DNA from: Viridothelium virens
Taxonomy: Eukaryota; Ascomycota; Dothideomycetes; Trypetheliales; Trypetheliaceae
DNA: 64,000 bases
Reading direction: 5' to 3'
NCBI GenBank assembly: GCA_010094025.1
Contig: ML991805.1
Coordinates: 124,001-188,000, forward strand
The notes under the pieces were generated by a model, which was given only the letters and a program-made list of their open reading frames with translations, was not told the origin of the DNA and made no database searches. Shown here one piece after another: positions 1-64,000 of the stretch (the stretch's first letter is position 1; each line of letters opens with the position of its first letter). The translations under genes and the position numbers were made by a program.

Positions 1-2286
1 AGCCCATCCGTCATGACACCAATCCAGGGGTATCCTTATGCCGGCCCATGCTCGGCTGGGGTGAGGCCCGGCAGAAGGCTCTAGTCCACTTGCGACGCAA
101 GAAAAGGGGCACTCCGTAACTCGTCTAAATTGCCTGTGATTTCCGTGAAGCTTCTAATTAGGACCCCAGTAGGTACGGAGTACTTTCGGGGGTGATAACA
201 AAGCCCCCCACAGCGAGCGTGGGAGTCCCAGAAGTGACTCCAACAAGGCTGCTGTTCATTCTCATGCGGCTTCTATTATTATGGTCTGACGGATGGGCCA
301 ACATGACATGCAGCATCGCAGACTTGCGGAAAGAAAACATAGTGAAGCAAGCCAGAATTTGGGGTACCAAGGCAGAGGGCTAAAAAGCAGAGGACCACCA
401 ACGCGACAAAACAAATCATAGGCGTGAAAGTGATTCGCGGGCGAGATGGCGGGCAGAGGGCGATGACGCCGGGGGCGGAAATGGTGACAATGACATTTGA
501 TCCGAATTGGGCTAGATGGGCAAGATACTTAGCCTGGAAAAGCCGCCAATAAACTGGATAATCAGCATAATTTCCGTGGCATCGGTGGCATAGTGGTAGT
601 GTGGAATCGTGGATGGTGTGCACGTTCAGAAGGGGCAGTGGTGGAACAGCGGGAGCCCGGAAGGCAACCTTCCTGTGCATCGCTCCTGCCCTGCTGCTGC
701 TGCTGCGTGTTCTGGGGTCTCCCTCAGCTCGCGCGCAAGGCTGACCAGCTCCAGCACAGCTTCGTTAGCAAAACGTCCTCTCTGCACTAGCTACACTACT
801 ATCTAACGTCACTAACTTCACTGACTGCCGGCGCGCTTTGCAAAACAAATCAGGCCGCTGGCTGACTGAGCAGGAACCCGGTGGCCAGACGCGCACCAAC
901 TGCAGCGGGCTCTGGACGCGACTGACAGCGGGCAATTGGGGGCTGCCACGCGCAGTGCCAAAAGCTGCCAGCGGCCAGCTTCCAACTAACGCTGCTGCAT
1001 GCCTCGTCACCGTCTGCCCTGCCATAGTTAGTTATAGTCAGGAGCGGCACTGCTCGAGCTGGCCGGGGCCAAGCTTTGAGCTTCTGCTTGTCTCGGTCAC
1101 ACACACTCTGCCCGTCTCGACCTTGGACTTCGACTTCGACCTTTCCTACTCACTACTGCTATTGACACCTTCCTCGTGCCCAACGCCGCGTTAATCACCT
1201 CTGCTCCACTTGGCTTTGACGCCGCCGGCTTTCGGTTCGCTGGCCCGCGCAGCTACCACCGCAATCTCATCCTCTCGTCTCACGCTTGGACCGGTCCGAA
1301 GACTCCACCGCCGCCGTCGTCGCGGTGAAGCTGGCCTCTCCCCAGTCCTCTGTGCTGGCATCCACCAGCCTTTCCTGGCCCAGCAACACACGACTCAGCC
1401 AGCAACGGCGCACACCACGAATCCCTTCTCACACCCGTACGACTGCGCTCCTGCCTTCATTAACATCTTCAGATTATTGTTCGTTACTTATTCCCGACAG
1501 CCACGTTCTTCATCTCACTCGTTTCCGCCGCCCCGTGACGCAGGGCCCCCTAAAGTCGCAAGCATCCCCCCTGGACTCAACTTGACCTAAAACCAGTCCG
1601 AGATAGGAAGGGAACGATTCATGCTCTGTGCTTTCCACGACCAAAAATCTTATCCACTTGGAAGGAAGCTAGCACTTGTTGCATTATTATTATTGTTACC
1701 CTGATCCTCTCACCCAGGCGTCAGTACTCCTTCTTTCGCGACTGCCGGTATCCTTGGTCCGCCAAAGTCGTCATTTTCCACCCAGTTTCAGAACGCCCAC
1801 GTTTCCAGGTCTCGACAGGTACTCCCCCTTTGGAAAAAAGCTTGTCCTTCGATCCTTCTTCATCACATCTGGCGCATTCTAGCGGCGCGCGATCCATCCT
1901 TACTCAAGCCACCCCACGCCAACGACTCACTCTCCTTGCCCATCGATCTACCCAAGTGGAACCTGTCTGGTGGAATCGCACCCGCGTACCGTAGTGCTGG
2001 TCCTCTCCACGGGTATCCCATCTCTGCAGTACCCTTTTCCTGACTGCCTACACTCTTTTATTCCCTTTTACTACGTACATCACTCGTTAGACCCTTCTGC
2101 ACTCCACCGCCTCCTCCACATCTTCACCGCTCCCCAGCCGAAGCTCCTAGCTGGACCACGCCGATAACTACCTTTTTCCTATTCCTGGACATCTTTCTGG
2201 CATTCACTCATTATCCAACCTTATCCATGAACACAACTCTCACCACCAGTCTTTTGTGACGCTACCAAGCGCTCACCATATTCCAA
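1..2286 (+). promoter_or_regulatory. Upstream region and probable long pyrimidine-rich leader of the Ime2-like kinase
   Basis: No convincing protein gene is present. From about 1,080 to 2,280 the plus strand is strongly C/T-rich with many CT and TCC runs, as in fungal promoters and long 5' untranslated leaders. Several 60-130 codon open frames exist, but none has a recognisable domain and they overlap each other in different frames. A stretch at 579-599 resembles the 5' half of tRNA-Gly but has no matching 3' half. That this is leader rather than promoter is inferred from base composition and from the intron that follows at 2287. Confidence 0.5.
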
Positions 2287-2351
2287 GTAAGTATTATGTA
2301 CCAATTCTCCTGGACTGTTCAATGTAACATCAAATACTCACATAATGACAG
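2287..2351 (+). other. Probable 5' UTR intron of the kinase gene
   Basis: The donor is GTAAGT at 2287, a CTCAC branch-like site lies near 2337, and the acceptor is CAG at 2349-2351, giving 65 bp, the usual size for this window. If it is spliced, the ATG at 2345 is removed and translation starts at the ATG at 2456. The call rests on splice signals only. Confidence 0.6.
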
Positions 2352-2455
2352 CAAAAAACAAAAAAAGCATCTTTGTGCAAAGGAGCGGCGGCCTGTTGTA
2401 CCACCAGGCTGTTGAGATTCTTGAGCACGCACGCTATACCAGTAGTACAGTGATC

Positions 2456-4999
2456 ATGACAGTCTCGTACGATATGTCCTACCGGAGCTGGCCTCACGGT
2501 TCACACGGTGCCGTGTGTCTGGAGGATAAGTTCGAAGTCCTCAAGGAGATTGGCGATGGCAGTTTCGGAAGTGTTGCCCTCGCACGCGTCCGAAGTGCAG
2601 GTGCACACATCGCACGTAGGGGTACTCTAGTAAGTTATTCTTCCTCCTCGAGAACGTGATTGGTCCGTAATTGACAGTGTTCAGGTCGCCGTCAAGACGA
2701 TGAAGAAGCAGTTTGAGACTTTCGCGCATTGTCTGGAACTGCGTGAGGTCATCTTCATGAGGGCGTTGCCTGCTCATCCGCACCTCGTACCAGCTTTGGA
2801 TATTTTCTTGGATCCTCTTAGCAAAAAGCTTCACATTGCAATGGAATATATGGATGGGAACCTTTACCAATTGATGAAGGCTCGAGAGCACAAGCGACTC
2901 GACCCGAGCAGCGTGAAGAGTATCTTATATCAGATCCTCGCCGGCCTGGAACATATCCACGAGCACAGTTTCTTCCATCGCGACATCAAACCCGAAAACA
3001 TCCTCGTCTCCACTTCTGCGCCACAGGAAAACAACGCTTTCAAGCGATACTCATCTTTAGTCACTCCCCCATCGACACCGCCTTCGTACACGATTAAGAT
3101 TGCCGACTTTGGTCTCGCTAGAGAGACGCACTCAAAAATGCCTTACACGACATACGTTTCGACGCGTTGGTATCGTGCACCCGAAGTCCTTTTACGTGCT
3201 GGCGAATACTCAGCACCCGTGGATATCTGGGCTATTGGTGCTATGGCAGTCGAAATTGCGACCCTCAAACCATTGTTCCCTGGAGGAAATGAAGTCGACC
3301 AAGTATGGAGAGTGTGCGAAATAATGGGCAGCCCAGGATCATGGGTCAACAAGCATGGATCTAGAGTTGGTGGTGGTGAATGGAAGGATGGTATCAAGTT
3401 GGCGCAGAAGTTGGGGTTCTCATTTCCAAAGGTACGTACCGAAATGCGCGCTTGTATGACGCAGACTGACAGGAATCATGATAGATGGCTCCCCACTCTA
3501 TGGACACTATTCTGCAAGCACCGGAATGGCCAGCAAGCCTTGCAAGCTTCGTTACCTGGTGTCTAATGTGGGACCCTAAAAGCCGACCGACTTCAACTCA
3601 GGCAATGCGGCATGAATACTTCACTGACGCGTTTGATCCCCTCCGACCAAAGTCAAATTCATCATCAAGGCTACTCGGTCGCAAGCATTCTACCGCCGAA
3701 AGTAAGGACGGATTGGATCATGGGTTATCAACGAAAAGCTCGTGGTTCAGACGTTCCCTCGTTGCAAGGGAAAGTGCTCCAGCGGTACCGCAGCACGTCC
3801 CTACCAACCAGCCGTTGTCTCCAGAACAGTCACCCATTCCAGAAAACGCTCCGAGCACCACACAGCAGGTTCACGTCAAACAACCTCGGCCGGGTGCGAC
3901 AAAACGATCCACTTGGACTAACGGTGTGCCGAATAATGGCGCACCAATACCGATACTTCCCTCTATCAAGCCTATATCGCCTCTTTCGGACGCAGTGACA
4001 GCTCAAGCCGACTCGAGACCGCCTGCAAGAGATGAAAATCCGGCGAAGAAGATCGGTCGGCAACTCTCTGTTGCTTCGCACGGCAATCACTACGCCGACA
4101 TGCATAGACAGGAGGCTGAGCGAGCTCTGAACGGTCACGGTGGACTTGCCTCCCCCTTGAACGGACAAAAAGAGAGCTTCTTCTCCCATCTCCGAAAACG
4201 GGCAAGAAGATTCTCAGGCCGGCATCAGACACCAATGTCGCCCAACGCAGATGATATCGAAGCGAATGCTGGTTGTGCTCCTTGGGCCAGCAGCAACCGT
4301 AATTCAATGGTGATTGATCCTCCCGCAGTTCCCAGCGCACCCACAAGCAACGCCGAGATTTCGAGCCTCGATCTCGACCTCGACAAGGCCCTCCAAAACG
4401 TGAGGTATAGCTTGGATGCTGCCTCCAACACTCAAAGTACACCTAGCTCGACGAAAACTCCAGGACGAGTCGCCAGTAATCCAATGCTTAAAAGGCATCA
4501 CTCGTTACCTCACGGGCCAGAAGCTCGCAACACTGAAGCTGCAGGCGGATCGGGTCAAGGCCCGATTTCTAGTCGTACGCGGAGGGCCTTGCAACGGAGC
4601 ACGCAGCTGGTGCATCGTTACGAGACGCCAGATGAAGAGGACGAACTATTGGATGAGGTCCTTAATTCGGCCCACAAAGCTGCGAAGAAATTGGATCGAC
4701 AAACGAATCAACCTACTGGCCTCGCAAGCGGCAGTGCTAGCCGACCACCCATCAACCAATCGAACACCGATCCCGGGTATCCTGCGCCTTACCTTACTCC
4801 TTCCCCGTCGGCGAACAAGAATGGTATCAGTTTTGGCAGTGATTCAAACATCACTCCTACAAAGCCACTAGACATTATCAAGAACAGGCCCAAGAATGAG
4901 CACTTGACATCACAATGGCCGACTCCTCCATATGAGGAAAACGATTGGGCTGCTGCAGCCTCTGCCAGCATATTTGCAGCGCAGACGGCCTATCGATGA
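2456..4999 (+). CDS. ime2: Ime2/RCK-type serine/threonine protein kinase
   Basis: Three exons: 2456-2629, 2685-3431 and 3485-4999, joined by phase-0 introns of 55 and 53 bp, giving about 811 residues. The kinase domain fills roughly the first 340 residues. It has a glycine loop GDGSFGSV (33-40), the VAVK lysine (62), HRDIKPEN (156-163), DFG (199-201) and a TTY dual-phosphorylation motif just before VSTRWYRAPE (213-215). This is the signature of the RCK group (Ime2, MAK/ICK). About 30 extra residues rich in S, T and P sit between HRD and DFG, and a long S/P-rich tail with basic patches follows. In yeast Ime2 drives meiosis; in Neurospora and Aspergillus its homologues control sexual development in response to light and nutrients. 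The ATG at 2345 gives 37 more residues but lies in a likely UTR intron. Family assignment is firm, exact start less so. Confidence 0.9.
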
Positions 5000-5905
5000 A
5001 CATTTCATCGAAATTTTTCTTATTTCATCTCGCTGGCTCGACATCTCTTTTACAGTATTTATTTTAATAAGATTGGCAATCTACGGAACGGGAAGACCCT
5101 CATTCAAACGGGCTCCGATGGCGTCAAACGCAGACCTTCACCGGAAACCGGGAAATCTTCGCCGCCCGAAAAAAACCTTGTCAACCTGTACCACCAACTA
5201 TTTCCTTTGTTCAGAAAACCCTTCTAGACGGCTATTGGTGTAGACTGGCACATTGGCTTGAGATACTCCGCTTGGTTTTTGATCACTACACACAGATTGT
5301 TGTGTTTGCTTCATACCCCCACAGCCTGATGTCACCCAGTTTCCAGGCTTCGTTATTTTCCTTGAACTAGACCGAAATCCACCATTTGATTTGGTATTCT
5401 GGCTCAAAATATTTGTATTTATGGGGCAACATACCTTTTTTGTCATTTTCTTTTTTAAGCTAGTTTGTACAGCACTAAACTGGACCTCATTTTCTTTGCA
5501 TCGGTTCTCTATGGTTTTTGCTACCTGTCCGCTCGCTCGCTCTGTTCTCTACGGGTGTAGCGCCGCTAGGTGGAGTCTGTACTATTTGCTTCAAACCCTG
5601 TTAATGGATGTCCGGTGGAGCGGGACTGGGTGACTCTCTCCTTGTACTTCTGATCTTGCGCCTGAGTTTCGGAACGGCCTGGAAATGGGAGGGGCAAGGC
5701 GAAGGGCGTGTTTCGAAACTCTGGAATTTCACCTAAAGCTCTTTAGCTGAGCGATAGATTAAGCAAATGGAATCGGGCTTCAAGGCCTCAATTTCAACTC
5801 CCAAGTGATCTTTCTTCGTTCGCTTCTCAGTGATCTTGTCGACCCGTTGTTAGGTGATAGTGAAGAGGCCTTGGGGTTTCTGGCTCCGATCTCCTGGATC
5901 GCTAA
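5000..5905. other. Intergenic region between convergent genes
   Basis: It holds the 3' regions of the kinase (plus strand) and the methyltransferase (minus strand). The stretch 5,380-5,460 is T-rich, with TTTGTATTTATG-like sequence suited to polyadenylation. No supported gene. Confidence 0.5.
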
Positions 5906-6853
5906 CTATGGCAAAGACTTGTTCGAACGGATCAGGAGGTACAACCAATGCTGGATCCTGGGCGGATGAACAGCGCCATTGCTCCGCTCGTCTGATCCCG
6001 GGGCGTCCAGCGCCTCCTTTCGCTCCACCCTCCAGAACCGCTTCGGATCCAGCTCACTCGGCCTCTCAGCATACTCCCTCGCCCCATCACTTTCATCCAC
6101 CCTGGGATCCGTACCACCTTCGAGAAACCAAAATCGCTCCCGCGAGTGCGACACCGCAATCCAGGTCCCACCCGCCACCGTCACCGCCGCCAGATGCAGC
6201 GCCAGCACGATCATCGGATCCAGCAAATCCCCACCACGTTTCAGCTCCGACTCCCGGTCCTGCAGCTCCACCACCCGCGCATACGCCTCCGGATCTAGCA
6301 TCGCGGCGTCCATGCCCAGCAGCGCGTCGGCGGCGGGGATGCTCTCAGCGCACGCCACGGCGTCGGACGTGCTCTTGTCGAGCACCACGCTGAACCGGCT
6401 CGCCGCCGTGGTGCCCCCCACCGCTTCGACGAGCGAGCCGAACGAAAGCAGGTCCGCCGTCGCCCAGCGCATCCCGCCGCCCTCCTCCCGCGCACCGATC
6501 TCGCTGCTCCCGTCGCGCTGCCATGCCTCGGCGCTGGAAAGTGCGTCGGGTTCGGCGTGCTCCTCCGGGTACAGGTCTGCCTCCTTGGCGCGGCCTAGTG
6601 CGATGGCTGTCTCGGAGAAGTCGAGGTTGAGTACTTGCGAGGGGTGGGCGACGTGTGCGCGGAGGTGGAAGGAGAGCCAGGAGGTGCCGCAGCCGATGTG
6701 TAGGATTTGGGGGAAGGGGGGGTCTGCGTGGGAGGCGAGGGTGGTGCGGAGGAGGGGGTCGAGGGTGGAGGCTGGGAGGAGCCAGTCGAAGGAGGTGGGG
6801 GAGTCGGTGAAGCGCGTGTTCCAGTAGGATTTGGAGGAGAATTGGGGTACCAT
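5906..6853 (-). CDS. METTL13/EEF1A-KMT-like SAM methyltransferase
   Basis: A single exon of 315 residues starting at the ATG at 6853; the frame is open upstream, but that part has no domain. The N-terminus has SYWNTRF (9-15) followed by SFDWLL (21-26), matching the YWxxRF...FEWY entry motif of the METTL13/METTL12 group. Motif I is LHIGCGTSW (51-59), the acidic post-I residue is in LNLDFSE, and VVLDKSTSDAV (157-167) corresponds to the VVLDKGTLDA hallmark of that group. Known members methylate lysines of translation elongation factor 1A, so the substrate is probably eEF1A, by family inference. The gene is GC-rich, which makes a long antisense shadow frame. It is divergent from RRP42 across about 700 bp. 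Confidence 0.8.
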   Translation of the reverse strand: MVPQFSSKSYWNTRFTDSPTSFDWLLPASTLDPLLRTTLASHADPPFPQILHIGCGTSWLSFHLRAHVAHPSQVLNLDFSETAIALGRAKEADLYPEEHAEPDALSSAEAWQRDGSSEIGAREEGGGMRWATADLLSFGSLVEAVGGTTAASRFSVVLDKSTSDAVACAESIPAADALLGMDAAMLDPEAYARVVELQDRESELKRGGDLLDPMIVLALHLAAVTVAGGTWIAVSHSRERFWFLEGGTDPRVDESDGAREYAERPSELDPKRFWRVERKEALDAPGSDERSNGAVHPPRIQHWLYLLIRSNKSLP

Positions 6854-7550
6854 TTTCAGGGGCTGAGGGGAGGATGGGGGGTCAGGGTGTGGTAGGGACG
6901 TGGGAAGTAGGAAGAGAGAGTTTGGGGTGTAGAACAGAGTTAGACAAGACTTAGCGATATGGCGAGATTTTGAGGCAATTGAGAGAACAAAGAAAATTAG
7001 ATGAAATTCTTCGGAAATAGATTTAAATTCGGAAGAAATTGCAAACGCGCCTACCTTTGGATACGTTCCGCCGTGCATTGGGCGAGTCGTGAGAGAGGAA
7101 TGGTCCACATGCTCCGTACTCTAGCGAGCGGACCCAACGGCTGCATCTTCCAACCTTAAACCTCGCGATCTCTGCACGACATCTCGCGGCTTTCATATGC
7201 ACCCTACAATCCATAGGTTTGCTGCTGTTGTCGGAGTCGCTGCTCTTTGCTTGCGACCTGGCGTGGTGATAATGGTCGTTGGATCACCACGCACGGGGAG
7301 TCAGGTTGAAGAACATCCAAGCAGCGCATGCCACCTTGACGAATGACGACAACCTACTTGACCTACTCTTCCCAAGGAAGTGTATCATCCTACCTTATGA
7401 ATACCATACAGCAACGAGAGTCGAGGTAATGCAACTTTACCTATCTTGCATTTAGAAGCTCCGGGTGCAGAGAAGGTGAACAAAAATAAACAACACCCAA
7501 GGCCCTTGACCGTTTTCTATTGCGTTCACGAACTCTAAAAGAAATTCCCA
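6854..7550. promoter_or_regulatory. Shared upstream region of the methyltransferase and RRP42 genes
   Basis: A 697 bp gap between divergent start codons. It probably holds both promoters. No gene or clear repeat was seen. Confidence 0.5.
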
Positions 7551-8797
7551 ATGGCGCCAGCAACAACCCAACAGCTCCTTCTGTCCCCAGCCGAGCTCTC
7601 CTACATCCACTCTTCACTCTCCCTCCAGCCACCAATCCGTCCTGACTCCCGCACACCCACCCAATTCCGCCCTCTCGTGGCCGAATCCGACATCCTTCCA
7701 AATGCCAATGGCAGCGCCCGTATTTGTTTCGCTGATGGTACCGAAGCTATCACCGGCGTCAAAGTCCAGATGGAGAAGAGCGCTTGGAAGCCCAGCGCTG
7801 AACATGGCGTGCATCTAGGGCCAGGTGGTGGAGGAGAAGACGGGGATGAAGAGGAGGAGGATGAAGACAGCGGGGGGAAACGAAAAGGAGACAGGCAGGG
7901 TGTAGGAGACAACTCATGGGTGGAGGTGAATGTGGATATCCCAGGTTATCGAGACGACGACACTATGCCTGTGTTTCTAGCAGCTATGTTGACAGAGGCA
8001 TTACTCGCGACGGGGACACTAAAGAATCGGCTATGGATAACTGAGAGGTACCACTGGAAACTTTATGTCGATGTGAGTGATCCTCTAGACATTTTGCCCT
8101 CGAGCAAGCTGAATACGAGCATCATTAACAGATCCTCCTGCTCTCCCAACCTCTCTCCTACCCTCTCCCCCTCCTCTCCCTAACCACCCACCTCGCCCTC
8201 CTCTCCACCCGCCTCCCCGCCCTCATCTCAGGTCCCTCGGACGACCCCCTCTTCAACGACGACTGGAACGCCTCCTACCCACTCTACCCACGCTCACCTC
8301 AGACCACCAGCACCTCGCCCTCGGACCACCCCCCAATCACCCTGCTCGTCATGTCCGTCAACTCCAACATCATCTTCGACCCCTCCAGAGAAGAACTCGC
8401 CGTCGCCGAATCCGTCCTCGCCATCTCCGTCGCATGCACTCCTTCCCCCAACGACACCACCACCACCACCACCTCCTCCTCTCACCCTGCCAATGACACC
8501 CAGAGCAAGGACAGCAATATTCGCCTCCTTGCGATCCGTACTGTCGACCCTCCTTCCCGCTTCACACCCCCAGGCGTGCCAGACGCGATGAATGCGGCGA
8601 CGGGGGGCAGTGCGCCGGTGGGGAGTCGGGAGGCGGCGGCGGTGAGGGAGGGGATGGAGCAGGATGGGGTGTGGAGGCCTCCGAGAGGGGGAGTGGGGAG
8701 AGTGGTGTTGGGGAGGATGATCAAGGCGGTGGTGGAGAAGGGTGGTGTGGCGGAGGAGGTGTTTGAGGCGTTGGAGGGGGTACATACTGGGACCTGA
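7551..8797 (+). CDS. RRP42: Exosome complex subunit RRP42 (RNase PH-fold ring protein)
   Basis: Two exons, 7551-8072 and 8132-8797, separated by a 59 bp GTGAGT...ACAG intron in phase 0; 395 residues. The N-terminus LSPAELSYIHSSL and the segment NANGSARICFADGTEAITGV (53-72) match the RNase PH fold of Rrp42/EXOSC7: an NGSAR turn, then a G-T-E-A strand. Rrp42 is one of six RNase PH-like proteins in the hexameric core of the RNA exosome; in fungi it is structural rather than catalytic. The protein is longer than yeast Rrp42 (265 residues) because of an acidic insert (about 87-120, E/D/G-rich) and S/T/P/D-rich stretches in exon 2. These look like loop expansions. The family call is strong. Confidence 0.9.
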
Positions 8798-9057
8798 GTG
8801 GAGTGGAGAGAGTGCGTAAGGCGATCGATTTGTGTGTAGTTGCGCTCGGAGGATTTTTCGATGAGGTAGCGGCCTTGGGAAATGTGCTGGAAAAGTACCT
8901 TCACTTGTTGAGTAGGTGACTCGGTTGATTCACAATGCACAATTGACCAAGAAACGCTACGTTAGACCATTGTAGAGACATTATATTCACTAAGAACTGA
9001 CGCATCAAAGCTCTACTTCATCTAAGGGGCCCGTTGGAGGGGAGGTTCGGCTGATAA

Positions 9058-11206
9058 TTAGCCGGTGTCGGGAAACCTGACTACTGTACGCTTAGTGCTG
9101 GAGGATCCGGAATTTGGCCCTAATCTATTCCACCACTTTTTATTCCTCTGTCTTTCTAGCTCCTGTCTGGCATCTTCTGCTTCTCTCATAGCCGCCTTCA
9201 AGGCCCGATCCGCCTCTTCTTTCGCTCGCTCAGCTTCTTCAACTGCCTTCATCTCTGCCTCTTTCCTTGCATTCGAGGCAGCTAACTCCAACGCACGCGC
9301 CGCTTCTTCAGCTCTTTTCTTAGCTTCCAATTGAGCAGCTTCCCTGGCCCTTATCTCTTCTTCCCGTTTGATGCGGTCTACTTCCATGTTCGCCAGCAAT
9401 TCTTTGAGTTGCTTATACTCGTTATCATTTTGCTTCTCCTTCGGCCCTTCCGGAACGTCGCCTTGGAAATACGGCGAATAAGTGTGATCAGGCGGTGGCA
9501 TCGGGAATGGCGATGCAGGTGGCTGTCCGGGCCAAGGCGGATAAGTTGACCCACCCTTCGCGGTGTTGAAAGGATAGTTGATATCGTCTGGTGCATAATA
9601 TGGTTCCCCAAAGTCCGCGCGTGTCCCTATCGATAGACTGAAAGAGCGACCAGGTTGAACTATAAGCTCCCAACTTTGCGAATTTATTTCGAAGCCACCT
9701 AAGTCAAATTTATAGCGTCCGCTGCTTACCGCGTCTCTTAGCCTTTGATCCAAGTAAGGATTATTGCATACGAATTTTGTCATGGTCTTTGAAGTTAAGG
9801 TCAGCTAGCGGCAGATCTGGCTACACAATTGAACGTACCTTCCATTTCTTTGCCACTTCCCAAGGTATTGAGAAGTCGCCCACGAATGTCGTTATCTTCA
9901 CTGGCTTCTCGAATTTAGCCGTCTTTTCAGTCCTGTTGTGTGGTTCTTCGATTGACGAAGGTTCGCTTGACATTCTGCCACGCGGAGTTCTGGGACCTCT
10001 CGGGGCGTCCTGACCAAACACTTCGCTGGAAGTCTCAATCACGGAGTTAGTCAACCCATTCGATTTAGTTGAAAAGTCGTCCTTAGACTCATAGAATGTT
10101 GCCTTGTAGTCGTTCTCAACACTTTTGTCCTCCGGACTAGAACCTATGACGTCGCGTGGAGACAAATTTTCCGCATCTGGGGTTTTATTGGAAGACCTAG
10201 ATGTTTCTGAAGCATTTGACGCTCTTGAGGACCATTGCTCTGGTCCCTTTGGCACTAAGGTGGTAAGCGCATCGCTGGCAAATTCTGAGAGCTTTTCTTG
10301 GACAAAAAGGAAGCGGAAGTGAGGTACAAGCGCCATTGGACCCAAGGCTCCAGCGGCTTCATCTCCCTGGCGACTCGAAGTCATAATCTTATCCAGAGCG
10401 CTTTCTTGATTTTGCTCAATTTGCGAAGCATCCCGCGTTTGAGACATCTCGACAGAGCTTGTTGATGGGGACCCTTCGACTGAATTTGTATCGCCTGTCT
10501 CACTATCCTTGATGGCATAGGTCTCGGTCAAACTTGCCGTTATATTCGGTTCTTCGGTCAATAAGTTTGATAGTGGCTTCGAGGCCTTCAGCATAGTTTC
10601 CGGAGATTGCATATAGGACTGCATTAGTTGAATATTGTGGTCCACCGATAATTTGAGACTTTGGACCTCGTGACTCAGACTATGTGTTCCTTAGCGCAAT
10701 CAACCAAGCCGTCCTTCAGACGGGGCTTGATACCTTTCTTTGGCTTCCAGGTCTGGTTCGTGAGACATATGCATGACAGATATGAAGAGCTGCAAATTGA
10801 GCTTGAGAGAACATAAAATTTCCCGGTGATATACGAACTTCGATCTCTCGAACAACCATCGGATTCGCAATGCCATCCGTCGAAAGTTACTCTGGCTTTG
10901 TCGAACAAGTGGATCCAGGATCCGTAGTAGAAGTTCTCCATCGGTCTGGACGGTTCTGCAAACGTGCATAAGATCGTCCACAAGCGCGCTCGCTCTCTAG
11001 GATAGTGATAACTTCGGATTGTTGTTAAGCATTAACCCCAATTCTTTTAGGACTCGGGAGAAGAGAGTGGTGTCAGTCGCAATAAGACGGATTTCATTCC
11101 CTGCCTCTTTCAGAGCTGACGCGATCTGATACAAACCAATGCTCAACTTAGTCGCGGCACCTACGATGCCTGTGATACTAGCGGCAAGACCAATAGCTTC
11201 AGCCAT
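9058..11206 (-). CDS. Fungal NLR-type N-terminal domain + ubiquitin-like domain protein, with an in-frame TAG
   Basis: Exons are 11206-10734, 10679-9839 and 9786-9058, with introns of 54 bp (GTATCA...CATAG) and 52 bp (GTACGT...AAAG). Read through, this gives 680 codons. Residues 1-145 match the helical N-terminal domain seen on fungal STAND/NLR proteins (start MAEAIGLAASITGIVGAATK). A polar S/T/E-rich linker follows. Residues 416-490 look like the ubiquitin-like domain often paired with such N-termini (KITTFVGDFSIPWEVAKKW, then QSWELIVQPGRSFSLSI). A P/G/Y-rich stretch and a long E/A/R coiled coil (about 560-650) end the protein. Codon 70 is TAG (10997-10999), and the same frame resumes directly after it with expected domain sequence. 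This could be a recent null allele, readthrough or a base error. Removing the TAG by a 57-nt intron would delete conserved residues, so I think that less likely. Confidence 0.65.
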
Positions 11207-11771
11207 GGCTGCATAGTCTGCTTTGCTTCTGGCCGCTGGAGGCAGGAAGCACAGAGAGAGAAATGAAGTAGGAAGTCCATCATGCTCTTAGCGTGGAAGA
11301 CATACGACGTTTTGCCAAGGTAGGCTGAGAGAAAGATCAAGTCTAATGTGGCAATGTACGCGGAGGCAACAAGGCAACAAGGCAACTAAATACCAGGCAC
11401 TTCAATCCCAGGCACTTCTGCATGAACCCCTCACCTGCCTTCCGACATAGCAAAGCTGTACAGTCTGCATGCGTATGTATGGTTTCCCGCCAGATTGACG
11501 TACAATCTTGGGAAATCCATAGGATGTGTCGGAAGGGATACTGAATGATATTCGTTGACCTAGCTGTTGCTTTTTCCAGCTGAGGTTCATAGGTATGAAG
11601 TCATGGGGCCAGATCTGCTTCAGGCTGCGCTCAATCTTTTCCCCTTCCTTCTTCATCTTACTAGTATTCGGCCTTTCTTCCCTGCGTGACAGTGGCTAGC
11701 TACATGATCTGACAACGAATGAGATGACCTCTGTTCAGGACCATTTCACCTCGGCAAGCTGGTTTTCGGTA
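11207..11771. other. Intergenic region
   Basis: An 85-codon minus-strand frame starts at an ATG at 11656 but has no recognisable domain. Nothing else is supported. Confidence 0.4.
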
Positions 11772-12025
11772 CAGTGGTCATTTTTGAAGTGGGCCAGCAC
11801 TAGACTGGGGGGCCCCTGAATACTACCAATCAGTATTCGTACTAGCCTTTTCTAGCTTCTGCTGTTAATCCGCATATAGACTTAGTAGAAATTATATTGA
11901 CCAATTAAAAGAATTGTCACCTGTAGCAGCTATCCGATAAAGGACTAAACCTGTTTTTGAAAGCCAATCGGATAATACACTATAACTCCCTGTCTAGCGC
12001 TCTCCCACTTCAAAAATGACCACTG
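11772..12025. mobile_element. Tc1/mariner-type MITE with 34-bp terminal inverted repeats
   Basis: The left end begins CAGTGGTCATTTTTGAAGTG and runs 11772-11805. The right end, 11992-12025, is its reverse complement with 31 of 34 bases matching. A TA dinucleotide flanks each side (11770-11771 and 12026-12027), the target duplication expected of Tc1/mariner and pogo-like transposons. The 254 bp element has an AT-rich interior with no coding capacity, so it is non-autonomous. The high match between its ends suggests a fairly recent insertion. Confidence 0.85.
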
Positions 12026-12027
12026 TA

Positions 12028-12750
12028 CAACTTCCATCGGAGCACAGACTGGCTGGATCGTATCTGTCCGACGTATGGTTGTTAATCTCGAAGCGGAAAA
12101 GCAGCGACGGGACTCTCCACAGCTGCGTTGGCTCTTAATCTACTCCGATAGGCGTGCTCTTTTAATTACGAGGTATTAGAGAGTACCTACAGTACCTGAC
12201 TGTCTTGAAATGAGTGGAATCCAGTTTCCGCCGCCCGCTAGGCCCGAACCAGGAGCCGCAGTACGGTACCATTGGTGCCATCCAACATGCTGAAACACCC
12301 ACCATCCGAATTTTCGGAAATTCAACTCAGACACGGGCCGCTGAGCTCGGTTAATATACTGGCTCTTAATGAGTGATGTTGGGTATCACATAGATTTAGA
12401 TGTACTCTAGGTTGTCGCGCCTAATGGACCATTCACACAAGGGAGTCATCAAACGGGTCGTTGATCAACCGCCAAGCAAGATCCTACAAGCTCTTGCATC
12501 CTGCGCTCAGATGATATAACACAAGGCTGAAGCCACTTGCGTAGGTAATGGTACAAACGCTATAGAGTTACTCGGGGTAGGATCCGATTTCGGTCGCCCA
12601 AGTTCTCCAACAATTGTACATACCATCTTAAGTATGGGAGGATAAGTTTCCCACCACATTTGTGCGAGCAACTAAGCAATCTTCTTACAAGTACCACAAG
12701 GCTAGGGAATAGCCATCTTCATCCCATCTTTTTCATGGTCCACTATCACA
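12028..12750. other. Intergenic region upstream of the membrane protein gene
   Basis: No gene or repeat supported. It presumably contains the promoter of the plus-strand gene starting at 12751. Confidence 0.4.
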
Positions 12751-13797
12751 ATGTCAAACCTATACCCATTGAACACCGGCACTGATGGCCAGCTAACATC
12801 GTGGATCGCACTTACAACAACTTGGCGCCCGACTAATCCGTCCCTTAAATGCAGGAGCTCCTATAGGCTTGATGGTCCAAGCCTAATGGCCTATGACCCA
12901 GCTTACGGTATCGACATTGACCAGACCGTTGTTTGTCAGCCTCCGCAGGTAACGACATGGTGGGGAGGACCAGAGGGACCGGGTGTTCTTGTCGCAACTG
13001 GGTCGCAGCATACCGCACTTAGCATAGGTCCTATTGTTTGTCCAGAGGACTTTTCGACCATACTGAGCACCGTACAAGAGGGTTCCAGTACTCACGCAAT
13101 GTGCTGCCCTTCGTGAGTCTCAATACTCCAATCCCTTACAATGCCAAGCTAATGAATCCTTTGCAGAGACTACTATCTTGCCAACAAACCCCCTGGATCC
13201 TTTGGTGGAGACTGCTTATCCGACGTGTCCTCTGGTGATGTACTGACCTACGCGTCCACCCTTGAAGGAAGCTCGACTGACTGGACTATCGTGACTACCA
13301 CTTTGAGTCAGAGTTCCACAGTTGGTGCGATTGCAGTTGTGGGCTGGAATATTGGCCAATTGGCACAAACACCTTCATTGACATCTTCAGCGCTTGTCAC
13401 CACGCCTGCAGATTTCCCTACCGTTTCGAGCACACCATCAGTTGTACCTTCAATCATCGCGTCTTCTAATACGTCCTCTAGTGGACTATCAGCAGGCGCG
13501 AAAGCAGGTATAGGAGTGGGAGCCGCTCTTGGAGTGCTCGGATTCCTCGCGCTACTCGGGGCTTTGTTCGTAGTTAGGAGACGAAAGCACAGATCTACCA
13601 AGAAAGACGTTGGCGCTGAGCACCCGTATGGGTTTAAACCCGAGCTTTCGGGCGAAGGAGCTCGAAGGGCGGAGATGGCGAATAATTATCCTAAAAGAGA
13701 AGGAACGCAAACCACATCTTTATTCGAGCTTCCAGTAGAGGAGCGGCCACTGGAACTGCCTACGGTCATAGGAATGGATAATGTTCGGAAAAGCTAA
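12751..13797 (+). CDS. Single-pass membrane protein with S/T-rich stalk
   Basis: Exons 12751-13112 and 13167-13797 join across a 54 bp GTGAGT...TTGCAG intron (phase 2) to give 330 residues. The N-terminal ectodomain has several cysteines and the segment CQPPQVTTWWGG, a pattern seen in fungal cell-surface proteins of unknown function. A serine/threonine-rich stalk (about 205-240) precedes the transmembrane helix, starting GAKAGIGVGAALGVLGFLAL (about 244-270). A basic stop-transfer VVRRRKHRSTKK and a short cytoplasmic tail follow. This layout resembles Mid2/WSC-type wall sensors, but there is no WSC domain and no clear signal peptide, so a missing first exon is possible. The precise role is unknown. 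Confidence 0.7.
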
Positions 13798-14922
13798 GCT
13801 ACGAGGACGATTGAAGAAGCCAGCAGTCGATCAAGCGAGAGTCTACATACCCCAATGGCCTCCGAGGACCTGAACAAGGCGGGCAAATTATTCAACGCCC
13901 GCCGTGGAGCGATACATTCACTTCCCAGACTGCATCGCTAGCAGAGATGTTGTGAATGCTGACTTTGACGTGGCGATATTCGATCGCAATGGCTTTTCCA
14001 ACAGACGAACATTATCGAGACAAGGCGATAAAAAGGCATTTGCGACAATGCTGTATGTTTCTTTAGCCGTTGTCAAGATAGTATCTTTTGCACAGCCGCG
14101 GCAATCGCATGTGGATGGTTTGGGAAGAGCTGCATGAACCCCGCCGAAATAGTGCGGTACCTGGTAGGTTCGCCGTAGCGTCATTTCTAGACAAGGGTGG
14201 ACGTCACGCTGGGAGAGCGATGATCTTTTCCAAGAGAAAGTGGGCACTGCAATCCACCACTCTAAGGAGCATATCCACGCCCTCCGGACAGACTCACTAA
14301 AATCGGCCCCCAACGCTTAAAAGACGCTACGAGATGCAAGGCAGCCAAGGCTAGACTTACTCAGTGTCTATCCCAGCATGCTGGCTGCACGCATTCCCGA
14401 GAGTGATATTTAGCAAAAATGGACGCGAGAGATCTTCTTGCTATTCGACGATAAAGATCGGCCAGAAAATTGGGCATGCAAGTTAGCGCAGTCCCCTGTC
14501 CCAAGAGATAAGTCACACTTGATCTCTTGAACGTATCTGAGGACCTCTAAATAGCCTGCAGATACTTCCGCCAACGTGGGCATGCACCATCCCGGCATCT
14601 ATCCTTGGAAAAAGATGAATTGAGTGATTGCCTTGGAGACCTGAGAACCGCTTGGCATATCAAAATCATGGCCTGGGCCATCTGGATTGCTAACGATTGC
14701 TGAATTAGGTCTTTCAGCTGTAGAGATCGCTTGGTCGTTCAGTGAAGACTTTTTGCCGTACGTTCATACATATCCCAAGTCTTTTGCGGTTCACTCATAT
14801 CATTCTGATCTTATTTTTGCAAAATTTGTGCTGCGTTCAATGGGAGATTCTCCTGTTCATCCTATCCCTTTTAAAAAGATCTAATATCTTCTCCACTTCG
14901 ATCTCGTGCTGCCTTCAATGAT
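13798..14922. other. Intergenic region
   Basis: Short open frames on both strands (about 60-130 codons) have no recognisable domain and no splice model I could support. Nothing else is seen. Confidence 0.4.
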
Positions 14923-16839
14923 ATGGCATCCTCTTGTGCCTCCCCCACTGGCATGGAGACACCTTCTTCAGAAATGGAAGTCAATCGGATAACTCCGGTC
15001 TCAACCGGGAACACGAATCCGCAGGGAACTCATTCTGACGAAGTAGATGCGAAAAAGAGAGCTATAGAATACATAGAAGAGGTCGACTCCTCTTCAGGCG
15101 GAGGCGACGAATGCGATGTCGGTGAAGTAGAGGCTCTGAGCCATGACCGACAGGCGTATACTCCGTTTCTGCGAAAAGGCCCTTTGTTGGGTCTTTGTGC
15201 TCTAATATTCCAGCTTCTTACCATCCCAGCTTCTTTCCTGGTTCTGGCAATGTCAAATGGACGGCCGGTGACTTCTTGGAAGTTCCAGCCAACGGTATAC
15301 CTCGCAATTATGACAGCCGTTGGCAACAGTGTTATGCGCTTCGCTGCTGTACAGGGTTGCATGATTGTCTGGTGGACTCATGCCATGCGTGGTACGACAT
15401 TTGCTCAACTTCATCAGGATTGGAAGATGAGCATCGGAGCCGTCGGCGCTTTGACGGCAGGCCGATATACAAACTTCATTGCTGTGGCAAGCTTGTGCGC
15501 AACGTTCGTTATTGTTGACGGCCCTCTATTGCAAAGAGCGTCGTCAGTAGTCTCGAAAACGCCAGCAGAGCCAATTTCCCTGCATACGCTTTTGTCACCA
15601 GAGATCCCCGCGTATTTCTCTGGGTTCTCGATCCTTGACACCGACCACCCGACAAACGACTTCAGCAGCGAATTCTATTCCGTGTTCTCAAATTGGACTG
15701 CGGGTTCTCCTATTACGAGCGCCATTACTGGATGCCCTGGGGTATGCACAGCAACAGTACAAGCAGCCGCGCTCGCAATGTCCACTTGCTCCTCACACAG
15801 TATGCCCATAGATTACACAAAACCTTTGGTTGGCAATCAGACTGCGGTATACGACGAATGCAGAATCGCCCCTACCAATTTGGATGCCTTTACCATCACA
15901 CTCGCTACAGCTCTTGACGGTCTGGGCAATGAGAGACTTGATCTCAAAGTTGGCATGACAGATACTGATGTAGCGAAAACGTGTGTGGGCGAATTTACTA
16001 CAAAGACGTGCCATCTAGTCTCCGCGACAGCGGAGTATGATGTCACAATATCGAATGGCAACATTGATCTTGAACAGCCTCCGAGGATTCTAAATGTTGC
16101 CAACAACACTCGAATCAACAACCAGACAATATCACAATTCAACTTACGTTTCAAAGGCCAAGACTGGCTACATACTACCCTAGGAGGATTATCGATGGCA
16201 GCAGCGATTCAGTTTATGACGCTGGCTGGATTGATGCCCTCGATGGCCAACGGCGACAATCCATCCCTTACTGGATCAAATGCCTTCTCGTATAAAATGA
16301 TAACGAATGAGAATGCCTGGGACGAAGAAACGGATTGTGCACCCGCGTGGAAGGATCCCACGACAGATATCCTTGCTGCTCTGAACGAACTCATGTTTCG
16401 AGCATCTGTATACACGGCACAAGCATACAACGAAACGTATTTGAAGGCGCGAATGGACCCTGGCCTCAATGTGTCATCTGTTGTGCAGGGGACCAGACAT
16501 GATCCTATCAACGTATTCCATGTCAATTACTACTATTTCCTTGCCGCTGCGCTCGTGCAGCTCATTTCCGTCCTACTCATTGCGTACACCTTCTTTGGGT
16601 GGTGGAGGCTGGGTCGTGAGGTAAGTTTTAGTCCGTTAGAGATCGCGAAGGCATTTGAGGCGCCTCTGCTGCAGGGAGTGAAGAGTAATACAAATGCGAA
16701 AGAGATTGCAAGGGTGATGGATGAAAGGAAGGTGAGATATGGTGTCTTTGGCAGGGATGAAATGGGATCGGAGAGGAAGATGGGTTTCGGAGATCCGGAT
16801 GTTGTCTGTAGACTGAAGGGGTTCACGAAGAAAAAGTAG
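14923..16839 (+). CDS. Polytopic fungal membrane protein of unknown function (DUF3176-like)
   Basis: A single exon of 638 residues. An acidic, S/T-rich N-terminus of about 80 residues precedes hydrophobic segments at about 88-110, 123-145 and 180-198. A long, probably extracytoplasmic loop (about 200-530) follows, with several N-x-S/T sites and paired cysteines. The last transmembrane segment is at about 536-561, ending in a basic cytoplasmic tail of some 75 residues. The early segments (SNGRPVTSWKFQPTVYLAIM, then a WW pair) resemble the fungal DUF3176-type proteins common in Pezizomycotina; I am moderately sure of that family. No enzymatic motif is visible. Function unknown. Confidence 0.8.
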   Translation: MASSCASPTGMETPSSEMEVNRITPVSTGNTNPQGTHSDEVDAKKRAIEYIEEVDSSSGGGDECDVGEVEALSHDRQAYTPFLRKGPLLGLCALIFQLLTIPASFLVLAMSNGRPVTSWKFQPTVYLAIMTAVGNSVMRFAAVQGCMIVWWTHAMRGTTFAQLHQDWKMSIGAVGALTAGRYTNFIAVASLCATFVIVDGPLLQRASSVVSKTPAEPISLHTLLSPEIPAYFSGFSILDTDHPTNDFSSEFYSVFSNWTAGSPITSAITGCPGVCTATVQAAALAMSTCSSHSMPIDYTKPLVGNQTAVYDECRIAPTNLDAFTITLATALDGLGNERLDLKVGMTDTDVAKTCVGEFTTKTCHLVSATAEYDVTISNGNIDLEQPPRILNVANNTRINNQTISQFNLRFKGQDWLHTTLGGLSMAAAIQFMTLAGLMPSMANGDNPSLTGSNAFSYKMITNENAWDEETDCAPAWKDPTTDILAALNELMFRASVYTAQAYNETYLKARMDPGLNVSSVVQGTRHDPINVFHVNYYYFLAAALVQLISVLLIAYTFFGWWRLGREVSFSPLEIAKAFEAPLLQGVKSNTNAKEIARVMDERKVRYGVFGRDEMGSERKMGFGDPDVVCRLKGFTKKK

Positions 16840-17046
16840 CTGAGATATACGCATGTAGTAATTGAAAGTGTAGCGTGCAATGTTCAACGTTTATCATAAC
16901 GTGTAGAAACTTCACCAAGAGACGGGGACTGTCCCACGTTGGCCGTCCCGGCTTTCGGGTGCAAACTCCACCGAATTCGAGCTCTTCCAGTCTCAGTATC
17001 GAGGCTTTCCTGCAATACCAAAACGTGGTAACAATACTGTACTTCA

Positions 17047-18644
17047 ATGTGGATAGAAATCCTCTGTTTCGTTCTGACTCTCGCCGTGATCTATGTCTGC
17101 TCAAAGTTGGGTCACTCGAGAACATTAGCTGCCATCCCTGGACCTCCGGGGAATCCACTGACTTCTTTCTTAATTGACTATCTAGATCTACAAGGATGCA
17201 AGACCAGACATGTCGCCTCTCTACATAAGAAATATGGACCGGTGGTCTGTATCGCATCAAAAGAGGTATCTCTTTCGAGCCACTCAGCAGTCCCCAAGAT
17301 CTACACTATACAGTCAGAAAAGACGTCGTTCTATGACATGTTTATTGTATTTAATGAGCGGACTCATTTCACAATGATAAATACACAGGAACACAAGAAC
17401 AGGAGAAGGCCTTTTGCTTCCCTGTATGCTGCGCTTACAGTCTCCAGTGGAGAAACAGAAATTCTCATGGATACAATGACCATGAAATTCATTGATGCTT
17501 TAGCAAAGCAAATCCCGTTGGAAAAAAAGTTATATGAACTCATATCTCCTTCTATATTAGACTTCATGACAGCCTTCATCTATGGCAATCTTGGTGCTAC
17601 GGCGGCGCTAGAAAGCTCACAAGACAACCAGATCAACGATGATCTCAAAGCTCCCGGCAGACGTCTGCTTTTCTTCGCCTTCAATCAATTTCCAGTCCTG
17701 GCAGAATGGGCCACCATTGCAATCAACAAGCTCGGACTGTCCAACCACTTTCCGACTCGCACATATCCCCAGCTATTCTCCCATGGCTGGCACACCTGGC
17801 AATCCTTCGACCAAAAAATCTCTCGCTCAGAAAAACTCGACGCCACCACCTCCGCCTCGGTGATCGCTCAGGCCCACGACTCAGGCATCACCGGCACGGC
17901 CCTCGCCGCCGAATGCGCCGACCAGCTCCTCGCGGCCCTCATCGCCCTCAACCACGTCCTCATCTCCGCCCTGTGGGTCCTTTCCCAGCCCTCCCAGCAC
18001 AGCATCCAATCGCGCCTGCACGACGAACTCCGCGCCCTCCCGCCCTCCGCGCTCGACTCCGCAGGGAACCCGTCAATCCAGACATGCAGCAAACTTCCCT
18101 ACCTCAACGCCGTGATGAAGGAGACCCTGCGCCTGTACCCGCCCTTCTCCGGAGCGCAGCCGCGGAGGTTTCGGTCGGATGTCGTGATCGATGGGTACGT
18201 GATTCCGGCGGGGACGAGCGTGAGCATGTGTATGTATGCTATGCATCGGAACCCGGAGGTGTTTCCGGAGCCGGAACGGTTTTGGCCGGAGAGGTGGTTA
18301 GATGTGTCGGAGGGGCGGATGAGAGAGATGGAGAGGTATTTCTGGCCGTTTTCGGCGGGGGACCGGAGGTGTACTGGAGAGCAGTGAGTGATCCTTGAAG
18401 AGCGTTGCTGGAGTTGCTATGCAGGATTTACTAAGTGCCCTCTAGCTTGTCTAAGGTGGTAATTTCGAAGATACTGGCGGCAGTCTTTCGGAGGTTCGAG
18501 ACCGAATCGGCGGAAGATAAACGTACTGTAATGACATGGACGAGTCGATCGGATAGGTTTACAGAAGCGAGCCCGGAAGGCATACGGAATCCGTGTCCAA
18601 AGGCTATTCACGACCTTCGTATTCGTATTTCCGCAGCGGAATAA
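17047..18644 (+). CDS. Cytochrome P450 with atypical I-helix
   Basis: Exons 17047-18383 and 18446-18644 join across a 62 bp GTGAGT...TCTAG intron (phase 2) to give 511 residues. The N-terminal anchor is 1-24, followed by a proline hinge IPGPPGNP. The K-helix ExxR is ETLR (359-362), PERF-like FWPERW lies at 412-417, and the heme motif is FSAGDRRCTGE with Cys442. These identify a microsomal fungal P450 needing a reductase partner. The I-helix reads QLLAALIALNHVLISALW (293-310), where a canonical P450 has A-G-x-D/E-T; both the acidic residue and the oxygen-activating threonine are absent. Such loss is known in P450s that rearrange peroxides or use other substrates. Substrate unknown. It is convergent with the permease. 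Confidence 0.9.
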
Positions 18645-18775
18645 AAATTGATCACACCGTGCCGAGATCGATTCACAAGATTCATACGAAAGGGAGGTTG
18701 TAAATACCCGCGTCACTGAAGCGAAACAGTAAATATGTAGCGAAAATGTCTGAAAGTTGGAATCATTGTAATGCT

Positions 18776-20568
18776 CTAAACAACCGCTAACCGGTACGAA
18801 GCTGATGTGGGATCCTCTTCAACAATCGTGTTTGCTACTCTGATATTCCTGATTGGATTGAAAGCGTGACCGCGGCAAAAGTTATCGACTATGCTCAGGA
18901 GCAGAACGAATGCAATGGACGGCCCGAGGTATGGGAAAGTGGAAGCCGTGATTGGTTCAAACAGGGGCAGGATTTGGCAAAGTACGATAAAGAAGCAAGG
19001 CGGTGCGGCGATGCAGTTGACCAGGAAGCCATATTTGCCCATAGACCATTTTCCTTGCCGTATGTCATGTCCGCGGCTGATCCGACCAGCTATCCGAGTT
19101 GCGATAAGTAAGCCATATGAGAGTACGAGGAAGCCAGTAGCGAGGCTGAACATAATGAGGAGGGCAACAGATGAGCCGATATTAATGAGAAGCAGGACAA
19201 CGCTAAAGGAGCAGACAAAAAGGAGCGGCCCACGGGCACCTCGAAGCTAAAGGGTAGGTTAGTAAGAACGCTCAAACGGACAGTCAGGATAATGTTGCAG
19301 CGAGACTTACGCTCCAGAATTGACACCACCATTCAGGCATCGCCCCTTGCTGTGCTAGTTGTAGAGTCAATCGGCTGGTGGTGGCGAAGGCTCCGCAGGC
19401 AACCGGGCATGTTTGTAATATAATTAGGCAAGTAACGCAAGAAACGAGAGGCCGACTGTTCGACCGATCAAATAAAATCTCAATGATCGGATAGGGGGCT
19501 GATAGCACGTTGTCAGTCAAAGGGCCCATGAAGAGTGGAATGAGAACTGCCAAAGGTATGGAGAGCAGAGCACCGATCTGTGTAGAGCGGAAAATGATCT
19601 TCGGAACCGTGACTTCGGAGTCTTTTACTTCAGCCGCCATGTGGACGATCCCGTCAGAAGCCGTGTACATAAAGAATATGAGGGTGATTCCTTGGCAAAA
19701 TGCAAACCCACTATTGCCCCATGCAGTATTTGCTTGATCAATCGTACTGGACAGGTAGGCCATGTGAGCTGAATTCCGCTCTCCCATGACGGGAAAGACC
19801 ACGATTAAGATAATGACAATGACAAAGACCAAGATCATGCCCAATACCTCTAGAGGCCTGAGTACAATTCTTAAGTATTTGTTCAGCGTGCACCAGAAGC
19901 AGAGCAGGACGATAACACAGCCAATGCCGACCTGCAGACCTCCGATTTGGTGGAGCGTCCAATTTGCCACGTTGGGATGATAAATCTCGACAAGCTCCAT
20001 AATTTGACCAGACATCAGGGTAGGCAGCACTGCTGTGGCGAGGAGCCATCCTATCCAAGTCAAGTAGGCTTGGACATGGCTTAGCATCAATCGGCCTTTC
20101 TTACTGAACCATGGAGGAGCATTTGTGTACACCCAGATATATTGACCGCCGACGTACGGTTCGCTGGCTCTTTGTTAGAAGTATGTGGTTAAAAGAAGGA
20201 GCCACTCCTTACACGGAGGCCATCTCAGCCAGACTGCCAGAAATGCAGGTTGCGACTGCCCATCCTATGACCGGTCCCCAGAATACTGCTCTTGGACCTC
20301 CCGTCAAGAGTGCGGAACCCAAAGTATTGACGAAAGCGATGGGAGTGCTTTGTAGATTGACAAGTAGAGATATGCCATCAAAGGTCCTCATGAAGGCATT
20401 GTATTTCTACCATCTGTGAGAAAGAATTGTAACAGAGCTCAAATCACCGCGACGTACGCTTGGCATATACTTGGGGTTGTTCAAAGAGTCGGAATGAGCG
20501 AATTCCGGAGCTGAGTCGACACTTTTCTCTGCAGTGTTGACATCCTTTGACTCGATAAGATCGCTCAT
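18776..20568 (-). CDS. APC-superfamily amino acid/GABA permease
   Basis: Four exons on the minus strand: 20568-20458, 20406-20213, 20163-19311 and 19246-18776, with introns of 51, 49 and 64 bp; 542 residues. The N-terminus is acidic and cytoplasmic. Exon 2 contains the first transmembrane helices with FDGISLLVNLQS, and GSLAEMASVEPYVGGQY across the second junction matches the SLAEMAS-x-x-P-x-x-GGQY signature of fungal GABA/choline-type permeases of the amino acid-choline transporter family. About twelve hydrophobic helices follow. It should import an amino acid or related amine by proton symport at the plasma membrane. The second splice was fixed by exact length agreement with this motif. Confidence 0.88.
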
Positions 20569-22052
20569 CTTCTCTTAATTTTCACGACTTCGACAAAGCT
20601 GGATGGCACCACGAAGAGAAGAAAAAGGAAGGAGAACAACCCACGCCGGCAGAGAAGTGCCGATGAAAAGCTCGCAGCAAAGTCACTGTGTCGCTTCCTA
20701 TTGAAATGGCTTCACACGTGGAGCTACGGAATCAACCACTGCTGTTGAATCTGGATGGTAGTGATGACAGTGCTGGTAGGAATTATGATGGGTTCCTGAA
20801 TATTCGAAGAATGCAATGTCTTGTTCAGGAGCCGGGGATGGCCATGCCTAGAATCGTGAGTGTAGGGTTCACTTTGTCGGCTATCGTTGCAAGACTAATG
20901 GAGTAGGTGAGGAGGACCTGCAGCATGACCTGGTCTCACCTCAGATTAATCATCTCTACTCGATTCTCAAGGATTAGGGCCTCGAGATGGGTATGGGGTG
21001 CCAATGGATTGGGTCGATCTAAAGGTTAGTCTTAGAGATGGCGTGCGGCACAGTTATTCACGTCTCCGATCCAGCCCTCCCGACAACCCAGGGGCCTAAA
21101 GGGAGAACGGGAGGTCCTGCTCTTGGCTTTAATCGCACGCGATGGCAGTAAGAAGCGAATGAATTTCCCCGGGCAATTCGGGGACAAGATATCCTAGTTA
21201 TCTGGATCTACCGACTTTGATGAGTAGAAGTCACGACGTCGCACGCTGCATCGTCGGAGCAATGATTTTCCGCTACTCTAGGCCGAAGAAATGTTCGCAA
21301 CTCATAGAGTACGGAGTACAACGTCAAGCACCTGCATGAGCATCTCAAAATCTGTAGGACGTTGAACTGAAGCCTCGATTGCGGATGCCGAGGAGATACT
21401 CACGGCTTTGAGATAGAATCGTTTGATATTGGAACGACTACTGATCTTTCTGTGCTGCCTTGAGGTTGTCTGCTCGGCCAACATCGCTCTGCAGCGCTTC
21501 GGCTCTGCGTTACCTTTTTGAGATATTCTGTTGCTCTGCCTGGTACAGCACGCTCTGTTCAATGGAGAAGCCCGTGTTCCCACATTGCGAAGCAAAAGCC
21601 GAGAAACGCCTTAACTTCAGCTCATCACATAGGTGCGGTGGGGAAAGTGTGCATAACACTTCTTAATGCGGTAGAAGCTATACATCAGCACATGAATAGA
21701 AGGTATGTGACGTTTTGCTTCCAAGCAAGAGAAATAGGCTCAAGACATGGATCTAGTCATCTGTGGTATAGTATGATCTGTTCATTAGCCATAGATTTGG
21801 ACTATAAGACTGCCAGCAGGTCGAATCTTTGCTGTCTCTATCGCTAGGGTAACTGGGACCAACGCACTACCAATGTTTGAAATCTCCACCCGCAAGACAT
21901 ACAACTTTCAGCGAACGTCGTGTTAGACATCCCATACCCATAGATCGGGGATGAAATTATCAAGCTTTGGTGCATCAAATGGCCGAAATTTCGAAGTACA
22001 TAGGAAATACGAATATCAATTCTTCACTGAGTGTCGCATTTCTTTCCTATCA
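20569..22052. other. Gene-poor interval
   Basis: Small frames occur on both strands, for example a plus-strand ATG frame from 20706 and a minus-strand frame at 21302-21595, but none carries a motif or splice structure I recognise. It probably contains the permease promoter at its left end. Confidence 0.4.
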
Positions 22053-23460
22053 TCACCGTCTCTCTGCAGCATCGCACTGTTCTATGAAGCGATAGATCCC
22101 TTCGAAGCCTTGATACTCCAGTGGACTGTGTCTGGGCTCTGGTTCATACAATCCCTCACTTCCTAATTCGCTGCTACGAAGAGTATGGTATCCTGATGGA
22201 GAAGATTTCGCCCACGGATTTTCCGGCTCGGGCTCAAATTGTTCGTACTCTGATTGCGTAGACGTGTCGGAAAACAATTGGAAGTCCTCTGATGAAGAAA
22301 CCATAGGCCGCCAGTCAATTTCTTGCTTCTGAGGGTATCTGACAGCAGGCGGAGCTTGCTCTTCGTAAAAGGAGCATTCGGATGCATCGTCACTTGGAGC
22401 AAAGGGGAAGAGTAATGCAATTTCGGTGCCGGTGTAAGCATCAAAATCCTCATCTTGAGTGATGATGCCGCGCTGGACGCCAAGTTCATCACAAAGTCTC
22501 TCAACCGTATCTGCGTCGCAACCAGGAAAGTGAACACGGAGAGAAGAGGAGCGATAAGTGATTGGCAGATCGCCAAGTGTGGAAAGACGATTCAGATCGT
22601 TCAGTACTGCTGCAAGGTCCTTGAGCGCACGGGAGAAATCGACAGAGATTGTGTCGAGAAGACCCTCAGTATTGAGAGTATTGGCGGTAGTTTCGGGTGG
22701 ATAGGAAAAGCCGGCAACGCCGTTCAACGGTGTAAGAGCGGTGATGGTGGGGTTCACGTTAAAGTCGATGTAAGAGCCAGGAGTCGCCTTGGGAAGGGAC
22801 CGCAGCTTACGACCAGTCTCTTCTTGGAGGGACGTCACTGCTTTGTAACGCTTCTCTCCAGTGGCTGGACTCGCACCGTCGTATTGCACCTTCTTTCCGG
22901 ACAGAAAGAAGGCACGAAAAGCTTGGGATACATTCTGCACAATATGTTGAGGTTGGGCAGGACCGTGTGAGAAGTATCGTGCACCTCCCACCCGACCAGA
23001 GCCAATTGCATAACCTCCAGCCGTCCTACCCAAGGTGCCGCCTGTAAGATTGGGCCGTAATGTAGATGCAAATGGAGCTCTGCCGGCGGATGCGCTGACA
23101 TGTGAGGCAGTCCTCGACTTTGGAAAAGAAGCCTTCTCATACTTCACACCAGTAAAGCCGGATGACGTAGTGAAGCGTCGGATAGTGGCATTGATCGTGC
23201 TCTGGGTGTGATAGCTTCGGGCTTTGCTTTGACGGAGGAATGCGACTGGATGAATGGGATGATGAGCTTCAGCACGAACGAAGACGGGCTGAACCCTCGA
23301 ATCGGGGATTTGCGACTGAACGAAGCGAGTGGCCTTCTTGAACCCAAGCCTGGAATGGCCAATTAGCTAGACACAAATGACGCAGACAGGATGGTACGAA
23401 CCGTAATAGCTTGATGTTCTTGGCCATCAACTTATGGAGATGGCCCGCCGAAGGCGCCAT
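22053..23460 (-). CDS. Conserved fungal protein, probably mitochondrial (sometimes annotated as casein kinase II beta 2 subunit)
   Basis: Exons 23460-23402 and 23349-22053 join across a 52 bp intron (phase 2) to give 451 residues. The donor GTTCGT is weak, but it alone keeps the frame. The start MAPSAGHLHKLMAKNIKLLR is basic and amphipathic, followed by FVRAEAHHPIHPVAFLRQSK, RSYHTQSTINATIRRF and a G/R/S-rich stretch with RYFSHG. These features recur in a Pezizomycotina family often labelled casein kinase II beta 2 subunit, though I see no CK2-beta zinc-binding cysteine quartet. The C-terminal third is acidic and low-complexity. Mitochondrial location is inferred from the N-terminus only. Confidence 0.75.
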
Positions 23461-23977
23461 GATTGCTGTACCTTTCACCTAGCAGGCGTTGATTGGAGTA
23501 GGTAAAGTGGGAAGAGTCAGAGTGACGATGTTAAGTGCATCGCCACAGCCCTCGGGAGTCGGCAAGATCGTTCACCCGCTAAACTATTTGAGTGCTAGCG
23601 CAAATCATCAGCCACCTACACGATCGCAAACACAGACCTGTACTCCGTTGAAGTACTCTCTACGAAAGAGCGAGGTTGACAACTTAGAGTCTGTCTTTGA
23701 GCTACAGCAATTCACTCAGCCTGAAAATAAGAAGTATCCTTCCACAACTCGAGGACAGGATACCATGGAGGCTCCGTGTGCTTGCCTCCTTTCTTGAGAC
23801 AAATGTCCGGCACATTCCAGCAACGAACGCGTAAATTGCTCCATTATTCCTTAGGTACAGTCGGAATGTAATACCATATTTACTTCATGAAACATTCAAC
23901 TTCACCTCTTTCACTCTTCGTACGTCGATTGTGAGCTTTATCCTCTATTCCAGATCTGGTTGATGCATAAAATCGCA
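23461..23977. promoter_or_regulatory. Divergent promoter region
   Basis: A 517 bp gap between divergent starts, likely carrying both promoters. A 102-codon frame at 23489-23797 has no recognisable features. Confidence 0.45.
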
Positions 23978-25146
23978 ATGAAGCCTCTCAGGTCTGTCTC
24001 GTTGATACTTGCACTCACAGCGAGTTGCAGTGCTTTTCCGTTTGCAAAATTGCTCAAACGACAGACTCTGTCGGATTTGAATGATGGTAGATCACTGTAA
24101 GACTCCGTTAGACAAGAGCTTCAACTAACGAATGCGGTAAAGCGGACATTCTGAATTACGCCTTGACCCTTGAACATCTTGGTCTGTCTGAATCCAGAAG
24201 CCTGCCTACGCGCTGGACACTAACAGAGAGACCAGAGGCAACTTTCTACCGCCAAGGTCTTGCCAATTTCAGCTCATCCGACTTCACCGATGCTGGCTTC
24301 AACTCTTCTCTTTACCAAAACATCCAACGAATCGCCTCCGACGAGAGCTCTCATGTCGACTTCATCACCTCCGCCCTCACTGGTATGATCTCAGCCGGCC
24401 TACATTCCCTATCTAGCTCATTCTAGCTGACCCTACCCGCAACAGCTGCCGGCGCTCCCGCAACCGCCGAATGCACCTACGCCTTCGGCGTCACCTCCCC
24501 CGCCAGCTTCCTCGCCACCGCCAGCATCCTCGAAGGCGTCGGCGTCAGCGGCTACCTTGGAGCAGCCGCTCAAATCGCCAACAAGGCGTATCTCACTGCA
24601 GCCGGCTCGATCCTGACCGTCGAGGCGCGCCATAACGCGTATCTGCGCGCGACGTTGGGGGAGGCGCCCTTCGCGCAGCCCTTCGACACGCCGTTGAGTC
24701 CCGACGAGGTGTATACGCTTGCGCATGGCTTCATCGCCAGCTGTCCGAGTAGCAATCCCGCTATCAAGGTGCGTCCGTTTCCGGGGTTGGCCGTGGATTC
24801 GGCGAATGCGGGGGCTGCAATCACGACGGGGAGCGTGGTTACGGTTGATACCCGGGGATTCAGTCTTGAGCCGAATAGTCCGAGCGCAGTGCTGTATGCG
24901 GCGTTTGTGAGTGTGACGGGACCGGTGTGGACGAATGTGACGGAGCTGCCGGGGAGTGGGGGGACGAAGTTTAGTGTGACGATTCCGCAAGGGGTGGAGG
25001 GGCAGAGCTATCTTGTGTTTACTGGTTGTCGCGATGCGGTTACGGATGACACTGTTGTGGCCGGACCTGCTTTAATTGAGGTATGTGAGACTCCGGTGCC
25101 CATGGTCGTGCGCAATGCTGATGGTACTTAACAGATCTCTGCATAG
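23978..25146 (+). CDS. rds1: Rds1-like secreted ferritin-like domain protein
   Basis: Four exons: 23978-24086, 24143-24382, 24446-25080 and 25135-25146, with introns of 56, 63 and 54 bp; 331 residues. The last exon is only 12 bases and ends ISA-stop; reading through its GTATGT donor would add 16 unrelated residues. A signal peptide (1-20) and a KR site precede the ferritin-like four-helix domain: DILNYALTLEHL (38-49), then RIASDESSHVDFITSALTAA. The ExxH-type pattern matches the Ferritin_2/Rds1 family, whose S. pombe founder responds to stress and nutrients. The C-terminal half has a beta-rich look with VTVDTRGF and VTIPQGVEGQSYLVFTG. Enzymatic activity has not been established for the family. 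Confidence 0.85.
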
Positions 25147-26047
25147 GGTGGGATGGGTGTTGCGGCGCTATCGAGGATCTTAGTTTTAGTTAAGAAGACA
25201 GCCTTACTTCCAAACTCTTATTATCTAGGGTTTTGCTTTATCGGTGCTATAGTCTTGATAGCTCGGGCCCTGTCTCGATTGTTTGACGATAGCATCTAAT
25301 TTCAATCATGGGTCTACGAAAAAATTTCAGCAGGTGATTTCCTTGACTTGTATTGCGAATCGAAGATCATATGAGACAAACTTGCAAGTGTGGATGGATC
25401 TCCCTCTTGATAGATTCTTGCAGTCACTTTCGCTCCCAACCTGCATTGTCTTCATTTACAAGATCATGACGGCTCTTTTGGTTGAAGGATACTTTATATA
25501 AGCTCAGCGCGGATATGGATGGCGGCGAAAGTGGCAGAGGACAAATTCAGCACTTATCAGCATTCATTGAAGCTGTAGACCAAAGCTTTCCTTGTAATGC
25601 TCTACCATGGCTAAAGTTGTACAGAGTTGTTATGCAAGAATACTGGTGTGAATATTCACCAAAGGGGGATTGGATGCGTTAGAACAGACGAGCTATTCGC
25701 AGAATTAACGACTGACTTTGCCCTTTAAGCGTAGAAAGGATTCCAGGGCTTGAATCCTTCTGCCTAGGTTTACGTATCGCAAGGTAGACCGATAGCAAAA
25801 GCAGAAAGAGTTGTGTTTGCTGGAGAATTGCCGGGAAAATAGCGGATTACACTCTATCTGTGTCACGTCAACCAAAGTCCAGGCTTCATCCTTGCTGCTG
25901 AGCTAGTAGGCACTTTCGCATAGCGTGTCAAACAGCCCATAACCTTCCAGCTTTCGCTAATCAGGCTTTACGATCGACACTGTGAGTACAGATGCTAGGA
26001 GGCAACTGCTTCGCTGTGTGTCTATTTCTGACTGGCATCAAGCAGCA
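25147..26047. other. Intergenic region
   Basis: Nothing supported. Short frames at 25283-25501 and 25482-25682 have no motif. Confidence 0.4.
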
Positions 26048-26572
26048 ATGAACTCCACTGATAGGCAATTACATTTTTCAGAAACTTTCGTAATCAGTTG
26101 CGGTACAGTCACGATCGATATACATACAGCCAAGGTTCTGCTTATCCAATGGCGCAGAACTGGGGAGTACTTCCTTCCAAAAGGTCGAAAGGATATCGGC
26201 GAATCTTTGGAGGAAACAGCCATGCGAGAGACGTACGAGGAGACTGGAATTCCTGTACAGCTTCTCCCTATCAAAATGCAAACCCTTGCTACCGTCTCGA
26301 CCAGAATTGGAGTATCCCAAGAAGTCGAACGTATCAGTGAACCAATTGCTGTCGCTCAGCGTGTATCTGAAGGCAAGCTGAAGATCATTTTCTGGTACGT
26401 TGCACAAGGAGATTCGAACAGAGCTCGAGTAGAAGGTACTCAGCAGGAGAATGAAGAATTTGATACAATCTGGGTTGCTGTTGATAAGGTTGCCTCTACC
26501 CTTTCATTTGAAGACGATCGGCGGATTGCGACCAGAGCTTTGAACTTGATACACAGCAAACTGGAACCATGA
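26048..26572 (+). CDS. Nudix hydrolase
   Basis: A single exon of 174 residues from the ATG at 26048. The frame is open 22 codons upstream, but without an ATG. The Nudix box is complete at 46-68: GRKDIGESLEETAMRETYEE then TGI, fitting G-x5-E-x7-R-E-x-x-E-E-x-G. The preceding YFLPKGR is typical of diphosphoinositol/diadenosine polyphosphate hydrolases of the Aps1/DIPP kind. The enzyme should cleave a nucleoside-diphosphate-linked substrate with Mg2+. The exact substrate cannot be told from sequence. Confidence 0.9.
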   Translation: MNSTDRQLHFSETFVISCGTVTIDIHTAKVLLIQWRRTGEYFLPKGRKDIGESLEETAMRETYEETGIPVQLLPIKMQTLATVSTRIGVSQEVERISEPIAVAQRVSEGKLKIIFWYVAQGDSNRARVEGTQQENEEFDTIWVAVDKVASTLSFEDDRRIATRALNLIHSKLEP

Positions 26573-27215
26573 ATATGTATGCTTCTCAGTGTAAAGCTCG
26601 CATCACTCTACGTGGTGGCCTGGCCTACATAATAAGGGTATGTGAATAGACACATTATTTTAAGTAAGCCCGATCACTTTTCGTATCTCAATTCTCGCCG
26701 TTTCTTTCTTACAGAGAAGAACGGCTTTGTTCTATCCCAAGGAGAAGGGCAATTGTATCTGAGCACTCAATGAGCCTTGCAGTCACTACGCATCCAGGGA
26801 TCTCCCTCCTGGTGCACCAGCAAATGCCCAGAGTTAAGGCGGACCTGAATACCCAGTCGCAGACGATGTAGCCAAGATTCTGGTTCACAGTCAGGATGGC
26901 CTTCATCACTCTTAAGGAACTGGTGAAGATCGGATACCGACAGAGAACACAATGACGACGTGTGCTGATAGTTCATCATAGAACCTAATGGAAATTGTAT
27001 AAAGAGCACATCCCTTGCGGTCAAGTGAATGGTTTTGGCGCCAGTACCACATACGTGTTAATCGATGAGGCTTATGACCACGTATATGAAACATAACTAT
27101 TTGTAATGTTGATCAAGTCGCTGGTCACTGGGCACAAAGAAATTTCAAGGTCATGACAACAAAACCCCATTAACTCAAGCATCGGCTCATTGGTGCTTCT
27201 CGGAATTGAGCGACT

Positions 27216-27254
<39 letters not shown>

Positions 27255-27313
27255 ATAATTCTAAGCTTCCATAACGCTGCACAATCCAGCTCTGCCGCCA
27301 TTATACTGGCAAC
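26573..27313. promoter_or_regulatory. Intergenic region with a pyrimidine tract upstream of the fusion gene
   Basis: Minus-strand frames at 26709-27094 have no motif. A pure T/C tract of about 44 bases, made of T runs and TTTTC repeats, lies at 27211-27254, about 60 bases before the ATG at 27314. Such tracts are common in fungal core promoters and mark transcription starts. Confidence 0.5.
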
Positions 27314-29634
27314 ATGATACCATTAGCTCAACTTCGGGACGAGTATCTCACACACGGCGAGGATCCACTTGCACTCGGGTTCATTTCCATATTCCTCGGT
27401 GGCAGCGTGATCCATCAACAGGATATAAAACATATAATGCGTCGAGGTAGCGATTGGGACGGTGTGGGGATTGTTCGAACCAAGCAGGATATCGTCGCCC
27501 TCATTCGTGATAGACGAGCTAGTCTTCGGGCCTTGCTAGGAATCATTAGAGAGGACAGCACAACGACATCTTGGGAGGTAAGCCAATGACATTGATTGGC
27601 TTACCAGCTTTGACTATTCCATAGGATGCACTAGTCGAGGAAGCTGATTGGCAGGTGCTACGTTTCTCAGGCTGGACGTGTACGGGCTCTAAACGCACAA
27701 TGAGAATCTGGTCGCAAGAGCATCTCGAGGCGGTTGCAAGTTGTAACGAGACTTGTTATTTGGGCGTCCTTTCTCATAAAGTTTGGCACAATATCCGGCT
27801 CCAGCACGAAAGTTTCGGTCCTGGCATTCTTGTGTCTCCTCCAACTGCAGTCACTGACCGTGTATCTATAATGACCGACTTCAACATTCTTCAGATTCCA
27901 TATGGAATAAAACAGGGCACTGTAACTGGGGTATGGCCAGGAGTTGTGTGCGATATTATTCTGACTTCGTGGTGTATGTTTGAGCACTTTCCTGGCCTCG
28001 TCGACTTTCAGAAACGACTTCTCTGGTCCAAATGGCTTCTTGTAAGCAACCTGAAGAGACCTGAGGTCTTAGCTCCATTCTTGTGTCACTGGTATACATT
28101 CAGTCAGGGCTATAAGGATAACCTGGTCATGGACGCTTACAGACTTCTCGAGGGGAATGAGCTAAAAGCATGGTCAACGATGGATTCCAGTTCCAATTCC
28201 TCAAGCAACATGCACGAACCTCTTGTCACCAGCCCTATTACGATTGTAGATGAGTATTCTGGAACACAGAGGGGCATAGGCCCGAAATTTGTTTCCTACC
28301 ATCGACTGGAGATATCGCCAGCAATGAATCCAGGCCGCCTAGTCACCTGGAAAGAAACCGGTGTTACGCATGGGTCTGAATCAAAATGGCAGTCTGGACA
28401 AGACTTTGTTATTCATAGATCTGTCCCTGTCCGGAGTGCCTTTTCCAGTAATTCAGATGGCGAAGAGGCAATGATTGAGCATCGCCAGATAGGCGTCCGC
28501 CACCGTGTCTATATCAAGACTGCAGACACTTTTCTGGATGAGCTTGATGCTATGAAACAACTCGAGTGTTTTGTTCCTAAGCGCAATCTTCAAAATATCA
28601 TTGCCGTCGACAGGGGGAGCAAGCGAATTCTATACGAATACTTTGACGGCAAATCACTGCTGGATATCAGGACACAGCGTCGTCCCGAGAACTGCGGCAA
28701 CCGCGGCATCTCAGAGATGACCTATCGCTGGCTCTTGAGCATTGAATCTCAAAGGGCTCACGACATGATGCTTGCCTACCGCCTCTCATACTTGCCTAAC
28801 AATATCTACAAGCGTCTCGACCATGAGCCCAAGCTACACCGGTACTTCTTTCATCGTCTGCACAACGACACAAGATTGAAGGAGTTTTATCAGAACGGAA
28901 CACCTACATTTCTTGATCCTCAAGGAAGAGCGACCGGCTCACTCAAAGAGCTCCTGGCCCTTCCTGTTTACGTCAACAACAAGACGTCAAAATGCCTACG
29001 GGAACATTTGGACACAGCAGAAAGTCTTCTCCATCCACAGGCCGAGCACTTTTCTCGTTTGCCATTTGCGTACGGTCTCGGGGACGGCCACGGTGGTAAT
29101 GTTATGGTGGCCGACGAAGAGACTACGATGCCCGTGTTGAGATTTGTCGATTACGAAGTTGCAGGGTACAATCCGATCTTGCTCGAGTTAGCCAAGCCGA
29201 TATATCATGATTGCTTTTACAACGCGCTATGGGGCGACCTTCTGGCGGATGACCTTCGGCACCCTACAAAGGCGCATATTCCAAAGGTTCGTTGGCACGT
29301 TGGGCAAGGTGGCGTGTACATCGAATACGACCTGCACATGAGCTTTCTCGACAAAGCTTTGGCGACGACAAAATTCGAATATCTTGTTTGCCCGATTCTG
29401 CAACATATTCATCAGCAATATGGTCCCGAAAGTTTGCTCCAAGAATCTGAGACCGCTCTTGGACATGCATTGCTCTGTTGTGCTATGCTATCAAGGGACT
29501 TCTCTCACCGTGCAGACCTCTTTTTTCTCAATCTTGCCATTGGGGTAGACTTGGTGACCGATATGAGAGGAACTATTGATAAGATTTTTGGCTTGCAGAA
29601 CTGGCCAGCGAAGGGGTCGCTCAACCGTGTGTAG
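27314..29634 (+). CDS. Nucleotidyltransferase-like / APH-like kinase fusion protein
   Basis: Exons 27314-27577 and 27625-29634 join across a 47 bp GTAAGC...CATAG intron in phase 0 to give 757 residues. The N-terminus has FISIFLGGSV (23-32) and, 15 residues on, SDWDG (46-50): the GGS...DxD arrangement of polymerase-beta-fold nucleotidyltransferases, although a third carboxylate is not obvious. Residues 90-370 have no clear domain. The C-terminal half looks like an aminoglycoside/choline-kinase-type phosphotransferase: VYIKTA (lysine 386), LYEYFDGKSL, a catalytic loop GLGDGHGGNVMV (572-583) where APH has HGDxHxGN, and FVDYEVAG (595-602) as the metal-binding IDWE motif. I know no established fungal enzyme with this pair, so the substrate is unknown. 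The kinase half is the surer part. Confidence 0.7.
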
Positions 29635-30852
29635 GGAGTGCATTGCTGCGAAAGGGTGGGGTGGATCAGGTACGGAATTGTCAAGTCTGCATACGACCTC
29701 AACTTGAAACTTCCATTTCTAATTGGCTAGGGTCAAGACTGAACTGAAAGCAGGATCACCTTGATTGAAGTATCGAGGTTCAGGAAATTCTTGTCCGGTA
29801 GTTCCGGCAAAGAACGGAATGACTTCTGAATATTACCTGCCGCTTTCCGCCTTGTGATCCTCATCAGTGCTAATCTATTCTCCCTCCCTCCCGTTTCGCC
29901 ATTGGCTATGACGTCTATTGCGACACTCGCATCGTTCTGGATACTCTAGAAGATCGGTACGGTGAAAGTCCTTGGAGGTTAAGAGGTCCTGTAGAGCATG
30001 GTGTGAATGCTTTTAAAGAGCCATCCGATGCATTGCGGAACCCCTGATCTAACCAGAACGGGCGATTGTCTAACAGCGGCTTGTTTCCCCAATCACAACT
30101 AATTATTAGCTATCTTAGATTGACTGCCGATTGAGTAGATCGATCTTGCTGATTGGACTCTAAGCCTATACGTAATTCTGCCGGCCGAAATCTTGATCCA
30201 AGGCGACGTGTGCTGCTGTAATAAGCCGATCAGAGGTGTGGGACATTAGCGCAACCTGAAGGCCTTCCACCCACTTTGCTACAAATGGGCAATGATAATT
30301 GGCGCAAAATTAAAACACACTCGCCGGTGAAGTCCGACCTCTTCTTGTGTCTCATTTCAGACTATCGTTTATTTCGAAAAGTATCTGACATTGAATCACT
30401 CATCGCTTCATGATTTAGTTTATTGTGGTCTATCTCTAGTTTTCATCATCGTCCATGAAGGCTAATTTCACCCTGCCCTTTGCGCCATGTTCATTAGGGC
30501 AATCAGATGCCCGTCGACCATAGGATTGCCGCAGAATGCCGAATATAGAAAGAAGAGTCACCGGTAGAACGTGCGAAATTTTCTTTGTAACTCAGGTCCT
30601 TATTTTAGAAATCACAGCTGGATCGCATCGGTTGCCCAAAAGGATAGAGGATCTTCGTCTTGTATCTTTCACACCGGGGCTATATATATCTGTTCACCTG
30701 TTAACGACTGATACTCCTGCGTCGACCGGACAGATTTAGATCTGTCCAACGATTGAGTAGTTCATTTGTCTGATATCCAGTCAGGATCGCCGGCGAAGTC
30801 GTGGTGATTTACACACCCAAGGTCTCTTGCCAATTTGTCAAGCTTCGCAGTC
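29635..30852. other. Intergenic region
   Basis: About 1.2 kb with stops in all frames at normal density. No gene, repeat or RNA supported. The right end presumably promotes the methyltransferase gene. Confidence 0.4.
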
Positions 30853-31695
30853 ATGGCCTCCTCAAGCGACGTAACCGCAAACCTCACGAATTCGTTCAAC
30901 AACGCAGCGGATACGTATGAGCGACGCATGGGCACAGCAACTCGCGCTGTTGCTCGCCATATCATATCATCGTTGCCTTCGTTACCTCCAAACCCTACGA
31001 TCTGTGATAATGCCTGCGGCACCGGCGCCATTACAAAGGCATTTCTGGATCGTTATCCGCACGGACATGTGTATGCAACTGACAACTCGCCAGGTATGGT
31101 GGAACTCATGCGTCAGAATATCGATCAAAGTGGCTGGAGTGGCAAAGTGAAGGTCGAAGTGATGGACAGTGTCAGACTTCATTTGCCTGACAACTCGGTC
31201 GACGCCAATACCATGAACTTTGGGATATTCTTCACGTCGGATGCACAGCGAGCTGCGGACGAGATCTATCGCACAGTTAGGAAGGGAGGAGTCGCGGTGG
31301 TGACTTGCTGGAAAGATTATGAACTGTTCTCAATCATGCTTGACGTTCAGGATATCATAAAGCCTGCCAAGATGCTGGAAGCCATGCCTTCTCTGGAGAA
31401 ATGGAGGGATCCTAGCACGCTTGAGACAAAGCTGCGTTCTGCTGGTTTTATGAATGTGGTAATGGAGGCACTTCCGGTCATTCTTAGCGGAAATTCAACG
31501 TCAGAACTGGTTGAATCGGTTGCAGAAAACCTCAGAGGAGTGATTGGGGACCAATGGACCGCGGAGGAGAAAGGAAAGCTTTACATCGCGACCGAGCAGG
31601 TACTGACCAATCGAAAGAAAAGGTATCTCGCCGTCGACACTGATGATCAAAAGGGCATTTCTTGGACTGCATGGATTGCAACGGCTGAGAAATGA
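30853..31695 (+). CDS. Class I SAM-dependent methyltransferase
   Basis: A single exon of 280 residues from the ATG at 30853. Motif I is ICDNACGTGAITKAF (50-64), the ribose-binding acidic strand is VYATDNSPGMVELM, and LPDNSVDANTMNFGIFF occupies the motif IV position. The layout matches the small methyltransferases (Methyltransf_25/UbiE-like) that fungi use in secondary metabolism and small-molecule modification. It lacks targeting or membrane segments. The neighbouring P450 and Zn2Cys6 gene, 5-10 kb away, would fit a metabolic role, but the Kre6 gene lies between, so a cluster is only a possibility. Confidence 0.8.
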   Translation: MASSSDVTANLTNSFNNAADTYERRMGTATRAVARHIISSLPSLPPNPTICDNACGTGAITKAFLDRYPHGHVYATDNSPGMVELMRQNIDQSGWSGKVKVEVMDSVRLHLPDNSVDANTMNFGIFFTSDAQRAADEIYRTVRKGGVAVVTCWKDYELFSIMLDVQDIIKPAKMLEAMPSLEKWRDPSTLETKLRSAGFMNVVMEALPVILSGNSTSELVESVAENLRGVIGDQWTAEEKGKLYIATEQVLTNRKKRYLAVDTDDQKGISWTAWIATAEK

Positions 31696-32347
31696 TTGAC
31701 CTACTGTACGGCACAAGTAAGGGGAACCCGCAATCGCTATACTGTAGCAAAGCCTGCAAAGTCAGTGAGAACCGTGGCGAAGCCATTCGAAAGCGCAATG
31801 AGTCAGTGTTCAATCATACTTATTATTTTGTCCTGCTAAGTTCTAGCTGCCCATGTTAAGTAGCCAATGCTCATGCATATAAAACCTATTCCAAGGTGTC
31901 AATGTCGTCCAAAGCATTAAAATTTACACATTTCGTAATATGTTAACAATACTGTAGTCCGCCAAATACCTGTTCATTGTTCATTGCTGATGTCGCGTAT
32001 TTTTTTTTCCCTGGTGGAAGAGGTGTTGAGGGCGTTTGTTCCAAGACAAGATAACCTAGTTGCTGCATGATCCCCTTTTCCAGCTCCGGAGGGAATCTGT
32101 CATAAGTCATGGGATTCGAGAAATAGAAAACTAAAAGAGTAAGGCGACCGAGTGTGTATTAGGGACCCAAAGCAGAGCCTGACGTGATGTGCACTAAAAA
32201 TCCTAGAAGTTCAAGGCAGTGACCAGTGCTGAAAGGTCGTCGGGCTGTCTCATGGGGCCGCGATCGGCGGAACGTATGAAGAAATAATATGGGAGTGGAC
32301 TTGTGGAAAGAAAACTGTCGTACCGAAGGAGGACTGAGATTTCTCCC
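31696..32347. other. Intergenic region between convergent genes
   Basis: AT-rich around 31,800-32,000, with no supported gene. It contains the 3' regions of the methyltransferase and the Kre6-like gene. Confidence 0.4.
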
Positions 32348-34976
32348 TCAGCATCCGTCCATGAGAATATTCAGCGGCCTCTGATATCCGGCAGCGCTCC
32401 AAGACTGATTTCAATTAGAACATATCACCAAAGATCCTTCGCCGACATGACTTACCGTATAATTTGGATTATTGTATGCCTCCGGATGCTTTTTAATGTA
32501 TTCCGTGGTCTCGTACCCAGGTGGATCACACGTCACCATCTCTTGGCCTTTTTCCTGATACCATCTAACATAGTCGATTCTCATCACCGTCGGGAACCGC
32601 AGGTTCGCCCAGTCAAGATTGCTCCAAGATGTGCTGAGCCCCAGGTTCATGACTAAACTCATTGGTTCCTCGGAGATAAGGCGGGGTCCGACATTGCCGT
32701 TCTGTCCTATAGCGCGCCCGTCCAAATGCCAAGTAACGTCATTTGCGGCGAACCAGGTAATCTGGCCGTCTTCGCCGCCGCCCGGTGTATACTCGAAGGC
32801 GTATTTCTGGTAAAATCGACCATCATACCAAGAGTTGTTGATCATCGTATCCGAGCTGAGTGCCTGCTGGTACGGTCCACCAACGTAACTGTTTGGATAA
32901 CTAAGGTTGTAGTCGGGAAACTCAGTATACTGACGATCGGGCATGTACCAGACATCAAAGGGTGCGACTTGGTAGCTTTGCGTGACGAGTCCAACCTGAC
33001 TTACTTGGTCCGCACTGGCTTCGAGGATGTCAATCTCGGGAGCGCCGCGGCCATTGCCAGGGGTGGGATGGTCTTGGCCACCACAGGTACAAGATGGGAG
33101 ACGTTGGCCGGGTAAGTTAGAGAGACCACCGTGGTCTGACTGGTTCGGGGTAATACCTGCGTCGCAGGAGTCATATGTATAAGGCCACATGCCATCCGTG
33201 GTTGCAAGGTAGCCAGGGCGTCCAAGATTCCCCATGGTCCAAACGCCAGGCCACAGCCCCTGGAATCCTCCTGGTCCAGGTAACGATACGGACACCTCGA
33301 AGCGGCCGCCTTTTAAACAGAGCTGGTTCCACGAATGTAGCATGCCGGAACGGAACTGAAGGCCGTGGTTCACGAATCTGTCGAGACGGAGTTCAAGAAC
33401 GCCATTATAAGTCGTCACTGCATCCGGATCGTAGTAATCGAGGTCTTTCGTTGCGCCATACCAACCATCAAAAGCGTAAAAAAAGGGATCATCACCGGGA
33501 TAGAACGTGCGGTTTTGGTCATTGAACTCGTCACTAAAGACAAGCACGAGATTTTCGCCGTTCACTCCGGGGGCTGTCAAGGCAGACTGAGGAGTATCTG
33601 GGTCGATGAGACCTGAGCGAATATTTTGCAGAAGCGGGTACTTCCTGTCATTGACCCAAGCCCATGACTGTGGTGGCGGCTGCTTACCATAGCCAGGCAT
33701 CTGATCCAACGGTGTGACGTATGGGTAGTCAAGCAGCCATGTGCCAGTGTAGCTCAGGACTGGAAGGACAATGAAAACGAAGACGAGGCCTCCCAACATT
33801 AGGAACATTCCGATAGTTGATACGAAATTGTCTTTAGAAAAGTGATCTCGCCATCGGGGCCTGTATCGCACATCATCATCAGCTCCGGGCATGTGCATAT
33901 CATCGTCAAACTCCTTGTCTGAGACGAAAAGAGGGAACGTGTGGCCGGCATCCTCGACACCAGGTCCGGTCAAGCTATCGTCCAGGAAAGGGTAGAAGAG
34001 CTTTTCAGAGTCAGTGCTGTGGATGGACTTTTCCGGACTCTCGGTTCTCTTGGGTTGTTCAGACAGCTGCTTTTCTGAATTGCTGTCCGGCAAGGCCACT
34101 GCAGAGCACTTACGCGACTCAGAAGCGTACACTGGGTTCGTAGAGTTTTTGCGACTATGGCCCGCCGGATTGAAGTACCTTGTGAAATCAAAGCCTAGGT
34201 CGCTGATGCTCTTTGGAGGGCGCCGAAGTCTTGGTGGTAGAGAATTCGAGCTCCGCATTCCTTCATTGATTGCTCTGGCGCTGGCTCTGGGAGCGATGAG
34301 AGGGCCAGACTTTCTGCTCCTTGACATTTGGTTCCCGGATACGAGTTTCACATTTGATAGTCCGGATGCATTGATTTGCTTGCTCGGGGACCTAGCTTCT
34401 TCGACGCTTTCTGTGCTTGAGTTTTCATCAATGCTTATTCTGTGGCGAAGCGATCGCCCGGGCGATGATGATTTCGAGGTTCGTTCAACTACCACTTTTG
34501 GAGCCGCACCAAGTCCATCATGCTCCCGTTTAGCAGCCACCAGGACACTCGCAATCTTCTCTCGAGGACCTAGTTCGTGTGATTCAGCGATAAATTTGAT
34601 AAGATAGAGAACGCAACGAACTTAGATCTCTCCTGCCGGCACGTATGGTCTCTTTAGGCCCGTCACTGAAGGGCGGTGCATCCTCAAGTCCCCCTGTCGT
34701 AAATCTGCGGGACCTCTCAGTTTCTCGTATTGCTGCAGCTACTTTCTCGGCATGTAGAGAAGAGGATGTTCGTCCAGACTGGTGACTCCTCCTTTCTTCC
34801 TGCCATCCTTCCCCTACTCTCCTCGCTTCCTCAATATCTTGAACAGCGGCAGAGACCATTTGTGCATGTCGATGCTCGCCTGGACCTTCAAGTATTTGGG
34901 TAAGGCTAGCACGCGATACCTCACGAGACGGAGGGGATGTGGAGAGCGATCGACTTTTTGCGCGTAATGGAGCCAT
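32348..34976 (-). CDS. KRE6: Kre6/Skn1 family protein for beta-1,6-glucan synthesis (GH16)
   Basis: Modelled as exons 34976-34667, 34620-32456 and 32404-32348, 843 residues. The last 51 bp intron is well supported: GTAAGT...ATCAG, followed by a 19-codon exon ending NILMDGC, the conserved Kre6 terminus. The first, 46 bp (GTGACG...CTAAG), is tentative. A long S/R-rich cytoplasmic N-terminus is followed by a transmembrane helix (about 370-394) and a lumenal GH16-like domain with the catalytic signature EIDILE (632-637), WPGVWTMG and SCTCGG. Yeast Kre6 is a type II membrane protein of the ER/Golgi and cell surface needed for beta-1,6-glucan. The N-terminal arm is longer than in yeast, with an extra helical stretch (about 105-140). 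Family assignment is firm. Confidence 0.9.
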
Positions 34977-36840
34977 TGTGGGCGCTCTGCAGGTTACTGA
35001 ACGGTGCTGCCGTTTAGCTTGCCCCTCACTGATCCCATGGGTACGATGTCAGGGACTTGGGCGTGCTTCGCAACGTGTCCGTAAGCAACTTTCTTCAAGA
35101 ACTTCAGCCTGACGTGTAAAGAGAATGTGATAGTCCGAAGTTTTGGGGGCTCTGAAGGGGCAAAGAGAGAGAATACAGGTCAGAACATCCAGTAAGAGTT
35201 TGTGTTGCAAAGATCGAGATCGGAATTTACGATGAGAAGGGGCTATTTGAGAACCAGCAAAGGCCTCAATGTGCTCGGTAGCGACAGCTGGATACCAAAC
35301 CTTCGTGTGGAGTCAATGGAAGGTGGGGGCCACGAGGGTTGAGGAATGTGCATTTTTATATGGAAGGGACGAGGCGACTCTTGCCTTCCCTGCCATCGAC
35401 AGCACCTCGACCCATCTTCAAGACTTTTCGGCAATCATCGTAAGCGGCTTCAGACTCCCAGAGCATCTTGAATTCCATGGTGCATTGGACACATTAAACA
35501 GGATGATATCGATCTCTGTCGGAGCTCCAGCTCCAGGGGGAAAAATTGAGACATCGTTCAAATTAGAGATGACACACGCGTAGCTGTCGTTACTTCAACA
35601 CGAATTTGACTTCGCATTGCATAAAGTGTTTCTGTTTGCACTACGAACGACTTCCTAGGAAGGATTGAAAGTGAGCGCCTTCCTTCGATGTATCCATAAG
35701 GGAGTGTCATCTGAGATCAGACTGTAAGTCCGTAGGTATCCGCCGAGTTGAGGAAAGCACGAGCAAGCTCCCGGTTTTCCGTCTCTGAAATAGGACGATA
35801 AATTTGAGCGCGAAAATCCCGACGATTCCGAGAGCTCTCCAAAGGTGCGGGCCTGTTATTAAAGGGTGATGGAGAGTTGCGCCGGCGCGGAAGAGTAATA
35901 CGCGTCAATGCGCCGGGTCCCTGTCAAAGATGACGAAATCCCCACCTAGGAAATCTCCGACAACACTTCCTACCTAGAGTAGGTACACTTGGGAAGATGA
36001 GTGCCAATGCTGGAAATAAAACTCAAATTCCAGCCGAGCTTCAAAACACGCACAGCGGCTTCCCGCAACTTTAAAGGTCACATGGACGACCATATGAATG
36101 GACGGATTGACATACTCTATCGTAGGGGGAGTTTTCTGGGCCTGAAAACAGCCCGTCGGCTCACGCCTCAACCACTCTGAACCCCTTCAACATATGCTCA
36201 AGTGATGTGCAAGCGTTTATAATGTTTGCGCCTCTGAGAATGAAGCATGCTCTCGACTGAGGCTCAAAAGAGCGCCCCATCAGGATCGTTGATGTTCAGG
36301 GTTTTGCTTCGCGTAAGCTGGCCAAGGAAAATCCCACGTTGCGATCGGGCTGGAGCTCGCGCGGTGCTTCACATGGTGGCATACACGGCTCTTCCTATCG
36401 CGGCTATTTTCTTTGCCATCCTTTCAAGCGCTGGTGTTGGGAAGCAAGACAATTGATTTTCGATCGGCTACGGAAAAAGATTTCCTAATCCAGCCACCCT
36501 TATTAGATACATGCGGGACTACAGCTCGCTGCTACGGATTTGAATGCCTTTATGGAATCTGGGAACACAATAACCAACAGCATGGCCCGAATCTACCCAG
36601 GCGATAAGGACGTCAGAAAAGTCATTGTTCAATGAGGACGACTAGCTAACGTAGAGATCCTTCCCTGGCTGCTGTGTTCCACAAAGGTATACAGGAACAC
36701 GTTGGTAGGCGCATTTCGAGTTTGATCTTGGCCACATATTCTTCCAAAACCGCTTCATCACTCTGCTTTAGCCCCGATCATTCTCCGTCGCAATCAAAGA
36801 CTCTTTTCTTGTCTACGGGTGTTTTCTTCGTTTCTGCATT
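34977..36840. promoter_or_regulatory. Long divergent upstream region of Kre6-like and P450 genes
   Basis: About 1.9 kb. A plus-strand ATG frame at 35269-35583 (104 codons) and frames at 36247-36607 have no recognisable domain. A motif CCTACCTAGAGTAGGTA occurs near 35969, an imperfect palindrome similar to the cluster at 58.8 kb. Otherwise nothing is supported. Confidence 0.4.
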
Positions 36841-38489
36841 ATGGCGACTAAATTTGCTTCTGCCGGATATGCATCCATCATGTCGTATACTGCCATTTTC
36901 AGCTTTGCGCTTCTTGTCTACTTCATTCTCGTACCAATTATAGTGTATTTCCGAGACGTTAAAGGTCTGTTCTCTTTAGTCCTCTTCATGAAGATGCAAA
37001 TTCTCACGCATGATCTATAGGACTTCGAAAATTTCCCAACTTTGCACCATTTTCGGGCATATCCAACCTCCCCTTCATGGTGTTGGCTCACGGTGGATCC
37101 CGCTCTTCCTACCTGGCCACGCTTCATCAAGAGCATCCCATTCTGCGCACCGGTCCAAATACGTTGTCTTTTGGGAGCGTGCGAGCTATCAAGGATATAT
37201 ACGGACACAATACACCATGCAGCAAAGATGGATCTTACATCTTGATGAGTGGCTCACATTTTCACTTGGCCGATGTTATTGATAGAGGCGAGCATGCGCG
37301 AAAACGCAAAGTTCTATCCATGGCATACGCAATCAAACACCTTGTCGCCTGGGAGCACAAGGTGGCTGACAAGGTCGAAAGATTGATAAAGCATTTCGAT
37401 AAGTGCTGCACTGCACCCCCTCTGGATGCTAGCGAGATGACCAGTCCCCATCCAAAAGACCTGCATGTAGATTTCCGCGCCTGGACGAATTTCTTTTCGT
37501 TGGATGCAATCATGGATATCGGCCTCTCCGAACGCTTAGGCTTTCTTGATCAAGGCAATGATCTAGTTGAGGGGCAAAATCCAGATGGATCACTAGCTCA
37601 GCTAGAATTACGTGAATGCCTTTATCCCACAGCACGAAAGCAGAGTCTTCTTATCTGGAGCTACAAGTGGTACAGAGTACTCAATAAAATAACAAATGTC
37701 ATTCCCTTCTACCGCCGCATGTCAGAATCAAGCAAAGGCTGGGATGCTATTGTTTGCAGACGAGCAACAAAAAGACTCGAACGATATCAAGCCGGCGAAA
37801 AGCTGGATGATTTCTTCCAGGCTCTCATGGAGGACAAGGATGGTGCGCCGCACAACCTACCATGGGGGGAGACAGTGGCAGAGATTAACATCATGATGAA
37901 TGCTGGATCCGTTACGACGGCGATTGCCATTGCCAATGTTATGTACCAGCTACTGAAGAACAGGGAGATCATGAAAAAGCTAAGAGAGGAAATTGATGGC
38001 GCAATGGATCCTGAAGACGTCGTGGCAAGTTATGATAAAGTTAGACATTTACCATATCTCAAAGCTTGCCTCGACGAATCACTGAGGCTTTGGCCACCAA
38101 CACCACACGGCCTACCACGAGAGACGCCTTCAGAAGGGATTTGGATTATGGATACCTTTGTTCCTGGAAATACAACCGTCAGTATTTCGTCTCTCGTTGC
38201 TCATAGAGATCCAACGGCATTCTCAGATGCGGAAAAGTTTATTCCCGAACGGTGGCTGGGGGAAGAAGGGAAGAAGCTGCAAGGTAGTTTCATAGCATTC
38301 TCCGCCGGAGCAAGGGGCTGCATCGGGAGAAACATCAGCTATCTGGAGCAAACTGTAATTTTAGCTAGCTTGTTACATAGGTATGATTTTGCGCTGCCTA
38401 GGGGGTTCGAGTTGCGACGACTGGAGACCATGAATCATATTTTGGGGGAAATGCCAGTCAAAGTCTGGAGAAGAATGGCAAAGGCCTAG
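36841..38489 (+). CDS. Cytochrome P450 monooxygenase
   Basis: Exons 36841-36964 and 37021-38489 join across a 56 bp intron (donor GTCTGT, acceptor CTATAG, phase 1) to give 530 residues. The membrane anchor is at about 14-37. The I-helix AGSVTT (336-341) has the alcohol but no acidic residue, the K-helix ExxR is ESLR (394-397), FIPERW follows, and the heme loop FSAGARGCIG places the ligand Cys at 475. These indicate a catalytically competent microsomal P450. It lies 740 bp before a Zn2Cys6 regulator transcribed in the same direction, a common arrangement in fungal metabolic loci. The substrate is unknown. Confidence 0.92.
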
Positions 38490-39232
38490 TGTATTTCATT
38501 CTGAGACTCGATATTTGGTAGAACAATCCAGCTATTCCCTTTGGCTCCTGCTCTTTCGTGCACAGCGTACATCGGAGCTCTGTGTACAAGTTGAGAAGAG
38601 CACCGGAGCTGACACCGGACATGACACAGATATCGTGTTCTGTCAAGCTTAATGAGGCGAGACTTCTTTTCTTCTGGTCTTGTTATTGACCAAAAGAAAT
38701 CCGCCCACCGATACGGTGAAAGTGATGAGCCAAACAACCAGCGTAGCATCTGTGTCCTCAATTCGAAGATCGGAATCCAGATGTGCGTCGAAGTCGATCT
38801 TTTCCACGTAGCTGAATCTTTTCTTGAACTCAAGAATATCGCTTTGTTCTTCAGTGGCCATGAAGAATGAATGGCTCAACTTGAATCTATCTTATTGCTG
38901 TCTCGCCGGGCAGCTGGAGGATCGGAAAGAAGTGATCCTTACACCATGTAGCCATTTCTTGTACGCAGGGACGCAAAAGGCATCGCTGCCTTGGCCCTGA
39001 AAGGGCGCGGTTGCAAAGTTTGGATTCGAGAAAGCTACCTTAGCGTGGAGAGAAAAGCGGGCACTACATGGGGACACGCCTGGGCGGGGAATTCACTCTC
39101 CATGCGGGGAAACAGTATTCATATCCGGTGGTTTGTGGGTTGCCAACGGAAATGACTACCTGATAAGTAATCCACGCTGACCTCCTCTTCTAGTCCCCTG
39201 CAAGATGGGAGTTCGTTCAGTTTATCTTGGGA
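38490..39232. other. Intergenic region with a possible 70-codon minus-strand frame
   Basis: A minus-strand ATG frame at 38861-38649 encodes 70 residues with one hydrophobic helix (TLVVWLITFTVSVGGFLLV). An upstream frame at 39077-38892 lacks an ATG. I tried to splice the two but found no junction that keeps frame, so neither is called as a gene. Confidence 0.3.
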
Positions 39233-41322
39233 ATGAGGAAGCTCAGCGCATGGTACGCTACTGCTTTCTCTCTTTGCCATCTTAAGCTAATGGGGACAGC
39301 CGAAGCTGCCGGCGTCGACACATAAGATGTAAATCCGTCTGCACGTACCTTTTGAATCTGATTCTAAAGTAACCGATCATTCGCAGGTGTCTCTGCGCCT
39401 CATGTGCGGGCAAATAACCCATGCGAGCCATGTAAGAAGGCCGGCATCAAATGCGATCGGTCTTCAGCTATCCGCTTCCAAATAATCGCGGAAGGCAAAA
39501 GGTCGAAGAACATCGAAGAGAGAACAGCTAAGAAATGGGTCCAAATTCCTGAAACACGTAAGTGCTTCCTTTTTCAGCTCAGACGATTGCTTACATAAGG
39601 TCCCTAGTGGAATTTGTTACGTCTTCAACTGCTAACGGAAGCCCGAGCGCACCATCTTTGGAGACTCATCATGCTGATGAAACAGATATCCTTAGCCAAA
39701 GATTATCGCCCGGAAAAGCTACCCACGACTTGGATGTGCTTGGCCTTTCGGCCGAAACCGAGCATGATAGAACGGGTCCCGATGGTCAAGCACCCCTCAC
39801 AATCAGCGCCTCACACAACAGTAATCGAGATGAGCCTCGACCTATTGGCCGTCCATTACAGGGACTTCGAGCCGGTCCTGGAGCTAGAGATCAAAGTGTA
39901 AAACTTCTTTCATCTCCGGTTCGTTCCTATTGTGGGGATGTTCTCCCTGATTCTGCGTTTCAAAGTCAAGAAGAAGTCAAAATATTTCTTCACTTCACAC
40001 GAACCCTTGCTGGATGGGTGAGTGAGATGCTTCAGATGTTCCTCGTATAGATGCCAATGCGTGCAGCTTGACGCTTGTGACTCTCTGCGTCACTTTAGTA
40101 CAGAAGTGCCTCGAAGAGCACTCCATTCGCCGCTTTTACTCCAATCAATACTAGCCTACACCTCGAAGCATCTTCGTCAAGTAACTGGGAGAGACAACGA
40201 TTCTGCAGATTACTACAGTAGAAGCCTGAGGTTACTGATCCCGGTGCTCGATGATCCGGAGGGGGCCTTGAATGAGAACAATTTAGCTGCTATCGTCATT
40301 TTGCGATCTTTCGAGGAATTCTCAGGTTCGAGTCTCAACTTATCAGATCAATTCATTCTAGCTGATCCTTCTGTAGAAAGTGATCACGGCGCTCATCTCT
40401 TGGGTTCGGCAAGGCTCTTCAACTTGATCTCTAATTATGCTACCACAAGCTCATTAGGGGAAGCTGCACGTTGGATAGTCCTCCGGCAAGACATCTATTT
40501 TTCGCTGACGAAATCTCAGCCTTTGCATATGGATTTAGACGACTATGAGTACCCTCTGGCTGCCACGGGTATGCTCAATACGGAACTGGACTCATATACC
40601 AACCGTATTGTGCTGCTGTTTGCCCGGTTATTAAATCATGTATTCGGTTCCTACAGCAACCCTAATCCTCGCCACTGGGATCATCTCAACGAGCAGGTTG
40701 CGGATTGGTATCGTGGAATGCCCCAGGACTTCTCTCCACTGTGGATAGAACCACCAGACCCCGACGCGGGATCTGCTTTCCCACGCATCTTTATGGCAGA
40801 ACAAGGTCACGGTAGGTTGGTTCTGACTCGATGTAGAAAGACGAAAATGATTAACGAAGCGGACCCATAGTCGTCGCTTACCAGCATTATTGCTTGTGCT
40901 CTATTCTATTGGCCATATTCGATCCGCACTTATCGGCACCAAGTTTCGAAACGTTCAACCAGAGATCCGAAGCGAATGTAGGCAGGGGTCAATTGAACCT
41001 TCAGACAGAATATATGCTGACTGATCGCCGCCAACTTTAGAATATTGTGGTAAAGAATTTGAGAATTGTAATTGGGCTTGCTATTACCGATCCAGTCGGG
41101 ATGGCTGCGAAATTTCACGCGTCTCATATACTCCAGAAATGTCAGCAGCTGGCACTCCTCTCTTGGCAAAAGACTTTTCAGCTAACAGTATGTCTAGGTG
41201 GTTCACATCTTACAAATGAAGCTGAGCGGGAGCAAGCAATCGACCTACTTCGAGACGTGAATAAAACAGCTGGATGGGAGACTGGTCACATTATTGATGC
41301 ATTAGCACGACAGTGGACTTGA
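39233..41322 (+). CDS. Zn2Cys6 transcription factor
   Basis: Seven exons: 39233-39252, 39300-39328, 39387-39557, 39608-40017, 40067-40811, 40871-40977 and 41041-41322, with introns of 47, 58, 50, 49, 59 and 63 bp; 587 residues in one continuous frame. The zinc cluster is C7-x2-C10-x6-C17-x11-C29-x2-C32-x6-C39, a full binuclear cluster split over the first three exons (20 and 29 bp for the first two). An S/T-rich linker follows, then a regulatory region starting near LLLQSILAYTSKHL that resembles the fungal transcription factor middle domain (Fungal_trans_2 type). It ends with the helix ENxRI-like KNLRIVIGLAI common to this group. It should bind CGG-type half sites and may control the adjacent P450; the targets are inferred from position only. 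Confidence 0.85.
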
Positions 41323-41912
41323 GTCCAGTCAGTGATGGCATATGACCTGTGTCATTGGTTCGAGCGGTCACAAGCCCACGTCGGAGTCAAGCAACACGGT
41401 GGAAAAAGGAGGCTCACGAGTACGCTCATGATGAAGTTGTGCTAAACGCAGTCGATCCAAATTGCAGGAGAGGCAGAGGAACGGATCTTAAAGATATCTC
41501 TGTAAATCTTGCAGAGACTAAAGCGAGTGAGCTAAAAGCGGGGCGACGGAGCGAGCCAGCTCAAAGAGGAAGAAAAAAGACATCCGAATCTTGTGTGTGC
41601 TATCGCATATTCGGAGCATTTCATATCGTACTGCACGACTCCAAAACGAAACGTGCCTGAAGCAATTTCATATGAAATCCTGCTACTTGAGACACGTCAA
41701 GCTCTCTTAGGTCGGATTAGAGTATCGTATGGTGCTCGGTAAAGTTCTCGCAAGGTCCGCGTGCACGTTCCCGTTCCATCCCGCTTTCCCTGCATTGGAA
41801 AACCACGTCACAGGACCATTTTCCCCCGAGCTTCTCAACTGCATATCAAAAAAGCAATCCAACCCTCTCAAGCCGGCAGCCAGCCACCAGGCCTCATGAA
41901 TGAAGACTATCG
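41323..41912. other. Intergenic region upstream of the SulP transporter
   Basis: A 103-codon frame at 41349-41660 has no motif. Nothing else is supported. Confidence 0.4.
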
Positions 41913-44900
41913 ATGTCGCAAAATCGTCGAGGACCTCCCCCAGCGTTAAAGCAGCAGCCGCAGCACCAGCAGCGGGGCCAGGTATCCCCTGATGCTTCAG
42001 TCACTTCCCCAAGTACGATCCAGCATGCACCGGTGACCCCAAGCAAATTGCGGACACTACATTACCCTGGAAGCTCACCTGAAGAATCAAGCGCTCCAAG
42101 GGACATCAACGAGTCGTCTGAAAATGGTGCTGACAACGAGACTGGAACTCATGTCCAGACAAGTGAACACGACCCACAGAAGAGGAGTCCGCAAGCTTCC
42201 GTCACATCTCCAACGAGACCCCAAAGACACTCTCGCGAGCCTTCGGAGCCTAATGTGCGGACGAGATTACTCAGCCATAAGTCCTCTGAGCAACAGAACA
42301 ACTACGGTACTGAGCAAAGCCAGCGAAGCTCTCGACCACATTCCCCGAAGAGCTACGGGAGTTCAACGAGCATAACTTCTCAAAATGGGTTCGGTGGTAT
42401 CCGAGCAGCTCAGACTTTGGCGGATGATCAAGATGCCATACACCATACTTTGGGCGATGCTGTCACAGATGGGTTGCTTGGAGGACAGCGAAAGAACAAG
42501 CCTACGCCTACCCATTACCTGGCAAAGAGGCATGGAGTCAAGCATTCGCGTATGATGTGGGTATATTCATGTCTTGCGAAGCTTCGAAAGGATGTTTCAA
42601 AGCTGACTGAGAACTAGATATCTGTTCTATTATATTCCCATCATTAACTGGATCCGCCAATACAAATGGTCGTATTTGCAAGGCGACCTTGTTGCCGCGC
42701 TCACGATGGCCTCCTTCTACATCCCTATGTCTCTCTCCTACGCATCCAACCTTGGCCACATACCTCCCATCAACGGTCTCTACGCATTTGTATTCAACCC
42801 CGTCATTTACGCCATTCTCGGAACTTGTCCGCTGATGGTTGTGGGCCCCGAAGCAGCAGGCTCTCTGCTGACGGGACAAGCAGTAAGGGAGAATATCAAC
42901 AGAGGCAGACATAGGGATGACAGCGCATATCAAAATGCGCAGATCGCGGGGACCGTCACGGGACTGGCGGGTGCCATCATATTGCTTGCTGGAATTACAA
43001 GGTTGGGATTTTTGGATAACGTGCTCAGCAGACCTTTTCTTCGGGGCTTCATCTCGGCCATTGGAATTGTCATCCTGGTTGATCAACTGATACCGGAGAT
43101 GGGACTTGCGCATCTTGCTGCGCACGATCCGGGCGGTGCAGCTCATGGTAGTAGTTTGGATAAAATCATCTTCCTCGTTGAGAATGCGGGTAAGGCTCAC
43201 GGCCTTACGTGTGCAGTCTCATTCGGGAGCTTTGCAATCATAATGACCCTAAGGGAAATGAAGCGCAGACTGCAGAGTAGGATTAATTGGGTTGCTTACG
43301 TTCCGGACAGGTTTCTGGTCGTTGTGTTGAGTGCAGTATTCGCATGGAAGTTTGATTGGGCAAGTCAGGGGCTCGAGATCATGGGCTCGATTGAAGCAAA
43401 GGGATCTGCATTCAAATTTGACTTCCCATTTGACTGGAAGAGCTTGACCAAAACAGCGGATGCTTTCAGCACTGCTTTTCTTATTGCCCTGCTTGGATTC
43501 TTCGAGAGCAGCGTTGCTGCCAAGAGTCTAGCCGCAGGAGGTGACAATGATGAAAAAGGACTGAAAAATATCACGCTCAGTCCGAACAGGGAGCTTGTGG
43601 CGCTGGGAGTGGCGAACGTAGTCGGTGGATGTTTCATGGCACTCCCTGCCTTTGGAGGTTATGGGAGAAGTAAGGTCAACGTGAGTACAGGAGGCATGAC
43701 GCCGATGAGCAGCGTATTTTTAAGCATCATCGCTGTCATTTGTGTCCTGTTTCTCTTGCCGTACTTTGAGTATATCCCGGTAAGCATACGCTCGCCTTTT
43801 CTATTGTATCAGCTGCATTCCACATACTTACAATCAAGCAGAAAGGTGTTCTCTCTGCCATGATCTCCGTCGTTGCATGGTCTCTTCTTGAAGAAATTCC
43901 TCATGACCTCTTCTTCTTCCTACGTATCCGCGGCATCCAAGAGCTTTCACTAATGTCCATCATCTTCCTCGTTACCTTCTTCTTCGACCTCAAAGCCGGT
44001 ATTGCCGTCGGCATCGGCCTCTCTCTGCTTCGTCTAGTACGCCACTCTACGCGACCACGCATCCAAATCTTGGGACGCGTCCCCGGCACTCGAGGCCGAT
44101 TCGAAAACGCCGAAGTGTGGCGTGCCATGCAAAACCACAACAGTCATTACCACTCCCACGGAAACAGCCACACCCGCCAAACCAGCACCGCGCCCACCCT
44201 CTGCGAAACCCACCCCAGCACACCCATGCCCGAGCTCCACGACCGCAACCCCATGGACGCCATCACCGCCGCCATCGCCACCCCCGACCCCACATCCATC
44301 AACACGCAACCCGCCACAGCCCGCAGCACCACCTCCAACGCCAGCGCCACCCCTCCCACGCCCTCGCCCCCCAACAACCACCACCCTCCTCACCCCCATC
44401 CCCACCACAACAACGACCTCCTCTCCTCGCACTCCCTCGAATTCATCCCCGGCACCCTCATCATCAAGATCCCCGAGCCCCTCTTCTTCGCCAACACAGG
44501 CTCGCTGCGCGCGCGTCTCTCGCGCCTCGAAGCGCACGGCACGCCGTCCGCGCACCCCGCCCTCCCGCGCGTCCGCAGCCCCGACCAGAACCGCGTCGTC
44601 GTCTTCGACGTGCACGGCGTGACGAGCTTGGATGGCGCGGGCGCGCAGGTGCTTGCGGATGTGGTGAGGGGGTATGTGGAGCGGGGCGTCGGCGTGTGGT
44701 TTTCGCGGTTGCCGGGGGTGGCGTGGAGTACTGCTGGTGGTGGTGGTGGTGGTGGTGTGTTGCAGGGTGGGATGGGTGGAGAAGCGGGGGGAGGGGAGGG
44801 ACGGGAGGGAGAAGGTAGTTGGGAGGTAGATGCGGGCCGGAGGCGGACGTTTAAGGCGGAGGGGGAGGTGTGGGAGTTGTTTCGGAGTTCGGGCATTGTG

Positions 44901-45023
44901 GCTTGTGTTGGAGGGGAGAGGCACTTTTTGAATAGTGTGGAGGAGGCGATTGATGCGTCGGAGGAGGAGGAGAGGAGGAGGGCGCAGGAGGCGGCGTTTG
45001 GAGGGAATGAGGAGATGGGGTGA
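41913..45023 (+). CDS. SulP (SLC26) family anion transporter with STAS domain
   Basis: Exons 41913-42556, 42618-43779 and 43842-45023 join across introns of 61 and 62 bp to give 995 residues. The first 200 residues are polar and Q/P/S-rich. The transporter core begins after KWSYLQGDLVAALTMASFYI and contains SNLGHIPPINGLYAF, matching the SulP P-x-x-GLY signature, then LMVVGPEAAGSLLTGQAV. The C-terminal STAS domain has TLIIKIPEPLFFANTGSLRA and VVFDVHGVTSLDGAGA. It is interrupted by about 100 residues of H/P/T/S/N-rich sequence (about 735-835) with extremely C-rich coding strand, and later by a glycine run from a GGT repeat. Family members carry sulfate or other anions; yeast YPR003C is a likely relative. 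The long STAS insert looks like a repeat expansion. Confidence 0.9.
44118..44440 (+). repeat. C-rich low-complexity coding stretch in the STAS domain
   Basis: The coding strand is a run of CCA, CAC, ACC and CCC codons, giving H/P/T/N/S-rich protein. It creates long overlapping open frames in all plus frames and one on the minus strand. A short GGT microsatellite follows at about 44738-44757. Confidence 0.7.
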
Positions 45024-45571
45024 GAAAATCTGGGGATTTGTTTCAACATGACCATTTTGTTGTGAAATTGGAAAGCAGTTTGCATAGCGTGGCGTTTAGG
45101 GATACAACAAGCTACGGTTGTAGCAGATTGCATAATCAGCGCACTTGCAAGATAGAAGTCTATGGTATTGTTAGATTGTGGAGACGCTATGATCTTGAGG
45201 CAGATTTGTCTGTCGATATGCGGCTCAAAGAGTCTCGAGGAACAATGAAAAGTTAAAGAGATCTTTGTATTTTGATTTTGATCATCACACTCCAGAAGAG
45301 AAATAGCAGAATGAAGAGAGCTTGACCTGCCCACCCTGTACGAAATAGCAAGCAAATAGACTTTGTTCCATCACTCTCCTGTCATACTAAAAACTACCAT
45401 TTCCCACCCTGCAATTTGCTCGGATGCTTTCAAGACACCCACTGACTCGCCGCCGTTACCATTCTCATCTTTACGCCTTGTCGCCCAAGCCTCGCTAGGT
45501 CTCTTCTGGGGTATTTTCTCTCCATTCGTTAGGTATTGCATTTTGCAAAGGCTGTGTGCACGACCAAACGT
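45024..45571. other. Intergenic region between convergent genes
   Basis: Short frames only. It contains the 3' ends of the transporter and Pom33 genes. Confidence 0.4.
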
Positions 45572-46548
45572 TTACTGAGCCTTCTTGGGTCCGCTCGACT
45601 GCTGTGGACCCTGCGCGTACCTTCTCAAATCTGTCATTTCGACTCCTCTTTGAAGCAAACCCTTGACCTGCTCCCACACCTGGCGCACGACAGGTGGCGT
45701 TCGTTGATCGGCAGCATAGACGTCGATTCTGCTGCCCGCCTGTGCAACAACCTGCTGCACGAAGCTACTTTGAGCGTAGCGGGCTCGCAGGAAGACGGAG
45801 TAGATGATCAGGAGGATGAAGGCGCCTTTCTGGAGGATGATGACAGAGCCAAGAATACGAAAGAAGAGTGCGATTTCGAGGACAGCGACGAGGGTCATGC
45901 TCGTGTCGTAGTATCCCTTGACGAATTTGCCGATGGATTCTGAAAGAGCGGTTTGGGGAGGCTTCTGGGAAGGAGAGGTAGGCTGAGGTGGTGGTTGGAA
46001 GACGGGGATAAGATTCGAGCGACTGTAAGTTAGGACATGGAAGACGGAATATACAGCGAATGGAAGGACAGCGAGGCCGATTTGGCGCGAGAATAGCCAA
46101 ATGAGTGCCATGACTAGGGGTCTAATGTTAGTCGCAGAACGTTCAGAGAGTTTGTGAAAAGCAAGGATCGCAAAGTCAATTCGCTGTGGCGGTAACATGT
46201 GCTGAATTGCTCCATGAGAGAGGGTGCCTCACCCAGGTATTGGACGTTTTCATCTGATGCTAACTGTATCGCGGCCGCAGTACCTCCCTGGGCCTTGCCG
46301 CTTCTCATGCGTGCTCGGTAAGCCTTGTAAACGACGATTCCATAGGTCGCAGCGGCTGCTACGAAAGCGGTGCGGTAACTGAATTGGGCCCATCGACTGT
46401 AGTATCGCATGAAGAAATAGGATATTCCGTAACGCGAAACGCAGAGGAGGAGAGTAAGGTGACCGCAAAACCATGCAAATTGCAGCGTTTGAGCAATTGC
46501 CATGAACCGCTCGCCCAAAGGCTTATTCGTAGGTGGAGGAGGCGCCAT
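45572..46548 (-). CDS. POM33: Pom33/TMEM33-family nuclear envelope protein
   Basis: Exons 46548-46233 and 46113-45572 join across a 119 bp GTGAGG...CCTAG intron (phase 1) to give 285 residues. This is longer than other introns here, so an extra small exon cannot be fully excluded. The N-terminus LGERFMAIAQTLQFAWFCGH and the core DENVQYLVMALIWLFSRQ (the junction) match the Pom33/Per33/Tts1 family, followed by ALFFRILGSVIILQKGAFIL and a basic C-terminal tail with an amphipathic helix. Three to four transmembrane helices are visible. In yeast Pom33 sits in the ER and nuclear envelope and helps distribute nuclear pores; TMEM33 is the animal relative. Confidence 0.85.
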
Positions 46549-47834
46549 TTTCAGCTGTGTTGAAGGCCGTTAAATGGTGGAAGCTGTAGAGCACCTAGTT
46601 AGTTGAGTACACAAGACAATCTACGTTCTCTGCGTTCAAGGTAAAAGATTAGGCAGAAGGCGTAGACATTTGCAGGTGGCAGTGAGGTACAAAAAGCTTA
46701 TGAAAATATGAAGGAGCTGTAAGAAGCTTTCACTAAGGTGCGAAGAGCTCTTGTAGGGAATTTGGGCTCTTGGAGGTGTCAATGCCGCCGTTTCGTCACG
46801 CTTGCCAACAATACGACGCTGGCTGGCCAGACAACGGCGGCTATGATTCAACCACTTTGTAGAGGCGGTGAAGGCAAAATTGGGCAGAGACATAATTGAA
46901 GAATACTCACCACGCGATTTTCCTTGCAGTAGGAGGAAGGGGAGGGTATGAGAAGTGTTCGGGGTCGCGAATGTAGAGAGAACAGGAAAGGTGGTGAAGG
47001 AGCACTGGAGCAGGATGAAGCGTTTGTGCGGGATCATGCAGGCGATCGCCAGTGACGAAATCCCACAGAAGAAAAGCCATCAGGGGGTCCGGCCTATCCT
47101 CGGTTCCTTACGGCTTCCCCACGATACTCTAAAGGATAATCATCACCATGATAAAATCCACGCTTCCACACGAGGAGCAATGCACACAGCGAATTTTACC
47201 ACGAATCTCATACCTCGGCCCACAATCACTCCAATGTTCATGTCATCGAATCCTCGTTTCCTTTCAGTCGATGGCAGGCAGTAGTGTTTAGACAGACAGC
47301 TGTATGTGGGTCTCAGTAGAAGTATCATGATGTCCAAAAGGCACCATACTAAACGATGGACCGGTCTTAGGACAGAGAATCTCCAGATGTTCTCTGAGAC
47401 GATAAATGTGCTGGAACCTCTCAGCTCTGGAGCATCATGTAGTATCGTAATGTCTGTCGCTAGACTGCATTTCTGGTGCCTAGACTATTTCGTGCAAAGA
47501 GATCTGCACAACGATTATTATCTAAGCTTCTTCACTAGACGCTGCTAATGTTCCTCCGACCGAGTAATTCCTGAATCCAGTCGATTTTCGTATCTGTTTA
47601 CGACTTGATGCTATGCCGCCTGGCAAGCGCGCCCCACCCACCACACCGGTCAATCCCGCTTTAGAGTATCACGGCTTAGTTCCGTAGGATGCGAAAGACA
47701 TGCCGCTACACCTCGTCTCTCGCAAAAATCGCGAACTATGACGCTGCTAAGCCGATGGCAGCACGAATAACCATTATATAGAGGTATTTTTGGTTAGGAT
47801 GCTATCGACGTCCTTCGGCTGAGCTCCATCTCCA
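46549..47834. other. Divergent intergenic region
   Basis: About 1.3 kb. Minus-strand frames at 46636-47037 and 47143-47337 and a plus frame at 46955-47284 show no domain. Nothing supported beyond presumed promoters. Confidence 0.4.
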
Positions 47835-49642
47835 ATGTCAGCCTTGACGTCTGTACCTTGGCGCGAACTGGGGATGTCGGAAACCCTTTTTTGACGCGAC
47901 TGAATCACTAGGTATTTGCCATAAGTCCGGTCCTGCGGCTCCTCGGCTTTTACATTGTCATCATCCAAATATGCGCCGGAAAGGCTATCGAGCCTAGTCA
48001 CGAGAGTGCAAGAAACAATGCCTTCCACATCTTCAATGCCATTCATTCTGCTGGTCGGGTCTGGGGCTCTTCTTTAAATCACAATGGTTTCGGTTTTTTC
48101 CCAGCGGTGATGCCAAAGGGCACGTTGATGTACCACGGGTCCCGACTAGATCATCCTCCTGCGGGTCCAACCTGGCTCGCCTTCGAGATCGAGCACGCTG
48201 AGACCTTCGCTATGTCGCGGAAATGGAGTCATGCAGAATGCCATCGTTTTCATACTGGATTACGTCCGGCTGTACCTGCCGCGCAGGAGCCAAGAACTGG
48301 AAGTGAGATGGAAGATTGTGTTGAGTAGAATAGTAGAGGCTTCTTCCACACGTATCGTACGAACCGCGATCTCAATCTACTCTACATCGACGCCATGGGG
48401 GCTGCCAAATCCACAAAGGGTACTCTTGACTCTCAGGATCTCATTCTCCGTGAGAACAAGACAGGGTCCTGGGATGTCTATATGGACGAGGACGGACGTG
48501 CAAAGAGCATCTGTAGCCTGGTGGCCGAATGGGGGCTTGACGGCTTCGTGCGCATGGAGATCGGTTTCGAAGTTGTTCATTGCAATCTCGAGCATGGCAT
48601 GGATCTCGTCTCCATGACCCGCTCCTTCCTTCTCGAAAACCAGGCGGGTTCTGACGAGTTGCAGTTATATCAACTAGCACGGGCCATCAGACATCAATTT
48701 GATGGCCTTCAAGCTGACCGGCTTCGAATTGACTTCTCGGGAATGATCTCGGGTTTCTTCTTCCCGATCAATATCTCCAGCACTGACCCTGACCGACCTC
48801 ACCTTATTCGGCTCGCGGCGGCAAGCCTGGACGAGCTGATAGATATTAAGAGCTATCTTGGCGACATCTTGTCCCGATCTCGACCAAAGAGGTTCACAGT
48901 CAATTGGCAAGCTGTTGTGGATATGATAGTCTCTCGTTTTGCAGACAGATTGACTTTGATGGCGTCGGATAAGTTATCATCGGAGAACTTCATCAATGAG
49001 CTGGAAAAGTTCACGCTAACATACTTCGATGCGCCAACACTTTTCCAGGATATGGCGGTTGAGGATGAGAACAATTGAATCGCCGGATCAGTCAGCCAAT
49101 GCGCTCAGCCCGACATCAGCTCACCACTCTTAATCCCGGGAGCTTGGTGTCCTCGAGAGAAACGAACCGCTGAGGCAGTCAGCCGATGCACCAAACACTA
49201 CCTCATGCCTGCACTCTTGGTTCAAGCCGACTGGAGCCCGGAGGATAGCCTCATTCACACCGCTGTTAGCGCCGTTACGCGTCATGTATGCCAAAACCTA
49301 TTGCATATACATTCATTCCTCTTCGACTTGATCCATAACGCAGCAACTGCTAGCGATTTCGACTCGAAGAACGGGGATAAGGATAAGATAGCTAAAGCCA
49401 TTACATCTAGCCAGAATGTGCTCCGGAGTATGATGGAGGAGCTTGCCTGGATGGAATGGAAGAAGATTCGACAGTGCCCTGTAGGCCAAGTGTGGTTTGT
49501 ATCAATGTACCCGTACGGGACGGATGAAGATCACTGGAATCCGGGTTGTCGGACCATCGCGGACATGAAGTTTCCCGGGATAGGGTACTGGGATTTGGAT
49601 TACTTCCGAAAACTTTTCGCTAATCTAACGGAAATTCAGTAA
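47835..49642 (+). CDS. Conserved fungal membrane-anchored protein of unknown function
   Basis: Modelled as exons 47835-47852, 47912-48271, 48329-49057 and 49109-49642, 546 residues in one frame. Introns are 59, 57 and 51 bp; the first two use GTACCT donors and the last uses GTTGAG, so boundaries are provisional. After a hydrophobic anchor near VLRLLGFYIVIIQICAG come HIFNAIHSAGRVWGSSLNHN, PKGTLMYHGS, HTYRTNRDLNLLYIDAM and GTLDSQD. I recognise this order from a widespread Pezizomycotina family of unnamed proteins. The C-terminal exon carries paired cysteines and a tryptophan-rich end (WKKIRQCPVGQVWFVSMYPY). The first exon is the weakest part. No catalytic motif is identifiable. Confidence 0.65.
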
Positions 49643-49778
49643 GAGTTAGCTTCACGATTTGAACGGCCGGCTAAGGAAATTGTTTCTCTAATGAGCAGTA
49701 TCCCACATGAAATTTTTGATAGTTATCTAAGTGGACCGTAGCATTCTGAAGGAAGAGACACAAGCATCTTTAAAATTT

Positions 49779-50999
49779 TTATCCCATAAAGCCATCGTAG
49801 GCCTCGAGTTGGGACACGACATAAACCCCATCTTTCTTACATGCTCTGGGATAGCATGGTTCACTGGGATGCTGGCAATAAGGCTTAGTCACTTTGGCCG
49901 GATGCTCGGTTCGATCAACAATACCGTCTGAGTAGAGCCGCATCAAGTTGTCGACATCATTCCGCTCCCGACTCTTCGGAAACATGCCAGGGTTTAGAAA
50001 GTCTAAATCAGCGCGTTTGGAATCGGACGTAGAGCGCTGGAGCTTGAGATTGAAGAAGCTCCTTGAAACCCACATAAAATACCCAGGCCTGCAATTGACA
50101 AAACCCACTTCTAGGCTGCAAGATTGAGGCTGTAATTTCCAGAGGCTTCCGCTGGGCAAGGACAAGTTCAGTGACTCGACCAATTCTACTCCATCATCAA
50201 CATGAATGTGTCGGGCTTGCTTTTCGTAGAAATCAAGCTCGCTGTGGCAATCTAGAAGAGTCATCATCTGAGTAGTGGTACGATCGGCTCGAAGATTCAA
50301 ATCGATACCTCGCTCTCCTTCACCCGGCCAGTGAACAGCGGAGGGTTCTCTTGATAAACTGCCAATTCCCACCAAAGGGAATGGAGGAACAGGCGTGAGT
50401 GGGTAAGCTCTGACCATGCTACGAGTTGGGCGAATAAGCGGGCATGCAGGAAGTTCCAGGCGAATCTCTGTGAGGTTTTGATGTAATAGCGATATTTCGC
50501 GACCGAGCCCTACATGGATCATGAGAGTGTTACCAAAGGAGCGCATAAGATTGTAGCCAATCCTAATATTGAGACTTGAGAGAATTTTGTTCTGTAGATC
50601 TGGAGCAGCATCCCTGAGGAATTGCAGGACAAAGTCGACATCGCTCACTTCGGGGTTCTGCCGGTTGAGAAGCCGCAAGGGATAAATAAAGCGAAACTTT
50701 TCCAACTTGATCATCACTTCAACCAGCTCGGAGCGGATCTTCTTGCATGTCAAAGCCAGGGACCAGACCGCATGAGTCTTTGCAGGCGCGAATTTGTCGC
50801 TACGCCCAATCGCGACTACCGCACCGTCCAGAAGCTCCTCATAGACCGCGAGACGAAGTTCCACAGGCAGCCCTATGAAGCTGAAAGGCTTTGAAGTATG
50901 TTCGTATGCTTCGGATTGCGATTCGAGTTGATCGTCAGAGGGGTGGAACGAATCTATCGAAGCTTCTGTAAGCCTTTTCACAACTGTACAGAGCTTCAT
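49779..50999 (-). CDS. 2EXR/F-box-like protein
   Basis: A single exon of 406 residues from the ATG at 50999; the frame is open 6 codons upstream without an ATG. Residues about 36-65 (FSFIGLPVELRLAVYEELLD) form the LPxELRxxIYxxLL motif of fungal 2EXR and F-box-like domains. The next helix WSLALTCKKIRSELVEVM fits the usual L-x-C-K-x-I-R continuation. The rest has no recognised domain. Proteins of this kind are numerous in Pezizomycotina and mostly uncharacterised; a role as a ubiquitin-ligase adaptor is possible but unproven. Confidence 0.75.
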   Translation of the reverse strand: MKLCTVVKRLTEASIDSFHPSDDQLESQSEAYEHTSKPFSFIGLPVELRLAVYEELLDGAVVAIGRSDKFAPAKTHAVWSLALTCKKIRSELVEVMIKLEKFRFIYPLRLLNRQNPEVSDVDFVLQFLRDAAPDLQNKILSSLNIRIGYNLMRSFGNTLMIHVGLGREISLLHQNLTEIRLELPACPLIRPTRSMVRAYPLTPVPPFPLVGIGSLSREPSAVHWPGEGERGIDLNLRADRTTTQMMTLLDCHSELDFYEKQARHIHVDDGVELVESLNLSLPSGSLWKLQPQSCSLEVGFVNCRPGYFMWVSRSFFNLKLQRSTSDSKRADLDFLNPGMFPKSRERNDVDNLMRLYSDGIVDRTEHPAKVTKPYCQHPSEPCYPRACKKDGVYVVSQLEAYDGFMG

Positions 51000-51773
51000 A
51001 GCCAGCCCTTTGAGCACAATGTAAAGTCGAGGGATCGAGAGATGGATGGACTGTCTGGCTTAAGTAAATCGGTTGACGTTGTTGTAAATAATGCTTACGT
51101 CTGCAGTAAGTGTCAGAGACGGAGTTGAAATTTGTACTCGAGATAATATCAAAGCTTTCGATGCCTTTTATTATCTTTATGTTGAGTAGAAATTATTGAA
51201 AGATGTGTGATGCTTGATTTTCGTGACGAGCAGAGACAATATTTGTGAAATAGGTAGAATCGTAGGCCATTAGTGATGGAGGACCAATGCAATGACTGAG
51301 ATCTTCCACACTTCCGTTTGATTGACTGGACATTTTCGCCTCACCTTTAATCTGGCAATAATTAGCCGATACGCTTCGGGAAGCGCAGGGAGCTACCAAG
51401 GCACAGTAGTGCAATAGTGTAGCTAGACGATAAAAGGTACCACAGCCAGCACACTAACCTAATCACAGTTCAAGTTGCGTCCCAACCGAGTTTGATGGTG
51501 GCTGGTGTAATTGTTGCCTGCTTAGTGATTAGAAATAATGCGCTCTCTCACAGCACTGAAAAGAATTGGTAGGAAGTAGGGGATTTTCTTTTGACCGAGA
51601 TTGGTGAATCAAAATGCCACACTTGACGGCGCGGAAACGAATCAGTCACGATTGAATAAGCGTAACTCGTCCACTCCGACTGGAGGATATCTTATGATTA
51701 CAGCCCAAAGCAGAAAAGCCACTGACTGCATCCATCAAATTGGGACCAGAGAAGGAAATATAAGACTCCACGC
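51000..51773. other. Intergenic region
   Basis: No gene supported. The two flanking genes are both on the minus strand. A 73-codon minus frame at 51193-51414 has no motif. Confidence 0.4.
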
Positions 51774-52613
51774 TCAATAAGTCAGACTCACCGCCTTACC
51801 GGCCCATGGTGTGTTGGCCTCCTTCTCAATGACTTCCGCAAAGATCCAGGCACCTACATCCGCCCGATTAATTGCATATCCCACCGCCGGACCTTGACCT
51901 TCCTTCGACTCATCAGCATGCGCCTCCCAGCCCACCCTCACCTTCTCCAGCCCCTTTGGCTCCCCATCCGTCAGCAAGGACGGCCTAATCACCACGGACC
52001 TCCCAAACGGCTTCTTCCCTTCCTTATTCGAGCCCACCGTCGCCGCCTCCAAGATATCCTCCATCTCGCGCTTATCATCGTGCATGACGCGAAGAAAGTA
52101 ATGATACATCGGCAGCACGACCGCCGGCACATCCCTCGTCTTGCGCGTCACCCCCGTCGTACTAATCGTCACCACCAACGGCTTCTGCTCGCGGCCCACC
52201 TCCCCCCGCATATAGCACTTCAAGCCGTCCGCCGCCTCGACAATGGCGCGCATCGCGCCCGCGCACACGTGCGGGTCCTCCAGCGTAAACGGCGTCCGCA
52301 GGCTCTTGTTGAACTTCGGGTACGACCCGATGCCGAACACCACCACCGACGCCACCGTCCCGCCGATCAGCAGCACTTCGCGCACCGCCTGCGCGTCTGA
52401 TACCGAGCCCTCGACGACGTGCAGATGTGCGTTCAGGGCGTCGTCTGGTACGCTGTGGGTCTCGCTCATGAACTTGCGGAGTTTGGACGGGGTTCGGGCG
52501 AGGGCGTGCACGGTGTAGCCGGCTTTGAGGGCGAGGGCGAGGGCGGCGCCGGCGCAGCCGCCGGTGGCGCCGAAGAAGGCGAGGCTGGGTTTGGGAGTAG
52601 TTGTGCTGGCCAT
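51774..52613 (-). CDS. NAD(P)-binding Rossmann-fold protein (NmrA/atypical SDR-like)
   Basis: A single exon of 279 residues. The N-terminal LAFFGATGGCAGAALALAL (11-29) is the GxTGxxG dinucleotide-binding loop. It is followed by VHALARTPSKL, where the arginine after the second strand suggests NADPH preference, and by HLHVVEGSVSD. The classic YxxxK catalytic pair is not evident, so this is an atypical SDR, possibly a reductase or a redox sensor like NmrA. The middle has VVTISTTGVTRKTRDVP and a conserved-looking VIRPSLLTDGEPKG. The gene is GC-rich with a plus-strand shadow frame. Confidence 0.85.
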   Translation of the reverse strand: MASTTTPKPSLAFFGATGGCAGAALALALKAGYTVHALARTPSKLRKFMSETHSVPDDALNAHLHVVEGSVSDAQAVREVLLIGGTVASVVVFGIGSYPKFNKSLRTPFTLEDPHVCAGAMRAIVEAADGLKCYMRGEVGREQKPLVVTISTTGVTRKTRDVPAVVLPMYHYFLRVMHDDKREMEDILEAATVGSNKEGKKPFGRSVVIRPSLLTDGEPKGLEKVRVGWEAHADESKEGQGPAVGYAINRADVGAWIFAEVIEKEANTPWAGKAVSLTY

Positions 52614-53819
52614 TGTTCTTGAGGGGTTGATATGTGGTAAGTTTGAAAGGCTTTGAGATCTCCGGTCACTGATCTATTGGGTTATGGGACTGATAGATGG
52701 CGTGAGGATGCGAAGGGCTTTGAGAGCTTGTGCTGTTGATGTAAACTTGAGTAGGTCAAAGTAAATGTCTCTGTCGAGTGCCTGATTCAACTGTAATGGA
52801 AGATGCTGAAAGTCTGAGGTCTCTGGTATGGAGATTGTGATTCTATTTGACCCACCTTGGGACCATGGGGTCCTTATATAGTCGTTGGAAGCCATTAAGA
52901 AAAAGAGTTATTGGACATGGAAATGCTTCGGTCATGGTACAAGACATCGTGTTGAAGCTCTCATAGTCTCCGAGGTGGTACATCTGAAAGTGCGAGTGTT
53001 GGTGTTTGGATGGGACGAGTCAATGAGGCCGGGAGAACAGCACGACGATCGCTACCTTTTTGGTTTCGAATCTCCCCGAAACGGCCCAACTTCTGCCCGC
53101 CCGGGCGCTGAAGACAAGAATGTTCCGTATAAGCTCGTTGTACTCTGTACTGAGTATAATACTGTGTACAAAGTCTTGGTGGCCGTCAATCTTCCTGATC
53201 CTTGATCTCCACCCTTTTGATGGGTATCTCTGTGTCGTACCCAGCCCGTTCTTGTCCAACACGGTGAAGCGCACGGTGCTCCAGGCTCGTAATTCACGCT
53301 CCATGAGTCAGGAGAAGAGGAGTTGGCCTTCAGCTGCTGCGAAGTTCCTTTAAGCGAATTGTAAAGCCTTTGTCGTCAACTTGGTCTGAACAACTGAGCT
53401 TTCTACCTCGCGCATGCTTGTCCATCGACACAGTCTACGACCAGCTTCGAGTTTGCGGTCCACCAGAACGACGCAACTTTATTACTGCGGCTACCTGCTA
53501 AAATAATACAGTTCATTGACATAGCGTGGGTGGTGATTCTCTTGCAATCTCGCCATCGGCTTAGCGGGATAGTTATTAGCATCCGCAAACCACTGTAACC
53601 ACTATAACCTACGGAGAGTGCTTCTTTTTCTCCGCTCCTGAACATTGATGACAAATGCGCCATTAACCAAGACGGGAGATAAAGAGCTTTACCTCATTAA
53701 GAAATAGCAGGCGGACCAAGCCCGGACAAAACGATTCTCCTGGTTTCTATTTATTTGAGCCAAAAGACGGCTGCCAGGTAGGTTCGAACTCAGTATTTTG
53801 CTGACTACATTCTGCAAAA
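52614..53819. other. Divergent intergenic region
   Basis: About 1.2 kb. Minus-strand ATG frames at 52895-52674 (73 codons) and 53304-53020 (94 codons) have no recognised motif or splice partner, so neither is called. Confidence 0.4.
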
Positions 53820-54776
53820 ATGCCATTCGCGCTGGATCCGGAAGTCGCATCTGGTCTTGAGGCCCTCACTGCCGCCTTGCCCAAAGGCCCCCCACCTGCT
53901 CCAGGCGATCTGGCTGCCATTAAGGAATTCTCCAAGCGGTTTATCGATCACGCAGCTTCGATTGCAAAACCTGCTCCCGGAGTATCTGTACAAAACCTTT
54001 CCACCACTTCCGAAGACTCCCATACGGTACCTCTTTATTGGCACACCAAGAGTGGCTCATCTCCAGGCTCTGTGATTCTATATCTTCACGGTGGTGGCAT
54101 GGTCGCCAGCTCTGCAGCTTCATACAGACCTATCGTCTCATATCTCGTCTCTCATTCCGGTGTCCCTGCCTTATCCGTGGAATTCCGAAATGCTCCGTAC
54201 AGCGCCCCTCTGCAGGGCGTGCAAGATGCATACGCTGGATTGATTTACTTGAGCTCCCATGCCGCCGACCTCAAGATCGATCCGGAAAGGATTGTTGTCG
54301 TCGGTGATAGCGGAGGTGGTGGTCTGGCAGCCTGTCTGACGCATCTCGTTCGTGAGAGGCAAGGGCCAAGGATCGCGAAACAAGTCCTCATCTACCCAAT
54401 GCTGGATGATCGTCTTGGACTTGCATCTCCAGATCTTCACATGGCCCCCTTCTTGACTGTAGATCACGCCACCATCGACACCTGTTGGGTTGGTATTCTT
54501 GGTTCACGACGCGGGGCAGAAGATGTGCAGCCTACGGAGGCAGCGGCCAGGATGGAGTCAGCAGCAGGTCTACCCTCGATGTACTTGGACGTTGGAGATT
54601 GTGATATCTTTCGGGACGATTGCTTGAAGTACGTGAACAGGTTCTGGGCGGAAGGGATCCCAGCAGAGCTCCATGTGTGGAACGGATGTTATCATGGATT
54701 CGATGGTGCGGCCCCAGAGGCTAGAGTGACACAAAGGGCCTGGGATGCCCGAGCGCGAGCTATTCAAGAGGTCTGA
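53820..54776 (+). CDS. Alpha/beta hydrolase, hormone-sensitive-lipase type esterase
   Basis: A single exon of 318 residues. The oxyanion motif is LHGGGM (89-94), the nucleophile elbow GDSGGGG holds Ser164, the acid is Asp262 in DVGDCDIFRDD, and the histidine is His292 in CYHGFDG. This is the full triad of the alpha/beta hydrolase fold-3 (HSL) family. No signal peptide is present, so it is probably intracellular. Likely substrates are short-chain esters or lactones; the physiological one is unknown. The nucleophile motif has GG where many relatives have AG. Confidence 0.92.
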   Translation: MPFALDPEVASGLEALTAALPKGPPPAPGDLAAIKEFSKRFIDHAASIAKPAPGVSVQNLSTTSEDSHTVPLYWHTKSGSSPGSVILYLHGGGMVASSAASYRPIVSYLVSHSGVPALSVEFRNAPYSAPLQGVQDAYAGLIYLSSHAADLKIDPERIVVVGDSGGGGLAACLTHLVRERQGPRIAKQVLIYPMLDDRLGLASPDLHMAPFLTVDHATIDTCWVGILGSRRGAEDVQPTEAAARMESAAGLPSMYLDVGDCDIFRDDCLKYVNRFWAEGIPAELHVWNGCYHGFDGAAPEARVTQRAWDARARAIQEV

Positions 54777-55781
54777 TATCTGCAGGAGAAGGAAAGTCTT
54801 CCCTGTTGAGGCGAATGCTAATGGATCATATACTTTAAATACATCACCCAAGTTTGTCCAACTACTAATACCGCAAAGATTCCGAGACTGAAGTCTTGCG
54901 CTATGATATATCTTCGGCGATACCAAGCTGCAGGCATGCAGGCATATTTTGTGTCAAAGGACAATGTTTTGGACGAGTAACTTTCGTATCTGTAAGGAAA
55001 GAGATAGCAAGCGTGTTGCACCCAGAGTCGCGTTGAACAGGAAGGGATGAATCTCTTGCTAATCGTAAAGCATTGCGAGAGTCCTTCGAATTGAGCATAG
55101 TTGTCCCGGGAGTATCCCTTGGACTTGGAGTGAAGGAGCTGATGTACATCTTCGCGCAACCTCTTGGTCGAAAGCGCCATGCCACGCAGCATCACGTTCA
55201 ACTCTTGGATCGTCGCATTGTCTCCTCGGCGCCCCGTGAGGAAGCCAAGGTTGGCGAACCCGAATCATACTTACATTCCTCTCTGTGCCGTACATGCCAC
55301 GAACGCCAAGCATTCTTGCAGTACGATTAATATGCTGACAGATAATCAGAATCTTCCGGGTGCAGAAAGAGCCCTTGTCTGGAAACTACAGTATACTTCG
55401 CACGCAGTCATTGCCACTTAAGATGCAGATCATGATCGAACGGCAGCTTCCGCAGGGGTTGAAAAGTTCCGCATGCGGTTCCTCACTATTCCGGGTGCAG
55501 AGAGAATCTTTGTTTGGATAGTCTCCACAGTACTCCGCATGCGTGGAAGCAGGTAGCATAACCTTAAGCAAGGTCGATGTCTCACATATAAATACAGAGT
55601 CAGAGTTGCGGTCCAGCGCAAGCAACCATTTCAGACGTTATTCAGTCTTACTCATTGGCCTCTCCCGTCACTGCTGACATCGGTCACTTTTTGCTTTCTG
55701 CACTGCAGAGCTCCAGCATTAGTGAAAAAAATAATCCGGTCCGAACAGCCTGATTGGCGTGTCCAGTCCTATACGCAAATC
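54777..55781. other. Intergenic region with diverged direct repeats
   Basis: No gene supported. Its right half carries two related copies of a roughly 50 bp sequence, described separately. Confidence 0.4.
55354..55542 (+). repeat. Pair of diverged direct repeats about 135 bp apart
   Basis: Copy 1 (55354-55405) and copy 2 (55489-55542) both start TTCCGGGTGCAGA and end with related ACAGTA-x-ACTTCGCACGC or ACAGTACTCCGCATGC sequence. By eye they match at about three quarters of positions, and most of the differences are transitions. They may be remnants of one repeated element. Confidence 0.6.
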
Positions 55782-56654
55782 ATGGCCGACTTCGACGACT
55801 CGGACTGGTCGGATGACGTGAGCGAGTCAGATGCGCAGCGTTCCAACTATCCTTTCCCACTGGATCGCTTCACTCTCAATATACGAGGACCACAATTATC
55901 GCTCGAAGAATTTAAAGCAGAATTGCATCGAATCACTCGGAACTCCACCGAAGACGAACTGTGTGAGATCCATGGCAAGTTGGAAAAGCCAGGTACTCGT
56001 TTCCTTCATCTTGGAGCTCGGAACGGGGTCGACTATGGAATGATGAATGGTCTTGATGGTCGTTTTATCATGACCGGCGAACACCACAAAGGCGAGCTAA
56101 ATTTCGATGTTCATTCAAGCGCCACCCTCGCTGCTTTCTTCATTGATGAGCTCAAGACGCAAGAGATATTGATGCGTCCAGTGGGTGAAGACGAGCCATA
56201 CGTGAGTTCCAGATCCTTTCAGATTCATCAGGTTGAGATGATACTGAAAATTTTCTAGGCGAAACCGGACCTTGGACCATCTCTAGAAATAGGCACGTTG
56301 ATCACCTATTCTGACAAAGAAGGATGGAACGATACACGCTTCTCTGTTTTTAAGTGTCTTGTGGACGACAGTTTATGGATTGTCGCTCAACCTCGATTTT
56401 TCGGATATCATGTTGACTCAAATAACTACGCGCTTTGGGAGCGTGCAGAACCTCGCAGACGCACGTATACTCTAGAAGGGTTTGATACACCGATCTCATG
56501 TGCCCAACTCACGCTAGACGAAAATGACTTTGGGTACGATGCAGGCATGCAGAGCTTCAAACATCCAAAGCGTACTACTGCCAGAAAGCTGTTTGATTTT
56601 ACGCGAGCTCATTCAGGGGGCTTTGTTCTTGAGTTTGCAGAAAGGTTTGACTGA
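55782..56654 (+). CDS. Unrecognised acidic protein
   Basis: Exons 55782-56201 and 56259-56654 join across a 57 bp GTGAGT...TTCTAG intron in phase 0 to give 271 residues. The first 25 residues are very acidic (DFDDSDWSDDVSESD). The rest is mixed with several aromatic residues, for example CLVDDSLWIVAQPRFFGY, and no signal or membrane segment. The clean splice site and continuous frame support a real gene. I do not recognise the family. The next gene, 126 bp downstream on the same strand, is also unrecognised. Confidence 0.6.
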
Positions 56655-56780
56655 TTGAGTTTGTGTAGGCATGTCCTGCCGTGCAAACTTTCGCACAGTT
56701 TGCTTGCTCGTCTGGGTGGTATTATAACATAGATAGCAGATTTTGAGCTCAGTGATATTGCCGAATGTACAAGATTACAC

Positions 56781-58065
56781 ATGACAAGAATGCCAGAACG
56801 AGAATATCTTCAGTTGCCAGGGGAGGGATGGAGCTCTCCTTCCCTATGTCTGATCCCCAGTCCACAAGTTGATTTTGAGGAATGGTATCAGAGGTGCTCT
56901 TCTCAAGAAACTCATGAGTGTGACTTACTTAAAGTGTTGCTGAGAGATGTTGATGATTCTGTGGCGTATCTCTCTTCCAGTGCCGATGATGCTGAGGCGT
57001 TGCGCAAAAGCACGGAACACAACTTGCAAGAACTAGATGGTCGCCTGATCCCTATTTTGTACTGTGTTATCGCGCAACATCTCCGATTGTTTGAGCACTT
57101 TTGTGAGTGGGTTATGAGCAAGGGTCTGAGGAATGGGGATTTCAAACGTTTGACTAAGGATGTAAGACTCAAAATCAGAGAAGTGAATGAGAGACTTCCC
57201 GAAAATAGGACATTTGCTGGTGAGTACTTTCCAGTTCCGTGCAATACTAAATAATCCTAATGATCCTACTGAGGAGTACAACATACAAGATAGGTGGATA
57301 TGCCGAAGCGCCCACGAAATCCTAATCCTGATTATCCGAGTCGCAACACAAGACCCAGAGACAAAAAGTGACGAAACAAGCTATCCTGTTCAACGTCAAA
57401 AAGAAGCCCTCCAGAACTTCATAACAAAGCTACAGAAGGGCGACTGGAAATGTTATGAGGCCATGCGCAGATCAAGATGCAGAATCCTGGGCACTGTACC
57501 AGAAACCATTTGTTTCGACGAGACAACACGAACAATCGGAGCTTCGCGGCAATCTTGGCCTAGTATAAAACCTAACCAGCGAGCAAATCATCCATGGGCT
57601 GACTTCTTCGCTGAGTCAAGGGATGCCCAAATCCCCACCTACATTCGAGAGTCACACTTTGAGAGAGCATCAGAAAAGCTTGATAAGCTGAAAGAAGAAC
57701 TCTTCCCAATAAAAGGAAAGAAATTGACTGCCGGAAACTGGAAACAACTCCAACAACAGTTTCAAAAGAGCCATCCTGAATTTCTGTTTGATGCCAGGAA
57801 CCATGTATGGCAAGCGATAGGTTCAGACTTCCAGACCAAAAACCAGTGTCACAGATGTAGATGTTATTACAATGTCAGCCTTGTATGTGAAAATAGTCAG
57901 GGTGAGTCCAAGTACCCGGGAGGAAACAGAGTGGGGGCTTGTGCCGAAGCATGCCTGTACTCGGAGTGGCGTGACAGGAAAGAGAGGGCGGAGGGAAAGA
58001 AGAAGGATGAGGGAAAGTGCTTCGGAAGCGCAAGGAGAAGCGCAAGGAGAAGGGTAGTCGGATGA
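56781..58065 (+). CDS. Unrecognised protein with C-terminal cysteine cluster
   Basis: Exons 56781-57219 and 57290-58065 join across a 70 bp GTGAGT...ACAAG intron (phase 1) to give 404 residues. The N-terminal half is helical and charged. The C-terminal part has CHRCRCYYNVSLVCEN, then GACAEACLYSEW, seven or eight cysteines in about 50 residues that could bind zinc, followed by a very basic K/R/E tail encoded by AGGAGAAG-like repeats. A GTGAGT at 57902 inside this region could be another donor, so the 3' end is uncertain. I do not recognise the family; there is no HAE motif, so a deaminase is not supported. Confidence 0.6.
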
Positions 58066-60525
58066 GCAACAAGAAGAGTAAATATAGGGGCAAGGAAACC
58101 GATGACCGACTCGTTGTGTCAGAAGTATGCTTGTTCATTCCCTGAGGAGTAAAGTTGGATGTGTAGTGGTAAATTAAGAGCCCACTGGCTCAAAGAGGTG
58201 TGTACCGCATTCATTGCTGTTCACGGCCAGAATTGCCGCTCTGCCGTTGGCCCGTTAGAATGACGCGGCTTTAGCGGGCTAATTTCTCAGGACCGTGCTG
58301 GAAGCGAGACTATCAAGCAGTGATGTGAGCAAGGCCGCGAGACTGCAAGAGACGCAGAAAGTGATGAGGTAACCAATGTACGAAGGTGGAATTATGCACA
58401 ATCATTGACGCTGTGGGCACATTCCAGGCGATTCAATTCCTTGTGTCCGATTCGCGGTATGGGCGAGTGCATATGATCATTCGCTTCTTGAGATACCTTA
58501 CTCTTTATATGTTTACTGACGTAGAGATGGGACAACCAAACAAGTACAGATTCTGTTAGGAAGGGAGGAACGGGCACACCACCCCAAGACCATTCATTTT
58601 CGGCGAAGGTAGGAGGAAGAAATAGATCAAAATCAAATTCAGCACATATACAACAACTACTACAAGCGACTGCATGGAGTTCGCAGAGCAAATGGCCGAA
58701 TATGCCAATACCAGAACACCGAATTCGATGAGATACTCTAAAGGTCTGGGGGTGATGGTGGTCTGTGTCAAAATCGGACACGTTCCATTCCTTCACATGA
58801 AGAGCACGTGACCATTTGAGAGGTACCTTGCCTGAGGTACCTAGAGGTAGGTAAGGTACCTACCAAGTACCTAGGTTGGTAGGAATACTCTACCTTCCTC
58901 TAAATACCTGCTATGCTAAACTTCTGACAGACCAGACAAACGCGGGACCTTTGTGAACACCTCATATTCCTCTTCCAGACCCTCAACAGATCCTGCAAAG
59001 TCTAACGTGTCAGATGTGGTATCCCTGCGCTGCGAGGCGACCTACATTACTGAGATACTACTGTACAAGCTTTCTACTCCATAACTGCACAGCATGGTCC
59101 ACCCACTAGATCACCCACAAACAAGTGATAGTCGCACAGAATCACACTGGTAGAAAATGTGCAAGTGCTATACAACTTATGGAAGAATCGAGAGCAGAAC
59201 ACTCGGACGAAAGTCAAAAGACTCAAGAATGAAACTGAGCGTTTTGCAGACAACGTAGTTCAAAAGGCTACAACTATTCAAAAACTCGAAGTAACGATCA
59301 ATGGGCTCAAGCGAGTGTTCCATCTAACTCCACCGGCGTCACATTCTCGGTTATATGCCTCAGCTGCCTATGATCAAATGATGCTCTCTCCGTCGGTCGC
59401 AGCAACTCCACTCGATGCAGTGCCTAATTTCCAATCTATTACTACGAACCCGAGTGTTACGAAAGCGGCTTTCTAGGCTCGATACCACCATCCGGGCATA
59501 AAAATCGACCTCCGAGTTACTGCGATAGCCACGAAGGAGGCAAGACAACTTAAAGACATCATTGGATAAAGCTCTTTAGATGATACCAGACATCAACCGC
59601 GTGAGGTATACAGCAATCTCATACAGAATGGGAGCATTAATTCAACTTGAGTGGAGAAAACAGATAACTAGAAAAGAAGGACCGTGAGAAAGAATTGCAG
59701 GTACATGGTTTGGAAGAACTAGGCCACCAGTCATTGAACGCCTCAATGTTGAATTGTCCGAGTTTATCCATTGGTGAAGGGGCTTTGCTTGGAGAGTAGG
59801 CTCATCCATATCCAAATTGAAGCTCGTCTCGATAGCCTTATGGTCTGAATGCTGTGCCTTTGACCAAAATAATTCTCGAGGGTTTCGGAGCTCCTGGCGA
59901 TTCCTGAGGCTATTCAATGATGATGTTCGAATGAACATATGCGAACCGATCTCCTCATCTCCATAGTCCTAAATTTCTAGAATCTCTAAGATCTCTTGAC
60001 CTTTAGTAGTAAACCATACGATTTGTCCAACTTCAACATTATACCAATGCTCTCGACCTCGTAAGTAGGAAATTTGGACCTAAGACAAGATCTAATCAGA
60101 ATCTGAACACGATTTGGGCACCCAGACCAGATTCCGGACCGAATAACAGGTGGCAGTTGGTTTATTTCTGTATATCGAAAAATCTGGTAGGAAGACAGGA
60201 GCTATCATTAGAACGAAATGCAATGAATATCGACAACCTAGAACATAGATGTGACAGGCTTCTAGAGAATGACAAATTTCCTTGAGTGTTCGAGGCTCTC
60301 AAATAGCCACATTAGGATACAATGAAGATAGAAAGATGATATTCACATATTGAGTCGAACCGGCAGCAATCTGACCAGGTCGATGAGATGAGTATCCATG
60401 GGTGACTCCCTTAGCATAATGATCCCGCTTCAGGATTGTTTCTTTTCTGATGCCCAAACCTCATCTTGGAATCTCTTCCACTCGTCTCTGAACCGATCGG
60501 GGCGGGGCGGGGTCATTGGTGCATT
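58066..60525. other. Gene-poor, possibly decaying interval
   Basis: No intact gene. A minus-strand frame from about 60085 down to 59642 reads as plausible protein with at least one in-frame stop (HWYNVEVGQIVWFTTKGQ, later SFNLDMDEPTLQAKPLHQW) and may be a relic; I do not recognise it. A plus-strand frame at 59159-59476 lacks an ATG. Confidence 0.35.
58821..58892. repeat. Cluster of GGTACCT / CCTAGGTAGG motifs
   Basis: The palindrome AGGTACCT and its variants (CTAGAGGTAGGTA, AAGTACCTAGGTTGG) occur at least five times within about 70 bp. The arrangement can fold into several overlapping hairpins. Its function is unknown. Confidence 0.6.
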
Positions 60526-63500
60526 TTATGTTGCTCTATTTGAGTCCATGGAAGATCTGCGACCCTCGCCTTCCACTCGATGAGCCTCTGATGACTGTGG
60601 TGTTGGCAGACCATTCTCCTGAGGCGAAATCCATGCATCAGGTGCATATTTAGGCCCTTCCGGTCTACCTGCCCCGAGGTTGGGATTGCTGGAAAATTGC
60701 CCTGGCTGACCCGAGCCTGAAAGTGCATTGAGATCCTTTGAGTTGTAAGTGGCGGTAGAGGAGATAGCTTCTTGATGTCTTGGAGGGAAGACATATATGT
60801 ATGGTGTTCCATTAGGCATGAGTCGTATTTCGTATCCATTCTGCAAAGCAGCTCTTTTGATAATGAGAGGCTGAGGAGAATTAGGATGGTGGATGAGCCT
60901 TCCAGCAGACTCTAGAGATTTCATGATCATCTCAGAGACCTCCTTCTGCTCGTACTGTATAGCAGCTGAGACCGCGCTGAAGCCTCGTTTCGAGAATATT
61001 GTGGGGTCTGAGCCGTGTTCTAAGAGCAGTAGAGTCACTCCTACGGATCCGGTTGCTGCAGCATGAATGAGAGCATTATTCCCGAAGCGATCTTGAGTAT
61101 CAATCAATGCACCACGTTCCACAAATTTCTGTGCAATGATTGGCTGGTCGTGTATTGCGGCAAGCATAAGTGGCGTCTGATGTTCCATGTCCTGAGCGTT
61201 GACATCAAGTTTATTCTGAAGCAAGAATTCAACTGCGTTGTCGTCCCCTGTGAGTACTGCTCCATGGAGAAGTGTCTGTTTCTTTACGCCCCACCACTCC
61301 AAAGATGCGCCCTTGTCAACAAGAAGCTGTGCTATTGCAAACTTTTTCTGGACAAATACCCTGAATACGAGCGGGACCTGAGGATCGATCTTGACTTTCG
61401 CATCCGCACCAGCTGCAATTAAACGCTCGACAATATCGCCGTTCGGTCGGTGGCAGGCCAGAACCAAGGGAGTCTGACCATCGCTATCCTTCCTGTACCT
61501 CCAGATTTGGCTTAGATTCCAATAGTACGTCGAGAACTCGGGGAAAATTTCTCCAAATGGCCATTGTGAACAGCACTGGCATGAATCTTGCCGCCAACTT
61601 TGCGTTCAAAATTAATATCAGCACCCCTTTCCAGTAGCAATCGTACTGTAGCTGGCTTATTGTGGAGCACAGCGCAGATAAGTGGTGTGGTAGGTCGTTT
61701 GCTTGATCCGTCAAATATGTCGATCTCGGCGCCATTATCAAGTAAAATATCCACAATGTTATTGTATCCGCTGCCTGCAGCTAATTGCAAAGAGCAGTAC
61801 CCGGCCTCATTCCTTGCAGCAGGATTTGCTTCATATTCGAGTAGCAGCTTCACACTCTCAGCTTGTCCCTTGTCAGCCGCCAACGTCAACGCGGTTGACT
61901 TGTGCTTGTTCCTGATATCGACCTCAGCGCCAGCTTCCAAAAGTATTCTCAGTCCAGCACGAAATGAGTGTCGAGCAGCAAGGTGCAAAGGCGCGTCTAA
62001 GGTCGTAAGATGTTGCGCGTTTATAGCGGTGTTCGTCCTAGCGAGAAGCTCTGTCGCGGTAGTGCGATTGTTCATGACGGCAAGTGAAAGCGGAACGTGA
62101 CCATTAATTGTATGTTCGAGATTGCAGCCAAATCGTATCAGGATGTCGATGATATCTTTGTTCCCATTGGTAGCTGCACGATGAATGGCAAGAGTGGTCA
62201 TATTTTGTCTACGGAGATGCGGAACTTTAGAAAGCCATCTTCTTAACATCCTCTTATCCTGGGCGATCGCAGCGTTGCAAATATTTTTCTCTAAGACCGC
62301 GGAATCTGGGGCATTGATTCTTAAGAACTCAATGTTTTGCTCGCCTGTGTAGGAATATTTTAGCAGAAATCCTTTTGAGATTTGCACCTTTGCGCACCTT
62401 CGCGGTCTGGATCATCCTCATCGCCAGACTCCTGTAGTTCAGCTGGTACTTCCTGTCCCTGTTTGCTATTGCAACAAATTCCGTAATAGCCTGCGTTTTC
62501 CTCGCAATCGAGGATTCTGTCCATGATCTGCGCAGCAGTGAGACGAGCCTCCGGATTTTTCGAAGTCATATTCTTAATCCAATCGAGAGGAGCCTCGTGG
62601 TCCCTAGACTCGAGTCTCTTCATCCAACTCTTCATAGCCTTCAGATTGCCAAAGTGGAAATCACTGCAGTCTCCATTGTTTCTGAAATGATCCAACTTCG
62701 CTCAAAGTGTCTCGCCATTCAATACAGTCTAACCGTATTAGCATTACTGCGGAGCCTTCCTTGTTCAGTACTTACGATCATGTCCAAAAAGACGCACCCA
62801 AGCGACCAAATATCCGCAGATCGATTCCTTTTATCACTTTCCATCACTTCTGGAGCTGCGTAGCCTGCAGAAACAGGCCCATGATATCCAGTGGTGGTGC
62901 TTCGGCCTACCATCTTCCAATGACAGCAAGCCCAAAGTCTGTGAGAAAGACCTTCCTTTCTCTCACGATGATGTTCTCGGGCTTGATGTCTTTGTGACGC
63001 TTTTTCTCGCTATGCATATACATGATCGCGGAGCAGAGGCATCCAAACGCTTCTCGAATGCAGGCGTAGTCGTAAGATAGAAGGGACTTCTGGCTTAAGA
63101 AGACTTTGAAATCCATGTCTCCTACTGGTGCCATAAGAATACCAACATATTCTGGATCAGTATACGAGCCTATGTAGCGTATCAAGTGACGGTGTTTTAG
63201 CTGCTTCATAATTCCGACTTTCTGTTTAAAGAAGTTGAGGGCCGCAACGCTTGCTTCGAAGGTCTCTCTGCGTTTGAGACGTTTTCTAACGTAGACCCGG
63301 CCAGAAAGCTTGCTAACAACTCGATGGACCTCGCCGGTGCCGCCTTTGCCATGCCGCTCGTGGCATTCCAGATGGCGACGATCGACACTTTCAAGAAAGT
63401 TAGCATGTTTAGCTGTGGCGCCTCCCTCGATGCTCTGGGCTTCTTTGTTCATCACGGAGGACTGGCTCTTCAGGAATAGGGCCTTCTGCTTCGAAGAGAG

Positions 63501-64000
63501 ACTTTGCGGAATATTACCGGACGAATATGGAAGGGCGATGTCTAAGCAATTCTTCTGCACAAACTCATCCATGAGATCTACTGCATTGATCATCCTCAGG
63601 ATGGCGAAAGTGCGAGGCCGTATGCTCCATTCTTCTTTGCCTGCTTTGGCAAGGATAGTAGCGAGGCGCTCAAAGTCGTTATCTGACAGCGTCAACACTT
63701 GATCGGTGCTGCCTAATGGAATGATCTCCCGCAATTGAGACTCAATCTCCTGCAGACGATGTCTACTGGAATTAGGTGACTTTGCTGCCAATGGTCCTTC
63801 CTTTGATCCTTCGGTGACTGCTGTTTCTTTGCCGGTCTGATAACTCGGATTGTCGAATCTGCCACTCCCAGTAAGATTCTCTTCTGGTCTGATCTTGGCA
63901 TGTGCGATGTTTGGTGGCACGCTCTTGGCATTCAAAATTTTTGTAGGTAGCGAATTACCACTGCCACTCGTAGTGGAACTTCCGCTATGATCCGCGGTTC
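60526..64000 (-). pseudogene. Ankyrin-repeat protein kinase, 5' end beyond the window, frame broken
   Basis: The frame is open to the right edge, so the start lies outside. Reading leftward, a polar N-terminus leads to a kinase domain: glycine loop GKGGTGEV, VYVRKRLK lysine, RHKDIKPEN (HKD instead of HRD, usual in this fungal family) and TDFGLA. The activation loop GRSTTTG and APE follow in another frame (break near 62,908-62,922). Introns at 62775-62696 and 62397-62345 then connect to ankyrin repeats such as GAEVDIRNKHKSTALTLAAD. Within the repeats the frame changes again near 61,540-61,555 and 61,485-61,500. The C-terminus ends with a P/S-rich tail. These proteins are thought to act in fungal self/non-self or stress signalling. 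Three small shifts suggest a decaying gene, though sequencing errors in homopolymers could cause some. Confidence 0.7.

What the first reader, a model, noticed from the sequence alone, without database searches (positions are those of the whole stretch)
27314..29634. Protein joining a nucleotidyltransferase-like and an APH-like kinase module
The 757-residue product has a GGS...DxD arrangement near its start (29-49) and a full APH-type catalytic set at the other end (lysine 386, GDGHGGN 574-580, VDYE 596-599), with about 280 unexplained residues between. Nucleotidyltransferase and APH folds both modify small molecules or proteins by transferring nucleotide or phosphate. I know of no characterised fungal protein with both in one chain. 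The N-terminal call is weaker because the third carboxylate is not visible.
Basis: partly seen in the sequence, partly recalled or inferred. Interest (0 to 1): 0.75.

Follow-up and report, generated by a model that had tools for sequence, protein, structure and literature searches.

The report
Fungal nucleotidyltransferase-like and kinase fusion
A lichen fungus carries a rare protein that joins a nucleotidyltransferase-like front half to a kinase-like back half in one chain; the join is shared by scattered relatives in other fungi, and its job is unknown.

The parts
27314..27577 (+). exon 1, residues 1-88: nucleotidyltransferase-like core with hGGS and DWDG motifs
   Evidence: spliced translation; identical to P0001
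27578..27624 (+). intron, 47 nt, GTAAGC...ATAG, after codon 88
   Evidence: exon-1 fragments P0008-P0010 stop matching at the same codon, so the position looks conserved
27625..29634 (+). exon 2, residues 89-757 and stop
27398..27406 (+). GGS (29-31), motif hG[GS]
   Evidence: 9 of 9 members with the region
27452..27463 (+). D47-W-D49-G, the two presumed metal-site carboxylates
   Evidence: 9 of 9 members with the region
27691..27714 (+). predicted strand 111-118 (KRTMRIWS), where the third carboxylate would be expected; no acid at 111-117 in the 5 of 6 aligned members that have the stretch
   Evidence: spacing compared with TglT in PMC7205606
27742..28146 (+). residues 128-262: low-confidence strands, then predicted helices 193-204, 213-229, 234-240, 249-261 (probable helical subdomain of the nucleotidyltransferase half)
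   Evidence: pLDDT of 10-residue blocks 28-61 here
28147..28377 (+). residues 263-339: divergent linker; 2 of 105 columns invariant in 261-365
28378..29631 (+). residues 340-757: APH-like kinase half
   Evidence: N-lobe; catalytic loop
28516..28518 (+). K386, in predicted strand 380-388 (presumed ATP lysine)
   Evidence: K in 4 of 5 full-length members, T in P0005
28540..28542 (+). E394, in predicted helix 391-404 (presumed alpha-C glutamate), E in 5 of 5 full-length members
29074..29100 (+). catalytic loop GLGDGHGGN (572-580): D575 presumed base, N580 presumed metal ligand
   Evidence: D575 kept in 4 of 5, N580 in 5 of 5 full-length members
29146..29166 (+). VDYEVAG (596-602), presumed metal Asp D597 plus APH-type DxExAG
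   Evidence: D597 kept in 4 of 5 full-length members

Best explanation
It is a two-domain Pezizomycotina protein. The N-terminal half is a DNA-polymerase-beta-like nucleotidyltransferase palm with its own helical subdomain. A divergent linker joins it to a C-terminal kinase of the aminoglycoside-phosphotransferase (APH) type. The fusion is old, predating the split of the three classes that carry it, and was then lost in most lineages (inferred from a compatible small tree and patchy occurrence). Most likely mechanism (inferred): both halves bind NTP and Mg2+. The kinase phosphorylates a hydroxyl and the nucleotidyltransferase adds NMP on the same small molecule or its product, as an accessory modifying or detoxifying enzyme. 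The nucleotidyltransferase site works with two carboxylates, perhaps helped by an invariant acid elsewhere (D81, D166, D198, E208), or it only binds nucleotide. My odds: domain reading about 0.85; two catalytic activities on small molecules about 0.35.
Confidence: 0.45

Rival explanations
1. The kinase half regulates the nucleotidyltransferase half by phosphorylating it, or senses a metabolite; the nucleotidyltransferase is the effector.
For: In M. tuberculosis TakA is reported to phosphorylate S78 in the active site of the nucleotidyltransferase TglT and shut it off (PMC7205606, passages). Here the nucleotidyltransferase motifs outlast the kinase: P0005 keeps GGS and DWDG but lacks kinase residues, and the listed product P0006 has the N-terminal half without an alignable kinase.
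Against: The precedent is disputed: PMC11375011 (passages) finds no kinase motifs in MenA1 or MenA3 (MenA3/MenT3 being TakA/TglT as I recall) and proposes antitoxin-induced auto-phosphorylation of the toxin. TglT S78 lies two residues before the first Asp; the equivalent position 45 here is G, G, D, K, G, D in the six A3 members, so no phosphoacceptor is conserved there. A harmful effector that lost its off-switch in Penicillium would be hard to keep. No phosphorylation data.
Confidence: 0.2
2. The two halves act in series on one metabolite: the kinase makes a phosphomonoester and the nucleotidyltransferase caps it, giving an NDP-activated compound.
Against: P0005 has a degraded kinase site yet keeps the nucleotidyltransferase motifs. 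Tam41 is only one weak row of many. No pathway gene has been shown to travel with it.
Confidence: 0.2
3. The N-terminal half is a catalytically dead nucleotidyltransferase fold used for binding or scaffolding, and only the kinase is an enzyme.
For: Columns 111-117 hold no Asp or Glu in the 5 of 6 aligned members that have them, at the place expected from TglT E146. Positions 113-115 are T/A, M/L and K/R.
Against: GGS and both DWDG acids are kept in 9 of 9 members with the region, more strongly than the kinase residues. RelA/SpoT-type synthetases also lack one of the three acids (PMC11646218, passage) and are active (general knowledge). TglT E146Q keeps attenuated toxicity.
Confidence: 0.2
4. 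Gene-model artefact: two neighbouring genes merged.
For: Only that fungal gene models often merge neighbours (general knowledge).
Against: Residues 89-757 are one uninterrupted open frame spanning the junction; 4 other full-length proteins have the same order, in three classes.
Confidence: 0.03

Closest known systems
Aminoglycoside phosphotransferase family (Pfam PF01636), fungal APH-like kinases
   Same: Catalytic loop and DxExAGxxP motif align to 15 APH frames of the same genome, probability 90 and 78 in two runs; beta-3 Lys and alpha-C Glu are in place in the model
   Different: Below the Pfam cut-off (14.8 against 23.2 bits); LGD instead of HGD before the base; fused to a nucleotidyltransferase-like half
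PI3K/PIKK kinases (Pfam PF00454)
   Same: GLGD-x-H-xx-N loop looks like GLGDRHPSN of the PF00454 frame L037 (TOR-like as I recall)
   Different: Alignment covers only 19 columns at probability 13.9, against 62 columns at 77.9 for APH in the same test
DNA-polymerase-beta-like nucleotidyltransferases (ANT(4'), ANT(6), LinB, RelA/SpoT, pol lambda)
   Same: Strand-helix order, hGGS and DhD motifs, structural matches
   Different: Third carboxylate missing on the expected strand; no nucleotidyltransferase family in Pfam matches any of 7 members
TakA-TglT (MenAT3) toxin-antitoxin pair
   Same: A proposed kinase and a nucleotidyltransferase acting as a unit (PMC7205606, passages)
   Different: Two bacterial proteins; that the antitoxin is a kinase is disputed (PMC11375011, passages); the TglT phosphoserine position is not conserved here
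Bifunctional aminoglycoside-modifying enzymes such as AAC(6')-APH(2'') and ANT(3'')-AAC(6') (recalled, from no call)
   Same: Two modifying domains in one chain
   Different: No ANT-APH pair that I know of; fungal, not bacterial; no evidence for aminoglycosides here

Membership tests
Polymerase-beta-like nucleotidyltransferases | hG[GS] motif | tested here: met
   LGGS 28-31, 9 of 9 members with the region
Polymerase-beta-like nucleotidyltransferases | [DE]h[DE]h carboxylate pair | tested here: met
   DWDG 47-50, 9 of 9 members with the region; motif spacing 17-18, against 18 from G62 to D80 in TglT
Polymerase-beta-like nucleotidyltransferases | third carboxylate, h[DE]h, on a later strand | tested here: not met
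   No D/E in columns 111-117 of the 5 of 6 aligned members that have them. So it is not filed as a canonical catalytic member; RelA/SpoT types also lack one acid. The register rests on a moderate model
Polymerase-beta-like nucleotidyltransferases | palm fold | tested here: inconclusive
APH-like kinases | beta-3 lysine and alpha-C glutamate | tested here: met
   K386 (4 of 5 full-length) and E394 (5 of 5), placed in the predicted N-lobe
APH-like kinases | catalytic Asp and Asn and the metal Asp | tested here: met
   D575 and D597 in 4 of 5, N580 in 5 of 5 full-length members; D575 and D597 lost in P0005
APH-like kinases | first His of the HxD loop | tested here: not met
   Leu573 at that place; hhalign columns
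APH-like kinases | profile membership at Pfam gathering score | tested here: not met
   14.8 against 23.2 bits; it may work like an APH but is not a Pfam member
APH-like kinases | kinase fold, both lobes | tested here: inconclusive
Aminoglycoside-modifying enzymes | transfers phosphate or AMP to an aminoglycoside | not testable with these tools
   needs enzyme assays

The most novel reading that the evidence does not exclude
A previously undescribed single-chain fungal enzyme in which an APH-type kinase phosphorylates a small molecule and a two-carboxylate nucleotidyltransferase then acts on the product, making a new class of nucleotide-modified metabolite.
Probability: 0.13. Interest if true: 0.75.

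Novelty: new variant of a known kind. Interest (0 to 1): 0.47.

Why it matters
A rare, old fusion of two enzyme folds that both use NTP gives a direct way to ask what it modifies: each half can be expressed and inactivated separately. The natural series (kinase residues intact in 4 of 5 full-length members, degraded in Penicillium; nucleotidyltransferase motifs kept in 9 of 9 members with the region) offers a built-in test of which half carries the main job. The N-terminal half matched no Pfam family, so this is also an undescribed domain family in Pezizomycotina.

Tried and rejected
Tried without result: Pfam, NCBIfam and PADLOC on all 7 members of A1, only weak APH/EcKL in Pfam and three chance-level NCBIfam rows. 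PDB by sequence, single and profile, no relative. Prokaryote genomes: whole-protein alignment (both patterns used came from the N-terminal half) and kinase half, 63 and 28 pattern matches, none a relative. Viral contigs, kinase half, 10 pattern matches, none. Viral structure library with the N-terminal model: no match at E 0.001; among named rows several nucleotidyltransferases, also unrelated proteins. Papers: no such fungal fusion was seen in the listings of searches (one listed nothing); this covers only the open library. Passages only were seen of PMC11646218, PMC11375011 and PMC7205606; every other paper was seen as a search listing with abstract start. Neighbourhood conservation could not be tested, because no other fungal genome was available.

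Considered and rejected: PI3K/PIKK membership of the kinase; merged gene model; recent horizontal transfer, since the small unrooted trees separate the Sordariomycetes from the rest and both halves agree (6 and 5 sequences only, support 0.74 to 1.0).

Full report
Gene. Residues 1-88 come from 27314-27577 and 89-757 from 27625-29631, with the stop at 29632-29634. The intron is 47 nt, GT...AG. The product equals P0001, Viridothelium virens EV356DRAFT_567851, over all 757 residues. The species is a Dothideomycete, order Trypetheliales. In the same genome the only matches of the protein at E 0.001 are this gene's own two exons. Three fragments from unnamed sources, P0008-P0010, match exon 1 and stop matching at the codon where the window's intron begins, so the intron position appears conserved.

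Family. The search of 5.8 billion proteins gave 7 rows, the gene itself included, and the profile search the same 7. In both, only the 7995 candidates sharing most words were scored, so relatives may have been missed. Full-length relatives: P0002 Trypethelium, P0003 Xylaria palmicola, P0004 Diplogelasinospora, P0005 Penicillium arizonense. P0006 (Trichoderma, 429 aa) has the N-terminal half but its tail does not align convincingly to the kinase. P0007 (Xylaria cf. heliscus, 468 aa) lacks the GGS/DWDG region and ends before the catalytic loop. An N-terminal profile search at E up to 10 gave 5 rows among 4683 candidates: P0006, P0007 and the three exon-1 fragments. So 10 proteins in all, the window's included. 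The four species whose taxonomy I looked up fall in three classes: Dothideomycetes, Sordariomycetes, Eurotiomycetes. For the five sequences shared by both data sets, the unrooted trees of the two halves agree, and identities of the halves to the window protein are nearly equal: 78/80, 51/48, 47/44, 37/34. The simplest account is one old fusion followed by many losses; the sample is small.

Third carboxylate. In TglT the acids are D80, D82 and E146 (PMC7205606, passages). The same spacing lands on residue 113, in predicted strand 111-118. Columns 111-117 hold no Asp or Glu in the 5 of 6 aligned members that have them (P0002's listed product lacks this stretch). Invariant acids in the six aligned N-terminal halves: D47, D49, D81, D166, D198, E208. 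Loss of the third acid need not end activity: RelA/SpoT-type synthetases lack one (PMC11646218, passage) and TglT E146Q is attenuated, not dead.

Degeneration. P0005 has T at 386, lacks the D575 column, and has N at 597 and S at 599, but keeps GGS, DWDG, E394 and N580. At least one lineage keeps the nucleotidyltransferase motifs without an intact kinase site. That argues against a strictly required kinase step and is told against my preferred mechanism.

Middle. Residues 128-262 are probably the helical companion of the nucleotidyltransferase (four predicted helices 193-261, block pLDDT 34-61). Columns 261-365 have 2 of 105 invariant and 13-62% identity: a linker up to about 339.

Regulation as a rival. 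TakA was reported to phosphorylate TglT (PMC7205606, passages), but a later paper finds no kinase motifs in these antitoxins and proposes induced auto-phosphorylation (PMC11375011, passages). The acceptor position is not conserved here.

Surroundings. A Nudix gene lies upstream (25982-26572) and a methyltransferase downstream (30835-31695), same strand. Two P450s, an amino acid permease, SKN1/KRE6, a transcription factor, a sulfate permease and an alpha/beta hydrolase lie further out. No single ORF in the window exceeds 709 aa, so no unspliced polyketide or peptide synthase is visible; introns could hide one. No conserved cluster could be tested.

Function. Few relatives, single copy and scattered occurrence suggest an accessory rather than a core role (inference). 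I favour two NTP-using activities on small molecules (about 0.35), with series action, regulation by the kinase, and a dead nucleotidyltransferase as rivals. Nothing here identifies a substrate.

Noticed in passing
window 25982-26572 (+): Nudix hydrolase gene directly upstream on the same strand (Pfam NUDIX 1.8e-12); whether it travels with the fusion gene elsewhere could not be tested.
   Followed up: partly
window 29074-29100 (+): The kinase loop GLGDGHGGN looks like the PIKK loop GLGDRH rather than HGD of APH, although the profile test favours APH.
   Followed up: yes
protein P0005 (Penicillium arizonense): Kinase lysine, base Asp and metal Asp are absent while nucleotidyltransferase motifs remain: apparently a natural pseudokinase version.
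   Followed up: partly
protein P0002 (Trypethelium subeluteriae): The listed product lacks about 20 residues around 100-119 that other members have; perhaps an annotation error, not checked against DNA.
   Followed up: no
window 60526-63998 (-): A protein kinase frame followed on the same strand by two ankyrin-repeat frames; possibly one kinase-ankyrin gene running off the window end.
   Followed up: no
window 17047-18387 and 37077-38489 (+): Two cytochrome P450 frames on either side of the gene, without a visible backbone synthase.
   Followed up: no
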